Notes under the pieces: model-generated
The model's database searches: none
The model's input: the letters and a program-made list of their open reading frames with translations, nothing else
Told to the model about the DNA's origin: nothing
Position numbers and translations under genes: made by a program
In this document: positions 1 through 64,000 of the stretch, one piece after another
Position numbering within the stretch: position 1 is the stretch's first letter
Layout of the letters: each line of letters opens with the position of its first letter
NCBI RefSeq assembly: GCF_036186745.1
Contig: NZ_CP108086.1
Coordinates: forward strand, 4,836,001-4,900,000
DNA length: 64,000 nucleotides
Direction: 5' to 3'
Source: Microbispora hainanensis
GTDB taxonomy: Bacteria > Actinomycetota > Actinomycetes > Streptosporangiales > Streptosporangiaceae

Positions 1-1
1 G

Positions 2-811
2 TTCACCGACACGCCGCTGCAGGGCAATCCGGTCGCCGTCTTCTTCGAGGCCGAGGACCTCTCCGACGACCGCATGCAGCGCATCGCCAGGGAGATGAAC
101 CTGTCGGAGGTCACCTTCGTCCTCCGGCCCCGGCTGGGCGGCGACGCCCGCATCCGCATCTTCACGCCGGTGAACGAGCTTCCGTTCGCCGGGCACCCGC
201 TCCTGGGCACCGCCATCGCGCTGGGCGAGACGCGCGGGGGCGACAGGCTCCGGCTGGAGACGGCGATGGGCGTCATCGCCTTCGACCTGAAGCGGGTGAA
301 CGGGCGGGCCGTCGCCGCCGAGATGGAGCAGCCCGTGCCGACCTGGACGGAGTTCGACCGGGCCGGGGAACTGCTCGCCGCGCTCGGCCTGACCTCCTCC
401 GCGCTGCCCGTCGTGATCTATCACAACGGTCCCCGGCACGTCTTCGTCGGGCTGGAGAGCACGGCGGCGCTGTCCCGGGTCAACCCGGACCAGCGCGCGC
501 TCGCCGCCTTTCCCGACATGGCGACCAACTGCTTCGCCGGTTCCGGCTCGACCTGGCGCAGCCGGATGTTCTCGCCCGCGTACGGCGTGGCCGAGGACGC
601 GGCCACCGGGTCGGCGGCCGGCCCGCTGGCGATCCATCTCGCCCGGCACGGGCGCATCGGGTTCGGGCAGTGGATCGACATCCACCAGGGCGTCGAGATG
701 GGCCGGCCCTCGCTCATGCGGGCCCGCGCCGAAGGAACCGCAGACCACGTCACCTCCGTACGGGTCGGCGGCTCGGGCGTGACCGTCGCCCGCGGAGTGA
801 TCTACGCCTGA
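2..811 (+). CDS. phzF: PhzF-family isomerase (5' end outside window)
   Basis: Open reading continues from the window edge; the first visible codons read FTDTPLQGNPVAVF, the usual start of PhzF after about ten residues, so nearly the whole protein (about 269 codons) is present. PhzF isomerises trans-2,3-dihydro-3-hydroxyanthranilate, the step that commits to phenazine assembly, in the cytoplasm as a homodimer. The catalytic glutamate lies in the MNLSEVTFV motif, and the second-half GVAEDAATGSAAGPLA motif is typical of the diaminopimelate-epimerase-like fold. Neighbours PhzG-like and PhzS-like proteins make a phenazine role much more likely than one of the many unrelated PhzF-fold proteins. The core phzABCDE genes are not in view. 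Confidence 0.85.
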   Translation, partial: FTDTPLQGNPVAVFFEAEDLSDDRMQRIAREMNLSEVTFVLRPRLGGDARIRIFTPVNELPFAGHPLLGTAIALGETRGGDRLRLETAMGVIAFDLKRVNGRAVAAEMEQPVPTWTEFDRAGELLAALGLTSSALPVVIYHNGPRHVFVGLESTAALSRVNPDQRALAAFPDMATNCFAGSGSTWRSRMFSPAYGVAEDAATGSAAGPLAIHLARHGRIGFGQWIDIHQGVEMGRPSLMRARAEGTADHVTSVRVGGSGVTVARGVIYA

Positions 812-966
812 ACGGCGCGACCGGCCCGTCCGGCCGGGTCCCCCCTTCCCGCCCCCTCCCCTTGCCACCCCCTTCCGCCCTTTTCCACCCCCTCCCCACC
901 CTTGCCATCGGGGACGGCCGTGCCCTGCGGCCGTCCCCCCGCTCCCCACAGCTCGCGGAGGCGACA

Positions 967-1602
967 GTGAGCAGCAGGTTCGAGAGTCTGACCGGGACCA
1001 TCGACCCGGCGTTCCCCGAGTACGACATGCCGCCCGCCGAACCGATGGACCTCGCGCGGCAGTGGATCGCCGGGGCGGTGGAGGCCGGGGTGCGCGAACC
1101 GCTGGCCCTCGCGCTCGCGACCGCCGACCGCGGCGGCCGGGCCTCCACCCGCATGGTCGCCGTCATCGACGTCGGCGACCGCGGCCTGGTCTTCACCAGC
1201 CACAGCACCAGCAGGAAGGGCCGGGAGATCGCGCAGACCGGCTGGGCCTCGGGCCTGCTCTACTGGCGCGAGACCGCCCGGCAGCTCAGCCTCTCCGGCC
1301 CGGTGGCCATGCTGCCCGAGCCCGAGGCGGAACGACTGTGGAACGCCCGGCCGGTGCCGCTGCACGCGATGTCGGTGGCCTCCCGGCAGAGCGAACCCCT
1401 TGAGGACGTCGCCCGGCTCAGGTCGGAGGCGGAGCGCCTGGCGTCCTACGGAACCTCCCTGCCGCGCCCGGCGCGCTTCGCCGGATATCGCCTGGAGCCT
1501 GCCGCCGTCGAGTTCTGGTCGGCCGACGCCGACCGGCTGCACCAGCGGCTGCGTTACGACCGGACCCCCTCCGGTTGGCACATCTCACGGCTGCAGCCGT
1601 GA
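967..1602 (+). CDS. phzG: PhzG-like pyridoxamine-phosphate-oxidase-family flavoprotein
   Basis: Encodes 211 residues starting at a GTG preceded by GGAG; a longer frame reaches back to 670 but overlaps phzF and has no family similarity. The body matches FMN-binding PNPOx/PhzG proteins: the ALATADRGGRASTRMVAV segment (residues about 43-62), FTSHSTSRKGREI phosphate-binding segment, and the C-terminal FWSADADRLHQRLRY segment. PhzG oxidises tricyclic phenazine precursors to phenazine-1-carboxylate or the dicarboxylate. Its position 155 bp after phzF matches phenazine operons. True pyridoxamine oxidase (pdxH) is the alternative; the neighbours argue for PhzG. Confidence 0.8.
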   Translation: MSSRFESLTGTIDPAFPEYDMPPAEPMDLARQWIAGAVEAGVREPLALALATADRGGRASTRMVAVIDVGDRGLVFTSHSTSRKGREIAQTGWASGLLYWRETARQLSLSGPVAMLPEPEAERLWNARPVPLHAMSVASRQSEPLEDVARLRSEAERLASYGTSLPRPARFAGYRLEPAAVEFWSADADRLHQRLRYDRTPSGWHISRLQP

Positions 1603-1643
1603 CCCCCTCCCCGCAGGGACAGGAAACACGAAGGAGTGCAACC

Positions 1644-3293
1644 TTGACCGACACGACGACCGACACGACGACCGGCACGACAGACACCGACTTCGACGCG
1701 ATCGTCGTCGGCACCGGCTTCGCCGGAATCTACATGCTCCACAAGCTCCGCAACGAGCTCGGCTTACGGGTGCGGGCCTTCGACCGGGCCGGCGGCGTGG
1801 GCGGCACCTGGTACTGGAACCGCTACCCCGGCGCCATGTCGGACGTCGAGGGCTTCGTCTATCGCTACTCCTTCGACAAGCAGATGCTCCAGGAATGGAA
1901 CTGGACCACCAAGTACACCCCGCAGCGGGAGCTCCTCGCCTATCTCGAGGCGGTCGTCGCCAAGCACGACCTGGCCAGGGACATCCAGCTGAACACCGGC
2001 ATCGAGAGCGCGGTGTTCGACGAGTCGCGCGGCGTCTGGACCGTCGGCACCGACACCGGTGAGAGCTTCACCGCACGGTACGTCGTCACCGCGCTCGGGC
2101 CGCTGTCGACGGCGAACATCCCCGACATCAAGGGCCGCGACCGCTTCCGGGGCAGGATCGTCCACACCGGCTCCTGGCCCGACGACCTGACGATCGAGGG
2201 CAGGCGCGTCGGCGTCGTCGGCACGGGATCCACCGGCACCCAGTTCGCCTGCGCCGCCGCCAAGGTGGCCGGGCATCTGACGGTGTTCCAGCGCTCGGCG
2301 CAGTATTGCGTCCCGTCCGGCCACGGCCCCGTCACCGAGGAGCACGTCGCGGAGGTGCGCGCGTCGTACGACCGCATCTGGGAGCAGGTGCGCAACTCCC
2401 GCGTCGCCTGCGGATTCGAGGAGAGCGACGTCCCCGCCATGAGCGTCTCCGAGGAGGAGCGCCGGCGGGTGTTCCAGGAGTACTGGGACAAGGGCAACGG
2501 CTTCCGCTTCATGTTCGGCACGTTCTCCGACATCGCGACCGACCCGGAGGCCAACGAGGCCGCGGCGGAGTTCATCCGGTCGAAGATCCGCGAGATCGTG
2601 AAGGACCCGGAGACGGCGCGCAAGCTGACGCCGAGTGACTTCTACGCCAAGCGCCCCATCTGCAACCCCGACTACTACGAGATCTTCAACCGCGACAACG
2701 TCTCACTGGTCAGCATCAAGGAGACGCCGATCAAGGAGATCACTCCCACGGGAGTGCTCACCGAGGACGGCGTGGAGCACGAGCTCGACATCCTGGTCTT
2801 CGCGACGGGCTTCGACGCCGTGGACGGCAGCTACAAGCGAATGGACATCCGCGGCCGGGACGGCGTGCCGATCCTGGACCACTGGGACGACGGGCCCACC
2901 AGCTACCTCGGCGTCGCCACCCACGGCTTCCCCAACCTGTTCATGGTCCTCGGCCCGAACAGCGCCTTCAGCAACCTCCCGCCCGGCATCGAGACGCAGG
3001 TCGAGTGGATCGGCGACCTGATCCGTACGGCGGAGGAGAACGGCACGACCGTTATCGAGGCCACCAGGGACGCAGAGGACGAGTGGACCGAGACCTGCAG
3101 GAAGCTCGCGGACTACACGCTCTTCCCCAAGGTCAAGTCGTGGATCTTCGGCGCCAACATCCCCGGCAAGAAGAACAGGGTCATGTTCTACTTCGCGGGG
3201 CTCGCCTCCTACCGGCTCAAGCTCGGCGAAGTGGCCGAGGCGGGCTATGAGGGATTCGACCTGCACGCCAGCCCCTCGCTGACGCCGGCCTGA
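1644..3293 (+). CDS. Flavin-containing (Baeyer-Villiger-type) monooxygenase
   Basis: A TTG start at 1644, 7 nt after AAGGAG, gives 549 residues; the frame is open further upstream into phzG but without a site. Two Rossmann motifs are visible: VVGTGFAGIYML near the N-terminus (FAD) and GVVGTGSTGTQ in the middle (NADPH). Between them is FRGRIVHTGSWPDD, close to the Baeyer-Villiger fingerprint FxGxxxHxxxWP/D. Length fits cyclohexanone/phenylacetone monooxygenase relatives. Such enzymes insert oxygen next to a ketone or oxidise heteroatoms using NADPH and O2. Sitting 41 bp after phzG it probably tailors the phenazine or an attached side chain; the substrate cannot be read from sequence. Confidence 0.85.
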   Translation: MTDTTTDTTTGTTDTDFDAIVVGTGFAGIYMLHKLRNELGLRVRAFDRAGGVGGTWYWNRYPGAMSDVEGFVYRYSFDKQMLQEWNWTTKYTPQRELLAYLEAVVAKHDLARDIQLNTGIESAVFDESRGVWTVGTDTGESFTARYVVTALGPLSTANIPDIKGRDRFRGRIVHTGSWPDDLTIEGRRVGVVGTGSTGTQFACAAAKVAGHLTVFQRSAQYCVPSGHGPVTEEHVAEVRASYDRIWEQVRNSRVACGFEESDVPAMSVSEEERRRVFQEYWDKGNGFRFMFGTFSDIATDPEANEAAAEFIRSKIREIVKDPETARKLTPSDFYAKRPICNPDYYEIFNRDNVSLVSIKETPIKEITPTGVLTEDGVEHELDILVFATGFDAVDGSYKRMDIRGRDGVPILDHWDDGPTSYLGVATHGFPNLFMVLGPNSAFSNLPPGIETQVEWIGDLIRTAEENGTTVIEATRDAEDEWTETCRKLADYTLFPKVKSWIFGANIPGKKNRVMFYFAGLASYRLKLGEVAEAGYEGFDLHASPSLTPA

Positions 3294-3399
3294 GGCAGGG
3301 CCGACCTCGGCCTCAGGCCGGGGAAGGGCACGCCCGCCGGGGTCCCGTGACGGACCCCGCGGCGGGCTCCGGGTGGGTCCGGCGCCGACGTCGGCGCGG

Positions 3400-3735
3400 C
3401 GTCGCGCGCCGGACCCATTCACCCGGGCGCAACCACACACCGGGCGCACCCGTGCACCGCGCCCACCGGACCGACCCACTGGGCGCGTTCACCGGGGGCA
3501 TCCGCGCGCAGGGATGACCCACCCACCGCACCCGTGCGGCGGACCGATGCACCGGGCGCATTCAGCGTGCGCACTCGCGCCGGACTGACGCACCGGGGGC
3601 ACCCGCGCACTGGACTAACCCACCCACCCACCCACCCACCGCAGCCACGCACTGGGGGCACCCAGCCGACCGGACCGACGCACCGGGCGCATCCACACAC
3701 GGCACCCAACCAACCCACCGGGCCCAGGCCGGTCC
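3400..3735. repeat. Degenerate tandem-repeat spacer between monooxygenase and ABM gene
   Basis: The 674-bp gap 3294-3967 holds no convincing gene. Its middle is built of degenerate units of roughly 20-30 bp around GACGCACCGGGCGCATCC and variants (for example near 3545, 3588, 3678), with a pure (ACCC)n stretch near 3620-3640. All six frames produce low-complexity Arg/Pro/His peptides. It looks like a decayed minisatellite. Confidence 0.6.
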
Positions 3736-3930
3736 CGCGGTCCTGTGCCGGGGTCCCGCTCCGGATGCTGCTCCTGTGACCCGGCTTCTGTGGGGCGGCG
3801 AGAGGGTGCGCGAGGACGGCCGTGAAGCCGTCCGGCGTGCCCGGTTGCGATAAGCGGTATTTCCTGCTCTGCGTGCGCGATATTCGGAGAGATGCTCGTG
3901 TTCGGAATCCTGTTTAATCAACAATCGGGC

Positions 3931-3961
3931 TTGACTGAATTGGTTCTTTGTCGGATACGAT
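3931..3961 (+). promoter_or_regulatory. Probable promoter giving a leaderless transcript
   Basis: TTGACT at 3931-3936 and TACGAT at 3956-3961 are 19 nt apart. The following gene starts with ATG at 3968, seven bases after the -10 hexamer, and no Shine-Dalgarno is visible between them. Actinobacteria often use leaderless mRNAs with exactly this -10 to ATG spacing. Local AT content is clearly higher than in the flanks. The 19-nt spacer is longer than ideal. Confidence 0.5.
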
Positions 3962-3967
3962 GAAGTC

Positions 3968-4294
3968 ATGAGTGAGACAGTGATTCGGGTCGGCGATCAG
4001 CTCGCGACATTCATCAACGTCTTCGACGTCGACCCCTCGCAGCAGCAGGAACTCATCGCCATTCTCGACGAGGGTGTCGAGAAGGTCATGCGGCACCGGC
4101 CCGGCTTCATCTCGGTGAACATTCTCGCCAGCCTCGACGGCAGCCGGGTCGTGAACCTCGCCCAGTGGCGCAGCCCGGACGACATCAAGGCCACCGCGGC
4201 CGACCCCGAGGCGCAGGTCTTCGCGAAGAGGGCGGCGGAGATCGCCAAGGCGGTCCCCCAGGCGTACAAGGTCGTCTCCGTGCATCACGCCTGA
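3968..4294 (+). CDS. ABM-domain (antibiotic biosynthesis monooxygenase) protein
   Basis: Encodes 108 residues with the ferredoxin-like ABM fold pattern: TFINVFDVDPSQQQELI (first strand and helix), HRPGFISVNILASLDGSRVVNLAQWRSPDD (central sheet with the conserved N-x-x-Q-W), and a C-terminal VSVHHA. Members are cofactor-free quinone-forming monooxygenases or small-molecule-binding proteins in natural-product clusters. Placed between two phenazine-type oxygenases, it may oxidise or handle an aromatic intermediate. The ATG appears to be the transcript's 5' end (see promoter). Confidence 0.8.
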   Translation: MSETVIRVGDQLATFINVFDVDPSQQQELIAILDEGVEKVMRHRPGFISVNILASLDGSRVVNLAQWRSPDDIKATAADPEAQVFAKRAAEIAKAVPQAYKVVSVHHA

Positions 4295-4454
4295 CCAGGA
4301 ACTTCCCGGTCGGAAACCAGAAGCCGGCCAGGGCCCCGGCACAGCGAGCCCCGTCCCGCCTCTCGGCATCGGCGGGACGAGGCCCCGCCCGCACTCCGTA
4401 AGCGGGCTTCTGCCCGGGGCCCGGCCCCTATCTCCCCACTACTGCGGCGCACCA

Positions 4455-5747
<1,293 letters not shown>

Positions 5748-6445
5748 GCGCACGGGACCGCGCCGGCCACAGGTGGCCACAGCAGGCCGGGGCCGCCCTC
5801 GTTCCCCGGGTGGGTGCTCTGCCGGGTGCGACCGGCGTACCCCGCGCTGGAAGCGGATATCGCCGGGAAACGTGCCCGGTGAATTGTTGAAATCCCCGGA
5901 TCGCCCGGTCTTGCGGCATTGCGAATTCGCGGACGTCGCCGGATCGATTTCGATATCGCGCACGACGGCACGGCATTCTGACAACGCATTTACAGAATGC
6001 CGATCGAGGGCGTCGATATTCGGTTTTGACCATGCCGGTGCGGCCCGGCGCGGCTTCAGCGGCGGACCTCGGCGGTGCGGAACAGTCTCCCCGTCCGTTC
6101 GTGTCTCTGCTTCTCGTCCTTAAGACGAATCGCGCCGCGGAAAGGTGACACGCGGCGGGCCGGCGGGTGGTGTCCGCCGAGGGGCGGACACCACCACTCG
6201 TCCGGGGCCGCTACGGGTGGCCGGGCCGCCCGGTGCCTACACCTCTTGTGCCTGCGCCTCTGTGCACTGCGCCTCTGTGTCCTGTGCCCTGCGTCCTGCG
6301 CTGGGTGGTGAGGGCGCGAGCGCGTCGAGGTGCTCCGCTCGAACTTGACGTCCAGGGCCAGGAATGCTCGCTGTTCACCCGGGATATCGAGAACGAGCTG
6401 CTGGGCGGAGTCGGCGCGCCGCCCCGGCTCGCCCGCGCCGGGACC
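5748..6445. other. Intergenic stretch without a recognisable gene
   Basis: About 700 bp between convergent PhzS-like and azoreductase-like genes. An AT-richer island lies near 5875-6010. Near 6235-6300 there is a degenerate tandem repeat around TGCGCCTCTGTGCAC. Frames open here give only low-complexity Arg/Gly/Pro peptides, and I see no RNA gene. Confidence 0.5.
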
Positions 6446-7222
6446 TCACCGCATGCGCGTCGCCGTCCCGCTGCCCGCCGGCCGGCGGGCCAGCTCGGAC
6501 ACGGCGGTCCGCGCCGCGGCCAGCGAGTCCGCCGCCAGGGGCTTGAAGTGCGCGAGGGCGGGCACGTCCGAGGCCCGGGTCATCTCGGCATGGACGAAGT
6601 GCAGGTTCTGCGGCGCCACGCCCAGCTCGGTGAAGTAGGCCCTCAGATAGGGCGTCTGGAAGTCGAAGTCCTCCCGTGGCGTGCCCGGCGCGTAGCAGCC
6701 GCCGCGGGCGGTGACCACCACCACGGTCGTCTCCCGGAGCAGCCGGTCGCCCGTGCCGGGGTCGACGAACGCCCCGGGGAAGGTCACCCGGTCGATCCAC
6801 GCCTTGAGGGACGCGGGCACGGAGAAGTTGTACATAGGGACGCCGATCAGCACCGTCTCCGCCGCGCGCATCTCTTCGATCAGCGGGAGGGTCAGCGTCC
6901 ACTCGCGCTCCTCGGCGGGGCCGGCGGTCATCTCCGCCACCTTCTGCAGCGGAACCGCTCCGTGCCGCTCCACCCGGATGCCGAGGGAGACGAAGGCCGG
7001 GGAGACCAGCGGGACCGGGTCGGCGGCGAGGTCGCGGTATCGGTACCCGTCGCTCCCGTGAAGACACCGCCACGTGTCCGCGTAGAACGCCGTCAGCTCC
7101 CTGGTGATCGAATCGCCGCAGCCGCTGGCGCTGGCGTCCATGTGCAGCAGGGACGTCACGCGCCCACCCCCTGTCGCCGCGAGTGCATCGTGAGCTCCTC
7201 TCTGGATACTGTCCGTCATCAT
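6446..7222 (-). CDS. azoR: FMN-dependent NADH-azoreductase-like flavoprotein
   Basis: Encodes 258 residues, a little longer than typical AzoR (about 200) because of extra N- and C-terminal stretches. Start is the first of two adjacent ATGs, behind a GGAG on the minus strand. Flavodoxin-like features: LLHMDASASG phosphate loop near residue 28, VLIGVPMYNFSVPASLKAWIDRV (central FMN-binding strand and P-loop) and VVVVTARGGCYAPG. AzoR enzymes reduce quinones and azo dyes at NAD(P)H cost. Its location at the edge of a phenazine cluster suggests redox handling or detoxification of the phenazine, but an unrelated housekeeping role is possible. Confidence 0.8.
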   Translation of the reverse strand: MMTDSIQRGAHDALAATGGGRVTSLLHMDASASGCGDSITRELTAFYADTWRCLHGSDGYRYRDLAADPVPLVSPAFVSLGIRVERHGAVPLQKVAEMTAGPAEEREWTLTLPLIEEMRAAETVLIGVPMYNFSVPASLKAWIDRVTFPGAFVDPGTGDRLLRETTVVVVTARGGCYAPGTPREDFDFQTPYLRAYFTELGVAPQNLHFVHAEMTRASDVPALAHFKPLAADSLAAARTAVSELARRPAGSGTATRMR

Positions 7223-7330
7223 CTATGACGCTCCGTGTTCACCAGAGGTGACCGGACACCCACGCTCGGTCTTCCACGGAGTACGCGGCGGAGGACGTGG
7301 CACCGCGCCGGTGGGTAGGGTCCTGAGCCC

Positions 7331-8692
7331 GTGACATCGCATTCGGATCCGCGCGTACGTCCGTCGGGACCGGAATGGGTCGCGGTGCGGCGACGGCTGG
7401 ACGGGCACCGGCACGAGCTGGCCGTCGCGGCGGATCGGCTCTATCCCGGGACGGCCAGGGCCGGATCGACCCGCCTGCTCACCCGGGACGGCTTGACTGC
7501 GACCCCATGGACCCTGGCCACGCCGCTCGACCTGCGCGAGGTGCGGCTCGGCTGGGTGGAGGACGCTCCCGCGCCCACCGTCACGGGCCGCGAACCGGAG
7601 GCGGCGGCCCTGCTGCCGGAGGGCGCCGACGCCTACCCGGACGCGCTGGGGGCGCTCGCCCGCCCCCGGCTCTTCGAGGACCGCGTCTGCTACCGGCTGC
7701 TGGACGTCGCCTGGCCCGGCCTGACCTTCACCCGCGCACGCTATTTCGACGGCGTGAGCGTGGGGGAGGCCGCCGCCCACGAGCTCGCCGCGTACGAGCT
7801 CGCCGCGTACGAGCTCGCCGCGTACGAGCTCGCCGGGCACGGCTTCGGAGGCACGGGGTTGGGCGGGCATGAGCCCGCCGGTCAGGGGGTCGCCGGGCAG
7901 GAGTCCGGTGGGGAAGGGTCCGGCGGGCGCGAGTTCGCCGGGCATGAGCCTGCCGGTCAAAGGGTTGCCGGGCAGGAGTCCGACGGGCAGGAGTCCGGCG
8001 GGGAGAGGTTCGGCGGACAGGTGTCCGGTGGGCATGCGCTCACCGGGCACGGGGACGCCGGGGGCCGGCTGCCGTTCCGTGGGCTCGTGGGCGACCCCAC
8101 CGACCTGCGCCGGCGGCCCGCGCTCTGCGCGATCTCCACCCTCACGCTGCGCCACGACCGCCGTACGGGGGAGGCGTCGTTCGTGCTGCACTGGCGTGAC
8201 CCGGCCAGGGTGGCGCACGGCGGCGGGCTCTTCCAGGTCATGCCGGTCGGGGTGTTCCAGCCCGCGCACGAGTCCGTGGGAGCGGAGAAGGCCGACCTCG
8301 ACCTGTGGAAGTGCATGGTCCGCGAGTACGCGGAGGAGTTCCTGGGCCGGGGAGAGGAGTACGGTGACGGCTTCGACTACGCGAGCTGGCCGCTCTACCG
8401 GCTGCTGACGGACGCACGCGAGGACGGGCGGGTGCGTTCCCACGTGCTGGGCGTGGGCGTCGATCCGCTGACGTTCGCGACCGACTTCCTCATGGTGACC
8501 GTGCTGGAGGCGGAGACGTTCGACGCGGCCTTCGGTGAGGTCGCCGCCGCCAACAGCGAGGGCCGGATCGTCGGCCGGGTTCCGTTCGACGCGGAGACCG
8601 TGCGCCGGCACGTCCGCGACGAGCCGATGCAGGCGGCGGGCGCGGCCGTGCTGGACCTCGCCTGGCGGCACCGCGAGGCGCTGCTGCGGTAA
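7331..8692 (+). CDS. Protein with Nudix-like C-terminal domain and minisatellite insert
   Basis: Encodes 453 residues from a GTG. The C-terminal part (about 265-453: HGGGLFQVMPVGVFQP, LWKCMVREYAEEFLG, LGVGVDPLTFATDFLMVTVL) matches a widespread actinobacterial region found behind helix-turn-helix domains in XRE-type regulators and resembling a Nudix fold. No clear helix-turn-helix is visible in the N-terminal 150 residues. Residues about 150-244 are a low-complexity insert: four copies of ELAAY/ELAGH followed by about a dozen degenerate G-x-x-x-x pentapeptides (GHEPA, GQESG and the like), coded by 15-bp DNA repeats. Function unknown; regulation or a nucleotide-related role is a guess. Confidence 0.65.
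   Translation: MTSHSDPRVRPSGPEWVAVRRRLDGHRHELAVAADRLYPGTARAGSTRLLTRDGLTATPWTLATPLDLREVRLGWVEDAPAPTVTGREPEAAALLPEGADAYPDALGALARPRLFEDRVCYRLLDVAWPGLTFTRARYFDGVSVGEAAAHELAAYELAAYELAAYELAGHGFGGTGLGGHEPAGQGVAGQESGGEGSGGREFAGHEPAGQRVAGQESDGQESGGERFGGQVSGGHALTGHGDAGGRLPFRGLVGDPTDLRRRPALCAISTLTLRHDRRTGEASFVLHWRDPARVAHGGGLFQVMPVGVFQPAHESVGAEKADLDLWKCMVREYAEEFLGRGEEYGDGFDYASWPLYRLLTDAREDGRVRSHVLGVGVDPLTFATDFLMVTVLEAETFDAAFGEVAAANSEGRIVGRVPFDAETVRRHVRDEPMQAAGAAVLDLAWRHREALLR
7780..8062 (+). repeat. 15-bp tandem repeats inside the Nudix-like gene
   Basis: Three exact copies of CGAGCTCGCCGCGTA and a fourth variant run from 7789 to about 7840, followed by degenerate 15-bp units related to GGGCAGGAGTCCGGC to about 8062. 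The period is a multiple of three, so the reading frame is kept. There are no unique spacers, so it is not CRISPR. Confidence 0.85.
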
Positions 8693-8698
8693 CGCGAA

Positions 8699-8737
8699 CG
8701 CCGTCCCCACCGGCCGGTCGGGCCGAGGGGGACGGCG
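8699..8737. terminator. Bidirectional hairpin between convergent genes
   Basis: Ten-base arms CGCCGTCCCC (8699-8708) and GGGGACGGCG (8728-8737) form a perfect stem between the ends of two convergent genes. There is no T tract, as is usual for actinobacterial terminators. Confidence 0.6.
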
Positions 8738-8753
8738 TGTCGGGAGAGGACGG

Positions 8754-10709
8754 TCAGCTCGCCGAGGTGAGCGCGCCGGTGCCGCCCACGATGGGCAGCG
8801 TCACCGTGCTCTTCGTGGTGTCGAGGTGCAGCCGGGCGCCGGGAGCGGGCCGGATGGTGTACTCGTAGTCGCTCGACAGCAGCACGACCCCGACGCGGTG
8901 CCCCGCGGGGAAGACGTAGTCGTGCGGCTGCAGGTCGAAGTCGAGGCTGTAGGGCGAGCCCGGCTTGACCGGTTCGGTCCGCGAAATCGACTTGCGGTTC
9001 TGCGGGTCGATCCAGCCCCGGGTGATGATCTTCGCCTTGCCGTTCTCGTCGTAGTCCACGACCAGCGCCGTGACGTTCGCCGCCGGCTGGTCGAAGGACA
9101 TCCGCAGCGAGACCCGCGGGGTGCCGCTGAGCCTGGCCGGTGCCGCCAGCGCCGCCGACTTGTACGCCAGGCGGTTCGGCGAGGTGACCGCGTCGGCGAG
9201 GGTCTGCGCCGGCTTCGTGGCGTCGTCGACGATCGTCTCGGTGACCGGCTTGCCCTTCCGGGTCTTGTCCGGGGTGAGGAGGCCGGCCGCGCCGCCGTCG
9301 CCGGGGGCCAGGTTGAGCTCGGTGTCCTTGGCGGCGGGGTCGGGCCACTCGGCGTACTGGACCAGGGTCTTGTCCTCGCGCTGGACCAGGGCGCGGGGGT
9401 CGTTCTCCACGCCGTTCTGCTGATCCCACAGATAGCGGGTGAACCAGCGGTTGAGCACGTCGACGCTGGGGGAGCCGCCGTGCCCGCCCTGGTGCAGGTA
9501 GATCTTGTGCGGCACCCCGCGCGCCTTGAGCGCCTCATACCACTGCGCGGCCTGCTTGGTCTTGACGTTCCAGTCGTTGAGGCCGTGGGCGACCAGCACC
9601 GCGGCGTGAACCTTGTTCACGTCGTTCATGTAGTTGCGCTCGTCCCAGAAGGCGTTGTAGTCGCCGGTCTCGCGGTCCTGCGCCTTCGCGAGCTGCTCGA
9701 TGACGCTCCGGCAGATCTGCTGGTCCGCGCGCGTGTAGACGTACTCCGCGAGCACGTCGGTGTCCTCGCCCTGGTAGCCGCCGGCGGCCACGACGGCGCC
9801 GTTCGCCCGGTAGTAGTCGTACCAGCTGGAGATCGCCGAGATCGGCACGATGGCCTCCAGCCCCTTGACGCCGGTGCTCGCGACCGCGTTGGGCAGGGTG
9901 CCGTTGTACGAGGTGCCGATCATGCCGACCTTGCCGGTCGTCCACGTCGCCCTGACCTCCTGGCCGGAGGCGTCGTACGCCTTCGCGCGGCCGTTCAGCC
10001 AGTCGACGACGGACTTGGCGCCGATGGTCTCGTTGCGCCCGCCGGTCGTCGGGCAGCCGTCGGACTGGCCGCTGCCCAGCGACTCGGCGTGGACCACCGC
10101 GAAACCGCGGGGCAGCCAGTTTGACTCGTGGCTGGTGCTGATGACCGGCTGCGGGCCGGTCGCCGTGAGGGACGCGTCCGCGCCGCCGGCGCCGGAGTCG
10201 TCCGCCGCCGCCGCGGCCAGGCGCTCGTCGTTGGCCGGGTCGAGCCGCTTGCCGCCGCGGTCCTGCCAGCCCTTGCCCGGGCGGACCGCCTGGTGGAGCT
10301 CGTGGTCGACGTCGTGGTTGGTGATGTCGTTGCCGCCGGCGTAGTAGGGGCTGACCTCGTACACGACGGGCGACTTCAGACCGGCCGTCTCGGTCTCCCG
10401 CAGGCGGGTGACCTCGGCGTGCACCCGGTCGTTGCGCCCGTCGCCGTCGCTGTCGACCGGGGTCTCGACCCACACCTCCTCGCGGATCCAGTCGTTCCTG
10501 TTGGACGAGAACACCGGCTGGGCCATGCCGTCCTGGAACACCGGTCCGACGGGGGCGGCCGCGCCCGCCGGGGCCGCGTTCACGGCGAGCCCCGTGACGG
10601 TGGTGGCGACGGCCAGGCCCAGCGCCGCGGCGCTGCGGCGTGCGGCACCCGTACGGCGTGACGCGGCCGGCGGGAGGGGACCAGGCGTCACCCGGGGCGA
10701 TGAGGACAT
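8754..10709 (-). CDS. Secreted Xaa-Pro dipeptidyl-peptidase (S15/CocE-like)
   Basis: Encodes 651 residues. The ATG at 10709 has GGAAGG 7 nt upstream; a GTG five codons earlier is less likely. Residues 1-50 form a signal peptide with a twin-Arg-like charged start (RRTGAARRSAAALG), a long hydrophobic stretch and APAGAAA. The alpha/beta-hydrolase domain carries the nucleophile motif GTSYNG (about residue 243) and HQGGHGG (about 405), followed by a C-terminal jelly-roll-type PepX_C domain with YDENGKAKIITRGW. Family members release X-Pro dipeptides outside the cell. It is monocistronic, with a perfect inverted repeat about 120 bp upstream. Confidence 0.85.
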   Translation of the reverse strand: MSSSPRVTPGPLPPAASRRTGAARRSAAALGLAVATTVTGLAVNAAPAGAAAPVGPVFQDGMAQPVFSSNRNDWIREEVWVETPVDSDGDGRNDRVHAEVTRLRETETAGLKSPVVYEVSPYYAGGNDITNHDVDHELHQAVRPGKGWQDRGGKRLDPANDERLAAAAADDSGAGGADASLTATGPQPVISTSHESNWLPRGFAVVHAESLGSGQSDGCPTTGGRNETIGAKSVVDWLNGRAKAYDASGQEVRATWTTGKVGMIGTSYNGTLPNAVASTGVKGLEAIVPISAISSWYDYYRANGAVVAAGGYQGEDTDVLAEYVYTRADQQICRSVIEQLAKAQDRETGDYNAFWDERNYMNDVNKVHAAVLVAHGLNDWNVKTKQAAQWYEALKARGVPHKIYLHQGGHGGSPSVDVLNRWFTRYLWDQQNGVENDPRALVQREDKTLVQYAEWPDPAAKDTELNLAPGDGGAAGLLTPDKTRKGKPVTETIVDDATKPAQTLADAVTSPNRLAYKSAALAAPARLSGTPRVSLRMSFDQPAANVTALVVDYDENGKAKIITRGWIDPQNRKSISRTEPVKPGSPYSLDFDLQPHDYVFPAGHRVGVVLLSSDYEYTIRPAPGARLHLDTTKSTVTLPIVGGTGALTSAS

Positions 10710-10831
10710 CGGCAAACCTTCCACGAACGATCAGGGAGACTCGGGCCGGGAGATTCGGCCCGCAGTGGGCGATGCTAGGGACGTAAATGTGGAATGTCTT
10801 CGTACGACCGCTCTGTCTTGATCGCGACAAT

Positions 10832-10849
10832 TTTCGACACATGTCGAAA
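10832..10849. promoter_or_regulatory. Perfect inverted repeat upstream of the peptidase gene
   Basis: TTTCGACA-CA-TGTCGAAA: 8-bp arms with a 2-bp spacer, in an AT-richer island 120 bp upstream of the peptidase start and about 75 bp beyond the stop of the metalloprotease. The form fits an operator for a dimeric repressor; the protein is unknown. Confidence 0.45.
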
Positions 10850-10924
10850 TCGGTGTCCGCCGATGAGAAGCTCACAAATCCGGACGGCGAACGGTGAGCG
10901 CGACCTGCCTGCGCCGGAGTGGCG

Positions 10925-12172
10925 TCAGTAGCCGTAGCGGCTCTTCAGGTGCCGCCAGACGTCGCGCAGCATCCACGCGTCGAACTCGGTGATCGACGTG
11001 GCCGAGCCCGCCTTCATGAGGAAGCAGCACTGCCCGGCCGGGGTCCAGTCGTAGAAGTCGTCCAGGCCGAAGCTGTGCCCGATCTCGTGGAGGAGGATGT
11101 GGATGTCGTCGCTGCCGAGGTTGTCCACCAGATACTCGCTGCCGACGCGCTGTCCCCAGGCGCCTCCCATGCCGCCGCTCATGCCCTCGGTGAGCCACAG
11201 CGACATGTCGTAGTGGTGGGAGGGGCCGCCCGGGCAGTTCGGGTAGGCGCCCGACTGGTCGAACAGGCGTCCGCACGGCTCGGCGCACTGCGGCGCGTTC
11301 TCGCTCAGGTCGCCGACGTACACGTCCACCGAGTCGTCGCTCCACTGCAGCAGGGAGCGGTCGCGTGCGGCCCAGCCGACCACCTTCACCGGCACGTCCG
11401 CGTACGGCCAGCCGTTGTGCCCCGCCATCACGTCCGTCCACTTCTTGAACGACCTGGCCAGCGCGGCCTCGATCTTGTCGCGCAGTTCGGCGGTGACCGG
11501 GGCCCCGGAGTCCCAGCGGACGCAGTAGTTGACGCTGCCGCCGTTGGCGATGATCTGGTCCCAGGCGTAGTTGCGATAGCCGTACAGGTCGGGGTTGGCG
11601 GACTCGGCGTGCCGCCGGACCTCGTCGAGCGGCGCGACCAGGTCGGCGGGCGGGCTCCAGGTGCTCTGCTGCCCGGTGATGTCGGCGAGCGCCTTGATCT
11701 CCAGCAGTCCGACCGACGCCTGACCGCTCTGCAGGACGACGCGCAGCCGGGTGGTGGTGACGGCGGGGAACGTGACGGTGTTGTAGGTGTCGGCCGCGAT
11801 GGGGTAGGCGGCGGGAATGTCGACGTACGCCGATCCGTTCCAGCTCTCGAGCTTCCAGGAGGCCGGCAGCCGGACGCCGCCTCCGTCGTCGAAGAAGTAG
11901 ACCTGCACTGAGGAGATCGTCTGGGCGGACGGCCAGGTCAGCAGGGCCCACTGTTCACCGGCCTCGGGCCAGGTGCCCCAGCGGCGGTTCTGCCTGTCGT
12001 CGGAGCGGGCCGGCTCGATGCCGTCGTTGACGGCGGCCACGCTCTCCCAGGGCGAGGTGTAGGAGGCCGAGGCGGTGGCAGACGGGGCGACGTCCACGAC
12101 GGCGGCGTCGGCGTGCGCGGGCGCCAGCAGGAAGCCTGCGACCAGCGCGAAAACGGCGAGCAGTCGCCTCAT
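10925..12172 (-). CDS. Secreted zinc metalloprotease with discoidin-like N-terminal domain
   Basis: Encodes 415 residues. A signal peptide (MRRLLAVFALVAGFLLAPAHADA) is followed by a beta-rich F5/8 type C-like domain (residues about 28-170: SATASASYTSPWESVAAVNDG, RRWGTWPEAGEQWALLTW, TRLRVVLQSGQASVGLLEI) that probably binds sugar or surface ligands. The catalytic part has HILLHEIGHSFGLDDFYD (about 355-372), an HExxHxxGxxD zinc motif of the metzincin type, and a downstream FLMKAGSA stretch where metzincins carry their Met-turn. Four or more cysteines suggest disulfides. The substrate is unknown. Confidence 0.82.
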   Translation of the reverse strand: MRRLLAVFALVAGFLLAPAHADAAVVDVAPSATASASYTSPWESVAAVNDGIEPARSDDRQNRRWGTWPEAGEQWALLTWPSAQTISSVQVYFFDDGGGVRLPASWKLESWNGSAYVDIPAAYPIAADTYNTVTFPAVTTTRLRVVLQSGQASVGLLEIKALADITGQQSTWSPPADLVAPLDEVRRHAESANPDLYGYRNYAWDQIIANGGSVNYCVRWDSGAPVTAELRDKIEAALARSFKKWTDVMAGHNGWPYADVPVKVVGWAARDRSLLQWSDDSVDVYVGDLSENAPQCAEPCGRLFDQSGAYPNCPGGPSHHYDMSLWLTEGMSGGMGGAWGQRVGSEYLVDNLGSDDIHILLHEIGHSFGLDDFYDWTPAGQCCFLMKAGSATSITEFDAWMLRDVWRHLKSRYGY

Positions 12173-12418
12173 GCCTGTCTCCTTCGCGGCTGCGCGCTCA
12201 CCGGCCGCTGTCGGGGGAAGTGCTGTGGAGCGGGAGTGATCCGAGTTTTTTCCGCCACAAAAGGGGTGTCAAGTCCCTATCCGGAACGATGTGACGGAGG
12301 GGGTCGCGAGCCGGCAGGGCTCCCGCTGAAGATGGCCCGGTGAATTCGGGATAACTCGCTGATTTTAGGATGATCTGGTTGTTTGAGGATGACGAGGTGG
12401 TTTTCGGGATGACGGCGC
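12173..12418. other. Divergent spacer with GGATGA repeats
   Basis: The 246-bp region separates the divergent metalloprotease and MFS genes and must hold both promoters. GGGATAA/GGATGA-type words recur every 20 bases or so between 12345 and 12425 (for example GGATGATCTGG, GGATGACGAGG, GGGATGACGG). They could be degenerate repeats or operator half-sites. No gene is seen. Confidence 0.35.
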
Positions 12419-13876
12419 GTGGATGACAGGGGGGCCGGGGGGCCGCCCGCTCCGCATGACGGGGTGGTCCGGGGTGAGTCCGTGGTCTGCGATGAGCCGG
12501 CGGGTCGCGACGGCCCGGTGGCCGGGGACGGGGCGCGGCCGAAGGACGACGCGGCACTGCGGAGCCCGGTGAAGCAGCGACGGGACCACGCCCGGTCCGC
12601 CACGTGGACACGCCGCCTGGCGGTCACCGCGCTGGTGCTGGCCGCGCTCAACCTCCGCCCTGTGGTCACCAGCCTCGGGCCCGTGCTGGAAGAGGCCCGT
12701 GCCGCCCTCGGGATGAGCGGTACCATCGCCGGGCTGCTGACGTCGGTGCCGGCGGTGTGCTTCGCGCTGGTCGGCTCGGCCGCGCCGCGCCTGGCCCGCC
12801 GCTTCGGGCCGGACGGCGTCGTCTTCGCCGGGATGGCGGCGGTCGCGCTCGGGCTCGCCGTGCGGCCGTTCGTCGGCACCACCCCGGTCTTCCTCACGCT
12901 GAGCGGTCTCGCGCTGGCCGGGATCGCGGTCGCCAACGTGCTGCTGCCGGTCGTGGTCAAGCAACGCTTCCCCGACAAGGTCGGCATGATGACCGGCCTC
13001 TACTCCATGGCCCTCAATCTCGGCGCCTCGACCGCCGCCGCCGTCACCGTCCCGCTCGCCGGTGCGTTCGGTGGTGACTGGCGTGCCGGGCTCGGCGCCT
13101 GGGCCGTCCTCGCCGCCGTCGCCGTGCCGCCCTGGGCCGCCCTCGCCCGGGACGGCAGGAGGGAGGCCGCGCATCAGGCCGGGCACCAGGCCGCGCACCA
13201 GGCCGGGCACCAGGCCGGGCACCAGGCAGGGCAGCGGACCGGGCGAGAAGCCGCGCCGGGGGCCGAGCGGGCGGCGCGCGGGGACGCCCCCGCGGAGGCC
13301 GGAACGGCCGTACGGGTGGCACGCAGCCCCGTGGCCTGGGCGCTCGCGCTCTTCTTCGGCCTGCAGTCCAGCTCGGCGTACGTGATCATCGGCTGGCTGC
13401 CTCAGATCTTCCGCGACGCCGGGCTGTCCGCCGAGACCGCCGGTCTGCTGTTCGCCGTCACCTCGGTGCTCGGGGTGCCGCTGTCCTTCCTGCTGGCCGC
13501 CGTCGCCGGCCGGTTGCGGAACCAGAGCGGCATCGCGGTCCTGCTCGGTGCGTTCGGGCTCGCCGGGTACGCCGGGGTGTGGGCGGCCCCCGCCGCCGCG
13601 CCCTGGCTGTGGGCGGTGCTCCTCGGCGTGGCCAACTGCGCCTTCCCGCTGGTGCTCACCATGATCGCCATGCGGGGGAGGGACGGCGCGACCGTGATCC
13701 GGCTGTCCGCCTTCGCACAGAGCGTCGGCTATCTGCTGTCGGTCCCCGGGCCCATCCTCGTCGGAGCGCTCTACCAGCACACCGGCGGCTGGCACGGGCC
13801 GCTTGCCCTCGTGGTCTGCCTCATGACGGCGCAGACCGCGGCCGGATACTTCGCGGGCCGCGACCGGCAGGTCTGA
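12419..13876 (+). CDS. MFS transporter, CynX/NimT type
   Basis: Encodes up to 485 residues; hydrophobic segments start at residue about 65, so a start later than 12419 is possible. About twelve membrane helices are visible, with the family-typical LVLAALNLRPVVTSLGPVLEE opening and a QRFPDKVGMMTGLYSMALNLGAS segment after helix 5. Relatives include cyanate (CynX) and 2-nitroimidazole (NimT) permeases; the substrate here is unknown. The cytoplasmic loop between the two six-helix halves is swollen by a His-Gln-Ala-Gly repeat (residues about 250-290). Confidence 0.78.
   Translation: MDDRGAGGPPAPHDGVVRGESVVCDEPAGRDGPVAGDGARPKDDAALRSPVKQRRDHARSATWTRRLAVTALVLAALNLRPVVTSLGPVLEEARAALGMSGTIAGLLTSVPAVCFALVGSAAPRLARRFGPDGVVFAGMAAVALGLAVRPFVGTTPVFLTLSGLALAGIAVANVLLPVVVKQRFPDKVGMMTGLYSMALNLGASTAAAVTVPLAGAFGGDWRAGLGAWAVLAAVAVPPWAALARDGRREAAHQAGHQAAHQAGHQAGHQAGQRTGREAAPGAERAARGDAPAEAGTAVRVARSPVAWALALFFGLQSSSAYVIIGWLPQIFRDAGLSAETAGLLFAVTSVLGVPLSFLLAAVAGRLRNQSGIAVLLGAFGLAGYAGVWAAPAAAPWLWAVLLGVANCAFPLVLTMIAMRGRDGATVIRLSAFAQSVGYLLSVPGPILVGALYQHTGGWHGPLALVVCLMTAQTAAGYFAGRDRQV
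13170..13235 (+). repeat. 12-bp tandem repeats in the MFS central loop
   Basis: About five units of CAGGCCGGGCAC or one-base variants encode HQAG/HQAA tetrapeptides. In-frame expansion in a tolerant loop is the simplest reading. Confidence 0.8.
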
Positions 13877-13981
13877 CCTCTCGTCGCTCCTCCGGCCATC
13901 ACGGGAGACGTGCGGCAGCAGGCCTTCGTCGCGCGGAAAATCGTTGGACGGCGGCGTACGCCCATGGCGATCGTGGGGAGC

Positions 13982-14737
13982 ATGCGTCAGGAGGAGATCT
14001 GGAACACCGAAACCGCCCAGAACTACGACACGCCGGGCGCCGGGATGTTCGCGCCCGAGGTCCTCGGACCGACCGTCGATCGCCTCGCCGAACTCGCGGG
14101 TGACGGGCGGGCGCTCGAATTCGCCATCGGAACCGGCCGTGTGGCCGTGCCGCTCGCCGAGCGTGGCGTACCCGTCACCGGCATCGAGCTGTCACGTCCG
14201 ATGGTCGAGCAGCTCCGTACGAAGGTGGACGAAGCAACGATCCCGGTCGTCATCGGCGACATGGCGAGCGCCACCGCCCCGGGGGAGTACGCGCTCGTCT
14301 ACCTCGTCTACAACACGATCTCGAACCTGCTGACCCAGGCCGAGCAGGTCGCGTGCTTCCGCAACGCCGCGCGCCACCTGGCCCCCGGAGGCCGCTTCGT
14401 GATCGAGCTCCGGGTGCCCGGGCTGCGCAAGCTGCCGCCGGGCCAGGAGGCCGTGGTCTGGCATCAGGAGCCCGGCTACATCGGCCTGGACACCTACGAC
14501 CTTCTACGGCAACACGTCGTGTCGCACCATTTAAGGTTCGACGAGAGCGGACAGGCCCGGCTGTTTCGCAGCCCCCACCGCTACATCTGGCCGGCCGAGC
14601 TCGATCTCATGGGCCGGCTCGCCGGGTTCGAGCTGGAAAGCAGGCACGCGGACTGGATCGGCACCGAGTTCACCGCGGAATCGCGTTCGCACGTTTCCGT
14701 CTATCGCATGCCGCCCGGTCGGACCTCGTCCCGATAA
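13982..14737 (+). CDS. Class I SAM-dependent methyltransferase
   Basis: About 251 residues from ATG 13982 (MRQEEIWNTETAQNYDTPG, a common opening in this family); ATGs at 13964 and 13910 are in frame, and none has an ideal ribosome site. The SAM-binding motif ALEFAIGTGRVAVPLAERG is at about residues 38-56, with acidic motif II GIELSRPM and motif III IGDMAS, then VYLVYNTISNLLTQAEQ. The fold is a stand-alone small-molecule methyltransferase; the acceptor cannot be told. It follows the MFS gene by about 105 bp on the same strand. Confidence 0.78.
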   Translation: MRQEEIWNTETAQNYDTPGAGMFAPEVLGPTVDRLAELAGDGRALEFAIGTGRVAVPLAERGVPVTGIELSRPMVEQLRTKVDEATIPVVIGDMASATAPGEYALVYLVYNTISNLLTQAEQVACFRNAARHLAPGGRFVIELRVPGLRKLPPGQEAVVWHQEPGYIGLDTYDLLRQHVVSHHLRFDESGQARLFRSPHRYIWPAELDLMGRLAGFELESRHADWIGTEFTAESRSHVSVYRMPPGRTSSR

Positions 14738-14941
14738 CGGAATCGCGTATTTGCGGCGGGGCCCTGGGAATTCACTTCTCCTCGGCGGCGGACGAAATGC
14801 GGACGAGCGGGCCGTGCCGCCCCCGGCAGGGGAGAGCCCCACGAGGCGGCTGCCTCATGGGGCGAGGGTCCGGCAGGTTCGATGTGCGGTTATCCGGTCC
14901 TTGCTGCTGTTGCTGCCTCACTCTCCCCGCAGCTGATGCCG

Positions 14942-15601
14942 CTACCGCGGTCCGAATTCCTCGAATCGGCTGCGCTCGAGGCCGCGGTCTTCCATGCGTC
15001 CGCGTTCCTCGAACCGGCTGCGCTCGCGTCCGCGCTCTTCGAACCGGCCGCGGTCTTCCATGCGCCCGCGCTCTTCGAAGCGTCCTCGATCGAGGCCGCG
15101 GTCTTCGAACCGGCCGCGTTCCTCGAATCGGCCGCGCGGTTCCATGCGCCCGCGCTCTTCGAATCGGCCGCGCGGTTCCATGCGCCCGCGTTCCTCGAAG
15201 CGTCCGCGTTCCTCGAACCGCCCGCGCGGTTCCATGCGCCCGCGCTCCTCGAACCGCCCGCGTTCACGTCCGCGGTCTTCGAACCGTCCGCGTTCCTCGA
15301 ACCGCCCGCGCGGTTCCATGCGTCCGCGCGTGCGCTCTTCGAACCGCCCGCGCTCGCGTCCGCGCTCTATGCGTCCGCGCTGCTCTATGCGTCCGCGCTC
15401 GCGGATGCGTACGCGACCGCGGTCGCCGTACGTCCGGTAGCGCTCACGGCCACGGCACCTGCCTCCGGGGCAGGGCTGTGTCGGGCTCTGCATGATCTGT
15501 GCGGTGCTGCCGGCCGCGTAGACCGGCTGCGTCTGCATCGTCACCGGGACGATGAGGGCCGACGCTGTGATCGCGCCAGCAGCGAGTGCTTCCTTGAGCA
15601 T
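14942..15601 (-). CDS. Secreted Arg/Glu/Gly hexapeptide-repeat protein
   Basis: Encodes 219 residues from an ATG 8 nt behind GGAG; a GTG three codons upstream is less likely. Residues 1-30 form a signal peptide (MLKEALAAGAITASALIVPV...VYA-AG). A short mature head with CPGGRC follows, then from residue about 60 to the end almost nothing but units of RGRFEE with variants RGRMEP, RGRFED, RERGRFEE and RGLDRGRFEE. The repeat alternates Arg and Glu and should be highly charged, either helical or disordered. I recognise no family. The signal peptide, clean Shine-Dalgarno and frame-keeping 18-bp DNA repeat argue that it is real. Function unknown. Confidence 0.6.
   Translation of the reverse strand: MLKEALAAGAITASALIVPVTMQTQPVYAAGSTAQIMQSPTQPCPGGRCRGRERYRTYGDRGRVRIRERGRIEQRGRIERGRERGRFEERTRGRMEPRGRFEERGRFEDRGRERGRFEERGRMEPRGRFEERGRFEERGRMEPRGRFEERGRMEPRGRFEERGRFEDRGLDRGRFEERGRMEDRGRFEERGRERSRFEERGRMEDRGLERSRFEEFGPR
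14945..15410 (-). repeat. 18-bp coding minisatellite
   Basis: More than twenty imperfect 18-bp units (plus-strand form resembles CGGCCGCGTTCCTCGAAC) fill the C-terminal two thirds of the secreted repeat protein. The units differ mainly at Phe/Met and Glu/Asp/Pro codons, so drift stays within the repeat theme. Confidence 0.85.
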
Positions 15602-16079
15602 GAGTATCACTCCGTCGACTCCGTGACCGTCACCCGGGAAACCCGGATGCGCGGAGCGCGAATCGATCCATCGAACCTTGGATCCAGACCCTGATTCTCA
15701 CGCTAGAGGTAACAAAAGGCCCCGTCACCCAGAAGTGCGCAAAACAACAGCTTTCCGCTGGAGAAAACAAACGGCATCGGAGATGTTGTCGGCCCGTTTC
15801 CCCGCGCCGATGATTCCTTTGCCCGGCCGGCTGGAATCCTGCCGTTTCATTGAGGCGCATTGGTTGCGATCGCCCATGATCGACCGGATCCCTGTCTCTG
15901 CCCCCTTACCGATTATTACGGTTGATCGCTGACCGAAACCGCGCGGGTTCTCGAGGTTGCCGTGACCACTGCCGAGGAAGCGGAGCTCGGGCGGCTCCAT
16001 GCGCCGCCCGGCCCGGCCGGCGGCCGGAACCGTGTCCGGGCCGGGCAGGCGGCACCGCGAGCCCGCGCGGCGCGGCCGG
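15602..16079. other. Intergenic region upstream of the repeat protein
   Basis: About 480 bp between the repeat-protein start and the end of the EmrB-type pump gene. It is AT-richer than its surroundings between about 15690 and 15930 and probably holds the repeat protein's promoter. No gene or RNA is recognised. Confidence 0.4.
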
Positions 16080-17549
16080 TCATTCCGGTTCTGGGACCAC
16101 GTCACGCCCGCCGCCCCTGGCAGGCGCCGCCGTACGCGTACGCGGCAGGACGGCGACGGCGATGAGGACGGCGCAGGCCAGGAGCGCGGCGCTGAGCGTC
16201 ATGCCGAGCGCGTATCCCTCGGTGAGGCCCTCGATCGTGGTGCTCGCACCGGTGCGCGCGTGGGCGGCCGTACCGAGAGCGGCCAGCCCGAACGACGCGC
16301 CGATCTGGCGTGAGCTGGACAGGAGACCGGAGGCCATGCCCGTCTCGCTCGGCGCCACGCCCACGGTGGCGGCGGAGACGACCGGTCCGAGGCAGAGCCC
16401 GAATCCGATGCTGGTGACCAGCGACGGGCCGAGGACGTCGGCGAGGTAGGAGCCGTCGGCGCTGATGAAGCCGAACCAGGCGAACCCGGCCGCGGTCACC
16501 AGCCCACCGATGATCAGCATGGTGCGGAGCGGCAGACGGTAGCCGAGTTTGATGGCGGTCGTCGCGCCGGCGATGACGCCGATCGCGAAGGGCAGCAACT
16601 GGATCCCGGCCACGGTCGGGCCGGCTCCGAGCACCTGCTGGAGATAGAGGGACGCGAAGTAGAAGGACGACGCCATGGCGGCGCCGAGCAGGAGGTTGTA
16701 GGAGTTGGCGCCGGCGACCGAGCGGTCGGCCAGCAGTCCGAGCCGGATCAGCGGGTCGCGGGTGGTGGTCCGCTCGACGCGGACGAACGCGGCCAGCAGG
16801 GCGATCGCGGCCACCAGGGTCGTCAGGGTGACGGGCGAGGTCCATCCGTACTGGTCGGTGCGGACGACGCCGAACACGAGCAGGATCATGCCCGCCGTCG
16901 CAAGGACGGCGCCCAGCACGTCGGGACGGCGATCGGGAGCCGTGGGCGGAGCACCGGTGACACCCCGCCAGGCCAGGGCCAGCGCGACGGCGGCCATCGG
17001 GACGCTGACGAACATCACCCAGCGCCAGCCCGCGTACTGGGTGAGCACACCGCCGATCAGGACGCCGAGGGCGCCGCCGGCGGCGTTCACCGCGCTCCAT
17101 ATGCCGTAGGCGCGGACGCGGGCCTTGCCGGTGGGGAAGGTGACGGTCAGCACCGCCAGCGCGGCCGGAGACAGCGCGGCGGCCCCGATGCCCTGCAGGG
17201 CGCGGCCGGCCACCAGTTGGCCGGGCTCCTGCGCGAAGCCGCCGGCGAGGGAGGCGAGGCCGAAGACGGCGAGCCCGATCATCAGGACCCGCTTGTGGCC
17301 GTAGCGGTCGGCGATCTTCCCGCCCAGCAGGAGCAGGCCGCCGAAGGTGAGGGCGTAGGCGTGGATCACCCAGGTCAGCCCCACCGGGCTGAAGCCGAGG
17401 CCAGCGGCGATCCGCGGAAGCCCGAGGTTCACGACCGACAGGTCCACCGACACCATGAACTGCACGACGGCCACCGCGGCGAGGGTGAGCCCCTGCCGGG
17501 CGGCCGTACGAGCGAGCGGTCGTCCGCTTGCTGATCGCGTGTCTGTCAC
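16080..17549 (-). CDS. DHA2 (EmrB/QacA) family drug-efflux MFS transporter
   Basis: Encodes 489 residues from a GTG behind a GAGG ribosome site. Fourteen hydrophobic segments are expected. Hallmarks are VQFMVSVDLSVVNLGLPRIAAGLG (helix 1, drug/H+ antiporter motif D1), GGKIADRYGHKRVLMIG (motif A), GRALQGIGAAALSPAAL (motif B) and NAAGGALGVLIGGVLT (motif C). Such pumps export lipophilic drugs or the cell's own metabolites by proton antiport. The divergent TetR gene is the obvious local regulator. Confidence 0.88.
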   Translation of the reverse strand: MTDTRSASGRPLARTAARQGLTLAAVAVVQFMVSVDLSVVNLGLPRIAAGLGFSPVGLTWVIHAYALTFGGLLLLGGKIADRYGHKRVLMIGLAVFGLASLAGGFAQEPGQLVAGRALQGIGAAALSPAALAVLTVTFPTGKARVRAYGIWSAVNAAGGALGVLIGGVLTQYAGWRWVMFVSVPMAAVALALAWRGVTGAPPTAPDRRPDVLGAVLATAGMILLVFGVVRTDQYGWTSPVTLTTLVAAIALLAAFVRVERTTTRDPLIRLGLLADRSVAGANSYNLLLGAAMASSFYFASLYLQQVLGAGPTVAGIQLLPFAIGVIAGATTAIKLGYRLPLRTMLIIGGLVTAAGFAWFGFISADGSYLADVLGPSLVTSIGFGLCLGPVVSAATVGVAPSETGMASGLLSSSRQIGASFGLAALGTAAHARTGASTTIEGLTEGYALGMTLSAALLACAVLIAVAVLPRTRTAAPARGGGRDVVPEPE

Positions 17550-17596
17550 CGTTCCTCAGTCCTCCGGCAGGTTTCGAGGAGATAGTTTTCGTACAC

Positions 17597-17609
17597 GTAC
17601 TGAAAGTAC
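17597..17609. promoter_or_regulatory. Candidate TetR operator between pump and regulator
   Basis: GTACT-GAA-AGTAC, a perfect 5-bp-arm inverted repeat, with a further GTAC six bases upstream, lies in the 135-bp spacer between the divergent efflux and TetR genes. Local autoregulators of this class normally bind such sites. Confidence 0.45.
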
Positions 17610-17684
17610 ATCGGAACCGGCGCGGGTGTCACCGGCGGGAGCCTCGGTTGGCGTGAGGGAGCGGCCGGACGGAATGATGGGACG

Positions 17685-18389
17685 GTGTCCCGACGCAATG
17701 CCCCGCACGGCCGAACCGGCCGTCCACCGGTGACCTCACGAGCGCAGATCCTGGACGCGGCCCGGCGGCTCATCGATAGGGACGGCTGGGAGAAGCTGAG
17801 CATCCGCCGGCTGGCCGCCGAGCTGGGCATCGGGACGATGACGCTCTATCACCACGTGCGGGACAAAGAAGACCTGCTGCTCCTGCTGATCACCGAATAC
17901 GCCGACCAGGTCCCGCGCCCGGACCTGCCCGGCGACCCGCGCGACCGCATCATCGCGACCGCCACCCTGATCCACGACGCCCTCGCGGCCTGGCCATGGG
18001 CCGCGGAGGTCCTCACGGCCGACGGGTTCGTCGGCCGGCTCGGCGAATCGGTGTGGATGGTCGAGGCCATCGTGGCCGGAGCCATCGACCACGGATGCAC
18101 GCCCGAACAGGCCGTGCACCTCTTCCGCCACATCTGGTACTACACGGTCGGCGAGATCCTCGTCCGCGCCCACTCCGCCCGCCAGCCGGCGGACGCCGGC
18201 CGCGGCCCCCTCTTCAGCGGTCTCGACGCGTCGCGGATGCCACGCCTGGTCGCCATCGGCGACCTGTGGCGGACGCTGTCCGCGCAGGACACCTACGCCC
18301 AGGGGCTGCGCGCCCTCGTCGACGGGCTGCTCGCCCAGGCCGTGCCGGAGACGACGAGCCAGGCGGCGTCCGCGCGGCAGGGTGAATAA
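17685..18389 (+). CDS. TetR/AcrR-family transcriptional regulator
   Basis: Encodes 234 residues from a GTG. The N-terminal helix-turn-helix is clear: SRAQILDAARRLIDRDGWEKLSIRRLAAELGIGTMTLYHHVRDKEDLLLLL (residues about 18-68). The rest is helical with a TetR_C-like ligand domain (FRHIWYYTVGEILVR). It is divergent from the DHA2 pump with a palindrome between them, the classic layout in which the repressor senses the pump's substrate. Confidence 0.88.
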   Translation: MSRRNAPHGRTGRPPVTSRAQILDAARRLIDRDGWEKLSIRRLAAELGIGTMTLYHHVRDKEDLLLLLITEYADQVPRPDLPGDPRDRIIATATLIHDALAAWPWAAEVLTADGFVGRLGESVWMVEAIVAGAIDHGCTPEQAVHLFRHIWYYTVGEILVRAHSARQPADAGRGPLFSGLDASRMPRLVAIGDLWRTLSAQDTYAQGLRALVDGLLAQAVPETTSQAASARQGE

Positions 18390-18529
18390 CCCCCTGCTCC
18401 CGTCCGGACGCCCGTCAGCGGCGCGGGCAGGCGTGGACGGCCGGGGCGGCCCGCGCCTATCCCGCCCGACGATGCCTCGTCGGCGGCACCCTCAGGCCGG
18501 CAGAGCCTCGCTCGATACCATCCTGGTTC

Positions 18530-18988
18530 GTGGTGGACTGGAGGCTCCGGCCGGCGTCGGCGGCGGACGTGGAGGCGGTCGCCGAGCTGCGGGCCGTGGT
18601 GCTTCGTCCTGATCTTGAGCGGCTCGGCCGCTACGACGAGCAACGCGTACGGCAGCGGCTGCGAGACGGATTCACACCGGCGCACACCTGGACGATCGAG
18701 GCGAACGGTGCCGTGGCCGGGTGTGTGGCACTGCGACCGGCCGACGGCGCCTACTGGCTGGAGCACTTCTACCTGGCCCCGGCCCTGCAGGGCAGGGGGA
18801 TCGGTTCCGCCGTGCTGGGCGGCCTGCTGGAGCGGTGTGACCGGGAAGACGCCCTGATCCGGCTGAACGTGCTGCGGGGGAGTGCGGCCCGGCGGCTGTA
18901 CGAGCGGCACGGGTTCACGGTCGAGACCGAGGATGACGTGGACGTGTTCATGGTGCGCGAGCCGGCCCCGGCTGCGCCCGTTCATTGA
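18530..18988 (+). CDS. GNAT-family N-acetyltransferase
   Basis: Encodes 152 residues from a GTG. The fold motifs are in order: N-terminal LRPASAADVEAVAELRAVVL, the central strand WLEHFYLAPALQGRGIGSAVLGGLLERC with the acetyl-CoA pyrophosphate loop Q-G-R-G-I-G, and the C-terminal LNVLRGSAARRLYERHGFTVETED. The acceptor is unknown. No operon partner. Confidence 0.85.
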   Translation: MVDWRLRPASAADVEAVAELRAVVLRPDLERLGRYDEQRVRQRLRDGFTPAHTWTIEANGAVAGCVALRPADGAYWLEHFYLAPALQGRGIGSAVLGGLLERCDREDALIRLNVLRGSAARRLYERHGFTVETEDDVDVFMVREPAPAAPVH

Positions 18989-19069
18989 GGGGCGTCCGGT
19001 CGCCGCGCGCATTCCGGCGTCGAATGAGTGCCGCGCCTCGGCAGGCCGTCGCTATAGCCTGGGGTCCCT

Positions 19070-19996
19070 ATGCGTCACGCTCGGATGCGTACCATCCCCC
19101 TCGGCCTTGCCGCCGTACTCGCCGGAGTCCTGTTCCTCCCGGCCTGCGGATTGCAGTGGGCCGCTGCGTGGCGCGACGGCCTCGGCTCCGAAGGCTCGCC
19201 CCATGACCCCTCATGCGGGGCCCCGTCCACCGATACGCCGATCACCTCCGGGGATTTGGAGAGGGACGGCGTCGCGATAACCGGCCTGAGCGTACGGTCC
19301 CGCAACTGCCGGTTCTCCGCCGGGTTCCAGGTCACCAACCACGAGGCCGAACCCTTCACGTACACCGTCACCTTCGCATTCGTGTCCCGCTCCGGAGCGG
19401 TGCTGTCGAACGCGGAGCAGACGGTGCCGGCGGTCGAGCCCGGTCAGACCGTGCAGGGCATGGTCACTATGGGCGGGCTTCCTCCGCAGGAATACACCGT
19501 GGGGGGCGTGCACGTCGCCAAGGTCAGAAGCGTCCCGGCGGACGAGGCGCCCGATCCGGCAGGTCCCTGCCCGCCCTCGGGCGTCCGCGTCACACTGGGC
19601 AATGGTGACGCCGCCATGGGGCTCCGCGTCGTGGGTCTCCATCTGGAGAACTGCTCGACCCGCGCCTACCACCTCGACGGCTACCCGCAGCTCCAACTCC
19701 TCGACGAGGACAGAAAGCCGGTCACCGGCATCGAGGTCCTGCACGGTGGCGGCGGCATCTCCACCGTGACCGGCTTCGACGATCCGCCCCGGCCGGTGAC
19801 CCTGAAGCCCGGCCAGAGCGCGTCCGCCGGCCTCATGTGGCGCAACACCGTCACCGACGGCACTTCAGTGCACCTGCCGTACGTCAGGGTGAACGCCAAG
19901 GCCGGTGCTCCTCCCGTGATGCTGACGCCGGAGCTCGATCTCGGCACCACCGGGAAGCTCGGCGTCAGCCCCTGGAAGAAGGACAAGCTCCCATAG
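19070..19996 (+). CDS. DUF4232 lipoprotein
   Basis: Encodes 308 residues. The signal peptide ends in a lipobox (GVLFLPAC, Cys about residue 27), so it is an outer-face lipoprotein. Residues about 60-150 form an Ig-like beta region (SGAVLSNAEQTVPAVEPGQTVQG); residues about 165-300 match DUF4232 (CPPSGVRVTLGNGDAAMGLRVVGLHLENCSTRAYHLDGYPQLQLLD, LKPGQSASAGLMWRN). DUF4232 proteins are common actinobacterial surface proteins of unknown role. The alternative start at 19085 would still leave a signal peptide. Confidence 0.75.
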   Translation: MRHARMRTIPLGLAAVLAGVLFLPACGLQWAAAWRDGLGSEGSPHDPSCGAPSTDTPITSGDLERDGVAITGLSVRSRNCRFSAGFQVTNHEAEPFTYTVTFAFVSRSGAVLSNAEQTVPAVEPGQTVQGMVTMGGLPPQEYTVGGVHVAKVRSVPADEAPDPAGPCPPSGVRVTLGNGDAAMGLRVVGLHLENCSTRAYHLDGYPQLQLLDEDRKPVTGIEVLHGGGGISTVTGFDDPPRPVTLKPGQSASAGLMWRNTVTDGTSVHLPYVRVNAKAGAPPVMLTPELDLGTTGKLGVSPWKKDKLP

Positions 19997-20425
19997 TTCC
20001 TGTCTTCGGCCCGCGGCCCTGGGGAGCCGAGGACGACGGGCGGGGTATCGAGGCCCGCCGTCACCCAGCCGGAACCGCCGCCCAGCGGGACCGCCGTCGT
20101 CTCGGCGATGCCAGGGAGCGCCGAGGACGCGCCGAGCAGCGGGCTGTACAACTCGGGCGAGATCCGGTCGCCGACGTCGGGTGGAGGCGGCGAACGAGCG
20201 TGCTTCCGCCCCCATGGGAGCGCGCCCCGAAATCGGCAACGGCGCACGCCTGTCTCCCGGCGCCCGGTCCGCTCAGCGGACCGGATCCGCCCGCGGTTTC
20301 CGGCCTTTCGCCATACTCGGGGTTCCACCGCGCTACCTCCGGTATCGGCATGGTCGTGTGATCCCGTATGTAGCACCGGCGCGAACTTTGGCGATATCTC
20401 ACCAGGGCGCAAATCGGCAGAGGAG

Positions 20426-20704
20426 ATGGAGGTCATTATCAACCTGTCATGGATTGAATTGCTGATCTTGCTACTGGCGGTGGTCTTGATATTTTTCCTG
20501 ATTCTCAGACGCCGCAGAGGTGTAGGAGGTGAGACTCGGCATCCCTCCGGCGAGCGCCAGGCAAATAGTCGTGGGCGCAGCACATTAATGCAGGGGTTCA
20601 CGCCCCGGAAGCGGCGGAGCGCGCCGGTCACGGCATTGACGTCATGCTTCGGGTCTACGCCAAGTGCATCGACGGACAGCGTGAGATCGCCAATCAGCGG
20701 ATAG
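20426..20704 (+). CDS. Possible small single-pass membrane protein
   Basis: Predicted 92 residues: a strong hydrophobic segment (SWIELLILLLAVVLIFFLIL, residues 8-27) followed by RRRR, then a basic tail. The 5' half is AT-richer than host genes, suggesting imported DNA. AGGAG directly abuts the ATG, which is poor spacing. The 3' third overlaps the integrase remnant in another frame, so the original protein may have ended differently. No family recognised. Confidence 0.35.
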   Translation: MEVIINLSWIELLILLLAVVLIFFLILRRRRGVGGETRHPSGERQANSRGRSTLMQGFTPRKRRSAPVTALTSCFGSTPSASTDSVRSPISG

Positions 20705-20724
20705 AGGCTGCCCTCGTCTCATGA
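20569..20724 (+). pseudogene. int: C-terminal stub of a tyrosine recombinase (integrase)
   Basis: The frame at 20587-20724 reads NAGVHAPEAAERAGHGID then VMLRVYAKCIDGQREIANQR and ends IEAALVS-stop. This is the C-terminal end of actinobacterial phage/AICE integrases, with the conserved GH and the VYAKCIDGQ segment carrying the catalytic Tyr. A stop codon at 20566 closes the frame upstream and the rest of the enzyme is missing, so it is a decayed remnant. It marks a former integrated element. Confidence 0.75.
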
Positions 20725-20832
20725 ACGCCTACAGCCTCGTCTCAGGGTCTCGGGTCACTCCGGGACCCTTGGGCCGTTTCGGGGGTCGGTCGCCATCCGA
20801 TGCAATCGGTGAGACCTGTAGGTACCGCACCG

Positions 20833-21774
20833 CTATCTAAGCGAGAAGATCACATTCTGGCCAAGTTCTTCCTGGATCCCCCGTATAGCAGTAGGGACCG
20901 CGGGCTGGTCGAGGCCGGCGGTAAAGATCCGGAACCGGTGCAGAAGGTGCCACTCTTGTTCCTCATAGTCAACGATCGTGCCGTCGCTTCGCCGGTCGGG
21001 ATCGGCCTCCACCTGGATGAGGCCGAAGCGTGCGAGCATGCGGTGCGCCTCGTAGGCGTCCCGGCCGATGCCGTAGTGGTTGAAGCGTATGTCGCTGGGA
21101 ACGGCGACGGGATAGTCCTGGGTCGTCCGCTTTCGGTGGATGAGCATCATGAGGAACGCCAATTCTGTGTCCTCAAGCACGTGGATCCACCCATTGAGGA
21201 ACAGGGAGGTGGGGAGAGTGAAGTGCTCCTCCGTCGCGTTCGGGACAGCGTACAGGACCGGATCGGCATCACCTCGTGGGCCGCGTTCGTTCATCAGCCG
21301 GAACTGCTCGTAAGTATCGACGGCCTTTCCGTGGTTCGGAAGGTGGACGAGCTGTATCTCGTCGTGGCTCAGACTCTTCAGCGCCGAAACGATACGACGC
21401 TTCTTCTTTTCGGCGCGCGACATGGCAACGTTGGTTCGGGCTCCCGTAGTCAAGGAGCTTCTCGGGGCCAGCAGGTCCACCCAACCCCGACCTTCCCCGC
21501 TGTGATCAATAAGAGGGTATCGATTGCCTGGTCGGCGACCGGGGGACGCGTGAAGGTGTGCCTCGTACAGGGCCAGCAGGTACAGGCGCAAGGCGCTGCC
21601 GGTAGGCGACATGATGCGTGTAGCCGGCGGCCGGTCGGCCAGGTTTGGTGCGCGGCGGTCGGACGGTTCCCTCGGCGGAACGTCGGCCCGGTAAACGAAA
21701 CCGCTTCGGACGCGGATCTCGCGCGGAGGGGTGGACTTGAGGGCGGCCAACGCGCCGGTAGCGGTTTCGATCAC
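20833..21774 (-). CDS. Hypothetical protein, replication-initiator-like; 5' end may be cut by IS
   Basis: Encodes up to 313 residues from a GTG only 17 bp from the left end of an IS256-family element; the frame stays open into the IS, so the true N-terminus may be lost. An internal ATG at 21612 starts a better-looking domain (MSPTGSALRLYLLALYEAHL). The core FTLPTSLFLNGWIHVLEDTELAFLMMLIHR and FNHYGIGRDAYEAHRMLARFGLIQVE resembles the winged-helix part of plasmid/AICE replication proteins, a loose resemblance only. Codon use is less GC-rich than the host's. Confidence 0.5.
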   Translation of the reverse strand: MIETATGALAALKSTPPREIRVRSGFVYRADVPPREPSDRRAPNLADRPPATRIMSPTGSALRLYLLALYEAHLHASPGRRPGNRYPLIDHSGEGRGWVDLLAPRSSLTTGARTNVAMSRAEKKKRRIVSALKSLSHDEIQLVHLPNHGKAVDTYEQFRLMNERGPRGDADPVLYAVPNATEEHFTLPTSLFLNGWIHVLEDTELAFLMMLIHRKRTTQDYPVAVPSDIRFNHYGIGRDAYEAHRMLARFGLIQVEADPDRRSDGTIVDYEEQEWHLLHRFRIFTAGLDQPAVPTAIRGIQEELGQNVIFSLR

Positions 21775-21790
21775 GCCACGGAGGCTCTCG

Positions 21791-23222
21791 GAGCAATGCT
21801 TAGAACCTGTGGATCTTCAGGGAAGGGGTGTACCTTCCCGATGATCATGTAGGTCTCATGCATGACCGACGCGCCAACGTCGGTCGGGAAGGCACACCCG
21901 TGCTCACCGTAGTCCCTGACCCCGCTGACGGCGACCGCCGTACCGCAGACGCCCCGGTCTCCTCCTCCCTGATCGACGAGATCGTCCGGGAAGGCGCCCG
22001 CAGGATGCTCGCCGAAGCGCTCAAAGCCGAAGTCGACGCCTATATCGCCCAGTTCTCCGATCAGCGTGACGACGATGGGCGCCGTCTGGTCGTGCGTAAC
22101 GGCTACCACGCCCCGCGCGAGGTGCTCACCGCGGCCGGCGCCATCGAGGTCCGCGCGCCGCGCGTCAACGACAAGCGCGTCGATGAGGTCACCGGCGAGC
22201 GCAAACGCTTCTCCTCGGCGATCCTGCCGCCCTGGGCGCGCAAGACACCGAAGATCACCGAAGTGCTGCCCTTGCTCTACCTGCACGGCCTGTCCTCCGG
22301 TGACTTCGTCCCAGCGCTGGGGCAGTTCCTCGGCTCGGCGGCCGGCCTGTCGGCGCCGGTCATCACGAAGCTGACCGAGCAGTGGAAGGCCGAGCAGCGC
22401 GCCTTCGCCGACCGTGACCTGTCGGGCGTGGACTACGTCTACCTGTGGGCCGACGGGGTGCACGTCAACGTCCGCCTGGAGGAGCACCGTTTGTGCCTGC
22501 TGGTGATGATCGGCGTGCGCGCCGACGGCCGTAAGGAGCTCATCGCGCTGTCCGACGGCTACCGCGAGTCGACCGAGTCGTGGGCCGACCTGCTGCGCGA
22601 TTGCAAACGGCGGGGGATGCGCGCGCCGGTGCTGGCCGTCGGGGACGGCGCACTGGGGTTCTGGGCCGCCCTCGGTGAGGTGTTCCCGCAGGCCAGGGCT
22701 CAAAGGTGCTGGTTTCACAAAATCGCCAACGTGCTGGGAGCCATGCCGAAGTCCGCACAGAGCGGCGCGAAGAAGGCGTTGGCGGAGATCTGGAACGCCG
22801 AGGACAAAGACCACGCCCTGGCGGCGGTGAAGGCGTTCCAGGCCGCTTACGGGGCCAAGTACGGCAAGGCCGTGGCCAAGGTCGTCGACGACGTGGACGA
22901 GTTGCTAGCGTTCTACGACTTCCCAGCCGAGCATTGGGTGCATCTGCGCACGACCAACCCCATCGAGTCGACGTTCGCCACCGTGCGGCACCGCACCAAG
23001 GTCACCAAAGGCCCCGGTTCACGGGCGGCCGGGCTGGCCATGGCGTTCAAGCTGATCGAGTCGGCCCAGGCCCGCTGGCGCGCGGTCAACGCCCCCCACC
23101 TCGTCGCCCTGGTCCGCGCCGGGGCCACCTTCGTCAACGGCAAGCTCGTCGAACGCCCCGACGATCAGCCCTCACCAGCAGCTGCTTAGGAACTCGTGAT
23201 CCACAGGTCTTGACGATTGCTC
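21791..23222 (+). mobile_element. IS256-family insertion sequence, copy 1 (complete)
   Basis: About 1432 bp. The left end starts GAGCAATGCTTAGAACCTG and the right end, reversed, GAGCAATCGTCAAGACCTG; the inverted repeats share GAGCAAT and ACCTGTGGATC in the first 25 bases. One transposase gene fills it. A clean 8-9 bp target duplication is not present: flanks share only AGGCTC at slightly different offsets. A second, damaged copy lies inverted at 27857-31428. Confidence 0.85.
21858..23189 (+). CDS. IS256-family transposase (copy 1)
   Basis: About 443 residues from ATG 21858 (a GTG ten codons upstream also possible). It has Transposase_mut features: VRNGYHAPREVLTAAGAIEVRAPR zinc-like N-terminal region, then DDE residues in YLWADGVHVNV (D), VLAVGDGALGFWAALGE (D) and TTNPIESTFATVRHRT (E), with CWFHKIANVL between. 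The frame is intact, so the copy is potentially active and may have supplied copy 2, which differs at one visible residue (D to K context at DEVTGERK/DKVTGERK). Confidence 0.9.
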   Translation: MHDRRANVGREGTPVLTVVPDPADGDRRTADAPVSSSLIDEIVREGARRMLAEALKAEVDAYIAQFSDQRDDDGRRLVVRNGYHAPREVLTAAGAIEVRAPRVNDKRVDEVTGERKRFSSAILPPWARKTPKITEVLPLLYLHGLSSGDFVPALGQFLGSAAGLSAPVITKLTEQWKAEQRAFADRDLSGVDYVYLWADGVHVNVRLEEHRLCLLVMIGVRADGRKELIALSDGYRESTESWADLLRDCKRRGMRAPVLAVGDGALGFWAALGEVFPQARAQRCWFHKIANVLGAMPKSAQSGAKKALAEIWNAEDKDHALAAVKAFQAAYGAKYGKAVAKVVDDVDELLAFYDFPAEHWVHLRTTNPIESTFATVRHRTKVTKGPGSRAAGLAMAFKLIESAQARWRAVNAPHLVALVRAGATFVNGKLVERPDDQPSPAAA

Positions 23223-23528
23223 AGGCTCCTCTCGAGGCGCGCCTCTCTCGCCTGAAGCTGTCCCCGGCTCTTGCTGTTCAAGATCGGCAGCCATCCCTTT
23301 AAAAGATCTTGATGCGCCTTGAGCTGAACGTCCTGACCCGCCTGAAACCCTGACTATTTATTTCCCTATAACTCATAAATGGCAGGCGGGTTAGCGCGTT
23401 CACGAAGTCTACTCGCGCAACCGGGCGAAGCGCACCATCCTGGGATCAGACGCCGCGGCCCCCGGGGGTACCGCCCCGAGGGCCACTAGGTCGGCGCACT
23501 TCCATACACGAGCGAATGGAGTCTCGCC
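23223..23528. other. Short non-coding remnant region
   Basis: About 300 bp between the IS and a small membrane ORF. It has lower GC (for example CTATTTATTTCCCTATAACTC near 23350), in contrast to the chromosome, in keeping with leftover mobile-element DNA. No gene recognised. Confidence 0.4.
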
Positions 23529-23711
23529 ATGCCCAGGGTAAGCCCTCCGGCCAGGTCGGGAGCGGAGTCTCCCGAGAGGTTGCCTCTCAGGTGGGCCGTG
23601 ATCGGCATCGCTGTGACGGTGGTCGCGGTGGCGGCGGCCCCGGCCGGGGTTCTCGCCGCGATCGGTGCCGGTCTCGGCACCGCTGTCGCGCTGCACAGGA
23701 TGATCATGTAG
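23529..23711 (+). CDS. Small membrane protein, probably from an integrative element
   Basis: Encodes 60 residues; ATG 6 nt behind GGAG. After a polar head (MPRVSPPARSGAESPERLPLR) come two closely spaced hydrophobic stretches (WAVIGIAVTVVAVAAAP and AGVLAAIGAGLGTAVALHRMI). Small proteins of this shape are frequent in actinobacterial integrative conjugative elements, but I cannot name the family. Its nearness to an integrase stub and tRNA supports an element origin. Confidence 0.5.
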   Translation: MPRVSPPARSGAESPERLPLRWAVIGIAVTVVAVAAAPAGVLAAIGAGLGTAVALHRMIM

Positions 23712-23920
23712 TCGGAGCACGGGCGGCAGGAAGCATACGCTTTCTGTCGCCCGCCGGCTCACCCGTAACTATCGTGGCCTGCGAAAACGCGACCAATATC
23801 ATCCCGTGTATATCCCGTGACTGGCGACAAACGGCGACTCTCGGTGGCCTACGGCTGCATGTCAGGCAAGCATGATCCATGCAGAAGTCGCAGCTCAGGC
23901 AGGGTTTCCCTGATCAAACG

Positions 23921-23997
23921 TGGTAGGGCGGGTGGGACTTGAACCCACGACCCACGGATTATGAGTCCGATGCTCTGACCGGCTGAGCTACCGCCCC
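23921..23997 (-). tRNA. tRNA-Met (CAT anticodon), CCA encoded
   Basis: On the minus strand GGGGCGG...CCGCCCT forms the acceptor stem (one G-U pair), followed by A and an encoded CCA. D stem GCTC/GAGC, T arm GTGGG-TTCAAGT-CCCAC and anticodon loop CTCATAA are all present. The outermost anticodon-stem pair is a T-T mismatch. CAT could also serve tRNA-Ile2 (lysidine), but the body looks like elongator tRNA-Met. The 3' end faces the integrase-remnant region, the usual side for tRNA-integrating elements. Confidence 0.85.
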
Positions 23998-24238
23998 GCA
24001 ATGGTGGAGTCTCTCACAACTTAGCGGGTGAGGGGATCTGCGAACGGAGGTGATCGGCGGCCTTCGGCCGTGGGCGTAATCGCTGCCAGACGACCATCCG
24101 GTGATCGCCCGTTCTGGGGTGTGGATACCCTGTCGGGAGTCATGGGGCCTATGTCAGGGTATGTGACAGTTGAGACGACATCGCTCCACAAGACGACTCT
24201 GCGAAACGTGGCTCCGCAACGGAATCCGGGGGTGCCCC

Positions 24239-25255
24239 GTGGGGAGACGACTGGCGGGCGTCTGCGTGCTTCTCCTGATGTCCCTTCCGGCCTGCGGGCA
24301 GGGCGGGCGGCAGCCGGGAGGGGAACTCGGAGCGGTCGGCGACGTGCGGGAGGGCTTCACCGTCGGCCTGCTGCTCCCCGACGAGGGACCCGATCGGCCT
24401 CTGTTCACCCGGGCCCTGGCGTCCCTGTGCCCGCGCTGCCATGTCCAGTACGCGAACGCCGCGGGCGATTGGGCCAGGCAGGGGCGGCAGATCGGCCGGA
24501 TGCTGGCCGACGGCGTGCGGGTGCTGGTCCTCGGCGCGGTGGACCCCGGGGCCGCCGCTCCCTGGGTGGCCAGGGCCAAGCTGTCCGGGGCGAAGGTCGT
24601 CGCGTACGACCGGCTGGCGAACGGGCCGGTGGACGCCTACGTGGCGACCGATCCGGCCCGCGTCGGGCGGGAGCAGGCGCTGGCCCTGCTCGGCGCCATG
24701 AAGACCGCGGGGCCGGTGGTGCTCCTCAACGGCCCGGCCACGGACCCGTACGCCGTGACGGTGAAGCGGGCCATGCACGCGGTGCTGGACGGCCGGGTGA
24801 CGATCGGCTGGGAACGGGACCTGACGCGGCCCGACGAGGCCGCACGCGAGGTGGCGGCGGCCGTCGCCGCGCTCGGCGGGGCCGCGAAGGTGGCGGGCGT
24901 GTGCTGCGCGAGCGACACGGCGGCGGAGGCCGTCGCGGCCGAGATGGCGCGGGCGGGGATGACCGGGGTGCCGCTGATCGGGCACGGCGGGCGGCCCGCG
25001 GCACCGGGGCGGGCGGGGGCCGGCACGCAGACCGCCACGGTCCGTCCCGATGTCGCGGCCGAGGCGGCGGCCGCCGCCAGGCTGGCGGTCGAGGTCGCGG
25101 GCGGCAGGACCGTGTACGGCACGGCCGTCGTGGCCAACGGGACGACGGTCTCGATCCCGGCGGTGCTGGTTCCGCCGGCCGTGGTCACGAAGGCCCCGGC
25201 CCGTGGGGCTCCCGCCCCCGGGACCGCTCCCGGGCAGGGCACGCGATCGCACTGA
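24239..25255 (+). CDS. Periplasmic-binding-like lipoprotein (sugar-binding type)
   Basis: From GTG 24239, 338 residues; a TTG at 24170 would add a less convincing leader. Signal peptide RRLAGVCVLLLMSLPAC with lipobox (Cys about 19). The body is a two-lobed Peripla_BP_4-like protein: FTVGLLLPDEGPDRPLF, VRVLVLGAVDPGAAAPWVARAKLSGAKVVAYDRLA, VDAYVATDPARVGREQALALLGAM. It resembles xylose/ribose-binding components, but no ABC permease or ATPase is adjacent, so it may be an orphan sensor or binding protein. It has its own short leader region after the tRNA. Confidence 0.72.
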   Translation: MGRRLAGVCVLLLMSLPACGQGGRQPGGELGAVGDVREGFTVGLLLPDEGPDRPLFTRALASLCPRCHVQYANAAGDWARQGRQIGRMLADGVRVLVLGAVDPGAAAPWVARAKLSGAKVVAYDRLANGPVDAYVATDPARVGREQALALLGAMKTAGPVVLLNGPATDPYAVTVKRAMHAVLDGRVTIGWERDLTRPDEAAREVAAAVAALGGAAKVAGVCCASDTAAEAVAAEMARAGMTGVPLIGHGGRPAAPGRAGAGTQTATVRPDVAAEAAAAARLAVEVAGGRTVYGTAVVANGTTVSIPAVLVPPAVVTKAPARGAPAPGTAPGQGTRSH

Positions 25256-25268
25256 TCCGACGGCAGGG

Positions 25269-25298
25269 CCGCGGCCGCACTGGGGTGTACGGCCGCGG
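25269..25298. terminator. Hairpin between convergent genes
   Basis: CCGCGGCCG (25269-25277) and CGGCCGCGG (25290-25298) form a perfect 9-bp stem with a 12-base loop directly between the convergent lipoprotein and small membrane protein genes. Confidence 0.55.
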
Positions 25299-25571
25299 TC
25301 AGGGGAGTGCGGGCTTACTCCTCTTCGCCGGAGGAGGCGGGGCGCCGGAGGAGGCGGGACCGTCGGACGGGCGCAGGCGCTCCCAGAGCAGGAACGCGCC
25401 GCCGACGACGAGCATCGCGACGCCCGTCCACAGGTTGATGCGGATGCCCTCCGCCTTCTGGATCTCCTGGGCGCTGTCGAGCAGCCCGGTGACCGCGAGG
25501 ATCAGTCCGTAGACCACGAACAGACCGCCGATCACGCGGCGGATGTCGAAGAGCCGTTGCGGGGCGGCCAT
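25299..25571 (-). CDS. Small membrane protein downstream of the symporter gene
   Basis: Encodes 90 residues with two hydrophobic segments (VIGGLFVVYGLILAVTGLL and LWTGVAMLVVGGAFLLW) and a Pro/Lys-rich tail. It starts 9 bp after the symporter stop on the same strand, so it is probably an operon partner. Similar small two-helix proteins often follow sodium:solute symporter genes and may be an accessory subunit (inference). Insertion in the symporter would likely be polar on it. Confidence 0.65.
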   Translation of the reverse strand: MAAPQRLFDIRRVIGGLFVVYGLILAVTGLLDSAQEIQKAEGIRINLWTGVAMLVVGGAFLLWERLRPSDGPASSGAPPPPAKRSKPALP

Positions 25572-25580
25572 GCGAACCTC

Positions 25581-26000
25581 CTAGAGGAAGGGCAGGTAGA
25601 ACGCCGCGGCGAGGACGACCGCCCCGGCGCCGAGGATCACGGGGGAGCGATACCAGGCGGCGTCTCCCGCCAGCGCGTCGTCCGAGACGGACGCGTCGCT
25701 CAGGCCGTAGACGAGCCCGCGCAGCTCGCTCTCCGGCTTGGGGGTGGTGGCGAGCGTGACCACGACGGAGACGACCGCGTCGACCACGAAGGCGATGCCG
25801 GCGCCCCAGAAGCTCGCGTTCAGCTCGGTGCCGAAGCCGAACACGCCCGCTTTGTAGAGGATGTACGAGGCGAAGGCGCAGACCGTGCCGCTCAGCAGGC
25901 CCCAGAAGCCCGCCCAGGCGGTCATCCGCCGCCAGAACAGGCCGATGATGAACGTCGCGAACAGCGGGGCGTTGAAGAACGAGAACAGCGACTGCAGGTA
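25581..26000 (-). pseudogene. Sodium:solute symporter, C-terminal fragment
   Basis: The frame from about 26000 to the TAG at 25581 encodes the last 136 residues of an SSS-family symporter, beginning YLQ-SLFSFFNAPLFATFIIGLFWRRMTAWAG and with further membrane helices to YLPFL. The matching N-terminal part is at 33592-34907, 7.6 kb away. Joining the two across a shared TA gives an uninterrupted N-Y-L-Q-S-L-F frame. The upstream extension of this reading frame into the element is not part of the protein. Confidence 0.85.
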
Positions 26001-26168
26001 GAACAGTCCTAGATGACGTTCTTCCTTCCCCCAGGAGATCACATGCTCAGGCTCGCGGACTCGATCCCCGTCGTGTCCTACGCGCGCATCTCGGCGGACA
26101 CGAAGAGAGACGAGCACGGCGTACGGGACCAGCACAAGGTCAACCGGGAGACGGCTGCCCGGCACGGC

Positions 26169-27559
26169 GGGACTGTACAAACAACGGTGTAACTCCTGAT
26201 CAAGGAGACACCTGTGACGAGTACGGTGATCCAGCAGTCTGAGGCGCTGGACCTGGAGGACACCGCGGTGGCGCGGAAAGAGCATGAGGCGTCGGATCGT
26301 GAGCTGGTGGCCCGCCTGGTCGGCCAGGCCCGCGCCGAGGGGCTGGAGCTGGTCGGGGAGAACGGGCTGCTGGGCCGGCTGACCAAGCTGGTTTTGGAGT
26401 CGGCCCTGGAAGGCGAGCTGACCGACCACCTCGGCTACGACAAGCATGATCCGGCCGGTCGCGGCAGCGGCAACTCCCGTAACGGCACCCGGACCAAGAC
26501 GGTCATCACCGACGTCGGGCCGGTCGAGATCGACGTGCCTCGGGATCGGGACGCCAGCTTCGAACCGAAGATCGTGCGCAAGCGGCAGCGGCGGCTGCCG
26601 GGTGTGGATGAGATGGTCATCTCGCTGGCCGCCAAGGGCCTGACCACCGGGGAGATCTCGGCGCACCTGGCCGAGGTCTACGGGGCGGAGGTGTCCAAGC
26701 AGACCATCTCCACGATCACCGACGCGGTGATCGAGGGCATGGCCGAGTGGCAGAACCGCCCTCTGGATCCCGTCTACCCGGTGGTGTTCATCGACGCCAT
26801 CCACGTCAAGATCCGTGATGGGCAGGTGGCCAACCGGCCGATCTATGTGGCGTTGGCGGTCACCGCCGACGGTGAGCGCGACATTCTCGGGTTGTGGGCC
26901 GGCGACGGCGGTGAGGGCGCCAAGTTCTGGCTGCACGTGCTGACCGAGATCAAGAACCGGGGCGTCGCCGATGTGCTCATGATGGTCTGCGACGGCCTCA
27001 AAGGGCTGCCGCAGGCCATCGAGCAGGTCTGGCCGCAGACCGTGGTGCAGACCTGCGTGGTGCACCTGCTGCGCGCTTCCTTCCGCTACGCCGCACGCCA
27101 GCACTGGGACGCCATCGCCAAGGCGCTGCGGCCGGTCTACACCGCCCCGACCGAGGCCGCCGCGCTCGAGCGGTTCGCCGAGTTCGCCGAGGTCTGGGGC
27201 GGCAAGTACCCGGCGATCGTGAAGTTGTGGCAGGACGCCTGGGCGGAGTTCGTGCCGTTCCTGTCCTTTGATGTGGAGATCCGCCGGGTGATCTGCTCGA
27301 CGAACGCGATCGAGTCGGTCAACGCCCGGATCCGTCGGGCGGTCAAGGCCCGCGGCCACTTCCCCAACGAGCAGGCCGCGCTCAAGTGCGTCTACATGGC
27401 CATCATGAGCCTGGACCCGACGGGCAAGGGCCGCAAACGCTGGATGAACCGGTGGAAGGCCGCCCTGAACGCCTTCGAGATCACCTTCGAAGGCCGACTG
27501 TCAGCAACCCGCCGCTAGAACAAACCGAAGCCGAGTTACACCGTTCGCTGGACAGGCCC
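26169..27559 (+). mobile_element. IS256-family insertion sequence, second type
   Basis: About 1391 bp. Ends GGGACTGTACAAACAACGG (left) and GGGCCTGTCCAGCGAACGG (right, reversed) share ACGGTGTAACTC immediately inside, giving about 28-bp imperfect inverted repeats. Flanks GGCACGGC (26161-26168) and GGCACGGG (27560-27567) look like a target duplication with one change. A run of seven G follows the right copy and disturbs the recombinase frame. Confidence 0.85.
26214..27518 (+). CDS. IS256-family transposase (second type)
   Basis: Encodes 434 residues from GTG behind AAGGAG. DDE residues sit in VVFIDAIHVKIRDGQ (D), MMVCDGLKGLPQAIE (D) and STNAIESVNARIRRAVKARGHFP (E); C/V-H motif TCVVHLLRASFRYAA is present. 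The N-terminal GNSRNGTRTKTVITDVGPVEIDVPRDR is typical of the IS256 mutator group. It is only distantly similar to the other IS256-type transposase in this window. The frame is intact. Confidence 0.92.
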   Translation: MTSTVIQQSEALDLEDTAVARKEHEASDRELVARLVGQARAEGLELVGENGLLGRLTKLVLESALEGELTDHLGYDKHDPAGRGSGNSRNGTRTKTVITDVGPVEIDVPRDRDASFEPKIVRKRQRRLPGVDEMVISLAAKGLTTGEISAHLAEVYGAEVSKQTISTITDAVIEGMAEWQNRPLDPVYPVVFIDAIHVKIRDGQVANRPIYVALAVTADGERDILGLWAGDGGEGAKFWLHVLTEIKNRGVADVLMMVCDGLKGLPQAIEQVWPQTVVQTCVVHLLRASFRYAARQHWDAIAKALRPVYTAPTEAAALERFAEFAEVWGGKYPAIVKLWQDAWAEFVPFLSFDVEIRRVICSTNAIESVNARIRRAVKARGHFPNEQAALKCVYMAIMSLDPTGKGRKRWMNRWKAALNAFEITFEGRLSATRR

Positions 27560-28361
27560 GGCACGGGGGGGCTGGACCGTCGTGCACGAGTTCACGGACA
27601 ACGACAAGTCTGCTGCCAAAGCCGATGTCGTGCGTGACGATTTCGAGGCCATGTTGAAGGCGCTCCGCGCGGGCAAGCTCGATGACGGCACGTCGGTTCG
27701 CGGGGTGGTGGTCGTGGCCGATGACCGCCTGACCCGTCGCCCTGGCGACTACGAGCGCTTCGTAGAGGCGTTCACCTACAACGACGGGTTCGTGTTCGCC
27801 GACGCCAAGCAGACCAAGAACCTGTACAGCGAAGACGTCGAGAGCATGGGCCTGTGAGCAATCGTCAAGACCTGTGGATCACGAGTTCCTAAGCAGCTGC
27901 TGGTGAGGGCTGATCGTCGGGGCGTTCGACGAGCTTGCCGTTGACGAAGGTGGCCCCGGCGCGGACCAGGGCGACGAGGTGGGGGGCGTTGACCGCGCGC
28001 CAGCGGGCCTGGGCCGACTCGATCAGCTTGAACGCCATGGCCAGCCCGGCCGCCCGTGAACCGGGGCCTTTGGTGACCTTGGTGCGGTGCCGCACGGTGG
28101 CGAACGTCGACTCGATGGGGTTGGTCGTGCGCAGATGCACCCAATGCTCGGCTGGGAAGTCGTAGAACGCTAGCAACTCGTCCACGTCGTCGACGACCTT
28201 GGCCACGGCCTTGCCGTACTTGGCCCCGTAAGCGGCCTGGAACGCCTTCACCGCCGCCAGGGCGTGGTCTTTGTCCTCGGCGTTCCAGATCTCCGCCAAC
28301 GCCTTCTTCGCGCCGCTCTGTGCGGACTTCGGCATGGCTCCCAGCACGTTGGCGATTTTGT

Positions 28362-30535
28362 GAAGCCGTAAAAGATCAACTTGTCGGTGTGTCGCGGTCG
28401 TTTGGCACTGCGGCGAGCAGATTTGCTGCAGTGCGGTATCGGATTGGCGCGTCGGGGGGAATGTGGCCTGCTTGCTGGAGCAGGGGACGGGTTTCGCGGA
28501 TGACGTTGCCGATGGACGATCTGCTGACATCGCCTAGAACGTCGGCCAGGACATCCATCGTGCAGAGTTTCCGCTGGTAGAGAATCGTGAGCACGACCCG
28601 TTCGCTGTTGCTGATCTTCTGGGGGAAGACGCCGGATCGGGTCCCGGGCTGGCGGTGCCCGCCCCGCCGCTGGTAGCCGAGGCGCTCGCCTTGAGCGACC
28701 TGTGCTGCGGCGAGGCGCTGGATGAGGAGACGGAGTTCGTCGCGGCTGATCCCGGTCAGAACCGGATGGGATAGTTGATCGATGATCACGGCTCGTGCGG
28801 GGCGCTGGCCGGTGTCCAAGAAGCCGAGGAGAGCGGCGGGTTTGGCGAAGCGGACCTGAGCGGCTCCGGCGTGGTGGCCGTGGTCTTCCAAGACTCTGCG
28901 GGTCTCCTTCACCAGGTCGGCGATGCAGACGTCGGTGACCTCCAGAAGGTCGGCCAGGACCTTCATGGAACAGACCTGCCGCTGGTAGAGGAGCGTGAGC
29001 AGGAGGCGGGCGGCGGCGTCGAACAAGGGCTTGGCGCGGAGGTTGCCGGTGGCGCGCCGAGCTCGGCCGCCGCGTTGCCGGCTGTGCCGTTCCTGGGTGC
29101 GGGCGGCCTGTGCAGGCGCGAGCGCGGTGGCCAGCTGGCGTAGTTGAGGGGTGCTCATGCCGGTCAGCCGCGGATCGGCCAGACGCAGCAGCATGGCCTG
29201 GCGCCGCTGCGCGGGTCCGTCGCCCTCGCTCACCGGCTGGGACGTGGCCGGGTCGTCGGCCATTACTGGGCGCAGGGTGTAGTTCCAGGTGCCGTGGGTG
29301 GCGTGTCGTTCCAGGGGCAGGGCGGCGAAGCGCTCCTTGCTGATCGCGACACCGGTCGGGTAGTCGCCGGTGTCCAAAACCGCCTCCACCCGCAGTCCGG
29401 TACTGGTCTGGGTGGAAGCGATGGTGTTGACCACTACGTCATGACTGGTCAGGGGCCTGCCGCGCCAGTTGAGGGTGATGTGGGAGAACAGCCGGTGCTC
29501 GATCTTGTTCCATTTGGAGGTGCCGGGCGGGAAGTGACAGACCGTGATCACCAGCCCGGTCTCGGCGGCCAACGCGGCCAGTTCGCTCTTCCAGACCCGA
29601 TAACGGTAACCGTTGGAGCCGCCCGCGTCCGCAGTGATCAGTAGCCGTGAGGCGGACGGGTAGTCGTGGCGGCCGCGCGCTTTCCACCAGCGGCGGATGG
29701 ACTCCACCGCGAACACCGAGGTGTCATGGTCGACACCGACGTTCACCCAGCCGGTGTTGGCCGTGATGTCGTAGATCCCGTACGGGATCGCCTGCTCGAC
29801 GTCCGGACCGGAGAAGAAGAAGTGGTGGTCTTCGACCTCGATCGGCTCGCCCCTGGGGCGCCACTCGCGTCCGGTCATCGGGAGCCGGCCCAGCTGTTCC
29901 CGCTTCTTGGTGTCCACGCTGATCACCGGCTCGCCGTCAGCCTGATGGGCTTTGACCTGCTCGTTGATATAGCGGAACTGGGCGTCACGGTCGGGGTGCT
30001 GGGCGCCTTCGAGGGTCTTGACGTTGGCTTGCAGGCTGAACCCGGCCGTCTTCAGCAATCGTCCTACCGTGGGCGCCGATACACCGTGTCCTTGCCGGGT
30101 CAGCTCGGCGGCCAGGTGGCGTAGCGACTTGGTCGTCCACCGCAGCGGGGACTGCGGGTCGCCGCGCTCATCCGGCTCCACCAGCCCCAGCAGCGCCGTC
30201 AGGACGGCCGGATCGTCGTCTTCAACACGCTTGCGACCACCCCCGGATCGTCGGACACGACCTGCCGGAAGCGGCTTCCGGCCTTCTTCCAGCTCGAAGA
30301 TGCCGTTACGGACGGTCGTCTCGCTGACCCCAGCGGCCTGAGCGACAGCCCGCACCCCACCGTGTCCCAGCAGCCGCGCCTCGGTCGCCAGCACCAGCCG
30401 ATGCTGTCGTTCGTTCAGATGCGGGCGTAATGCCTCGAATTTCCGCGCGAGTTGGCCGCGGACCTCGCTGGAGATCGCCATACCATCTCAACGAGCCGAA
30501 GATCACGAAGCAACGCCTTATTTCTTGACGGCTTC
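28362..30535 (-). mobile_element. ISAzo13-like insertion sequence nested in IS256 copy 2
   Basis: About 2174 bp. Comparison with the intact IS256 copy fixes the ends: GAAGCCGTAAAAG at the left and, reversed, GAAGCCGTCAAGAA at the right, flanked by TGT on both sides (28359-28361 and 30536-30538), a 3-bp target duplication. One large transposase gene fills it. Confidence 0.85.
28376..30481 (-). CDS. ISAzo13-family transposase with duplicated C-terminal module
   Basis: Encodes 701 residues, far longer than the usual 400 or so. The N-terminal two thirds match ISAzo13-type DDE transposases: helix-turn-helix VRAVAQAAGVSETTVRNGI, then EPVISVDTKKREQLG (D), LLITADAGGSNGYRYRVWK (D), FPPGTSKWNKIEHRLFSHI (E). 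From residue about 440 there is an extension made of two homologous modules of about 135 residues, each ending in a winged-helix-like stretch (LLLTLLYQRQVCSMKVLADL at about 493; VVLTILYQRKLCTMDVLADV at about 629). The frame is intact and the element may be active. Confidence 0.88.
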   Translation of the reverse strand: MAISSEVRGQLARKFEALRPHLNERQHRLVLATEARLLGHGGVRAVAQAAGVSETTVRNGIFELEEGRKPLPAGRVRRSGGGRKRVEDDDPAVLTALLGLVEPDERGDPQSPLRWTTKSLRHLAAELTRQGHGVSAPTVGRLLKTAGFSLQANVKTLEGAQHPDRDAQFRYINEQVKAHQADGEPVISVDTKKREQLGRLPMTGREWRPRGEPIEVEDHHFFFSGPDVEQAIPYGIYDITANTGWVNVGVDHDTSVFAVESIRRWWKARGRHDYPSASRLLITADAGGSNGYRYRVWKSELAALAAETGLVITVCHFPPGTSKWNKIEHRLFSHITLNWRGRPLTSHDVVVNTIASTQTSTGLRVEAVLDTGDYPTGVAISKERFAALPLERHATHGTWNYTLRPVMADDPATSQPVSEGDGPAQRRQAMLLRLADPRLTGMSTPQLRQLATALAPAQAARTQERHSRQRGGRARRATGNLRAKPLFDAAARLLLTLLYQRQVCSMKVLADLLEVTDVCIADLVKETRRVLEDHGHHAGAAQVRFAKPAALLGFLDTGQRPARAVIIDQLSHPVLTGISRDELRLLIQRLAAAQVAQGERLGYQRRGGHRQPGTRSGVFPQKISNSERVVLTILYQRKLCTMDVLADVLGDVSRSSIGNVIRETRPLLQQAGHIPPDAPIRYRTAANLLAAVPNDRDTPTS

Positions 30536-31501
30536 TGTGAAACCAGCACCTTTGAGCCCTGGCCTGCGGGAACACCTCACCGAGGGCGGCCCAGAACCCC
30601 AGTGCGCCGTCCCCGACGGCCAGCACCGGCGCGCGCATCCCCCGCCGTTTGCAATCGCGCAGCAGGTCGGCCCACGACTCGGTCGACTCGCGGTAGCCGT
30701 CGGACAGCGCGATGAGCTCCTTACGGCCGTCGGCGCGCACGCCGATCATCACCAGCAGGCACAAACGGTGCTCCTCCAGGCGGACGTTGACGTGCACCCC
30801 GTCGGCCCACAGGTAGACGTAGTCCACGCCCGACAGGTCACGGTCGGCGAAGGCGCGCTGCTCGGCCTTCCACTGCTCGGTCAGCTTCGTGATGACCGGC
30901 GCCGACAGGCCGGCCGCCGAGCCGAGGAACTGCCCCAGCGCTGGGACGAAGTCACCGGAGGACAGGCCGTGCAGGTAGAGCAAGGGCAGCACTTCGGTGA
31001 TCTTCGGTGTCTTGCGCGCCCAGGGCGGCAGGATCGCCGAGGAGAAGCGTTTGCGCTCGCCGGTGACCTTATCGACGCGCTTGTCGTTGACGCGCGGCGC
31101 GCGGACCTCGATGGCGCCGGCCGCGGTGAGCACCTCGCGCGGGGCGTGGTAGCCGTTACGCACGACCAGACGGCGCCCATCGTCGTCACGCTGATCGGAG
31201 AACTGGGCGATATAGGCGTCGACTTCGGCTTTGAGCGCTTCGGCGAGCATCCTGCGGGCGCCTTCCCGGACGATCTCGTCGATCAGGGAGGAGGAGACCG
31301 GGGCGTCTGCGGTACGGCGGTCGCCGTCAGCGGGGTCAGGGACTACGGTGAGCACGGGTGTGCCTTCCCGACCGACGTTGGCGCGTCGGTCATGCATGAG
31401 ACCTACATGATCATCGGGAAGGTACACCCTGAACCACTCCGACTTTCGTGGAGGCCCTGAAGCCAGCATCATCTGCTGGCGGAAGGGAGAATCACGTCAC
31501 G

Positions 31502-31822
31502 ATGCCAGCCCCGAGGAAATACCCCCAAGAGCTTCGCGAGCGCGCGGTCCGCATGGTCTTTGAGGTCCGCCGGCAGACCGGCGGCGCCCCCGGCGCGATC
31601 GCCCGGGTGGCCGACCAGCTCGGCGTTCACCGCGAGGCGCTGCGCGGGTGGGTGCGCCAGGCCGAGATCGACGAGGGGCAGCGGCCGGGCACCTCGACCA
31701 CCGACGCCCAGCGGATCGCCGAGTTGGAGCGCGAGGTGCGCGAGCTGCGCCGCGCCAACGAGATCCTCAAGGCCGCGGCCGCTTTTTTCGCGGCCGAACT
31801 CGACCCCCGGCCGCCCAGGTAG
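31502..31822 (+). CDS. IS3-family transposase OrfA
   Basis: Encodes 106 residues: an N-terminal helix-turn-helix (YPQELRERAVRMVFE, ARVADQLGVHREALRGWVRQAE) and a C-terminal leucine-zipper-like helix (TDAQRIAELEREVRELRRANEILKAAAAFF). At 31783-31789 the mRNA carries T_TTT_TTC in the zero frame, a standard slippery heptamer for -1 shifting into OrfB, giving the OrfAB fusion transposase. Confidence 0.9.
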   Translation: MPAPRKYPQELRERAVRMVFEVRRQTGGAPGAIARVADQLGVHREALRGWVRQAEIDEGQRPGTSTTDAQRIAELEREVRELRRANEILKAAAAFFAAELDPRPPR

Positions 31823-32721
31823 TCGCCTTCATCGACGCTCACCGCGGCGCTTTCGGCGTCGAGCCGATCTGCCAGGTGTTGCAGGTGGCGACGTCGACGT
31901 ACTACGCGGCCAAGTCCCGTCCGCCCTCAGCCCGGCAGGTGCGGGACGCCCAGCTCATGGCCGAGATCACCACGGTGTGGAACGAGAACTTCGAGGTGTA
32001 TGGCGTGCGCAAGATGTGGAAGGAGCTCAACCGGCGCGGCACCCGCGTGGCCCGCTGTACCGTGGCCCGGCTGATGAAGCGCCTGGGGCTGGCCGGGGCG
32101 GTTCGCGGGGACCACAAGCGACCGACCACGATCCCCGATGCTCTCATTGACCGGCCCGCCGACCTGGTCAAACGCGACTTCACCGCCCCCTCCCCCAACC
32201 GGTTGTGGGTCGCCGACCTGACCTACATCCCCACCGCGTCGGGGTTCGTGTACGCGGCGCTGGTGATCGACGCGTTCTCGCGGATGATCGTCGGGTGGCG
32301 TCTGGCCGATCATCTGCGCACCGACCTGGCGCTGGACGCGCTGGAGATGGCCATCTGGCGTCGCGGAGACGGACGGCGGCTGGAGGGCCTGGTGCACCAC
32401 TCCGACCGCGGCTGCCAGTATCTGTCGATTCGCTACACCGAGCGCCTGTCGGGTGCCGGGGCGGTCTGCTCGGTCGGATCTCGAGGGGACAGCTATGACA
32501 ACGCCTTGGCCGAAAGCACCATCGGGCTGTACAAGACCGAGCTGATCCACCGGCGCGGCCCGTGGAACGGCCTGGACGACGTCGAGATCGCCACCATGGA
32601 ATGGGTCGACTGGTACAACAACCGGCGCCTCCACAGCGCCTGCAACGACCTTCCACCAGCCGAATTCGAGACCCACTACCGAACCCAAACCGCCCCGGCT
32701 ATCCTCACCCCAGCCAGCTAA
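31780..32721 (+). CDS. IS3-family transposase OrfB (DDE domain), made by -1 frameshift
   Basis: The frame continues from the slippery site as RGRTRPPAAQVVAFIDAHRG and carries the IS3 HTH_21 segment (YGVRKMWKELNRRG) and rve integrase core: D in LWVADLTYIPT, D in LVHHSDRGCQYLS, E in SYDNALAESTIGLYKTEL. The frame is open from 31648, but only the part past the shift is homologous. No damage is visible, so the IS may be active. Confidence 0.9.
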   Translation, partial: RFFRGRTRPPAAQVVAFIDAHRGAFGVEPICQVLQVATSTYYAAKSRPPSARQVRDAQLMAEITTVWNENFEVYGVRKMWKELNRRGTRVARCTVARLMKRLGLAGAVRGDHKRPTTIPDALIDRPADLVKRDFTAPSPNRLWVADLTYIPTASGFVYAALVIDAFSRMIVGWRLADHLRTDLALDALEMAIWRRGDGRRLEGLVHHSDRGCQYLSIRYTERLSGAGAVCSVGSRGDSYDNALAESTIGLYKTELIHRRGPWNGLDDVEIATMEWVDWYNNRRLHSACNDLPPAEFETHYRTQTAPAILTPAS

Positions 32722-32772
32722 CCCGGCCTCCACGAAACTCGGCGCGGTTCAGCACCGAGAGTCCGGCCGTGT

Positions 32773-33171
32773 ATGTCTCTGCACAGTACGCACCGAGCGG
32801 AAGTTTCATCGACGATGCCTGGGACGAATGTTGATCCAAATCCGGCGTCCAATCCTACCCGGCGATGGGAGGACACTGACGAGGTTCGAGTGGAGGCAAC
32901 TCTTCTCGTAAAGCCTCTCGGTCCTCTTCCTCGAAAGGTGTTGGCAGCGCTCAGTCAAACTCCATCAGTGGCTATTGAAGCCGTCGAACTTGCATCAACT
33001 CTGGATGCTCCGACAGACGAAGTTCAGAGTGCGGTGAATCGCATCAACAGTTTCGCCGAGGCGTTCGGCTTCGTCCCGCTGATCTCAGCTCATGAAAGCG
33101 GTCGCTTCTTCATCGACCCTCCTGCTGCGAGGGTTGTCAATGCGGCTCTAGAGAAGACTGAGCGTCGTTAG
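32773..33171 (+). CDS. Hypothetical cargo protein of the serine-recombinase element
   Basis: Predicted up to 132 residues (alternative ATG 32815). The recognisable core from residue about 40 is VRVEATLLVKPLGPLPRKVL then AALSQTPSVAIEAVELASTL DAPTDEVQSAVNRINSFAEAFGFVPLIS, which reads like a winged-helix domain (helix, helix, then a turn). GC is markedly lower than chromosomal genes. It lies 20 bp from the IS3 end, so its promoter or 5' end may have been removed. A hairpin follows directly. It may have been a small regulator or directionality factor (guess). Confidence 0.5.
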   Translation: MSLHSTHRAEVSSTMPGTNVDPNPASNPTRRWEDTDEVRVEATLLVKPLGPLPRKVLAALSQTPSVAIEAVELASTLDAPTDEVQSAVNRINSFAEAFGFVPLISAHESGRFFIDPPAARVVNAALEKTERR

Positions 33172-33179
33172 GAGAAATG

Positions 33180-33213
33180 GAACAGGGAGCCTCCTTGATG
33201 AGGCTCCCTGTTC
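33180..33213 (+). terminator. Strong hairpin terminator after the cargo gene
   Basis: Perfect 14-bp arms GAACAGGGAGCCTC and GAGGCTCCCTGTTC with a 6-base loop CTTGAT, beginning 9 bp after the stop codon. No T run follows. Confidence 0.75.
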
Positions 33214-33591
33214 GCATTCCCTGGTGGCACATGTACGTAGGAACATCGGCCCCCTGCTTGGAACGCTCGGCATCGGGGGTTTGGCGGTTCGTGGGCCGCT
33301 GCCCGCGGGGCGGCGCGGGCCGGGACCGGCCCCCCAGGCCGCATGCCCGGCCCGCTGGCCGCCCGGAGTGGGCGGGCGGCGGGCGAGCGAAGCGAGCCCC
33401 TTGACCCTGTAGTGAGGATTCTCGCCGAATCGGCTCTTGGCGGACTGGACGATCAGATGCCCGGCGTCCCTGTCGGTGTGCCTCGCCGGGTGATTGCCCT
33501 GCTAGATGCCCGTTCGTGGCTGCCGGTGCTGCGTCTTGACGCTCTTGAGCGATGTCACGCGAAAGAGTTGCGTGATTGCATGTTCTGGAGA
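33214..33591. other. Right end of the integrated element, no gene recognised
   Basis: About 380 bp. The first part is extremely GC-rich with a GAGCGAAGCGAGC motif common in actinobacterial plasmids and ICEs (33383-33396 region). The frames toward 33591 give no recognisable protein. It ends in the att junction with the symporter gene. Confidence 0.45.
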
Positions 33592-34907
33592 TAATTCATG
33601 ATGTTGCCGAACCCGGCGGCGATGAACGCCGTGCCGATTCCGGCGAGGACGCCGACCACGGTGGCGATCCGGCCGAGCCGCACGTACCACTCGTCGGGGT
33701 GGTCGCCGTTGACGTGCGCCTTCCAGATGTCCTGGGTGAAGACCGTGTTGAAGCCGCTGATGTTGGCGGCCATCCCGGCCATGAACGACGCGAGCAGGCC
33801 GGTCACCGCGACACCGAGCACGCCGTTGGGCAGGAACTCGTTCATGAGCAGCGGGATCGCCTCGTTGTACGTCGGCCCGCCGTCCTTGCCGAGGTCGCCG
33901 AACAGCACGACCGCGATGAGACCGGGGATCACGGTGACGATCGGGATCACGAGCTTCGGGTAGGCCGCGACGATCGGGGTCAACCGGGCGGCGTTGGTGT
34001 TGCGGGCCGACAGCGCGCGCTGCACCTCGGCGAAGTTGGTGGTCCAGTAGCCGAAGGACAGCACGAACCCGAGGCCGAAGACCACGCCGATCCAGTTGGC
34101 GTTGAGCGGATTGTCTGTGCCGGCGGTGTGCGCCCAGGTGTGCAGCCCGCCCTCGCCGAGCACGCTCTGCCTGACCTTCTCGCCGAGGCCGGAGAAGCCG
34201 CCGACCCGGGTCAGGCCGATGACCACCACCGGCACGAGCCCGGCGACGATCACGAAGAACTGCATGACCTCGTTGTAGATCGCCGAGGACAGGCCGCCGA
34301 GCGTGATGTACGCCAGCACGATCGCGGCCGACACGATGATGGACAGCCACAGCGGCCAGCCGAGCAGGGCGTCCATGATGAGCGCCAGCGCGTACAGGTT
34401 GATCCCGGCGATGAGGATCTGCGCGACGGCGAAGGTCCCGGCGTTGAGCAACTGGGTCGCGCCGTTGAAGCGGCGGCGCATGAACTCCGGGACGCTGTGC
34501 ACCTTCGACCGGTAGTAGAACGGCATCATCACGACGCCGAGGAACACCATGGCGGGGACCGCGCCGATCCAGTAGTAGTGCAGCGTCATCGCGCCGTACT
34601 GCGCGCCGTTCGCCGCCATGCCGAGCACCTCGGTGGCGCCGAGGTTGGCGGACATGAAGGCCAGGCCGGTGATCCAGGCGGGGAGTGCGCGGCCCGAGAG
34701 GAAGAAGTCCAGACTCGTCCGTACGGCCCGTTTGGCGGCGAAGCCGATTCCCAGCACCACGACGAAGTACAGGGCGAGGATCACGTAGTCCAGGACGTTG
34801 ACGTCGAGCCGCAGATCCTGTGCGGCCAGCAATTGGGCATCAGGCACGCGACGGCGGCTACCCGAAGGTCGTGCCGTTTCACGCGGTATATCCAATCGTG
34901 ACGACAC
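33592..34907 (-). pseudogene. Sodium:solute symporter, N-terminal fragment
   Basis: Encodes about 441 symporter residues ending NIMNYLQ, after which nine element-coded residues and a stop follow (33555). About eleven membrane helices are present, with SSS features VVVLGIGFAAKRAVRTSLDFFLSGRALPAWITGL, LGATEVLGMAANGAQYG, and GLLASFMAGMAANISGFNTVFTQDI. The start is unclear: GTG at 34907 or 34847; neither has a good ribosome site. With the distal fragment the original protein would be about 557-577 residues, normal for the family. The truncated form lacks the last three or so helices and is probably non-functional. Confidence 0.85.
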
Positions 34908-35011
34908 CGCAGGTGAAGGCGCTGCAAGGCCGTGCGGCGGTGTCCCGAGTGACGGGGGAGCAGCCGGGTAAGCGAGGGAGAACAGGACAACACCGACGAA
35001 GGGGGCACGTC

Positions 35012-35209
35012 ATGGCCGACGCACCGAACCCGATCCAGCTGCAGAAACACCTGAAGGGCGTCGACTATCCGGCCGCGAAGTCGGACCTGATCCGTACGGC
35101 CCGGGACCAGGGCGCGGACGACACCGTCATCAACGCGCTGGAGCGCATCCCGGACCGGCAGTACGACGGCCCCAACGCGGTCAGCAAGGCGGTCACCGAC
35201 GCCCGGTGA
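35012..35209 (+). CDS. DUF2795 protein
   Basis: Encodes 65 residues from an ATG with a GAAGGGGG site upstream. The sequence NPIQLQKHLKGVDYPAAKSDLIRTARDQGADDTVINALERIPDRQYDGPNAVSKAV matches DUF2795, a small helical domain common in actinobacteria, sometimes described as a stress-associated protein. No membrane segment. Role unknown. A larger reading frame from 34820 is open but not homologous. Confidence 0.8.
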   Translation: MADAPNPIQLQKHLKGVDYPAAKSDLIRTARDQGADDTVINALERIPDRQYDGPNAVSKAVTDAR

Positions 35210-35217
35210 CGAAGGGG

Positions 35218-35285
35218 CCCGCTGAGAACACAGGCCCGCTGAGAACACCGGCTCGGTGAGAACACAGGCCCGTCGAGAAGAAGTC
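35218..35285. repeat. 17-bp tandem repeat after the DUF2795 gene
   Basis: Four imperfect copies of GCCCGCTGAGAACACAG lie in the spacer between DUF2795 and the convergent patatin gene. Confidence 0.7.
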
Positions 35286-35434
35286 TGGTGAGCAACCGGT
35301 CCCGGCATCGGGCGGCCGGCGCGGGAACGATCCCGCGCCGGCCGCCCGTGTGTGTGACGCAGCATGCCCGCCGCCCGCGTGACGCCGCGTGCCGTTTCCC
35401 GCGTTTCTGGCGGGTACGGCGGGCAGGCCGGGGG

Positions 35435-36259
35435 TCAGGACCAGACGGCGGCGATCGGCTCGGCGAGGGCGGCGGCCTGGTCGAGCCCCGCCGCGAAGGC
35501 AGGTCCCCACAGAGCCGGGTCGAGGACGTTCTCGCCGAACACCGCAGTGGAGGCCGCGTCGGGGTGGACGACGTACGACGCGGACGCCCCGGCCTTCGCC
35601 ATCTCGGCTTCGAGGACGGCCCTGGGGGTCAGGTTGCCGAGCGGTTCGAGCACCACGAGGGTGCGTGCGCCCGCCGCGAGGTCGGCGTTGGTCGTGGAGC
35701 GGACGCCGCCGTCCACGTACCTGCGGCCGTTGATCTCCACGGGCGGGAAGACCATCGGCACGGCGCAGCTCGACGCGACGGCCAGCACCAGCGGCGCGCC
35801 GGAGGACCGGTCCCACACGACGAACTCGCCGGTGGCCGCGTCCACGCTGGTGATCAGCAGCTCGCGCTCGGGCCACTCCTTCACCGGCAGCCGTTCGCCG
35901 ACCGCCGCGAGCCGGTCGGCGTAGTGGTCGACCCTGGCCGCCAGGGCCATCTGGCCGACCCTGCGGCGGGCCTCCCGCCGGTCGATGTCCGGGTCGAACA
36001 GCACGGCGAACGCCTGCATGACCTCGTCCAGGTCGGCGGCCGGGGGCGGGCCGGTGTCCACCTCGACCTGGTGGGCGATCGCCTCCTCCAGGTCGGCGCC
36101 GGTGGCCACGAGCGTGCCGACGACGGAGCCTGCCGAGGTGCCGATGATCCGGTCCGCCGTCCCCAGGTCCACGCCGAGACGGCGCAGGCCGGTGACGATC
36201 CCCGCTTCCCAGGCGATGCCGGCGACTCCTCCGCCGCCGAGCACGAGAGCAGTAGTCAT
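35435..36259 (-). CDS. Patatin-like phospholipase/esterase
   Basis: Encodes 274 residues. The oxyanion loop VLGGGGVAGIAWEAG is at residues 6-20, the nucleophile motif GTSAG at about 41-45 and the catalytic Asp in YVDGGVRS (DGG) at about 181-187, the complete Ser-Asp dyad of patatins. No signal peptide, so it is probably cytosolic or membrane-associated, hydrolysing lipid acyl esters. Length is typical for bacterial RssA/YlbK-like members. Monocistronic. Confidence 0.87.
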   Translation of the reverse strand: MTTALVLGGGGVAGIAWEAGIVTGLRRLGVDLGTADRIIGTSAGSVVGTLVATGADLEEAIAHQVEVDTGPPPAADLDEVMQAFAVLFDPDIDRREARRRVGQMALAARVDHYADRLAAVGERLPVKEWPERELLITSVDAATGEFVVWDRSSGAPLVLAVASSCAVPMVFPPVEINGRRYVDGGVRSTTNADLAAGARTLVVLEPLGNLTPRAVLEAEMAKAGASASYVVHPDAASTAVFGENVLDPALWGPAFAAGLDQAAALAEPIAAVWS

Positions 36260-36303
36260 AACCGGAATTATGTTCCACGAATGCGTGTGCCCGAGCCCGT
36301 GGT

Positions 36304-36315
36304 GAAACCGGTTCC
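36304..36315. promoter_or_regulatory. Palindrome upstream of the xyloglucanase gene
   Basis: GAAACCGGTTCC contains the perfect palindrome AACCGGTT, 150 bp ahead of the glycosidase start and 45 bp from the divergent patatin start. LacI-family repressors controlling polysaccharide genes bind such sites; assignment is speculative. Confidence 0.3.
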
Positions 36316-36462
36316 AATTAGTCTGGACGCCAAACTATTGACGGCGCTTCCGCTGGTATGTGACTCTTCCCTTCAGATTTCCATGCACGTGGGAGAAGGA
36401 CGGTCAGGGTCCCCACCTGATCGTGCATGGCCGGTTGTCCGTGCTCGGAGGGAAAACCGTCC

Positions 36463-39219
36463 ATGCGAAGATTCGCATCCATGCTCGTGGTCGCCGCCGT
36501 GGCCCTGGTCACGGCCGTGATCAGAATGAGCCCCGTGTCGGCCGTGGCCGCCGACCCGTACACGTTCAAGAACGTGCAGATCGCCGGTGGAGGCTTCGTC
36601 CCCGGCATCGTGTTCAGCCAGGCCCAGAAGGACCTCATCTACGCCCGCACCGACATCGGCGGCGCGTACCGCTGGAACCAGTCCTCCCAGACGTGGACGC
36701 CGCTGCTCGACTGGGTCGGCTGGTCCAACTGGGGCTACAACGGCGTCGTAAGCATCGCCCCCGACCCGGTGGACGCCAACAAGGTGTACGCCGCCGTCGG
36801 CATGTACACCAACAGCTGGGACCCCAACAACGGCGCGATCCTGCGCTCGTCGAACAAGGGCGACACCTGGCAGGTGAGCCCGCTGCCGTTCAAGCTGGGC
36901 GGCAACATGCCCGGCCGTGGCATGGGCGAGCGCCTCGCGGTGGACCCGAACAAGAACAGCATCCTCTACTTCGGCGCGCCCAGCGGCAACGGCCTGTGGC
37001 GGAGCACCGACTCCGGCGCCACCTGGTCGAAGGTGACGAACTTCCCCAACGTCGGCAACTACGTCGCCAGCCCCGGTGACGCCTACAACGGCGACAACCA
37101 GGGCGTCGTCTGGGTGACCTTCGACAAGCGGACCGGCACGTCGGGCAACGCCACCCAGACGATCTACGTGGGCGTGGCCGACAAGAGCAACACCGTCTAC
37201 CGCACCACCAACGGCGGCACCTCGTGGGAGCGGGTCGCCGGCCAGCCCACCGGCTACATCGCCCACAAGGGCGTGCTCGACACGACCAACGGCTACCTCT
37301 ACATCGCCACCAGCGACACCGGCGGCCCGTACGACGGCGCCAAGGGCGACGTGTGGCGCTACGCCACCGCCACCGGCACCTGGACCCAGATCAGCCCGAT
37401 CCCGTCGAGCAGCGGCGACGACTACTTCGGCTACAGCGGCCTGACCATCGACCGCCAGCACCCCGGCACGATCATGGTCGCCACCCAGGTCTCCTGGTGG
37501 CCCGACGCGATCTTCTTCAGGAGCACCGACAGCGGCGCGAACTGGACCCGCATCTGGGACTGGACCTCCTACCCGAACCGCAGCTTCCGCTACAAGATGG
37601 ACATCTCCGCCGCTCCGTGGCTGACCTTCGGCACGAACCCCCAGCCGCCCGAGGTCACGCCCAAGCTCGGCTGGATGAACGAGTCGGTGGAGATCGACCC
37701 GTTCGACTCCGACCGGATGATGTACGGCACCGGCGCGACGATCTACGGCACCACCGACCTCACCAAGTGGGACTCGGGCGGCCAGTTCACCATCAAGCCG
37801 ATGGTGAAGGGCCTGGAGGAGACCGCCGTGCTCGACCTGATCAGCCCGCCGAGCGGCGCCCCGCTGATCAGCGCGCTCGGCGACCTCGGCGGCTTCCGGC
37901 ACACCAACCTCGACGCCGTGCCGTCCTCGATGTTCACCCAGCCCGTCTTCACCTCCGGCACCTCGCTCGACTACGCCGAGACCAACCCGAGCGTGATGGT
38001 GCGGGCCGGCAACTTCACCGACTCCGACCGCCCGAACGACAGCCACGTGGCGTTCTCCACCGACGGCGGGGCCAACTGGTTCCAGGGCACCGAGCCGGGC
38101 GGGATCAACAACGGCGGCACGGTCGCGGCGGCGGCCGACGGCAGCCGCTTCGTCTGGGCCCCCGGCGACCCCGGCATCCAGGTCGTCTACTCCGTCGGCT
38201 TCGGCAACAGCTGGACCGCCTCCAGCGGCGTCCCGGCAGGCGCGATCGTCGAGTCCGACCGCGTGAACGCGCAGAAGTTCTACGCCTTCTCGAACGGCAG
38301 GTTCTACGTGAGCACCAACGGCGGCGCGAGCTTCAGCGCCACCGCGGCGAGCGGGCTGCCCACCACCGGCGTGCACTTCAAGGCGCTGCCCGGCAAGGAG
38401 GGCGACATCTGGCTCGCCGGCGAGGGCGGCCTGTGGCACTCCACCGACTCGGGCGCCTCGTTCACCAAGCTGTCCAACGTCAGCAGCTCGATCAACATCG
38501 GCTTCGGCAAGGCGGCGCCCGGCAAGAGCTACCAGGCGCTCTACCTCGCCGGCACCGTGGACGGCGTGCAGGGCCTGTTCCGGTCCGACGACACCGGCGC
38601 GAGCTGGGTGCGCATCAACGACGACCAGCACCAGTACGGCAACATGGGCGAGGCCCTGACCGGCGACCCGCGGATCTACGGCCGGGTCTATCTCGGCACG
38701 AACGGCCGGGGCATCATCTACGGCGACCGCACCGGCGGCTCCACCCCATCACCGTCGCCGTCGCCGTCCGCGTCTCCGACGAGGTCGCCGTCCCCGAGCC
38801 CGTCGGCCTCTCCGTCCACGTCGCCGTCGCCCTCGCCCTCGCCGAGCCCCTCTGCGTCGCCGTCGCGCAGCCCGTCCCCGAGCCCGTCGCCTTCGGCGAG
38901 CCCGTCGGGCGGCAAGGCGTGCTCGGCGACGTACACGGTGGTCAACCAGTGGCCGGGCGGCTTCCAGGGCGAGGTCACGGTGACCAACACCGGCGGCTCC
39001 TCGATCAGCGGCTGGAGCGTCAAGTGGGCCTTCGCGAACGGCCAGACGATCAGCCAGCTCTGGAACGGCACGGTCAGCCAGTCCGGGGCGAACGTCACCG
39101 TCACCAACGTGAGCTACAACGGCTCGGTCGGCGTCGGGGCGTCCACCACGTTCGGGTTCCAGGCGAGCTGGAACGGCACCAACGCCGTCCCGTCGCCCGT
39201 GACCTGCACCGCCTCGTGA
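36463..39219 (+). CDS. Secreted GH74 xyloglucanase with CBM2
   Basis: From ATG 36463, behind GGAGGG, 918 residues; a frame from 36427 adds twelve residues. Signal peptide MRRFASMLVVAAVALVTAV...AVAA. The catalytic part (residues about 30-750) is a two-domain seven-bladed beta-propeller: NVQIAGGGFVPGIVFSQAQKDLIYARTDIGGAYRW, STDSGATWSKVTNFPN and many Asp-box-like S-D-G-G/A-x-x-W repeats. A Pro/Ser/Ala linker follows (about 760-820), then a type 2 carbohydrate-binding module (CSATYTVVNQWPGGFQGEVTV to SPVTC). The enzyme cleaves xyloglucan endo- or end-wise outside the cell; CBM2 anchors it to cellulose. Confidence 0.92.
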   Translation: MRRFASMLVVAAVALVTAVIRMSPVSAVAADPYTFKNVQIAGGGFVPGIVFSQAQKDLIYARTDIGGAYRWNQSSQTWTPLLDWVGWSNWGYNGVVSIAPDPVDANKVYAAVGMYTNSWDPNNGAILRSSNKGDTWQVSPLPFKLGGNMPGRGMGERLAVDPNKNSILYFGAPSGNGLWRSTDSGATWSKVTNFPNVGNYVASPGDAYNGDNQGVVWVTFDKRTGTSGNATQTIYVGVADKSNTVYRTTNGGTSWERVAGQPTGYIAHKGVLDTTNGYLYIATSDTGGPYDGAKGDVWRYATATGTWTQISPIPSSSGDDYFGYSGLTIDRQHPGTIMVATQVSWWPDAIFFRSTDSGANWTRIWDWTSYPNRSFRYKMDISAAPWLTFGTNPQPPEVTPKLGWMNESVEIDPFDSDRMMYGTGATIYGTTDLTKWDSGGQFTIKPMVKGLEETAVLDLISPPSGAPLISALGDLGGFRHTNLDAVPSSMFTQPVFTSGTSLDYAETNPSVMVRAGNFTDSDRPNDSHVAFSTDGGANWFQGTEPGGINNGGTVAAAADGSRFVWAPGDPGIQVVYSVGFGNSWTASSGVPAGAIVESDRVNAQKFYAFSNGRFYVSTNGGASFSATAASGLPTTGVHFKALPGKEGDIWLAGEGGLWHSTDSGASFTKLSNVSSSINIGFGKAAPGKSYQALYLAGTVDGVQGLFRSDDTGASWVRINDDQHQYGNMGEALTGDPRIYGRVYLGTNGRGIIYGDRTGGSTPSPSPSPSASPTRSPSPSPSASPSTSPSPSPSPSPSASPSRSPSPSPSPSASPSGGKACSATYTVVNQWPGGFQGEVTVTNTGGSSISGWSVKWAFANGQTISQLWNGTVSQSGANVTVTNVSYNGSVGVGASTTFGFQASWNGTNAVPSPVTCTAS

Positions 39220-39234
39220 GGTAGCACCCCAACG

Positions 39235-39274
39235 GCCGTACGGGTGCGCCCCCTCACCAGCGCATCCGTACGGT
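39235..39274 (+). terminator. Hairpin after the xyloglucanase gene
   Basis: GCCGTACGGGTGCG (39235-39248) and CGCATCCGTACGGT (39261-39274) pair over 12 of 14 positions (plus two G-U), 15 bp after the stop codon. Confidence 0.6.
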
Positions 39275-39574
39275 CCCTCAGTGCCTCGTCCCGTCCTCGC
39301 AAGAACAGAGGCGGGGGACGACTACTCGTGGAGCCTGCTGCAGGGCGAGCGCATGACCGGGAATGACCCGGACAACGCGAAGCCCGGGTTCCCGTCAATT
39401 CCGGCGGTAAGCCCGGGCTCACTTCCTCTCCCCCTCGCAGGGGGCGGCGTCTGGAAGCATACCTGGGAAGACCGCTCCATATGTCACTGTGAGTGACGTT
39501 CATATAGCCTGATGCGGGCGACCGATTGTGCTCAGAGAAAATTGGCGTGCGCCCTGGGCGCGGCCGGGTGTTGC
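39275..39574. other. Leader region before the nucleotidyltransferase-like gene
   Basis: About 300 bp without a gene. AGCCCGGGTTCC (39380) and AAGCCCGGGCTCAC (39410) form overlapping stems, and CCCCTCGCAGGGGG (39430) is a small hairpin, so the RNA could be structured. I do not recognise a known riboswitch class here. Confidence 0.35.
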
Positions 39575-40189
39575 ATGAACGGGATGATCGGCGAACCACT
39601 GGAACGACTGCGCGCCGCCGCCCGGCGCACGCGTGAACTCGCCCTCAAGCGGGTGAGCACCGGCCTGGGCCACGAGAACGCCGACGACGACGTCGGCACG
39701 ATCGGCACGGACGGCGCCCTCGGATTCGATCCGTTTCCCCTGCTCGAAGCCCTGCATCGCCACGACGTCCGAGCCGTGGTGATCGGGCAGGTCGCCGGCA
39801 TCATGCACGGGTCCGCCGAGCTGACCGGCGATCTGGACCTCCTCTGGGACGGCGAGCCGGTCCACGCCCCGGCCCTGGCGGCCGCCTTCATCTCCCTCGA
39901 CGCCCGGCTCACCGACGAAACGGGCGTCCCCTTGGCGACTCGTCCGGAGGCTCTGCTCCGCCCCAAGGTGCAGTTCACCGCGCCCGGAGCGAGCGGCGAC
40001 TGCTGCACTCCCGACCTCCCCTGGGGCGACCTGAATGTCCGGGAGATCCTCGGCAGGGCGGTCACCGCGTACGGCCCGGGCGGCCTGGAGGTTCACTACG
40101 TGTCCCGGGAAGACCTCATCCGGATGCGGCGGGCCCTGGGCCGCCCCAAGGACCTCCGGCGAGCGGACGAGCTCGACCGGCTCGCGTGA
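39575..40189 (+). CDS. Nucleotidyltransferase-fold protein
   Basis: From ATG 39575 about 204 residues; ATG 39512 is in frame and would add 21 residues without similarity. The core VRAVVIGQVAGIMHGSAELTGDLDLLWDG (about residues 64-92) matches the polymerase-beta-type nucleotidyltransferase loop (G-x-x-A-x-x-x-H-G then D-x-D). The C-terminal region ends with EVHYVSREDLIRMRRALGRPKDLRRADELDRL, a pattern typical of AbiEii-like/DUF6036 proteins. It might be the enzyme of an MNT-type toxin-antitoxin pair, but no partner gene is adjacent. Confidence 0.6.
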   Translation: MNGMIGEPLERLRAAARRTRELALKRVSTGLGHENADDDVGTIGTDGALGFDPFPLLEALHRHDVRAVVIGQVAGIMHGSAELTGDLDLLWDGEPVHAPALAAAFISLDARLTDETGVPLATRPEALLRPKVQFTAPGASGDCCTPDLPWGDLNVREILGRAVTAYGPGGLEVHYVSREDLIRMRRALGRPKDLRRADELDRLA

Positions 40190-40286
40190 GACGAGCTGAG
40201 CGCGGCATGACCGCTCATCCCCCGAAGCCGGGGTCGGGGCGGAAAAGGGCTGGGCTGGGGCGACGTGAAGGTGATCTAGTGGAGTG

Positions 40287-41084
40287 GTGACGGGACTGTC
40301 GGAGGAGTGGGGCGGGACGGGCTGGGACAGTCAGGCGCGGTCGGTCGATGGGCGGTGGGTGGAGCGCCGTCCCAGGCGGCCGGAGGTCGCCGCGCGGCTG
40401 CTCATGGAGACCCGCCTGATGCCGTGGCTCGCACAACGGCTGCCGTTGCCCGTCCCGATCCCTCACGTGCTTCGACAGGAGCCGTTGGTCGTACGGCACG
40501 AGATGGTCGCCGGTGAGCCGCTCGCGGCCTTCGACGCCGCGGGCGGACGGACGCTGGGCGCGTTCCTGCGGGCTCTGCACGCGACCGGCCCGGCGCAGGC
40601 CGTACGGCGTGGCGCGCCGTCGGCACGGGAAGCGCTGCGGGATCGGGCGGCGACGCTGGAAGACTTCGGCATCCGCGTGATGCCGCTCCTGCCGGACGAC
40701 CGGAGAGGGGCCGCCTGGGCCTTGCCGGATGCCGTGGCCGCGTCGCCTGCCGATGCCCTGGTCCACGGGGACCTGGGGCCCGAGCATGTGCTGGCGCGGA
40801 ACGGCGTGGTGAGCGGCGTCATCGACTTCGGCGACGCGCACGTCGGCGATCCGGCGCTCGACCTGGCGTGGGCGCTCCACGGCGCCCCGCCGCTGTTCGC
40901 CCGGGCCGTCGCGGCGGAGTACGGCGCCGCGCCGGATCTCGTCGAACGGGCACTGCTGTGGCATCGGCTCGGCCCGTGGCACGAGGTCACGTACGGCCTC
41001 GACACCGGTGACCCGGACACGGTGCGCAGCGGGCTCGGGGGCGTCCTCGCCCGCCTTCCCCGTCGAGCCTGTGAGACCGCGTGA
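40287..41084 (+). CDS. Aminoglycoside phosphotransferase-family kinase
   Basis: About 265 residues from GTG (40284 or 40287). It has the Brenner-type catalytic loop ALVHGDLGPEHVLARNG (HGDxxxxN-like) and the metal-binding GVIDFGDAHVGDPALDLAW, spaced as in APH enzymes. The N-terminal lobe is short (VVRHEMVAGEPLAAF as hinge). APH-fold proteins phosphorylate antibiotics, choline, homoserine or sugars; the substrate is not evident. The catalytic-loop Asn is replaced by His (GPEHVL), seen in some family members. Confidence 0.75.
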   Translation: MTGLSEEWGGTGWDSQARSVDGRWVERRPRRPEVAARLLMETRLMPWLAQRLPLPVPIPHVLRQEPLVVRHEMVAGEPLAAFDAAGGRTLGAFLRALHATGPAQAVRRGAPSAREALRDRAATLEDFGIRVMPLLPDDRRGAAWALPDAVAASPADALVHGDLGPEHVLARNGVVSGVIDFGDAHVGDPALDLAWALHGAPPLFARAVAAEYGAAPDLVERALLWHRLGPWHEVTYGLDTGDPDTVRSGLGGVLARLPRRACETA

Positions 41085-41199
41085 CGGGTGGGAAAAGGCC
41101 CTATGGATGTGACCTTCGACTGGTATGTCCGTGGGGCCCGTCGCATAGCCTTTCCAGGGCGGGCCGTCGGGCCGCGCCTGGACAGGGGTGACTGCGCGA

Positions 41200-43257
41200 A
41201 TGGCGATCGGGGTTTACGTCGCGGCCGGCGACGCGAGGAGCAACAAGGGCACGATCGCCCTCGGCATGATCGAACTACTGACCCGCCAGGTGGGCACTGT
41301 CGGCGTGTTCCGGCCGGTCGTCCGGTCGGGCCGCGAGGACAGCCTGGTCAACACCGCGCGCAGCCGCTTCGGGATCGGCCTGCCGTACGCCATGTGCACC
41401 GGCGTCACCTACGAGGAGGTGCACGCCGACGAGGAGCGCGCGGCGGGGGAGATCCTGGCCCGTTATCGGGCGCTCGCCGGGCGGTGCGACGCGGTCGTGG
41501 TGATCGGCACCGACTACACCGACGTGGGCGCGCCCACCGAGTTCGTGTTCAACGCCGAGCTCGCCGCCAACCTCGGCACGCCGGTGATGAACGTGGTCAC
41601 CGGGCTCGACCGCACCCCCGACGAGATCGCCGCGGCGGTCGAGATGTCGCGCAAGGAGCTGGCCGAGCGGCACGCCACCGAGCTGGCCACGGTCGTCACG
41701 CGGGTCGCCCCCGGCCTGGTGGACGAGGTGGCCGCCCGCGTCCCCGCGTACGTCCTGCCGGAGGTGCGGCGGCTGTCCGCGCCGACGGTCAGCGACCTGA
41801 TGGCCGCCTGCGACGGCGAGCTGTTCATGGGCGACGCCGACCAGCTCGGCCGGGAGACGGGCGGGCTGATGATCGGCGCGATGTCGCTGCCGAACATCCT
41901 GGAGCGCCTCACCGAGGGCCTGGCGGTCGTCGTCCCCGCCGACCGCGCCGCCGCGCTGGTGCCGGGGCTGCTGGCGGCGCACAAGGCCCCCACGTTCCCC
42001 GCCCTGTCGGCGATCATCCTCAACGGCGGGCTGGAGCTGCCGGACGCCGTCGTCCGCCTCCTGAAGGGCATGGACATCCGGCTGCCGATCATCACGACCG
42101 GCGGCGGCACGTTCGAGACCGCGACCAAGCTGTCGAAGGCCGAGGGCCGGTTCAGCCCGGACGCCAAGGGCAAGATCGACACCGCGCTCGGGGTCTTCGC
42201 CGAGCACGTCGACGGCGCGGCGCTGCTGCGCAGCCTGCAGGTCACCAAGGCCGCCGCGATCACCCCGCTCATGTTCGAGTACGACCTGCTGGACCGCGCC
42301 CGCGCCGACCGCAGGCACATCGTGCTGCCGGAGGGCACCGAGCCGCGGATCCTGCGCGCCGCCGACAGCCTGCTGCGCCGGGGGGTCGCCGAGCTGACCC
42401 TGCTGGGCGACGAGCGCGAGATCCGGCTGGCGGCGGCCACGATGGGCCTGGCCGTCGACGGCGCCCGCGTGGTCAGCCCGTTCGACCCCGAGCTGCGCGA
42501 GCTGTTCGCCGAGGAGTACGCCCGGCTGCGCGCGCACAAGGGCGTGACCGTCGGGCAGGCCCGCGACATCGTCACCGACGTCTCCTACTTCGGCACGATG
42601 ATGGTCCACCTCGGGCTGGCCGACGGCATGGTCTCGGGCGCCGCCCACACCACCGCCCACACGATCAGGCCGTCGTTCGAGATCATCAAGACCTCGCCGG
42701 GCGTCGGCGTCGTGTCCAGCGTGTTCTTCATGTGCCTGGCCGACCGCGTTCTCGTGTACGGCGACTGCGCCGTGGTGCCCGATCCCACGGCCGCCCAGCT
42801 CGCCGACATCGCGATCTCGTCGGCCGCCACGGCCGCGAGGTTCGGGGTCGAGCCGCGCGTGGCCATGCTGTCGTACTCGACCGGCGAGTCCGGCGCGGGG
42901 CCCGAGGTGGACAAGGTGCGCGAGGCCACCGCGCGGGTGCGCGCGCTGCGGCCGGACCTGCCCGTCGAGGGTCCGATCCAGTACGACGCCGCGGCCGAGC
43001 CGAGCGTGGCGCGGACCAAGATGCCCGGCAGCGCGGTGGCCGGGCGGGCGACGGTGTTCGTGGTGCCCGACCTCAACACGGGCAACAACCTCTACAAGGC
43101 CGTGCAGCGCAGCGCCGGGGCGGTCGCGATCGGGCCGGTCCTGCAGGGCCTGCGCAAGCCGGTCAACGACCTGTCCCGCGGCGCGACCGTGGGCGACATC
43201 GTCAACACCGTCGCGATCACGGCCATCCAGGCGCAGGCGTACGGGGAGACACAATGA
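41200..43257 (+). CDS. pta: Phosphate acetyltransferase
   Basis: Encodes 685 residues from ATG 41200 with AGGGGTG upstream; GTG at 41188 is the alternative. Three parts are visible: a P-loop-like BioD/AAA_26 domain (VYVAAGDARSNKGTIALGMIELL), a DRTGG regulatory domain, and the C-terminal catalytic PTA_PTB domain (RAHKGVTVGQARDIVTDVSYFGTMMVHLG, MLSYSTGESGAGPEVDKVREAT, VFVVPDLNTGNNLYKAVQRSAGA). It converts acetyl-CoA and phosphate to acetyl-phosphate. The stop codon overlaps ATG 43254, the first of six repeated start-like motifs leading to ackA. Confidence 0.93.
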   Translation: MAIGVYVAAGDARSNKGTIALGMIELLTRQVGTVGVFRPVVRSGREDSLVNTARSRFGIGLPYAMCTGVTYEEVHADEERAAGEILARYRALAGRCDAVVVIGTDYTDVGAPTEFVFNAELAANLGTPVMNVVTGLDRTPDEIAAAVEMSRKELAERHATELATVVTRVAPGLVDEVAARVPAYVLPEVRRLSAPTVSDLMAACDGELFMGDADQLGRETGGLMIGAMSLPNILERLTEGLAVVVPADRAAALVPGLLAAHKAPTFPALSAIILNGGLELPDAVVRLLKGMDIRLPIITTGGGTFETATKLSKAEGRFSPDAKGKIDTALGVFAEHVDGAALLRSLQVTKAAAITPLMFEYDLLDRARADRRHIVLPEGTEPRILRAADSLLRRGVAELTLLGDEREIRLAAATMGLAVDGARVVSPFDPELRELFAEEYARLRAHKGVTVGQARDIVTDVSYFGTMMVHLGLADGMVSGAAHTTAHTIRPSFEIIKTSPGVGVVSSVFFMCLADRVLVYGDCAVVPDPTAAQLADIAISSAATAARFGVEPRVAMLSYSTGESGAGPEVDKVREATARVRALRPDLPVEGPIQYDAAAEPSVARTKMPGSAVAGRATVFVVPDLNTGNNLYKAVQRSAGAVAIGPVLQGLRKPVNDLSRGATVGDIVNTVAITAIQAQAYGETQ

Positions 43258-43400
43258 GCGCCCACGCGCGACGGGAAGAGCAATGAGCGCGCGGGCGCGG
43301 AGAAGGTGCAGGGTGAGCGCGCAGGCGCGGAGAAGGTGCAGGGTGAGCGCGCAGGCGCGGGAGGAGACACGGTGAGCGCGCAGGCGCGATGGGAGGCGGA

Positions 43401-43403
<3 letters not shown>
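43254..43403 (+). repeat. Tandem-repeated initiation region between pta and ackA
   Basis: Six start codons each followed by AGCG lie at 43254, 43283, 43313, 43343, 43372 and 43401, spaced 29, 30, 30, 29 and 29 bp. The core unit is GTGAGCGCGCAGGCGCGG and then AGAAGGTGCAGG or a Shine-Dalgarno-like variant. The last is the ackA start itself and the first overlaps the pta stop, so the ackA initiation region has apparently been amplified in tandem. Confidence 0.85.
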
Positions 43404-44579
<1,176 letters not shown>

Positions 44580-44639
44580 ACCCGCCGATCGCCGCGGTCG
44601 CGCGCTGGTTATCGTTGGCAGCGAATGGGGGTGAGCCGT

Positions 44640-45080
44640 GTGGCGACGGCTGAGGACAGTCGTACGGGTGGACACGAGGAGACCGCCGATCGGCCGGGCA
44701 GACTCGACCGGATCCGCGCGACTCCCGCGGGCCGGCTGACGCTGCGGATCGTCGTCGGGGTGATCGGGACCGCGCTCGTGGTCACCGGTCTGATCATGGT
44801 GCCGTTCCCGGGGCCGGGCTGGCTGGTGGTCTTCGCCGGGCTCGCCGTGCTGGCCACGGAGTTCACCTGGGCGTCGCGGCTGCTGGCGTTCGCCAAGGAC
44901 AAGGTCATGGCGGCGACCGGCTGGCTGAAGCGGCAGAACTGGTTCGTCCGCATCATCGCGGGCGCGCTCACGCTGCTCATCGCCGCGGCCATCGTCTGGG
45001 CGTCGATCCGGCTGACCTTCGGGATCGACCTGATCCACGAGGCCCGCGAGTTCCTGGTCCGGCCCCCGTTGTCGCTGTGA
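44640..45080 (+). CDS. TIGR02611/PGPGW-family membrane protein
   Basis: About 146 residues from GTG 44640 (ATG 44625 in frame). A polar N-terminal region precedes two clusters of hydrophobic helices: LRIVVGVIGTALVVTGLIMVPFPGPGWLVVFAGLAVLATEF, with the family signature PFPGPGW, and WFVRIIAGALTLLIAAAIVWASI. Function unknown; the family is found across actinobacteria. It follows ackA by 60 bp and may be co-transcribed. After its stop, a second degenerate copy of its last codons (CTGATCCACGAGGCTCGCGA) occurs near 45110. Confidence 0.8.
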   Translation: MATAEDSRTGGHEETADRPGRLDRIRATPAGRLTLRIVVGVIGTALVVTGLIMVPFPGPGWLVVFAGLAVLATEFTWASRLLAFAKDKVMAATGWLKRQNWFVRIIAGALTLLIAAAIVWASIRLTFGIDLIHEAREFLVRPPLSL

Positions 45081-45142
45081 TCGGTGCCGACCTCATCGGT
45101 GCCGGCCTGATCCACGAGGCTCGCGATCTTCCGGCCTGACCG

Positions 45143-46315
45143 TCAGGTGCGGGCCAGCCTGCGGATCGCGAGCTCGGTGAGCAGCGTCGCGCCGTCGGAC
45201 AGGATGGCGTCGTCGAACTCCGCCTCCGCCGAGTGGTTGGCCGGGGCGGTGGCGAGATCGCGGCCGGGCGGGCAGGCGCCGACCACGAGGAACGCCCCCG
45301 GCACCCGCTCCAGCACGTACGAGAAGTCCTCCGAGCCGGTCGCCGGGGTGGGCAGCGGGAAGTAGCGGTCCTCACCGAGGGTCTCCCGCACCGTGTGGGC
45401 GGCGAACTCCGCCTCGGCGTCGTCGTTCACCGTCACCGGATAGCCGATGCCGAACGCGCACTCGACGGTGAGGCCGTGCGCCTCGCCGATGCCGCGGGCG
45501 AGCCTGACCAGGCCCTCCCTGACGCGGTCGCGCGCGCCGGCCGAGAAGGTGCGTACGGTGGCCTCGAAGACGGCCTCGTCCGGGATCACGTTGTCGGTGG
45601 TGCCGGCGTGGAAGCTGCCCACCGTCACCACGACCGGGTCGAACACGTCGTAGCCGCGGGTCACGTGGGTCTGCAGGGCCGTCACGATCTCGCAGGCGGC
45701 GGGGATCGGGTCGAGGGCGCGGTGCGGCGAGGACCCGTGGCCGCCTCTGCCGCGCACGGTCACGGTCAGCGTGTCGGCCGCGGCCAGCACGGGCCCGCCC
45801 CTGGTCAGGAACAGCCCGCGCGGGATCGTCGTGGCGAAGACGTGCATGCCGTACGCCGCGACGGCCCTGGCCCCGGCCGCGTCGAGCACGCCCTCCTCGA
45901 TCATCAGCCGGGCGCCCTCGTCGCCCTCCTCGCCCGGCTGGAACATCAGCACCACGTCTCCGGCGAGGTCGGCGCGGCGCTCGGTGAGCAGGCGGGCGGC
46001 CCCCACCAGCATGGCCGTGTGCAGGTCGTGGCCGCAGGCGTGCATGCGGCCGTCGAACCGCGACCGGTAGGGCACGTCGGTCTTCTCCTGCACCGGCAGC
46101 GCGTCCATGTCGGCGCGCAGCAGTACGGCGGGGCCGGGGTGGCCGCCGCGCAGGACCGCGGTCACCGATGACAGACGCTGGCCGGTGGTGATCTCCAGGG
46201 GCAGGCCGTCGAGCGCCGCGAGCACCTTCTCCTGCGTGCGGGGCAGGTCGAGGCCGATCTCCGGCTCCCGGTGCAGCGCGCGGCGAAGCTCGACGAGGTC
46301 ATCCTGAAGGGTCAT
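45143..46315 (-). CDS. M20D-family amidohydrolase
   Basis: Encodes 390 residues. Family motifs: LRRALHREPEIGLDLPRTQE at the N-terminus, LLRADMDALPVQE, MHACGHDLHTAMLVGAA (metal-binding Cys/His), LMFQPGEEGDEGARLMIEEG (catalytic Glu), then the dimerisation lid and a C-terminal TPATGSEDFSYVLERVPGAFLVVG. It hydrolyses N-acyl amino acids, hippurate or similar amides in the cytosol. Length and motif order are typical. Confidence 0.88.
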   Translation of the reverse strand: MTLQDDLVELRRALHREPEIGLDLPRTQEKVLAALDGLPLEITTGQRLSSVTAVLRGGHPGPAVLLRADMDALPVQEKTDVPYRSRFDGRMHACGHDLHTAMLVGAARLLTERRADLAGDVVLMFQPGEEGDEGARLMIEEGVLDAAGARAVAAYGMHVFATTIPRGLFLTRGGPVLAAADTLTVTVRGRGGHGSSPHRALDPIPAACEIVTALQTHVTRGYDVFDPVVVTVGSFHAGTTDNVIPDEAVFEATVRTFSAGARDRVREGLVRLARGIGEAHGLTVECAFGIGYPVTVNDDAEAEFAAHTVRETLGEDRYFPLPTPATGSEDFSYVLERVPGAFLVVGACPPGRDLATAPANHSAEAEFDDAILSDGATLLTELAIRRLART

Positions 46316-46366
46316 GGCTCACCTTGGCGCGGAGCGGGCGGAAGGGCGGAGACGGAGGCCGTGAGG

Positions 46367-46687
46367 TCAGAGGTAGAGGCCGGTGCCGTGGTCGGTCTGC
46401 TGTGTCGCCACGGCGTGCAGGTCGCGCTCGCGCAGCACCAGGTAGAGCTGGCCCTGGACCTCGACCTCGTACTGGTCTTCAGGGTTGAACAGGACCTTGT
46501 CGCCGGCCTTGACCGACCTGACGTTGGCGCCCGCGCCGCACACCTCGCCCCAGACGAGCCGGTTGGCCATCTTGACCGTGGCCGGGATGACGATGCCCGC
46601 GCTGCTGCGCCGCTCCTCGGAGTCCCGCTGAACCCTGACCATCACGCGGTCGTGGAGCATCTGGATCTCGAACTTCGGGTCAGCCAC
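46367..46687 (-). CDS. GroES/Cpn10-like protein
   Basis: Encodes 106 residues from a GTG. The fold matches the 10-kDa chaperonin: MLHDRVMVRVQRDSEERRSSAGIVIPATVKMANRLVWGEVCGAGANVRSVKAGDKVLFNPEDQYEVEVQGQLYLVLRERDLHAV. The mobile loop is present around ERRSSAGIVIP. No groEL is adjacent, and the sequence is divergent, so it is probably the stand-alone paralogue many actinobacteria have besides the groESL operon. It lies 51 bp upstream of the M20D gene on the same strand. Confidence 0.8.
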   Translation of the reverse strand: MADPKFEIQMLHDRVMVRVQRDSEERRSSAGIVIPATVKMANRLVWGEVCGAGANVRSVKAGDKVLFNPEDQYEVEVQGQLYLVLRERDLHAVATQQTDHGTGLYL

Positions 46688-46749
46688 GCTCGCAGTTTAC
46701 GCGCAGCGGACCCGGGCGCCGTCATCGGAGGTGCACCCCCTGCGGGGGC

Positions 46750-47409
46750 TCAGCGGTGGCCCATGGCCAGCTTGTATCCCGTTCCCGAGTGGCGGTAGAC
46801 GCCGCCCTTGCCCCACTTCAGCACCTGGAACCGTACGTGGACGGTGTTGGAGGCGACGCCCGTCAGGTCGGCCATCATCCTCTCGGACACGTCGACGATC
46901 GCCGGGATGTCGTGCTGGGCGACGGCCCACTCGGCCGGGCCGAAGTCGTCGACGACGCCGATCGCGCTCTTCTTCTTGTACGTGATCCGCACCCTGGTGC
47001 CGAGGGGCCAGTAGGGGCTGGCGATGGTCCGGTAGCGCATCGGCCTGCCCGACGCGGTCTGGGCGTCCCAGAAGGACGTGGCGGTGGCGACGCCGGAGGG
47101 CATGGAGGCGGCCTTCTTCGTCTTGGCGGGCGTCGTCTTCGGTTGCGCCGTCTTCGCTTGCGCCGTCTTGGCGGGCGCCGTCTTGGCGTACGCCGAGCGG
47201 AGGGCCGCGTTGAACGCCGCGCCCAGAAAGGCCAGGTTGCCGAGGACCGGGCGGGCGGCGTCCGCGGAGGCGGTGGGCACCGTCGGAGGGACCGGCGCGG
47301 GGGAGGGAGCCTGAGGGATCACCGAGGCGTCCGCGGCGGCGGCCGGGCAGGCGACGAAGGTGGTTCCGGTCATCGCCATGATGATCACCTGACGGGCTCG
47401 CATGCGCAT
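46750..47409 (-). CDS. Secreted RlpA-like double-psi beta-barrel protein
   Basis: Encodes 219 residues; ATG 47409 (or 47403) behind AAAGGAA. Signal peptide with ARQVIIMAMTGTTFVACPAAAA. An Ala/Lys/Thr/Gln-rich linker of AKTAQAKT-type repeats (about 78-103) leads to a double-psi barrel (about 108-215): GVATATSFWDAQTASGRPMRY, PYWPLGTRVRITYKKKSAIGVVDDFGPAEWA, with the conserved Asp in VVDDFGP. RlpA-like domains bind or cut peptidoglycan; expansin/resuscitation-type activity is possible. Confidence 0.75.
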   Translation of the reverse strand: MRMRARQVIIMAMTGTTFVACPAAAADASVIPQAPSPAPVPPTVPTASADAARPVLGNLAFLGAAFNAALRSAYAKTAPAKTAQAKTAQPKTTPAKTKKAASMPSGVATATSFWDAQTASGRPMRYRTIASPYWPLGTRVRITYKKKSAIGVVDDFGPAEWAVAQHDIPAIVDVSERMMADLTGVASNTVHVRFQVLKWGKGGVYRHSGTGYKLAMGHR

Positions 47410-47762
47410 GAGGTTCCTTTCGTCTCGATCGCGGGGCGGCCCTCGGGGGAGCGGGGCCTCGCGTCGCCGAGGAGGCCCGGCTGGCCGGCGGGCTCCGTAC
47501 GCGCGCCCGCGCATGGCGGAGCAGCCCTCGGAAGGAGGGGGGAGGCTCCGGTAGCGGGGCCGCGCGTTCCCTGGGGAAGGGGATACGACGGTTTTGCGAT
47601 GTACGGGATTTATAGGGGCAAAGGTGATGTGAGGCACGAGTATAAGGAAAGAGTGAGTAAAGTGGACAAATCGATCTAAAAGGCGCGTAGATCGTCCTTG
47701 ACGTAGGGCCGTGCCGAGCGCTCTGATGGCACGATCGGTCAAAGCGGCGGCAAGGGGGCGGC

Positions 47763-48311
47763 ATGGCGTTCGACGGCTTCACGTGGATCAACGAGCCCGC
47801 CGAATGGTCGCAGTCCGGGGACGGCCTGCGGGCCGTAGCGCGCGCCCAGACCGACCTGTGGCAGCAGACGCACTACGGCTACTCGTACGACACCGCCCAC
47901 ATGTTCGGCCGCCAGGTCGCCGGGGACGCGCGGCTGACCGTGACGTTCGAGGCCGGCTACGCCGAGCAGTACGACCAGGCCGGGGCCGTGCTGCGGATCG
48001 ACGAGCAGAACTGGATCAAGGCGGGGGTCGAGTTCGTCGACGGCGGCCACCAGCTCAGCGTCGTCGTCACCCGCGGCTTCTCCGACTGGTCGGTCACGCC
48101 CGCGCCCGCCGGGCTCGTCTCCGCGACGTTCGACCTCGAACGAGCGGGCGACGCCGTGACCGTCCGATACGGCGTGAACGGCGCGGAGCCGGACCACCTG
48201 CTGCGCCTGGCCTACTTCCCGCCGGGCACGCCGGCCCTCGCCGGGGTCATGTGCGCCGCCCCGGTGGGCAAGGGCTTCGAGACCCGCTTCACCCGCGTGT
48301 CGCTCAGGTAG
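47763..48311 (+). CDS. DUF1349 (concanavalin-like) protein
   Basis: Encodes 182 residues from ATG with AAGGGGGCG upstream. The beta-sandwich pattern FTWINEPAEWSQSGDGLRAVARAQTDLWQQTHYGY, YDQAGAVLRIDEQNWIKAGVEFVDGGHQLSVVVTRGFSDWS, LAGVMCAAPVGKGFETRFTRVSL is the DUF1349/regulation-of-enolase-1 family. No signal peptide. Probably a sugar- or protein-binding domain; function not known. Confidence 0.85.
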   Translation: MAFDGFTWINEPAEWSQSGDGLRAVARAQTDLWQQTHYGYSYDTAHMFGRQVAGDARLTVTFEAGYAEQYDQAGAVLRIDEQNWIKAGVEFVDGGHQLSVVVTRGFSDWSVTPAPAGLVSATFDLERAGDAVTVRYGVNGAEPDHLLRLAYFPPGTPALAGVMCAAPVGKGFETRFTRVSLR

Positions 48312-48401
48312 CCCCGAGGCCGCGGCGGCGTTCGCGATCGGGGTGTGGTGGTCCGGGGCGGAGCCGCGGTTCGCCTTCCCCCGTCCGAACGGGCCCGGGG
48401 C

Positions 48402-49433
48402 CTAAGTCGTGGTCGTGGGCAGCACCAGCTCGGCGAAGATCGCCCGGTGGTCGGTCGCCGGCAGCCGGTGGACGCCGAACGCCCGCACCGCGACGCGCGG
48501 GTCCACGAGCACGTGGTCGATGGTGACGGGCGGCACCGGCAGGCCGCCGAAGTCCGACGACCTCCGGTAGGGCCAGGTGCCGGCCAGGCCCTTGCCGGTC
48601 GCGTCGGCCGCGTCCCGGTAGCCCGCGTCGAGCAGGCGCCGGACCGGGGCGTGGTCGAGCGTCGCGTTGAAGTCGCCCGACAGGATCCGTACGGTCTCGC
48701 CCGGGGCGGGCAGCGAGGCGAGCGACCTCGACCAGCACCTGAACCGGGACGCATAGCGCGGCGCGCACGGGTGCACGGACACGATGGAGACGGGCCCGGC
48801 GCCGGGCACGTCGATGATCCCCGCCGCCTGCCGGCGGCCGTTCACCGTCGTGAGCTCCTCCGGCCGCAGGGGAAACCGGGTGAAGAGCCCGGAGCCGCTG
48901 GCGCCCTCCTCGGCCCGGTCGTCCCCGTACGGCAGGAGCGTGCGCAGGCCCGCCGCACGCAGGCCCGCCGACGCCTGCGGGGTCAGCTCCTGCAGCGTCA
49001 GGACGTCGGGGCGCAGCCGCCGCACGAGGTCTACGAGCGCGGCGGGCGGCACCGAGCCGTAGAGCAGGTTGGCCGACAGGATCCGCAGGGCCGGGCCGGC
49101 GTCCCCGGCCGCCCGCACGCCGGGGCCGGCCGAGGCGCGCGCGGACGCGTCCGACAGCGCGCGCGGCAGCACGCAGGCCGCGAGCGTCGCGGTGACCACG
49201 AGGCCCGCGACCAGCGCCGCCGGACGCCGCACGAGCAGCGCGACCAGTGGCGCGACGACCGAGGCGAGGGCGACGTACGGCGTGAACGCCACCAGCTGCA
49301 CCCACCGGAAATGGACGTCGCCGGGCACGAGCCGCAGCACGGCCCACAGCGCGAACGGGGCGACCAATGGCCACGCGATCAGGCCGCGCCAGACCCCCGG
49401 GCGCCCCACCCAGCCGGCTGTCAGTCTCCCCAT
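48402..49433 (-). CDS. Endonuclease/exonuclease/phosphatase-family membrane protein
   Basis: Encodes 343 residues from ATG 49433 with AAGGAG 6 nt upstream. Three to four membrane helices (about 15-105: LIAWPLVAPFALWAVLRL, LVAFTPYVALASVVAPLVALLV, ALVAGLVVTATLAACVLP) are followed by an external EEP domain: LRILSANLLYG, LRPDVLTLQELTP, SGDFNATLDHAP, TIDHVLVD and the final PATDHRAIFAEL. All metal and catalytic Asn/Asp/His positions are present. Actinobacterial members with this layout are predicted phosphodiesterases or sphingomyelinase/DNase-like enzymes at the outer membrane face. Confidence 0.85.
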   Translation of the reverse strand: MGRLTAGWVGRPGVWRGLIAWPLVAPFALWAVLRLVPGDVHFRWVQLVAFTPYVALASVVAPLVALLVRRPAALVAGLVVTATLAACVLPRALSDASARASAGPGVRAAGDAGPALRILSANLLYGSVPPAALVDLVRRLRPDVLTLQELTPQASAGLRAAGLRTLLPYGDDRAEEGASGSGLFTRFPLRPEELTTVNGRRQAAGIIDVPGAGPVSIVSVHPCAPRYASRFRCWSRSLASLPAPGETVRILSGDFNATLDHAPVRRLLDAGYRDAADATGKGLAGTWPYRRSSDFGGLPVPPVTIDHVLVDPRVAVRAFGVHRLPATDHRAIFAELVLPTTTT

Positions 49434-49527
49434 CCCGGACTCCTTCCCGAAAGATCCACCGTACGACGGACTGCACGTGCATTCCGGGGCTCCACGCCGG
49501 GCGGTGGCAGGCCGTACAGTCTCCGCC

Positions 49528-50778
49528 ATGGATGTCGAAGCGAGAGTCCTGGACGCCGTCGACGAGGCGGAGACCGTGCGCCTGCTGGCCGACCTGGTGC
49601 GGGTGCCGAGCGTCACCGGCACCGACGCCGAGTCGGACCTGCAGGACAGATGTGCCCGCATGCTCACCGAATGGGGCCTCGACGTCGACATGTGGAAGCT
49701 CGACCTCGACGATCTCCGCTCCCGCGAGGGGTTCCCCGGCACGGAGGCGGAGCGCGCCGAGGGATACGGCGTCGTCGGCGTCACCGAGGGCGAGGGCACG
49801 CCCGCGCTGATCCTCCAGGGGCACGCCGACGTCGTGCCGATCGGCGACCCGGCCAAGTGGGAGGGGCAGGACCCCTTCGGCGCCCGCCTCACCGCGACCA
49901 CCCTGCACGGCCGGGGCGCCTGCGACATGAAGGCCGGTCTGGCCGCCAACCTCGCCGTGGTGCGCGCGCTGCGTGCGACCGGGGTGCGGCTCGCGCGCCC
50001 CCTGGCCGTCCACTGCGTGGTCAGCGAGGAGGACGGCGGGCTCGGCGCGTTCGCCACCCTGGCCAGGGGCCACACCGGGGAGGCGGCCGTGATCACCGAG
50101 CCGACGAGCGGGAAGCTGATCACCGCCAACGCCGGGGCGCTGACCTTCCGCCTGGAGGTCGCCGGCCGGGCCGCGCACGGCGCCACCCGCTATGAGGGGG
50201 TCAACGCCGTCGAGGCGTTCATACCGGTGCTCCAGGCCGTCCGGCGGCTCGAACGCGAGCGCAACGCCGATCCCGATTCTCTGTTCGCGGGCAACCCGCT
50301 GCCGTACCCGATCGAGATCGGCACCGTGCGCGCGGGCGACTGGGCGAGCACGGTGCCCGACCTGCTCGTGGCCGAGGGACGGCTGGGCGTGCGGCTCGAC
50401 GAGGACCCGGCCGCCGCCCGCGCCGCCCTGGAGCGCGCCCTCGCCGACCTGGACGACCCCTGGCTGCGGGACAACCCCGTGCGCGTCACCTGGCCGGGCG
50501 GGCAGTTCGCCAGCGGCCGGCTGCCTGAGGGACACCCGCTGGCGGAGGAGGCGGCCCGGGCGGTGGCCGACGTGACCGGGGCGCGGCCGGGCCGCACCGC
50601 CGCGCCGTACGGGAGCGACCTGCGCCTGTACGCGGCGGCGGGCGTGCCGACCCTGCACTACGGGCCGGGCGACGTGAGGTTCGCGCACGCCCCGCGGGAG
50701 CAGGTCGACCTGCGGGAGCTTCATGATGTCACCCGCGCTCTCGCCCTGCTGGTCCTGCGCCGCTGCGGCGTCCGCTGA
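49528..50778 (+). CDS. M20 family ArgE/DapE-type deacylase
   Basis: Encodes 416 residues from ATG 49528. Motifs: LVRVPSVTGTDAESDLQDRC, LILQGHADVVPIGDPAKWEGQDPF (metal His/Asp), LHGRGACDMKAGLAANLAVVRAL (bridging Asp), VVSEEDGGLGAF (catalytic Glu-Glu), AVITEPTSGK and RTAAPYGSDLRLYAAAGVPTLHYGPG. Members remove acyl groups from ornithine, diaminopimelate or related amino acids. It is divergent from the EEP gene, with no biosynthetic neighbours, so the substrate is open. Confidence 0.88.
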   Translation: MDVEARVLDAVDEAETVRLLADLVRVPSVTGTDAESDLQDRCARMLTEWGLDVDMWKLDLDDLRSREGFPGTEAERAEGYGVVGVTEGEGTPALILQGHADVVPIGDPAKWEGQDPFGARLTATTLHGRGACDMKAGLAANLAVVRALRATGVRLARPLAVHCVVSEEDGGLGAFATLARGHTGEAAVITEPTSGKLITANAGALTFRLEVAGRAAHGATRYEGVNAVEAFIPVLQAVRRLERERNADPDSLFAGNPLPYPIEIGTVRAGDWASTVPDLLVAEGRLGVRLDEDPAAARAALERALADLDDPWLRDNPVRVTWPGGQFASGRLPEGHPLAEEAARAVADVTGARPGRTAAPYGSDLRLYAAAGVPTLHYGPGDVRFAHAPREQVDLRELHDVTRALALLVLRRCGVR

Positions 50779-50828
50779 CCGTCGTCCGTCGTCCGCTGAC
50801 CGTCGTTCGCTGACCGTCGTTCGCTGAT
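50771..50828. repeat. 15-bp repeats between convergent genes
   Basis: TCCGCTGACCGTCG recurs at about 50771, 50792, 50807 and partially 50822, filling the 56-bp spacer between two convergent genes and extending over the M20 stop. Confidence 0.7.
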
Positions 50829-50834
50829 GGTGAG

Positions 50835-53222
50835 TCAGCAGTCGGCGGTGACCGAGGCGATCTCGTTGAGCGGGAACTCCAGGTAGTCGCCGGCCTCCTC
50901 GCACCACGCGTCGAGCACGCCGCTGCGCAGCTCGCCGTGGCTGACCGTGGCGGTGACCCCGTCGGCCAGCGTGATCATGGCGCGGACGTCGCGGTCCACG
51001 ACGAAGCCGAGCAGCGACTGCTGCGCCGCGGGCAGCCGGGTCGCCATGCGCCCGATGACGGCCCACGTCTGGCGGGGCTGCGCCGCCGCCGCCACCGGGC
51101 CGCCGCTGACCAGCAGCCGTCTGGCGTGCTCACGCGGGTCAGGTGGGGGCTCCAGCAGCGGTCCTGACGGTTCGAGCTCGGCGACCCGCCCGCCGGGCAG
51201 GAGGATCAGCCGCCCGCCCTGCGGCTCGCGCCGGACGGTGATCTCCCCGGTGTCGTCCACCGGCACCGGGGCGTAGCCCGCCTCCCTGAGCGCGGCCAGC
51301 GTGGCCGCGGCGGGCGTCGCGCCCGCGAGCACGGTCGGCGCCAGCAGCCGCAGGCCCAGCTTGGCCAGTTTGCGGTGCGCGGCGATCTCGGCGAGCAGCG
51401 CGGGGTCGGAGCCCTGGACGATGCAGCCGACCGACGACACCGTGACCTCGCCGTGCCGTCGCGCCACGTCCCTGATCAGGTAGGTCAGCGGCTGGGGGAG
51501 CGTGCCGGCCTCCGACAGGTCGGCGATGAGCGTGTCGGCCGTGTCCCCGCCGTCCAGGGCCCGCCGTACGCTCGCGGGGCTGAACCGCCAGACCGACGCC
51601 GTGCCCTGCGACTCGCGGTCGGCGGCGCGGTCGAGCAGCGCGGCGAGCTCGACCGACGGCGGGCCGGTGACCACGGCGGTGAGATCGGCGCCGAACAGGG
51701 CGGTGCGCTGGGCGCTCGCCATGGCGTGTGTGGCGGCCTTCGCCAGCGCGGGGTCGTGCTCGACCTCGGGCACGCATTCGCGCGTCTCGTCCCCGGCCAC
51801 GGCCGCGAGCGGGGCCAGTGCCCGGCCCAGGGCGGTGAGCGTGTCGCAGGCCACGAGCCCCAGCAGGCGTGCCTCGTCGAGCACGGCCGCCGCGCAGCCG
51901 TCCAGCAGTTCGCGGTCGAGCAGCGGGGCGCGCCAGTGCACCCGCTGCACGAGCTCCGGCAGCGTCGCGAAGGCCCTGCCCTCCGGGATCTCGGCGAGCG
52001 CCGCGAACAGGGCCCACCGGATCCTGGCGATCGTCTCGCCGGCCGGGTCGTCGCCGAGCGCGGCGGGGTGGCGGCCGTCCACCCGGCGCAGCGACGAGCG
52101 CTCCATCCGCCACCACGCGGCCAGCAGGACGCGCAGCCGCATGGGCGCCTCCTCCAGCCGCCACGCGTCGTAGCGGGCGGCCGGCGTCAGCCCGCCCGCC
52201 TCCTCGTCGATCGCGATCAGCCGGGCGACCGCGCAGACCTCGAGCAGCAGCCGGGTCTCGTCCTCGGCGCAGCCGGTCTCCCTGGCCAGGCGCTTGATCT
52301 CCCGCACGCCGACCCCGCCGTTCTTGAGCAGCGGCAGCGGCGTCTTGTCGATGTTCTCCAGCAGCGCCGTGGCCCGGTCGAGCACGTGCGGCGCGGCCAG
52401 GCACATCGCGTGCTCGACGCCGTCGGCGTCCGCCTCGGCCGTGGCCAGGTCGGGCGGGTAGGGCGTGAACGGCCCGCGGTAGTCGGGCCCGCGCAGCGCG
52501 AGCGCGACCTCGCGGGGCATCTCCGCCAGGTCCCACTGGGTGCGGAAGAGCAGGCCGCGGTCGAGGGCCCACTTCTCCGGCGTGCCCGGGGTGATGAACC
52601 GGTTGCCGTTCACGCTGCGGACCGGGCCGTCCCAGGCGAAGTCGTCGAGCATGCCGAGCGTGCCGTCGGGGGCGTCGTCGAGCAGCGCGCCCAGGCGCTC
52701 GCAGTCGCCGAGCAGCGCGGTGATCCGGGCGATCACCTGGCGCCTGCCGCCGTGCGGGGACAGGTCGAGCACGCGGCACATGCGGCGCAGCGCGTCGGTG
52801 CTGAGCTTCCAGGAGTCGAGGTACGCGCCGAGCGGCTCGCCCAGGCCGCAGGGCGCGGTCCACCAGCGGGCGACGGCGTCGGCCACGGTGATCCTGCCGT
52901 CGCGGCCGGGCCAGGCGACGGCGTGGTCGTAGAGGTGGTCGAGCCAGGGGATCACCGCCGAGGTGCTCACCCCGAGGAACCGGGCCAGCTCGTCCTCCGT
53001 CGGACGGCCGCCGATGACCAGGCACGCCTGCAGGAGTTCGAGCGGGGGGAGGGGGAGGCCGCGCATGACCTCCATGACGGCGAAGGTGTCGGTCAGACGC
53101 TGCGCGAGAGCGTCCAGGCGCCGGGGCCACGGCGCGGCGATCGCGTCCGGCCGGTTGGCCAGCACGCGGGCGAGCCTGTCTTCGTCAAGACTGGTCAGCC
53201 AGCCGATTAGGTGATCGTCCAT
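50835..53222 (-). CDS. Helicase-associated-domain protein
   Basis: Encodes 795 residues from ATG 53222. It belongs to the long actinobacterial proteins with an XPB/Ssl2-like helicase-associated domain (Helicase_C_3) but no ATPase motors: no Walker A or DExH is visible. N-terminal LIGWLTSLDEDRLARVLANRPDAIAAPWPRRLDALAQRL and FLGVSTSAVIPWLDHLYDHAVAW look like winged helices; the region VWRFSPASVRRALDGGDTADTLIADL and VSSVGCIVQGSDPALLAEI is the conserved core; the C-terminal end AMITLADGVTATVSHGELRSGVLDAWCEEAGDYLEFPLNEIASV resembles a WYL-type domain. Probably a DNA-repair-associated or regulatory protein. Confidence 0.82.
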   Translation of the reverse strand: MDDHLIGWLTSLDEDRLARVLANRPDAIAAPWPRRLDALAQRLTDTFAVMEVMRGLPLPPLELLQACLVIGGRPTEDELARFLGVSTSAVIPWLDHLYDHAVAWPGRDGRITVADAVARWWTAPCGLGEPLGAYLDSWKLSTDALRRMCRVLDLSPHGGRRQVIARITALLGDCERLGALLDDAPDGTLGMLDDFAWDGPVRSVNGNRFITPGTPEKWALDRGLLFRTQWDLAEMPREVALALRGPDYRGPFTPYPPDLATAEADADGVEHAMCLAAPHVLDRATALLENIDKTPLPLLKNGGVGVREIKRLARETGCAEDETRLLLEVCAVARLIAIDEEAGGLTPAARYDAWRLEEAPMRLRVLLAAWWRMERSSLRRVDGRHPAALGDDPAGETIARIRWALFAALAEIPEGRAFATLPELVQRVHWRAPLLDRELLDGCAAAVLDEARLLGLVACDTLTALGRALAPLAAVAGDETRECVPEVEHDPALAKAATHAMASAQRTALFGADLTAVVTGPPSVELAALLDRAADRESQGTASVWRFSPASVRRALDGGDTADTLIADLSEAGTLPQPLTYLIRDVARRHGEVTVSSVGCIVQGSDPALLAEIAAHRKLAKLGLRLLAPTVLAGATPAAATLAALREAGYAPVPVDDTGEITVRREPQGGRLILLPGGRVAELEPSGPLLEPPPDPREHARRLLVSGGPVAAAAQPRQTWAVIGRMATRLPAAQQSLLGFVVDRDVRAMITLADGVTATVSHGELRSGVLDAWCEEAGDYLEFPLNEIASVTADC

Positions 53223-53679
53223 CGTAGATCTCTCGGGAGTCCCAGGAAGCCACCGTAGTGCAGATCACCGTCTTGCCGGGGTCCGTGGGCGAACAAAGAG
53301 CGCAAAGTCACGGATCCCGAGATCACGATATTTCTCCGCCGATCGCTGGGGAACGAGCACGCCGCCGGGCCGTCACAGCCCGCGCTCAGCCCATCATCGC
53401 GCGCCGCGCCCGGCCTCAGGGGCGGTTCCGGAGAATCCGGGCCGCCGGCCGGAGGGCGCTCCCATGCATTCCGGGCTGCACGGGAGCGCTCTTCGGCCGG
53501 CGGACCATGACCGGCGATAGGTAGAACTGGCGATCTGGTTAGGTTTTCCGGCACCCCCGGCGGGAGGGCCGGAACTCCCGCTCCGGCCGGCGCTCCTGGT
53601 CCGGCCGGTGCTTCTGGCCCGGGACGGCCGGGACCTACGGCGAAGCGCGTGGCCCCGCCGTCCGCCCGCGGGCCGGTGG
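53223..53679. other. Intergenic region without a gene
   Basis: About 460 bp. It must hold the helicase-associated gene's promoter. The right half has GGCGCTCCTGGTCCGGCCGG-type imperfect repeats (about 53565-53625). No coding frame is convincing. Confidence 0.4.
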
Positions 53680-54219
53680 TCAGGCCGCCAGTACGGCCCA
53701 CACCGCCTTGCCCTGCGGGACGAGCGGGCACCATCCCCAGCACACGCTCAGCGATTCCACGATGTGCAGCCCGAGGCCGCCCGGCTCGAAGGGCGTGGGA
53801 TCCCGCAGCACCGGCGCGGACGACCCGGGGTCGGTGATCGCGCAGGTCACGAGCCCTCCCCGCCGGATCAGCGACAGTCGCATGGCCTCTCGCACGCGGC
53901 CGTCGCCGAGCGTCATGCCGTGCCGCAGGGCGTTGGTGACCAGTTCCGAGACGACCAGTTCCATCCCGTCGAGCAGGTCGGCCAGCTGCCAGCCCGCGAG
54001 GGTCCCCGCGGCGAAGCTGCGCGCCGAGTGAACCGATTCCGCACGGGGTGGCAGGACGAAGGTGGCGCTGGCGGTGGCCGACCCGGGTTCGAGGAGATCG
54101 CGTGCCGGCTCCGGCCACCAGCCGATGGGAGGCCACCAGTCGAGCGCCGACCACTGGTTCTGGCCACGAGTCAGGTTCGTGGACTGCACGGGATCATGAT
54201 GATGGACACTCCCGTGCAT
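53680..54219 (-). CDS. HATPase_c anti-sigma-factor-like ATP-binding protein
   Basis: About 179 residues from ATG 54219; GTG or ATG starts up to 54282 are in frame. RsbW/SpoIIAB-like motifs: LLDGMELVVSELVTNALRHG (N box), AITDPGSSAPVLRD (G1), EPGGLGLHIVESLS (G2), and C-terminal GKAVWAVL. Such small kinases occur next to XRE-DUF5753/DUF397 pairs in Streptomyces and relatives (abaA/whiJ-type loci). It is divergent from the regulator, sharing the repeat-rich promoter region. Confidence 0.83.
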   Translation of the reverse strand: MHGSVHHHDPVQSTNLTRGQNQWSALDWWPPIGWWPEPARDLLEPGSATASATFVLPPRAESVHSARSFAAGTLAGWQLADLLDGMELVVSELVTNALRHGMTLGDGRVREAMRLSLIRRGGLVTCAITDPGSSAPVLRDPTPFEPGGLGLHIVESLSVCWGWCPLVPQGKAVWAVLAA

Positions 54220-54244
54220 GTGCAAGAGCGAATGCACGTGCAAG
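54215..54244. promoter_or_regulatory. Direct repeats TGCAYGTGCAAG in divergent promoter
   Basis: TGCATGTGCAAG at 54215-54226 and TGCACGTGCAAG at 54233-54244 are 18 bp apart; each contains a TGCAnGTGCA palindrome. A third related word, TTGTGCACGC, follows at about 54249. The spacing is close to two helical turns, so dimers would bind on one face. A DUF5753 regulator binding its own promoter is the obvious candidate. Confidence 0.55.
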
Positions 54245-54344
54245 CGTGTTGTGCACGCGCTACGGTTACCCCCGAACACCACTGGGACGAAGGGGGCGAT
54301 CTTTGACAGACTGTGAACCAGTCCACAAAGCGGAGGAATAGCAC

Positions 54345-55211
54345 GTGTCCATAGATCCGCCCGGATCCGGTTCCACCGTCCGGCGCATCATGCTCGGCGC
54401 GAGCCTGCGCCGGCTGCGTGAGCAACGGGGCTTGACCCGTGAGGTCGCCGGATTCCACATCCGTGCCTCGGAGTCGAAGATCAGCCGGATGGAGCTCGGC
54501 CGGGTCGGGTTCAAAACACGTGACGTCGAAGACCTCCTCACGCTGTACGGCGTCCACGACGACGCCGAGCGGCGTGGCCTGCTGGAGATGGTCCGCGAGG
54601 CGAACACGCCGGGGTGGTGGCACAAGTTCGGCGAGGTGCTGCCGAACTGGTTCGTCACCTACATCGGCCTGGAGGAGGCCGCCAGCGTGATCCGCACCTA
54701 CGAGGTGCAGTTCGTGCCCGGCCTGCTGCAGACGGCGGAGTACGCCCGCTCGGTGATCATGCTCGGTTATCCGGACGCCACGGAGGACGAGCTCGAACAG
54801 CGCGTCCATCTGCGGCTGCAGCGGCAGGAACGGCTCACGCGCAAGGACGGCCCCCGGCTGTGGGCCGTCATCGACGAGGCGGCGCTCAGGCGGCCCATCG
54901 GAGGGAGTGCGACGATGCGGGAACAGCTCCAGCATCTGCTGGAGGTGTCCACGCTGCCGAACATCACCCTTCAGGTGATGCCCCTCCGCTATGGGATGCA
55001 CGCGGCCGAGGGAGGCGCGTTCACCATCCTCCGCTTCCCGGAGTCCGACCTTTCGGACGTGGTCTACGTCGAGCAGCTCTGGGGTGCGCTCTACCTGGAC
55101 AAACGTGAGGACATCGATCCCTACCTCACGGCCATGGAGCAGCTGTGCGTGGAGAGCACCACGCCCGGCGGCACTGCCGAGATCCTCGGCGAACTTCTCA
55201 GAGAGACATAA
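54345..55211 (+). CDS. XRE-family regulator with DUF5753 (WhiJ-like)
   Basis: Encodes 288 residues from GTG with GGAGG upstream. N-terminal helix-turn-helix ASLRRLREQRGLTREVAGFHIRASESKISRMELGR (about residues 18-52); the rest is DUF5753 with GWWHKFGEVLPNWFVTYIGLEEAASVIRTYEVQFVPGLLQTAEYAR and EGGAFTILRFPESDLSDVVYVEQLWGALYLD. WhiJ-type proteins repress developmental genes until relieved by a DUF397 partner, as known for Streptomyces; here the partner gene starts at the very next base after the stop. Confidence 0.92.
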   Translation: MSIDPPGSGSTVRRIMLGASLRRLREQRGLTREVAGFHIRASESKISRMELGRVGFKTRDVEDLLTLYGVHDDAERRGLLEMVREANTPGWWHKFGEVLPNWFVTYIGLEEAASVIRTYEVQFVPGLLQTAEYARSVIMLGYPDATEDELEQRVHLRLQRQERLTRKDGPRLWAVIDEAALRRPIGGSATMREQLQHLLEVSTLPNITLQVMPLRYGMHAAEGGAFTILRFPESDLSDVVYVEQLWGALYLDKREDIDPYLTAMEQLCVESTTPGGTAEILGELLRET

Positions 55212-55445
55212 ATGCACGCATATAACGGGATGCCCGCAACCGACATCGCCGGGGTCACCTGGCGGAAAAGCGCCCACAGCAACTCGACCGGCAACTGCGT
55301 GGAGCTGGCCGAGCTTCCCGACGGCAGCGTGGCCGTCCGGAACTCCCGCTATCCCGACGGGCCGGCCCTCATCTACACACGCGACGAGATACGAGCCCTG
55401 GTGCTCGGGGTCAAGGACGGCGAGTTCGACGGCCTCCTGGTGTGA
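55212..55445 (+). CDS. DUF397 protein (BldB/WhiJ-partner type)
   Basis: Encodes 77 residues: ITGVTWRKS-type opening (IAGVTWRKSAHSNSTGNCVELAELPDGSVAVRNSRYPDGPALIYTRDEIRALVLGVKDGEFDGLLV), the standard DUF397 sequence. The ATG follows the regulator's TAA directly, so translation is coupled. The family includes BldB of Streptomyces coelicolor and the small partners of WhiJ-like regulators. Confidence 0.92.
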   Translation: MHAYNGMPATDIAGVTWRKSAHSNSTGNCVELAELPDGSVAVRNSRYPDGPALIYTRDEIRALVLGVKDGEFDGLLV

Positions 55446-55490
55446 TCGACTGGTGTGACCGACTCGTGTGATCGACTGGTGTGATCGGAA
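55441..55490. repeat. 15-bp tandem repeat after the DUF397 gene
   Basis: TGTGATCGACTGGTG and variants TGTGACCGACTCG occur four times from the DUF397 stop onward. Confidence 0.7.
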
Positions 55491-55616
55491 TGGTCCGACC
55501 GGCTCCGGGGACGGCCCCGCGTTCACCCGTGTCTCACGCGTGTAACGTCACGACGCGGGAGGCGTAACACGGATCCGGCAGAGTGGGTCCTCAAGAAAGC
55601 TCACAAGGGGGACCCA

Positions 55617-55901
55617 GTGCTGGACCAGATGACTCTCTACCCGGTGGCCGACGACGTGCTGTTCGCACCCGGAGGCCGCGTGGTGATCCGCACCTACGGA
55701 GTCGCCGCGCCGGCCGACCCGGCGAACGGGCAGCCGAGGTCGGTGGCCTACCGGACGTGGGTCACCGGGGTACGGGAGCAGCCCAGGTACTGGCGGTGGG
55801 GGCACTTCGAAGACGCCCGGCGCGGCCACCGCAAGGTCCTGGAATGGCTCACCGGCCGAGGTCCGCAGCCCCAGCAGGTCGCCCAGGTGGACGCTGCGTG
55901 A
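55617..55901 (+). CDS. Hypothetical small protein
   Basis: Encodes 94 residues from GTG behind AAGGGGG (5-nt spacing), a good initiation site. The sequence (TLYPVADDVLFAPGGRVVIRTYGVAA then YRTWVTGVREQPRYWRWGHFEDARRGHRKVLEWL) has alternating beta strands and one helix, with many aromatic residues. I do not recognise a family. Its position after the regulator pair suggests it may be a co-regulated or small effector protein. Confidence 0.6.
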   Translation: MLDQMTLYPVADDVLFAPGGRVVIRTYGVAAPADPANGQPRSVAYRTWVTGVREQPRYWRWGHFEDARRGHRKVLEWLTGRGPQPQQVAQVDAA

Positions 55902-55942
55902 CGCCCGGGTCCCGGGTGCGCGTGACTCGGGCCGTCGCGTCG

Positions 55943-56521
55943 TCAGGCCGGCACATTCCAGTGGAGCAGGACGGGCTCGTCGTGCTCGTGGCCGAGGACG
56001 GAGTACGTCCCGGTGTCGAGCCGGAAGAGCCTGCCGTGGTCGGCGGGCAGCGACAGCCAGCGGGCCGCCAGCACACGCAGCATGTGGGCGTGCGCGACGA
56101 CCAGCACGTCCCCGTCCGCCGGGCGGATCCGGGCGAGCACCTTGTCCGCCCGTTCCCCGACGTGCTCCACGGTCTCGCCCGGGTGCGCCTCGTCTCCCGG
56201 GATCACGCCGTCGCGCCAGACGTACCAGCCGGGGCGTGACCGGCGGATCTCGGCGGTGGTGATGCCCTCGTAGCCGCCGTAGTCCCACTCCCACAGGTTC
56301 GGGTCCACCTCGTACCGCCCGGCGCCGGCCAGCTCGGCCGTACGGCGGGCCCGCTGTGCGGGACTGACGAGGACCAGCGCGAACGACCGGCCCGCCACCA
56401 GGCGGGACAGCGCCCGTGCCTGCTCCTCGCCGTGGGGTGTCAGCGGCAGGTCGGTGCGGCCCGTGTGCCGCCCGGCCCTGCTCCACTCGGTCTCGCCGTG
56501 CCTCAACAGGATGACGTTCAT
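55943..56521 (-). CDS. Histidine phosphatase-family protein
   Basis: Encodes 192 residues. Catalytic signature LLRHGETEWSRAGRHTGRTDLPLT at residues 5-28; the acid residue in LWEWDYGGYEGI; second His in VLVVAHAHMLRVLAARWL. Phosphoglycerate-mutase-like phosphatase; substrates range from sugar phosphates to nucleotides. Length is typical. Confidence 0.9.
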   Translation of the reverse strand: MNVILLRHGETEWSRAGRHTGRTDLPLTPHGEEQARALSRLVAGRSFALVLVSPAQRARRTAELAGAGRYEVDPNLWEWDYGGYEGITTAEIRRSRPGWYVWRDGVIPGDEAHPGETVEHVGERADKVLARIRPADGDVLVVAHAHMLRVLAARWLSLPADHGRLFRLDTGTYSVLGHEHDEPVLLHWNVPA

Positions 56522-56624
56522 AGAGCGTCCATCTTGCCCGTACGTCCGATTTCACCCGCGACGGGCCCCCTTGACCACCCGCCCGCGGCCTGCAGTAGGG
56601 TCCCCGCGGGAAAGGGGGCGCCAC

Positions 56625-57497
56625 ATGGAGCCGGTGCGGGTGGGACTCGTCGGTGCGGGACCGTGGGCGGAGATGGTGCACGCGCCCGCTCTCGCGGCCG
56701 GGCCGCACACGACGCTGTCCGGAGTGTGGGCGCGCAGGCCCGAGGCGGCGCGAGCGCTGGCGGACGCCCACGGCGCGCCCGCCTTCGAGCGGCTGGAGGA
56801 CCTGTTCGCGGCGTCGGAGGCGGTCGCCTTCTGCGTGCCGCCCACCGTGCAGGCCGAACTCGGCGTGCTCGCGGCCCGGGCGGGAAAGGCCCTGCTGCTG
56901 GAGAAGCCGCTCGCGGCCGACCTCGACGGCGCCCGGCGCCTCGCCGGGGCGATCGAGGAGGCGGGCGTCGCCTCCCAGATGCTCTTCACGTTCCGCTATT
57001 CGGCGGCGACGGCCGGCTTCCTGGAGCGGGCCCGGCGGATCGAGCCCTTCGGCGGGCACGCCGCGAACATCTCGGGAAGCCTGCGCGGCGGCCCCTTCGC
57101 CACCCCCTGGCGGCTGGAGCGCGGGGCGGTGCTCGACGTGGGCCCGCACACGATCGACCTGCTCGACGCCGCGCTGGGCCGCGTGGTCGGGGTCAAGGCC
57201 CACGGCGACCCGCTCGGCTGGGTCGGCCTGCTGCTGGAGCACGAGGGCGGCGCGGTCAGCGAGGCGTCGCTCAGCATGGCCGTCGAGGGGGAGACCCCGC
57301 CCAGCCGTGTCGACGTGTACGGCAGGCTCGGCACCGCCTCGCTGCTCGGCTCCGAGCTCGGCGACGTCTTCCCCGAGGTGGTGCGGCAGTTCGCGAGCAC
57401 CGTGCGCGACGGCGGCGGGCATCCGCTCGACGCCCGCCACGGACTGCGCATGCAGGAGATCATCGACGACGTGGAGCGGCAGCTGCGGGCCGGCTGA
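56625..57497 (+). CDS. Gfo/Idh/MocA-family oxidoreductase
   Basis: Encodes 290 residues from ATG with AAAGGGGG upstream. N-terminal Rossmann VRVGLVGAGPWAEMVHAPALAAG, EKPLAADLDGARRLA (the conserved EKP), then the C-terminal beta-sheet domain with DVGPHTIDLLDAALG. NAD(P)-dependent oxidation of sugars, inositols or similar is expected. It is shorter than usual (about 330). Its 3' end overlaps the convergent acyltransferase gene by 38 bp. Confidence 0.88.
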   Translation: MEPVRVGLVGAGPWAEMVHAPALAAGPHTTLSGVWARRPEAARALADAHGAPAFERLEDLFAASEAVAFCVPPTVQAELGVLAARAGKALLLEKPLAADLDGARRLAGAIEEAGVASQMLFTFRYSAATAGFLERARRIEPFGGHAANISGSLRGGPFATPWRLERGAVLDVGPHTIDLLDAALGRVVGVKAHGDPLGWVGLLLEHEGGAVSEASLSMAVEGETPPSRVDVYGRLGTASLLGSELGDVFPEVVRQFASTVRDGGGHPLDARHGLRMQEIIDDVERQLRAG

Positions 57498-58731
57498 CCA
57501 GGGCGAGGCCCGCGCCTAGGGCGACGGAGGCGATCACCGGCGCGGGGCCGGGCGCGAACCCGGTGATGGTGAGCGTGAGCAGCGCGCCGCCCATGAGGGG
57601 TACGGCCACGGGCACGTGCCGGTGGGCGGCGGCGCCCGCGGGGTTCTCGAAGCGGCCGAGCAGCGCGGTGAGCCCGACCAGCACCAGCGCCAGGGCGGCC
57701 AGGCACGGCGGGGCGGCGCTCCACCAGGCCGCCGAGCCGGCGGTGGGCGTCAGCCCGAGCCCGATGACCGCCACACCGGCGACGGCGACGAGCGCGGTCA
57801 TGTGCCACAGGTAGATCGTCATCATGTGCGGCGCGAGCGCGGTGAGCACCCTCTCGGCCACCGGCCGGGCGGCCAGCGCGTTCACGGCGGGGCGCAGCAG
57901 CATCGCCAGGCCGAGCTGACCGGCGAACAGTGCGAGCAGGCAGGCGCTCGGCGGGGCCATGTTCGAGATCATCCCCGGCATCCCGATCATGCTGGAGGGG
58001 TAGGGCCCGGTCGCCACCAGGGCCGCCACCATCGCGAACCCGGCCACCGCGAGCCCCGCGGCCCGCCGTCCCCTCAGCCGCTCCAGGCCGCCTTCGGCGT
58101 ACCGGAACCCGACCTGGTGGACGGCCAGCCAGACGAAGGCGACGTTGAGATAACCGGCGGCCTCCAGGCCGGAGAACCGGACCACGTCCGTCAGCACCGC
58201 GCCGCCCGCCAGCACTGGCAGGACCACCCCGGCCCGCATCCGCAGCAGGCGCGGCGTGGTCACCACGGCCAGCAGGTAGACCGCCAGGAACCACAGGAGC
58301 TGCCCGACCGTCCGCGCGGCCACCTCCACCGGCTGCGCGGGCACGCCCAGGGCCGTCAGAAGGTGGGGGAGCGGCAGCCACACGACCGCCAGCGGCACCA
58401 CCGGCCAGGCCAGGCGGCGTACCCGCCGCGCGGTCCACTCCCGGGCCGTCCCGCCCCGGCGAGCCGCGGACCGGAAGCTGATCGCGTTGGCCGCGCCCCC
58501 GGTGAAGAACACCAGTGGCATGACCTGCGAGATCCAGGTGACGTACGGGATCGCCGCCAGGGCGTTGCCGGTCGTGAGCCGCCCCTGGGCGTACGACAGG
58601 ACCGGCATCGTCCAGTGCTGGACGACCACCAGGACCATCCCGAAGACGCGCAGGACGTCGATGAAGCGGTCGCGCGGCGCGGGTGCGGCCGGGGCCCGCT
58701 CGGCTGCGGGGGGAAGCATGGTCAGGGACAC
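57460..58731 (-). CDS. Acyltransferase-3-family membrane protein
   Basis: Encodes 423 residues. About ten membrane helices; the family opening RDRFIDVLRVFGMVLVVVQHW, with the catalytic His in QHW at about residue 43, and FFTGGAANAISFRSAARRGG are present. Such proteins O-acylate surface polysaccharides, lipids or antibiotics. Overlaps the Gfo/Idh gene tail to tail, and is divergent from the cobalamin riboswitch. Confidence 0.85.
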   Translation of the reverse strand: MSLTMLPPAAERAPAAPAPRDRFIDVLRVFGMVLVVVQHWTMPVLSYAQGRLTTGNALAAIPYVTWISQVMPLVFFTGGAANAISFRSAARRGGTAREWTARRVRRLAWPVVPLAVVWLPLPHLLTALGVPAQPVEVAARTVGQLLWFLAVYLLAVVTTPRLLRMRAGVVLPVLAGGAVLTDVVRFSGLEAAGYLNVAFVWLAVHQVGFRYAEGGLERLRGRRAAGLAVAGFAMVAALVATGPYPSSMIGMPGMISNMAPPSACLLALFAGQLGLAMLLRPAVNALAARPVAERVLTALAPHMMTIYLWHMTALVAVAGVAVIGLGLTPTAGSAAWWSAAPPCLAALALVLVGLTALLGRFENPAGAAAHRHVPVAVPLMGGALLTLTITGFAPGPAPVIASVALGAGLALVSRPAAAAPRRR

Positions 58732-58800
58732 GAGAAGCCGCCTTCGCTGTTTCGGGGCCGCCGCGGGGGCGTTCCGCGGGCGGTGGGGGCTCGAAGCCTC

Positions 58801-58875
58801 GGTGGTTCGGGGTTGCGGTGGTTCGAGGTCGGGGTGGTTCGAGGTCGCGGTGGTTCGGGGGCTGCGGTGGCCCGG
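58801..58875. repeat. 17-bp repeats upstream of the acyltransferase
   Basis: GCGGTGGTTCGAGGTCGGG and variants recur about five times. The 58732-59090 spacer contains no gene. Confidence 0.65.
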
Positions 58876-59090
58876 GGCCTGGGGCCCGGTCTTCGCGAGC
58901 GGTTCAAGCGTCCCGCCGCGCCCCCGCCCGGCGCAGCGACGCGGTCCCTACTTCCGATCATGGGAGGCCCCCTACCACCGGGGTAGGGCCGGCCCTACCA
59001 ACCCCGCGTACGCCCAGGCCGACGGCCGCGCGCGTGGATCGCCGTCCGCCCGGGGCGGTGGGGTCCCGGGCCGGGGGTGGACGCCGCGTG

Positions 59091-59222
59091 AGGGATTGGT
59101 ACCGTTGCGTCCGACGCGCGCCGCGTAGCGAAGTCCGGTGAGAATCCGGCGCTGTCCCGCAACTGTGGTTCCCCGCCCCCGGGGACGAGCCAGGTCGCCT
59201 GCGCTGCGCGCCGACGCTATCG
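59091..59222 (+). promoter_or_regulatory. Cobalamin riboswitch
   Basis: The core AAGTCCGGTGAGAATCCGGC followed by GCTGTCCCGCAACTGTG (59130-59167), and downstream GAGCCAGGTC, form the conserved B12 aptamer. It precedes a corrinoid importer and cobinamide salvage gene, and should lower expression when adenosylcobalamin is plentiful. Confidence 0.9.
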
Positions 59223-59298
59223 ACCCTCGTGGAAAAGGGTGATCCGTCGCTTCCAGCGGGTCCCTCGATTCCCGGCATTCCCCCTTATGGAGGACCTC

Positions 59299-60249
59299 GT
59301 GAGGCCCGTACGCACGGCCGTCGCGGGTGTGGTGCTGGGCGTGCTCGCTCTGGCCGGCTGCGGCCAGAGCGACGGCGCCGCCACGTCCGCTACCCCCACC
59401 CCCGCCGTCTCGGACGGCACCGGTCAGGCCGCATTCCCCGTCACCGTTCAGGCGGGCAACGGCGCGGTGACCATCGCCAAGAAGCCCGAGCACATCGTGT
59501 CGCTGTCCCCGACGGCCACCGAGATCCTGTTCGCGATCGGCGCGGGCGCGCAGGTGACGGCGGTGGACGACCAGTCGAACTACCCGCCCGAGGCGCCCAA
59601 GACCTCGCTGTCGGGGTTCAAGCCCAATGTCGAGGCGATCGTCGCCACCAAGCCCGACCTCGTGGTGCTCGCCAACGACCTGGAGGGCGTGGTCACCGGG
59701 CTCGGCAAGGTCGGCGTGCCGGTGCTGCTCGAACCCGCCGCGACCAAGCTCGACGACACCTACGACCAGATCCGGGACCTCGGCGCGGCCACCGGCAACG
59801 CGGCCAAGGCCGACGAGGTGGCGACCGGCGTCAAGCAGAAGATCGACGCCCTCGCGGCGGCGGCGCCGAAGGACAAGGAGCTGACGTACTACCACGAGCT
59901 GGACACCACGCCCTACGCGGCGACGTCGAGCACGTTCATCGGGCAGGTCTACAGCCTGTTCGGGCTGAAGAACATCGCCGACGAGGCGCCGGACGCGGCG
60001 GGCGGCTATCCCAAGCTGTCGGCGGAGTTCATCGCCAAGGCCGACCCCGACCTGATCTTCCTCGGTGACACGAAGTGCTGCGGGCAGGACGCCGCCGCGC
60101 TGGCCAAGCGGCCGGGCTGGTCCGGCCTGACCGCCGTGAAGAAGGGCCGCGTGGTGGGGCTGGACGACGACCTCGCCTCCCGCTGGGGGCCCCGGGTCGC
60201 CGACCTCGCCCAGGCCGTCAGCGACGCCGTGCAGAAGGCGGCGAGCTGA
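59299..60249 (+). CDS. btuF: Corrinoid ABC transporter substrate-binding lipoprotein
   Basis: From GTG 59299, 5 nt after GGAGG, 316 residues; an ATG at 59287 is also in frame. Lipobox LAGC (Cys about 19). Class III binding-protein motifs: VSLSPTATEILFAIGAGAQVTAVDDQSNYPPEAPK, EAIVATKPDLVVLANDLEGV, and KADPDLIFLGDTKCCGQDAAAL. The riboswitch upstream and CbiZ downstream identify the ligand as cobalamin or cobinamide rather than iron siderophore. First gene of a four-gene operon. Confidence 0.9.
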   Translation: MRPVRTAVAGVVLGVLALAGCGQSDGAATSATPTPAVSDGTGQAAFPVTVQAGNGAVTIAKKPEHIVSLSPTATEILFAIGAGAQVTAVDDQSNYPPEAPKTSLSGFKPNVEAIVATKPDLVVLANDLEGVVTGLGKVGVPVLLEPAATKLDDTYDQIRDLGAATGNAAKADEVATGVKQKIDALAAAAPKDKELTYYHELDTTPYAATSSTFIGQVYSLFGLKNIADEAPDAAGGYPKLSAEFIAKADPDLIFLGDTKCCGQDAAALAKRPGWSGLTAVKKGRVVGLDDDLASRWGPRVADLAQAVSDAVQKAAS

Positions 60250-60253
60250 GCCG

Positions 60254-60439
60254 GTGACGACGCGGACGCCCCTGGCGGCGCGGCGCCTGGTGGTACGACG
60301 CCCGCTGACACGGCCTCTGGTGACACGGCCTCTGGTGACACGGCACGGTGGCATGGTGCCCGATGACACGGTGCTCGGTGGCGGGGCGCTCGGTGGCCTG
60401 GTGCCAGGTGACGTGGTGAGGCCGGTGGTGGCGTCATGA
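60254..60439 (+). CDS. Possible small repeat-coded ORF between btuF and btuC
   Basis: A 61-residue frame from GTG whose TGA overlaps the btuC ATG (ATGA), a geometry typical of translational coupling. The product (RRPLTRPLVTRPLVTRHGG) is coded by a 15-bp repeat (60306-60345: TGACACGGCCTCTGG two and a half times) and resembles no family. It may only fill the spacer. Confidence 0.25.
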   Translation: MTTRTPLAARRLVVRRPLTRPLVTRPLVTRHGGMVPDDTVLGGGALGGLVPGDVVRPVVAS

Positions 60440-61464
60440 CCCCGGCCCGGCCGCGCGGCCGGGCGCTGCTCGTCGCGTCCGTCGTGCTGGCGGCCAGTCT
60501 CGCCCTCGGCCTGATGGCGGGCGCGGCGGGCATCTCGCCCCGCGCCATCGCGCTCGCACTGCTCGACCGGCTGCCGCTGGTGTCCGTGCACTCGGGCCTG
60601 TCGCCGGTCGAGGAGGGGCTGCTGTTCCAGCTCCGGGTGCCGCGGGTGCTGCTCGCGGCCGTCGTGGGCGGGCTGCTCGCCACGGCCGGGGCCGGCTACC
60701 AGGGCGTGTTCCGCAACCCGCTGGCCGATCCCTACCTGCTCGGGGCGGCGGCCGGTGCCGGCCTCACGGTGACGCTCGTCGTGGTCTTCCTGGGCGGCGA
60801 CACCGGCGTGACCGCGGTGCCGATCGCCGCCTTCGCCGGGGCCGTCGGCGGGGTGTTCCTCGCGTACGCGCTGGGCCACACGGCGGGCCGGGGCGGCGGC
60901 ACCGCGACGCTGGTGCTCGCCGGTGTCGCGGTCACCTCGTTCCTCACCGCCATCCAGACCTTCGTGCAGCAGCTCAAGGTGGAGGAACTGCAGCGGATCT
61001 ACTCCTGGATCCTCGGCGACGTCGGCGGCGGCTGGGACCAGCTCCGCATGATCGCGCCGTACGCCGCGGTGTCCACCATCGGCATGCTGCTGCACGGGCG
61101 GCTGCTCGACGTGCTGTCGGTGGGCGACGAGGAAGCGGTGAGTCTCGGCCTGCGCGCGGCGCGGGTGCGCTTCGTCGTGCTGCTGGCCGCCTCGCTCGCC
61201 ACCGCGTCGGCCGTGGCGGTCAGCGGGCTGATCGCGTTCGTCGGGATCGTGGTGCCCCACGTGGTCCGGCGGCTCGCCGGCTGGTCCTACCGGATCGTGC
61301 TGCCGGTGTCGTTCCTCGGCGGCGCGGCGTTCCTCGTGCTGGCCGACACGATCGCGCGTACGGTGCTCGCGCCGGCCGAGCTGCCGATCGGGGTCGTCAC
61401 GGCGTTCGTGGGGGCGCCGTTCTTCGTCACCATCCTGCGCGTGACCCGGCGGGTGGGGACGTGA
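60436..61464 (+). CDS. btuC: Corrinoid ABC transporter permease
   Basis: Encodes 342 residues with about ten membrane helices; FecCD signatures LRVPRVLLAAVVGGLLATAGAGYQGVFRNPLADPYLLGAAAGAGL and LIAFVGIVVPHVVRRLAGWSYRIVLPVSFLGGAAFLVLADTIART are both clear. It pairs with the ATPase that starts 4 bp before its stop (GTGA overlap). Confidence 0.9.
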   Translation: MTPARPRGRALLVASVVLAASLALGLMAGAAGISPRAIALALLDRLPLVSVHSGLSPVEEGLLFQLRVPRVLLAAVVGGLLATAGAGYQGVFRNPLADPYLLGAAAGAGLTVTLVVVFLGGDTGVTAVPIAAFAGAVGGVFLAYALGHTAGRGGGTATLVLAGVAVTSFLTAIQTFVQQLKVEELQRIYSWILGDVGGGWDQLRMIAPYAAVSTIGMLLHGRLLDVLSVGDEEAVSLGLRAARVRFVVLLAASLATASAVAVSGLIAFVGIVVPHVVRRLAGWSYRIVLPVSFLGGAAFLVLADTIARTVLAPAELPIGVVTAFVGAPFFVTILRVTRRVGT

Positions 61465-62276
61465 GCGGGCGGGCCGCACCGGCCGTCGAGGCGCGCGGCG
61501 TGGGCGTCACGCTGGGCGGGCGGCGGGTGCTCACGGACGTCACGCTGTCGGCCGCGCCCGGCCAGTGGCTGGCGATCATCGGGCCGAACGGCGCGGGCAA
61601 GTCCACGCTCCTGCGGGCCGTCGCCGGGCTGGTGCCGAGGGAGGGCGAGGTGCTCGTCGAGGGGACGGCCGTCGACGACCTGCGCCCGCGCCGCCGGGCA
61701 CGGCTGATCGCCTACGCGCCGCAGAGCCCGGCGCTGCCGCCCGACATGACGGTCTACGACTACGCGCTGCTCGGCCGCACGCCGTACATCGCCTATCTCG
61801 GCAGCGAGAGCGCGCGGGACCGCGAGGTGACGCGGTCGGTGCTGGAACGGCTCGACCTGGACGGCTTCGCGTCGCGGCCGCTCGGGCACCTGTCCGGCGG
61901 CGAGCGTCAGCGCGTCGTGCTCGCCAGGGCGCTGGTGCAGCAGGCGCCGGTGCTGCTGCTCGACGAGCCGACCACGGCGCTCGACCTGGGCCACCAGCAG
62001 CAGGTGCTCGAACTCGTCGACCGGCTGCGCCTGGCCGACGACCTCACCGTCGTGACGACGCTGCACGACCTCAGCCTCGCCGGGCAGTACGCCGACGTGC
62101 TCGTGCTGCTCGCCGCAGGGCGGGCGGTCGCGGCCGGGCCGCCCGGACAGGTGCTGGCCGAGCCGCTGCTGACCGAGCACTTCGGCGCCCGCGTGCGGGT
62201 GGAGCCCGGCCCCGAGGGCCGCCCCGTCGTCCACCTGGTGCGCCCGTCGGTCTCCTCGATGGCGGAGGAGGCATGA
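61461..62276 (+). CDS. btuD: Corrinoid ABC transporter ATPase
   Basis: Encodes 271 residues. Walker A GPNGAGKST at about 37-45, Q-loop YAPQSPALPPDMTVYDYALLGRTPY, signature LSGGERQRV, Walker B VLLLDEPTTALDL, H-loop VTTLHDLSLAGQYADVLVLL. Canonical FecE/BtuD type. Overlaps both neighbours by 4 bp. Confidence 0.93.
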   Translation: MSGRAAPAVEARGVGVTLGGRRVLTDVTLSAAPGQWLAIIGPNGAGKSTLLRAVAGLVPREGEVLVEGTAVDDLRPRRRARLIAYAPQSPALPPDMTVYDYALLGRTPYIAYLGSESARDREVTRSVLERLDLDGFASRPLGHLSGGERQRVVLARALVQQAPVLLLDEPTTALDLGHQQQVLELVDRLRLADDLTVVTTLHDLSLAGQYADVLVLLAAGRAVAAGPPGQVLAEPLLTEHFGARVRVEPGPEGRPVVHLVRPSVSSMAEEA

Positions 62277-63052
62277 CGGGCCTCCTCCGGCCGTCCCTGA
62301 CGCACCGTACGGAGGACGGCCAGCGGCTGGGCACGCTGCTGTGGCGGTTCGGGCCCGGCTGGCGGATGATCTCCTCGGCGATGCTGGGCGGCGGCATCGG
62401 TCCCCGGGAGTGGGTGCTGAACGCGCAGGTGGCCGCGGGTTACTCACGCATGGACCCGGTCGAGCACATGGACGCGCTCGGGCCCGGCGGCCCCGGGGTC
62501 GGCATGATGACGGCGGCGCTGGTGGAGCGGTACGTCACGGCGGCCGACGGGGGAGCGGAGGCCGTCGCCACGGTCGGCCTGGGCGTGCCGACCTGGGCGG
62601 CCGCGCCCGAGGGCGTGCCCGACCCCGGCCTGCCCGCCGCCCCTGCCGCCCCCGAGCCCGCTTCGGCGTCCGCGCAGGAGCCCGTCGGTCCGGCCGCATC
62701 CGGTCCCGCGCGCGAGCCGGTCGGCACGGGCGATGCCGGGATGCCGGCAACCGGTGGGCGGGCGCCGCGGCCGGGGACGATCAACATCCTGGTGGCCGTG
62801 CCGGTCGCGTTCTCCGACCCCGCGCTGGTCAACGCCGTCATGACGGTCACCGAGGCGAAGACGCAGGCGCTGCTTGAGGCGGGCTTCCCCTGCACCGGGA
62901 CCGCGTCGGACGCCGTGTGCGTCGCCGCGCGGGAGGACGGCCCGGCGGAGGAGTTCGGCGGCCCGCGCTCCGTCTGGGGCGCGCGGATCGCCCGTGCGGT
63001 CCACCGGGCCGTCCTCGACGGCGCACGCGACTGGCGCACCCGGCGGGGCTAG
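62273..63052 (+). CDS. cbiZ: Adenosylcobinamide amidohydrolase (CbiZ)
   Basis: Encodes 259 residues from an ATG overlapping the btuD stop. CbiZ motifs: LLWRFGPGWRMISSAMLGGGIGPREWVLNAQVAAGYSRMDP, GVGMMTAA, INILVAVPVAFSDPALVNAVMTVTEAKTQALLEAG, PCTGTASDAVCVAARE. It clips the aminopropanol side chain from (pseudo)cobinamide to make cobyric acid, salvaging imported corrinoids. Residues about 115-165 are an Ala/Pro/Glu-rich insert (PAAPAAPEPASASAQEPVG) unusual for the family, in the middle of the fold. Confidence 0.9.
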   Translation: MTGLLRPSLTHRTEDGQRLGTLLWRFGPGWRMISSAMLGGGIGPREWVLNAQVAAGYSRMDPVEHMDALGPGGPGVGMMTAALVERYVTAADGGAEAVATVGLGVPTWAAAPEGVPDPGLPAAPAAPEPASASAQEPVGPAASGPAREPVGTGDAGMPATGGRAPRPGTINILVAVPVAFSDPALVNAVMTVTEAKTQALLEAGFPCTGTASDAVCVAAREDGPAEEFGGPRSVWGARIARAVHRAVLDGARDWRTRRG

Positions 63053-64000
63053 GACGTGAACGCGATGCTGTTCACCATGTGGTCGATGTTCGACTGGTTG
63101 AACTTGCCCGGCGGGCAGAAGAACGTGATCAGGACGGTCGTGCCCGTGTCGCCCTGCCGTACGACGTAGGCGATGAACTCGAGCCGTCCGGCCTGCTGGG
63201 GGTCGCTGAGCACGCCCTCGATGCGGAACGCGGGTTTGGCCCCGACCGTCGTGGGCGTCGGCACACCGAAGTAGGTGGTCACGCCGGGCAGCGCCGGGCC
63301 CAGGCTCTCCTGGAGCTCCATCGGCGAGTCGGATGTACTCAGGGTGTTGCTGACCTGGGCGAACACCCCGGCGGCCCGATCAGGCTGGTCCTTGATGATG
63401 GCGTTCACCTTCGACCAGTCGGTGTTGCCCGGCACCGCGAACAGCGCGTTGAACTCGTCCACCGCGGGGGAGGCGATCATCCACTGGTCGGCGTTCGTCT
63501 TGGCCTCGCCCCACGACGAGGGGTAGGACATGGTGAACGGCGCCGCCGTGCTGCCCGGGTAGGTGTTCCACGTAGCGGCGGTGTCCCCGCCCTTGGTCAG
63601 CAGCAGCGCCGCGGCGACGGCGATGGACACCAGGATCGCCAGGCCGCCGATCAGCGGCCCGAGCGGCAGCCCGCGCCGCTGGCCCTGCGCGCCCGCCGAC
63701 GCGACCGTCGCCTGCGCGTTCGGCGACCCGGGAGGGTACGACCCGTGACCCTGCACATGGCCCATGGCACCGGTCGGATGGCTCACCGGCGGGTGGGACG
63801 ACGCCGTGGGCGCCGAGTAGGAGGGATGGGTGACGGGCGGCCTGGTGCCGGGAGGGAACGAGGTGGGCGTGCCCGGCGGATAGGACCCCTGCGACCGCGC
63901 CCCGGCCGGTCCCTGCGCGGCCGGAGAGCCGTGGGAGACCGGAGACCCCGGAGAGGCGTGGGAGACCGGCGGGTACGAGGGCACCGGGGGATGGGACGGG
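63049..64000 (-). CDS. Proline-rich single-pass membrane protein (N-terminus outside window)
   Basis: The frame runs beyond the window edge. The N-terminal visible half is cytoplasmic low complexity of SYPPVSH/SHPPVSHPTG-type units; then one membrane helix (LGPLIGGLAILVSIAVAAALLL) and a C-terminal extracellular domain of about 185 residues (FTMSYPSSWGEAKTNADQWMIASPAVDEFNALF, FRIEGVLSDPQQAGRLEFIAYVVRQGDTGTTVLITFFCPP) resembling PsbP/Mog1-like lipid- or stress-sensing domains seen in actinobacterial membrane proteins. Shares CTAG with the cbiZ stop. Confidence 0.7.
   Translation of the reverse strand, partial: PSHPPVPSYPPVSHASPGSPVSHGSPAAQGPAGARSQGSYPPGTPTSFPPGTRPPVTHPSYSAPTASSHPPVSHPTGAMGHVQGHGSYPPGSPNAQATVASAGAQGQRRGLPLGPLIGGLAILVSIAVAAALLLTKGGDTAATWNTYPGSTAAPFTMSYPSSWGEAKTNADQWMIASPAVDEFNALFAVPGNTDWSKVNAIIKDQPDRAAGVFAQVSNTLSTSDSPMELQESLGPALPGVTTYFGVPTPTTVGAKPAFRIEGVLSDPQQAGRLEFIAYVVRQGDTGTTVLITFFCPPGKFNQSNIDHMVNSIAFTS

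Follow-up and report, generated by a model that had tools for sequence, protein, structure and literature searches.

Remnant of a large serine integrase element at a recurrently occupied site in a symporter gene of Microbispora hainanensis

How did a sodium/solute (SSS) symporter gene on the chromosome of Microbispora hainanensis come to lie in two halves, 7,593 bp apart? The gene is within a 64,000-nucleotide stretch of DNA that was analysed as a whole (the window). An earlier, sequence-only reading had described the two halves of one symporter, separated by 7.6 kb, and in our analysis both halves and both junctions lie where that reading had placed them:

25581..25995, minus strand: symporter 3′ half, 88.7–98.3% DNA identity over 396–400 bp to 11 uninterrupted Microbispora genes
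25998..33590: remnant of the integrated element, 7,593 bp, missing at 20 of 25 orthologous sites
33591..34907, minus strand: symporter 5′ half, to the junction Tyr codon (PF00474, E 3e-35; start codon approximate)

The flanks, when joined across the element, read in frame as NIMNYLQSLFSFFNAP. Compared with the uninterrupted gene, the rejoined 120 bp reach 97.5–99.2% identity in five Microbispora genomes and 89–94% in six more, in agreement with the in-frame NYLQSLF attB that the sequence-only reading had obtained by recombining the junctions. The 5′ half has 89–97% amino acid identity with 13 same-genus orthologues. The break falls at residue 440 of 578, and read-through from the 5′ half into the element adds the tail LQNMQSRNSFA before a stop. 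Judging from the cut and the short element-coded tail, symporter transport was probably lost through the insertion. An origin of the halves from two paralogues is ruled out, as all 11 uninterrupted Microbispora genes carry the two parts without a break.

We compared 25 orthologous sites. Twenty are uninterrupted, and five are occupied at one and the same codon, namely those of the window genome (G000), of two other Microbispora genomes (G009 and G004), and of Sphaerisporangium album and S. fuscum. The G004 assembly holds the 5′ half and no 3′ half, and is thus a one-ended witness. When 15 same-genus genomes are searched with a 578-residue query, the match extends through the junction up to the final residue in 11, it is split or cut at residue 444–446 in three (G000, G009, and G004), and G014 gives no symporter match. 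The comparison with uninterrupted homologues, proposed with the earlier reading as a check, gives YLQ at all 20 empty sites (19 NYLQ and one EYLQ) and NYLQSLF in all 11 Microbispora genes. Eight remoter homologues (L022–L029, 54–71% amino acid identity) likewise align through the junction. In-frame stops are present within the aligned stretch of two of the 11 uninterrupted Microbispora genes (G007 and G002) and in the 5′ half of G009, so the symporter copies are not necessarily all active.

On the symporter gene tree (25 rows), the occupied state takes four changes, three of which are forced by well-supported branches; some of the gains in this count could be replaced by losses. G004 is sister to G009 (support 100/99), and the occupation of these sister genomes may reflect one common insertion. 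The nearest neighbour of G000 is G012, in a weakly supported grouping (84/49). On this comparison, the spot in the symporter gene is a genuine landing site that is used repeatedly and is empty in most related species.

The element in G009 is complete. It is 9,925 bp long and encodes an intact large serine integrase of 510 residues, which matches PF00239 (4.7e-16) and PF07508 (1.2e-16), with the Zn-ribbon PF13408 under its cut-off. The S. album integrase likewise matches PF00239 and PF07508, and the window keeps PF00239 only. The presence of both domains in the intact relatives supports the enzyme class assigned in the sequence-only reading, and the search for a recombinase with an intact C-terminus finds it at the same codon of the same gene in G009, S. 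album, and S. fuscum. The integrase start codon is ~40 bp from the junction in these three genomes and in G000. The three complete elements are 6.7–9.9 kb long and free of IS sequences. Each carries a RepSA initiator (2.3e-161 in G009), which is partial in G004; the G009 protein scores 524 bits, below the NCBIfam RepSA equivalog cut-off of 700. No PF01580 match, indicative of an FtsK/SpoIIIE-type transfer gene, is found on the contigs carrying the G009, S. album, and S. fuscum elements, and no excision factor was identified for the symporter elements.

Compared with these relatives, the window element is a decayed remnant, whose former content we infer from them. Between the symporter halves, it comprises:

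26043..26176, plus strand: N-terminal piece of the large serine integrase (residues ~1–45), DNA match to the G009 element
26169..27559, plus strand: IS256-family insertion inside the integrase gene, transposase frame 26214–27518 (PF00872, E 2.2e-129)
27570..27857, plus strand: second piece of the large serine integrase, ending near residue 136 (286 bp aligned to the G009 integrase at 95.8% DNA identity)
27889..28370, minus strand: second IS256-family transposase, C-terminal part (approximate limits; PF00872 profile positions 254–354, E 9.4e-17)
28376..30481, minus strand: ISAzo13-family transposase frame, between both parts of the second IS256-family transposase (PF07592, E 2.9e-142)
30519..31472, minus strand: second IS256-family transposase, N-terminal part (approximate limits; PF00872 profile positions 19–262, E 1.3e-38)
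31448..32721, plus strand: IS3-family transposase, overlapping frames 31448–31822 and 31648–32721 (PF01527, E 2.7e-12; PF00665, E 2.5e-20)
32773..33171, plus strand: open frame of 132 residues, perhaps not a gene (no Pfam match at E 0.1)
33310..33588, minus strand: element distal end with the second attP arm, 84.3% identity (287 bp) to the G009 distal end

The recombinase pieces noted earlier in the window are indeed parts of an integrase. Positions 27582–27857 match PF00239 (E 7.8e-7). The short first piece has no Pfam match by itself, but it has 96% DNA identity to the start of the intact integrase, and positions 25999–26176 as a whole (178 bp) share 96.1% identity with the integrase end of the G009 element. 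The integrase is missing past residue ~136. The IS256-family insertion that interrupts it has inverted ends and an imperfect 8-bp flanking repeat, GGCACGGC/GGCACGGG (ends read by eye). The distal end is 79.5% identical to that of G004 over 273 bp, and a search of the window remnant for RepSA finds none.

A phage origin is not supported. The best match of the integrase among phage records is ~31%, viral contigs hold no relative of it, and phage structural genes are absent among the Pfam-scanned ORFs of the window, G009, and S. album. Fifteen records of the plasmid collection match, the best at 61.7% in a chromosome-sized Nonomuraea record, with nothing closer.

Among 341 family genomes, with four candidates scored in each, three full-length integrases reach at least 80% identity, and all three are in the symporter gene. 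They make up a single clade (support 100/99) in a tree of 48 of the 53 candidate rows; L115, L120, L124, L125, and L126 were left out as frameshifted, distant, or fragments. On this tree, one integrase clade is linked to the symporter gene. Remoter relatives sit in other genes, including msrA, aldo/keto reductase, metE, and others. Targets were assigned using Pfam for six of the seven typed or referenced flanks (five clear), using tblastn, and by eye for L098, L105–L108, L110, and L119. The target of L105–L108, which we take to be a chitinase, has no Pfam match. A tblastx clustering of the target flanks lumped 44 of 52 loci together and was set aside.

In one point, the position of the exchange, the earlier reading probably errs. 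That reading placed recombination at a TA dinucleotide shared by both junctions, and gave the attP inverted arms TGTTCT/AGAACA. TA is present at both junctions (33592–33593 and 25999–26000), and the arms are present in the reconstructed attP, but their centre is CT, 3 bp off TA:

25996..25997, minus strand: probable 2-bp crossover CT, integrase-side junction (attP symmetry; element end comparison)
33589..33590, minus strand: probable 2-bp crossover CT, distal junction (attP symmetry; TAT codon common to G012)

The tract common to both ends is very short, centred on CT or TA. We consider CT the more likely exchanged dinucleotide because of the attP symmetry, the host-type TAT codon, and the matched TT core in S. 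album, which has TT at both ends; TT is found at that place in three of eight empty Sphaerisporangium sites. The offset of +3 (CT) is the best within 10 bp in each of the four attP, and its summed score is reached by 5 of 5,000 joint-column shuffles, in a sample of four attP that are related to each other. For the msrA clade (18 loci with both ends, 14 entered, 13 placed), summed complementarity is 144/299 at +3 and 79/299 at TA, with a runner-up of 110 at −4; in the individual attP, +3 wins or ties in 8 of the 13, with best offsets ranging from −4 to +7. The same event with exchange at TA would make the 3-bp displacement of the symmetry centre a coincidence. TA is identical at both ends in 4/4 complete elements and at 20/20 empty sites, which speaks for such an exchange. 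However, the arm complementarity summed over the four attP is only 16/100 at TA versus 49/100 at CT, and an exchange at TA would derive the T of the window TAT codon from attP, yet the base is C in G009, S. album, and S. fuscum and T in G012, the nearest relative of the host. Exchange at TA is unlikely.

The course of events was very probably the following. A small element, encoding a large serine integrase and, as in its intact relatives, RepSA, recombined its attP with an attB in the symporter gene. The attB is at the Tyr-Leu codons of NYLQSLF, with the exchange most likely at CT (TT in S. album), the attP symmetry centre. Insertion truncates the symporter and appends the short element-coded tail. 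In the window, the integrase is split by an IS256-family element, its remainder and RepSA are missing, and the gap is occupied by other IS elements. The remnant is mostly IS sequence, so IS insertion and rearrangement might instead have split the symporter and brought in a recombinase fragment with no site-specific recombination. This is scarcely credible, since neither junction is at an IS end and both element ends match those of the three IS-free relatives, which occupy the identical codon in other species. A single ancient insertion, inherited and then cleanly lost in most species, is highly unlikely. Serine integrases together with an excision factor can excise cleanly, and G004 and G009 are sisters, but the occupied tips are scattered across two genera, with the changes counted above, and G000 sits amid seven empty close relatives. 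The junctions, the empty sites, the repeated occupation, and the integrase family can all be read from the sequences themselves, and we assign a probability of about 0.9 to integration of a serine-integrase element by attP × attB recombination within the symporter gene, now a remnant in the window.

For the integrase family as a whole, we lean slightly towards a switch of target gene with the attP arms kept, in which the symmetry centre would be fixed and the core alone would vary with the target (CT/TT for the symporter, CA for msrA). Among the msrA-targeting members, the distal attP arm would also be coding, giving msrA an element-borne C-terminus; the symporter branch would have the same arm layout but supply no more than a short tail followed by a stop. 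In these msrA-targeting relatives, the element brings a 3′ end with which msrA is regenerated, perhaps the more interesting lead.

The symporter locus provides a well-bounded new attP/attB pair, along with intact integrases (S. album and S. fuscum), for actinomycetes with few integration tools. Taken together, the symporter, msrA, and other branches are a natural set of related serine integrases that differ in target, and can serve to find out which changes in attP or protein shift a serine integrase between genes. We found no report of a symporter as serine-integrase target in open-access main texts, and nothing there contradicts the sequence-only reading, to which the site was not known as a described target. 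The target site is new, the kind of enzyme is already known, and the case is otherwise ordinary.

A computed catalogue of large serine recombinases covers the same enzyme class and likewise derives targets from comparison of empty and occupied sites; its site-specific clusters are predicted to use one to three target gene clusters (PMC10083194). The words 'symporter' and 'transporter' are absent from its main text, and the pair may already stand in its supplementary lists. Among actinobacterial integrative and conjugative elements (AICEs), 19 of 144 have a serine recombinase, some inserted in protein-coding genes (PMC3218068), and this subset resembles the symporter elements in having the integrase beside one attachment site, RepSA, and a protein-coding target. 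Of the AICE hallmarks, an integrase and a replication initiator (RepSA, RepAM, or Prim-pol), here RepSA, are both present in the complete symporter elements. Unlike the AICE subset, these three elements have no FtsK/SpoIIIE-type transfer protein and are small. The phiJoe/SCO2603 system of Streptomyces has a target gene of another kind, encoding a B12-binding radical SAM protein and used near its end, whereas the symporter is cut at about three quarters. As described in PMC5311408, its 2-bp crossover lies in the middle of an imperfect inverted repeat, and its elements similarly occupy one attB in several species with varying element content.

The window covers bases 4,836,001–4,900,000 of an 8.8-Mb contig, and within it a symporter gene is split into two parts:

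34907 to the junction near 33590, minus strand, 5′ part of the SSS symporter gene (PF00474 match)
junction near 25997 to 25581, minus strand, 3′ part of the SSS symporter gene

The full-length symporter gene of a relative scores above the TIGR00813 cut-off. When both flanks are joined by script, the in-frame NYLQSLF attB proposed in the sequence-only reading is obtained. The symporter is uninterrupted at this point in 11 of 15 Microbispora genomes (one, G014, gives no symporter match) and in 8 of 11 Sphaerisporangium genomes (two interrupted, one without a match). An alignment of 25 sites from the two genera and one further family member (L021) comprises 20 empty and 5 occupied sites, and YLQ is kept in all 20 empty sites, as predicted. 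The alignment is also continuous across the junction in eight more distant homologues (L022–L029). Some uninterrupted copies (G007, G002, and S281) have in-frame stops within the aligned stretch.

Three relatives carry complete elements. The Microbispora element (G009) is 9,925 bp long and encodes an intact 510-aa integrase and RepSA. The elements of S. album (~7.5 kb) and S. fuscum (~6.7 kb) encode RepSA and integrases 85% and 80–81% identical to that of G009, respectively. All three recombinases with an intact C-terminus sit in the same symporter gene, and the serine-integrase class first read from motifs is borne out by the domains that define a large serine integrase. What remains in a further Microbispora relative, G004, is the symporter 5′ half together with the distal end of the element and a partial RepSA gene; a search of its assembly found no symporter 3′ half. 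The symporter gene tree places G004 and G009 as sisters and requires four changes of the occupied label, three of them forced by well-supported branches. Repeated insertion at the symporter site is the simplest reading of this tree, though losses in place of some gains are possible.

The two integrase pieces in the window match the G009 integrase gene at 96.1% and 95.8%, and the distal 287 bp of the window's element match the G009 element at 84.3%. The pieces are separated by an IS256-family element that has inverted ends and is flanked by an imperfect 8-bp repeat. The integrase ends after about residue 136, the remainder being missing; no further pieces are found near the remnant at E 1e-20. 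The gap contains:

another IS256-family transposase, divided into two parts
an ISAzo13-family transposase between these two parts (frame at 28376–30481, 701 aa)
an IS3-family transposase

The 701-aa frame extends ~300 residues beyond the DDE domain, with further helix-turn-helix matches, and may be a fusion or include unrelated sequence. RepSA has four matches in the genome, none inside the window. Because the integrase is split and truncated and RepSA is missing, the element is unlikely to be movable by its own integrase. A further integrase fragment, located elsewhere in the genome (G000:C1:4729817-4730170, outside the window), is 77% identical over residues 6–123.

The crossover had been placed at TA, as the closest identical pair. 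Three bases further on (+3), CT is likewise identical at both ends. In the four reconstructed attP, arm complementarity is 49/100 about CT (TT in S. album) and 16/100 about TA; each attP taken singly also has its highest score within 10 bp at CT, and 5 of 5,000 joint-column shuffles attain 49 at their best offset. Thirteen attP of the msrA-targeting branch score 144/299 at the same place and 79/299 at TA, with a runner-up of 110 at −4; taken one at a time, 8 of 13 score highest at +3, alone or in a tie. The Tyr codon preceding CT reads TAT in the window and in its nearest neighbour (G012; a weak grouping, 84/49) and TAC on the element side, which fits host DNA extending up to CT. Both ends of the S. 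album element carry TT, which also occupies the core position in 3 of 8 empty Sphaerisporangium and 1 of 11 empty Microbispora sites. The attP symmetry and the TAT codon thus indicate that exchange probably occurs at CT, not TA.

We scored four candidates per genome in 341 family genomes, 42 of which have an integrase match at E 1e-180. Among the candidates scored, three full-length integrases reach at least 80% identity, those of G009, S. album, and S. fuscum, and each of them lies in the symporter; the next closest is 74% identical. In a 48-row tree the three form one clade (100/99), adjoining a Thermoactinospora integrase. Other branches target msrA (21 loci by tblastn and 2 by eye), an aldo/keto reductase gene (11 loci), and metE (2), with single cases in O6-methylguanine methyltransferase, acyl-CoA dehydrogenase, and HNH genes. 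The 10 target labels require 10 changes on the tree, the minimum being 9; target agrees with tree position. The best matches among phage records are near 31% identity, and a search of viral contigs for integrase relatives gave none.

Of the 23 msrA loci, 18 combine a full-length MsrA frame at the element's far end with a displaced msrA 3′ end next to the integrase (L078, L082, L087, L090, L091, L093, L102, L103, L109, L112–L118, L121, and L122); these elements carry a replacement msrA 3′ end. The regenerated tails read YLxRN in 18 of 18; among the displaced tails, several of which are decayed, 17 of 18 carry K in place of that R. The attP arm, CGCAAC or a close variant, supplies the Arg-Asn codons, so in this branch the arm seems to double as coding sequence and to restore the gene that the element enters. 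Several displaced 3′ ends occur in single loci (L084, L086, and four in L091), as if successive elements had entered the same site. Some Streptomycetaceae elements (L112, L114, and L118) are only ~2.4–2.7 kb end to end. In the window's own genome, a displaced msrA 3′ end (L127:2843-2938, outside the window) lies ~0.8 kb beyond the intact msrA and was perhaps left behind by an element that targeted this gene.

In the symporter branch, CGCAAC occupies the same position in the arm, but the frame stops after a few residues. At four of the five occupied sites (the window, G009, G004, and locus L076) the element-coded tail on the cut symporter ends in RNSFA or RNSSFA followed by a stop, and S. album reads on. 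The only differences between the G009 and window tails are synonymous third-position changes and the choice of stop codon, which may reflect selection on the tail or plain constraint on attP. Derivation of the symporter branch from an msrA-type branch is a guess, and the integrase tree does not show such descent.

The word 'symporter' is absent from the main text of PMC3218068, PMC5311408, and PMC10083194, and none of the papers listed by open-access main-text searches joining serine integrase with symporter or Microbispora was relevant. No FtsK-type transfer gene is found on the contigs carrying the three complete elements. Since integrase and RepSA are present and no such gene was found on these contigs, the symporter element is, judged by gene content, an AICE-like integrative element and not an AICE: it differs from AICEs in the FtsK-type gene and shares with them the integrase and RepSA.
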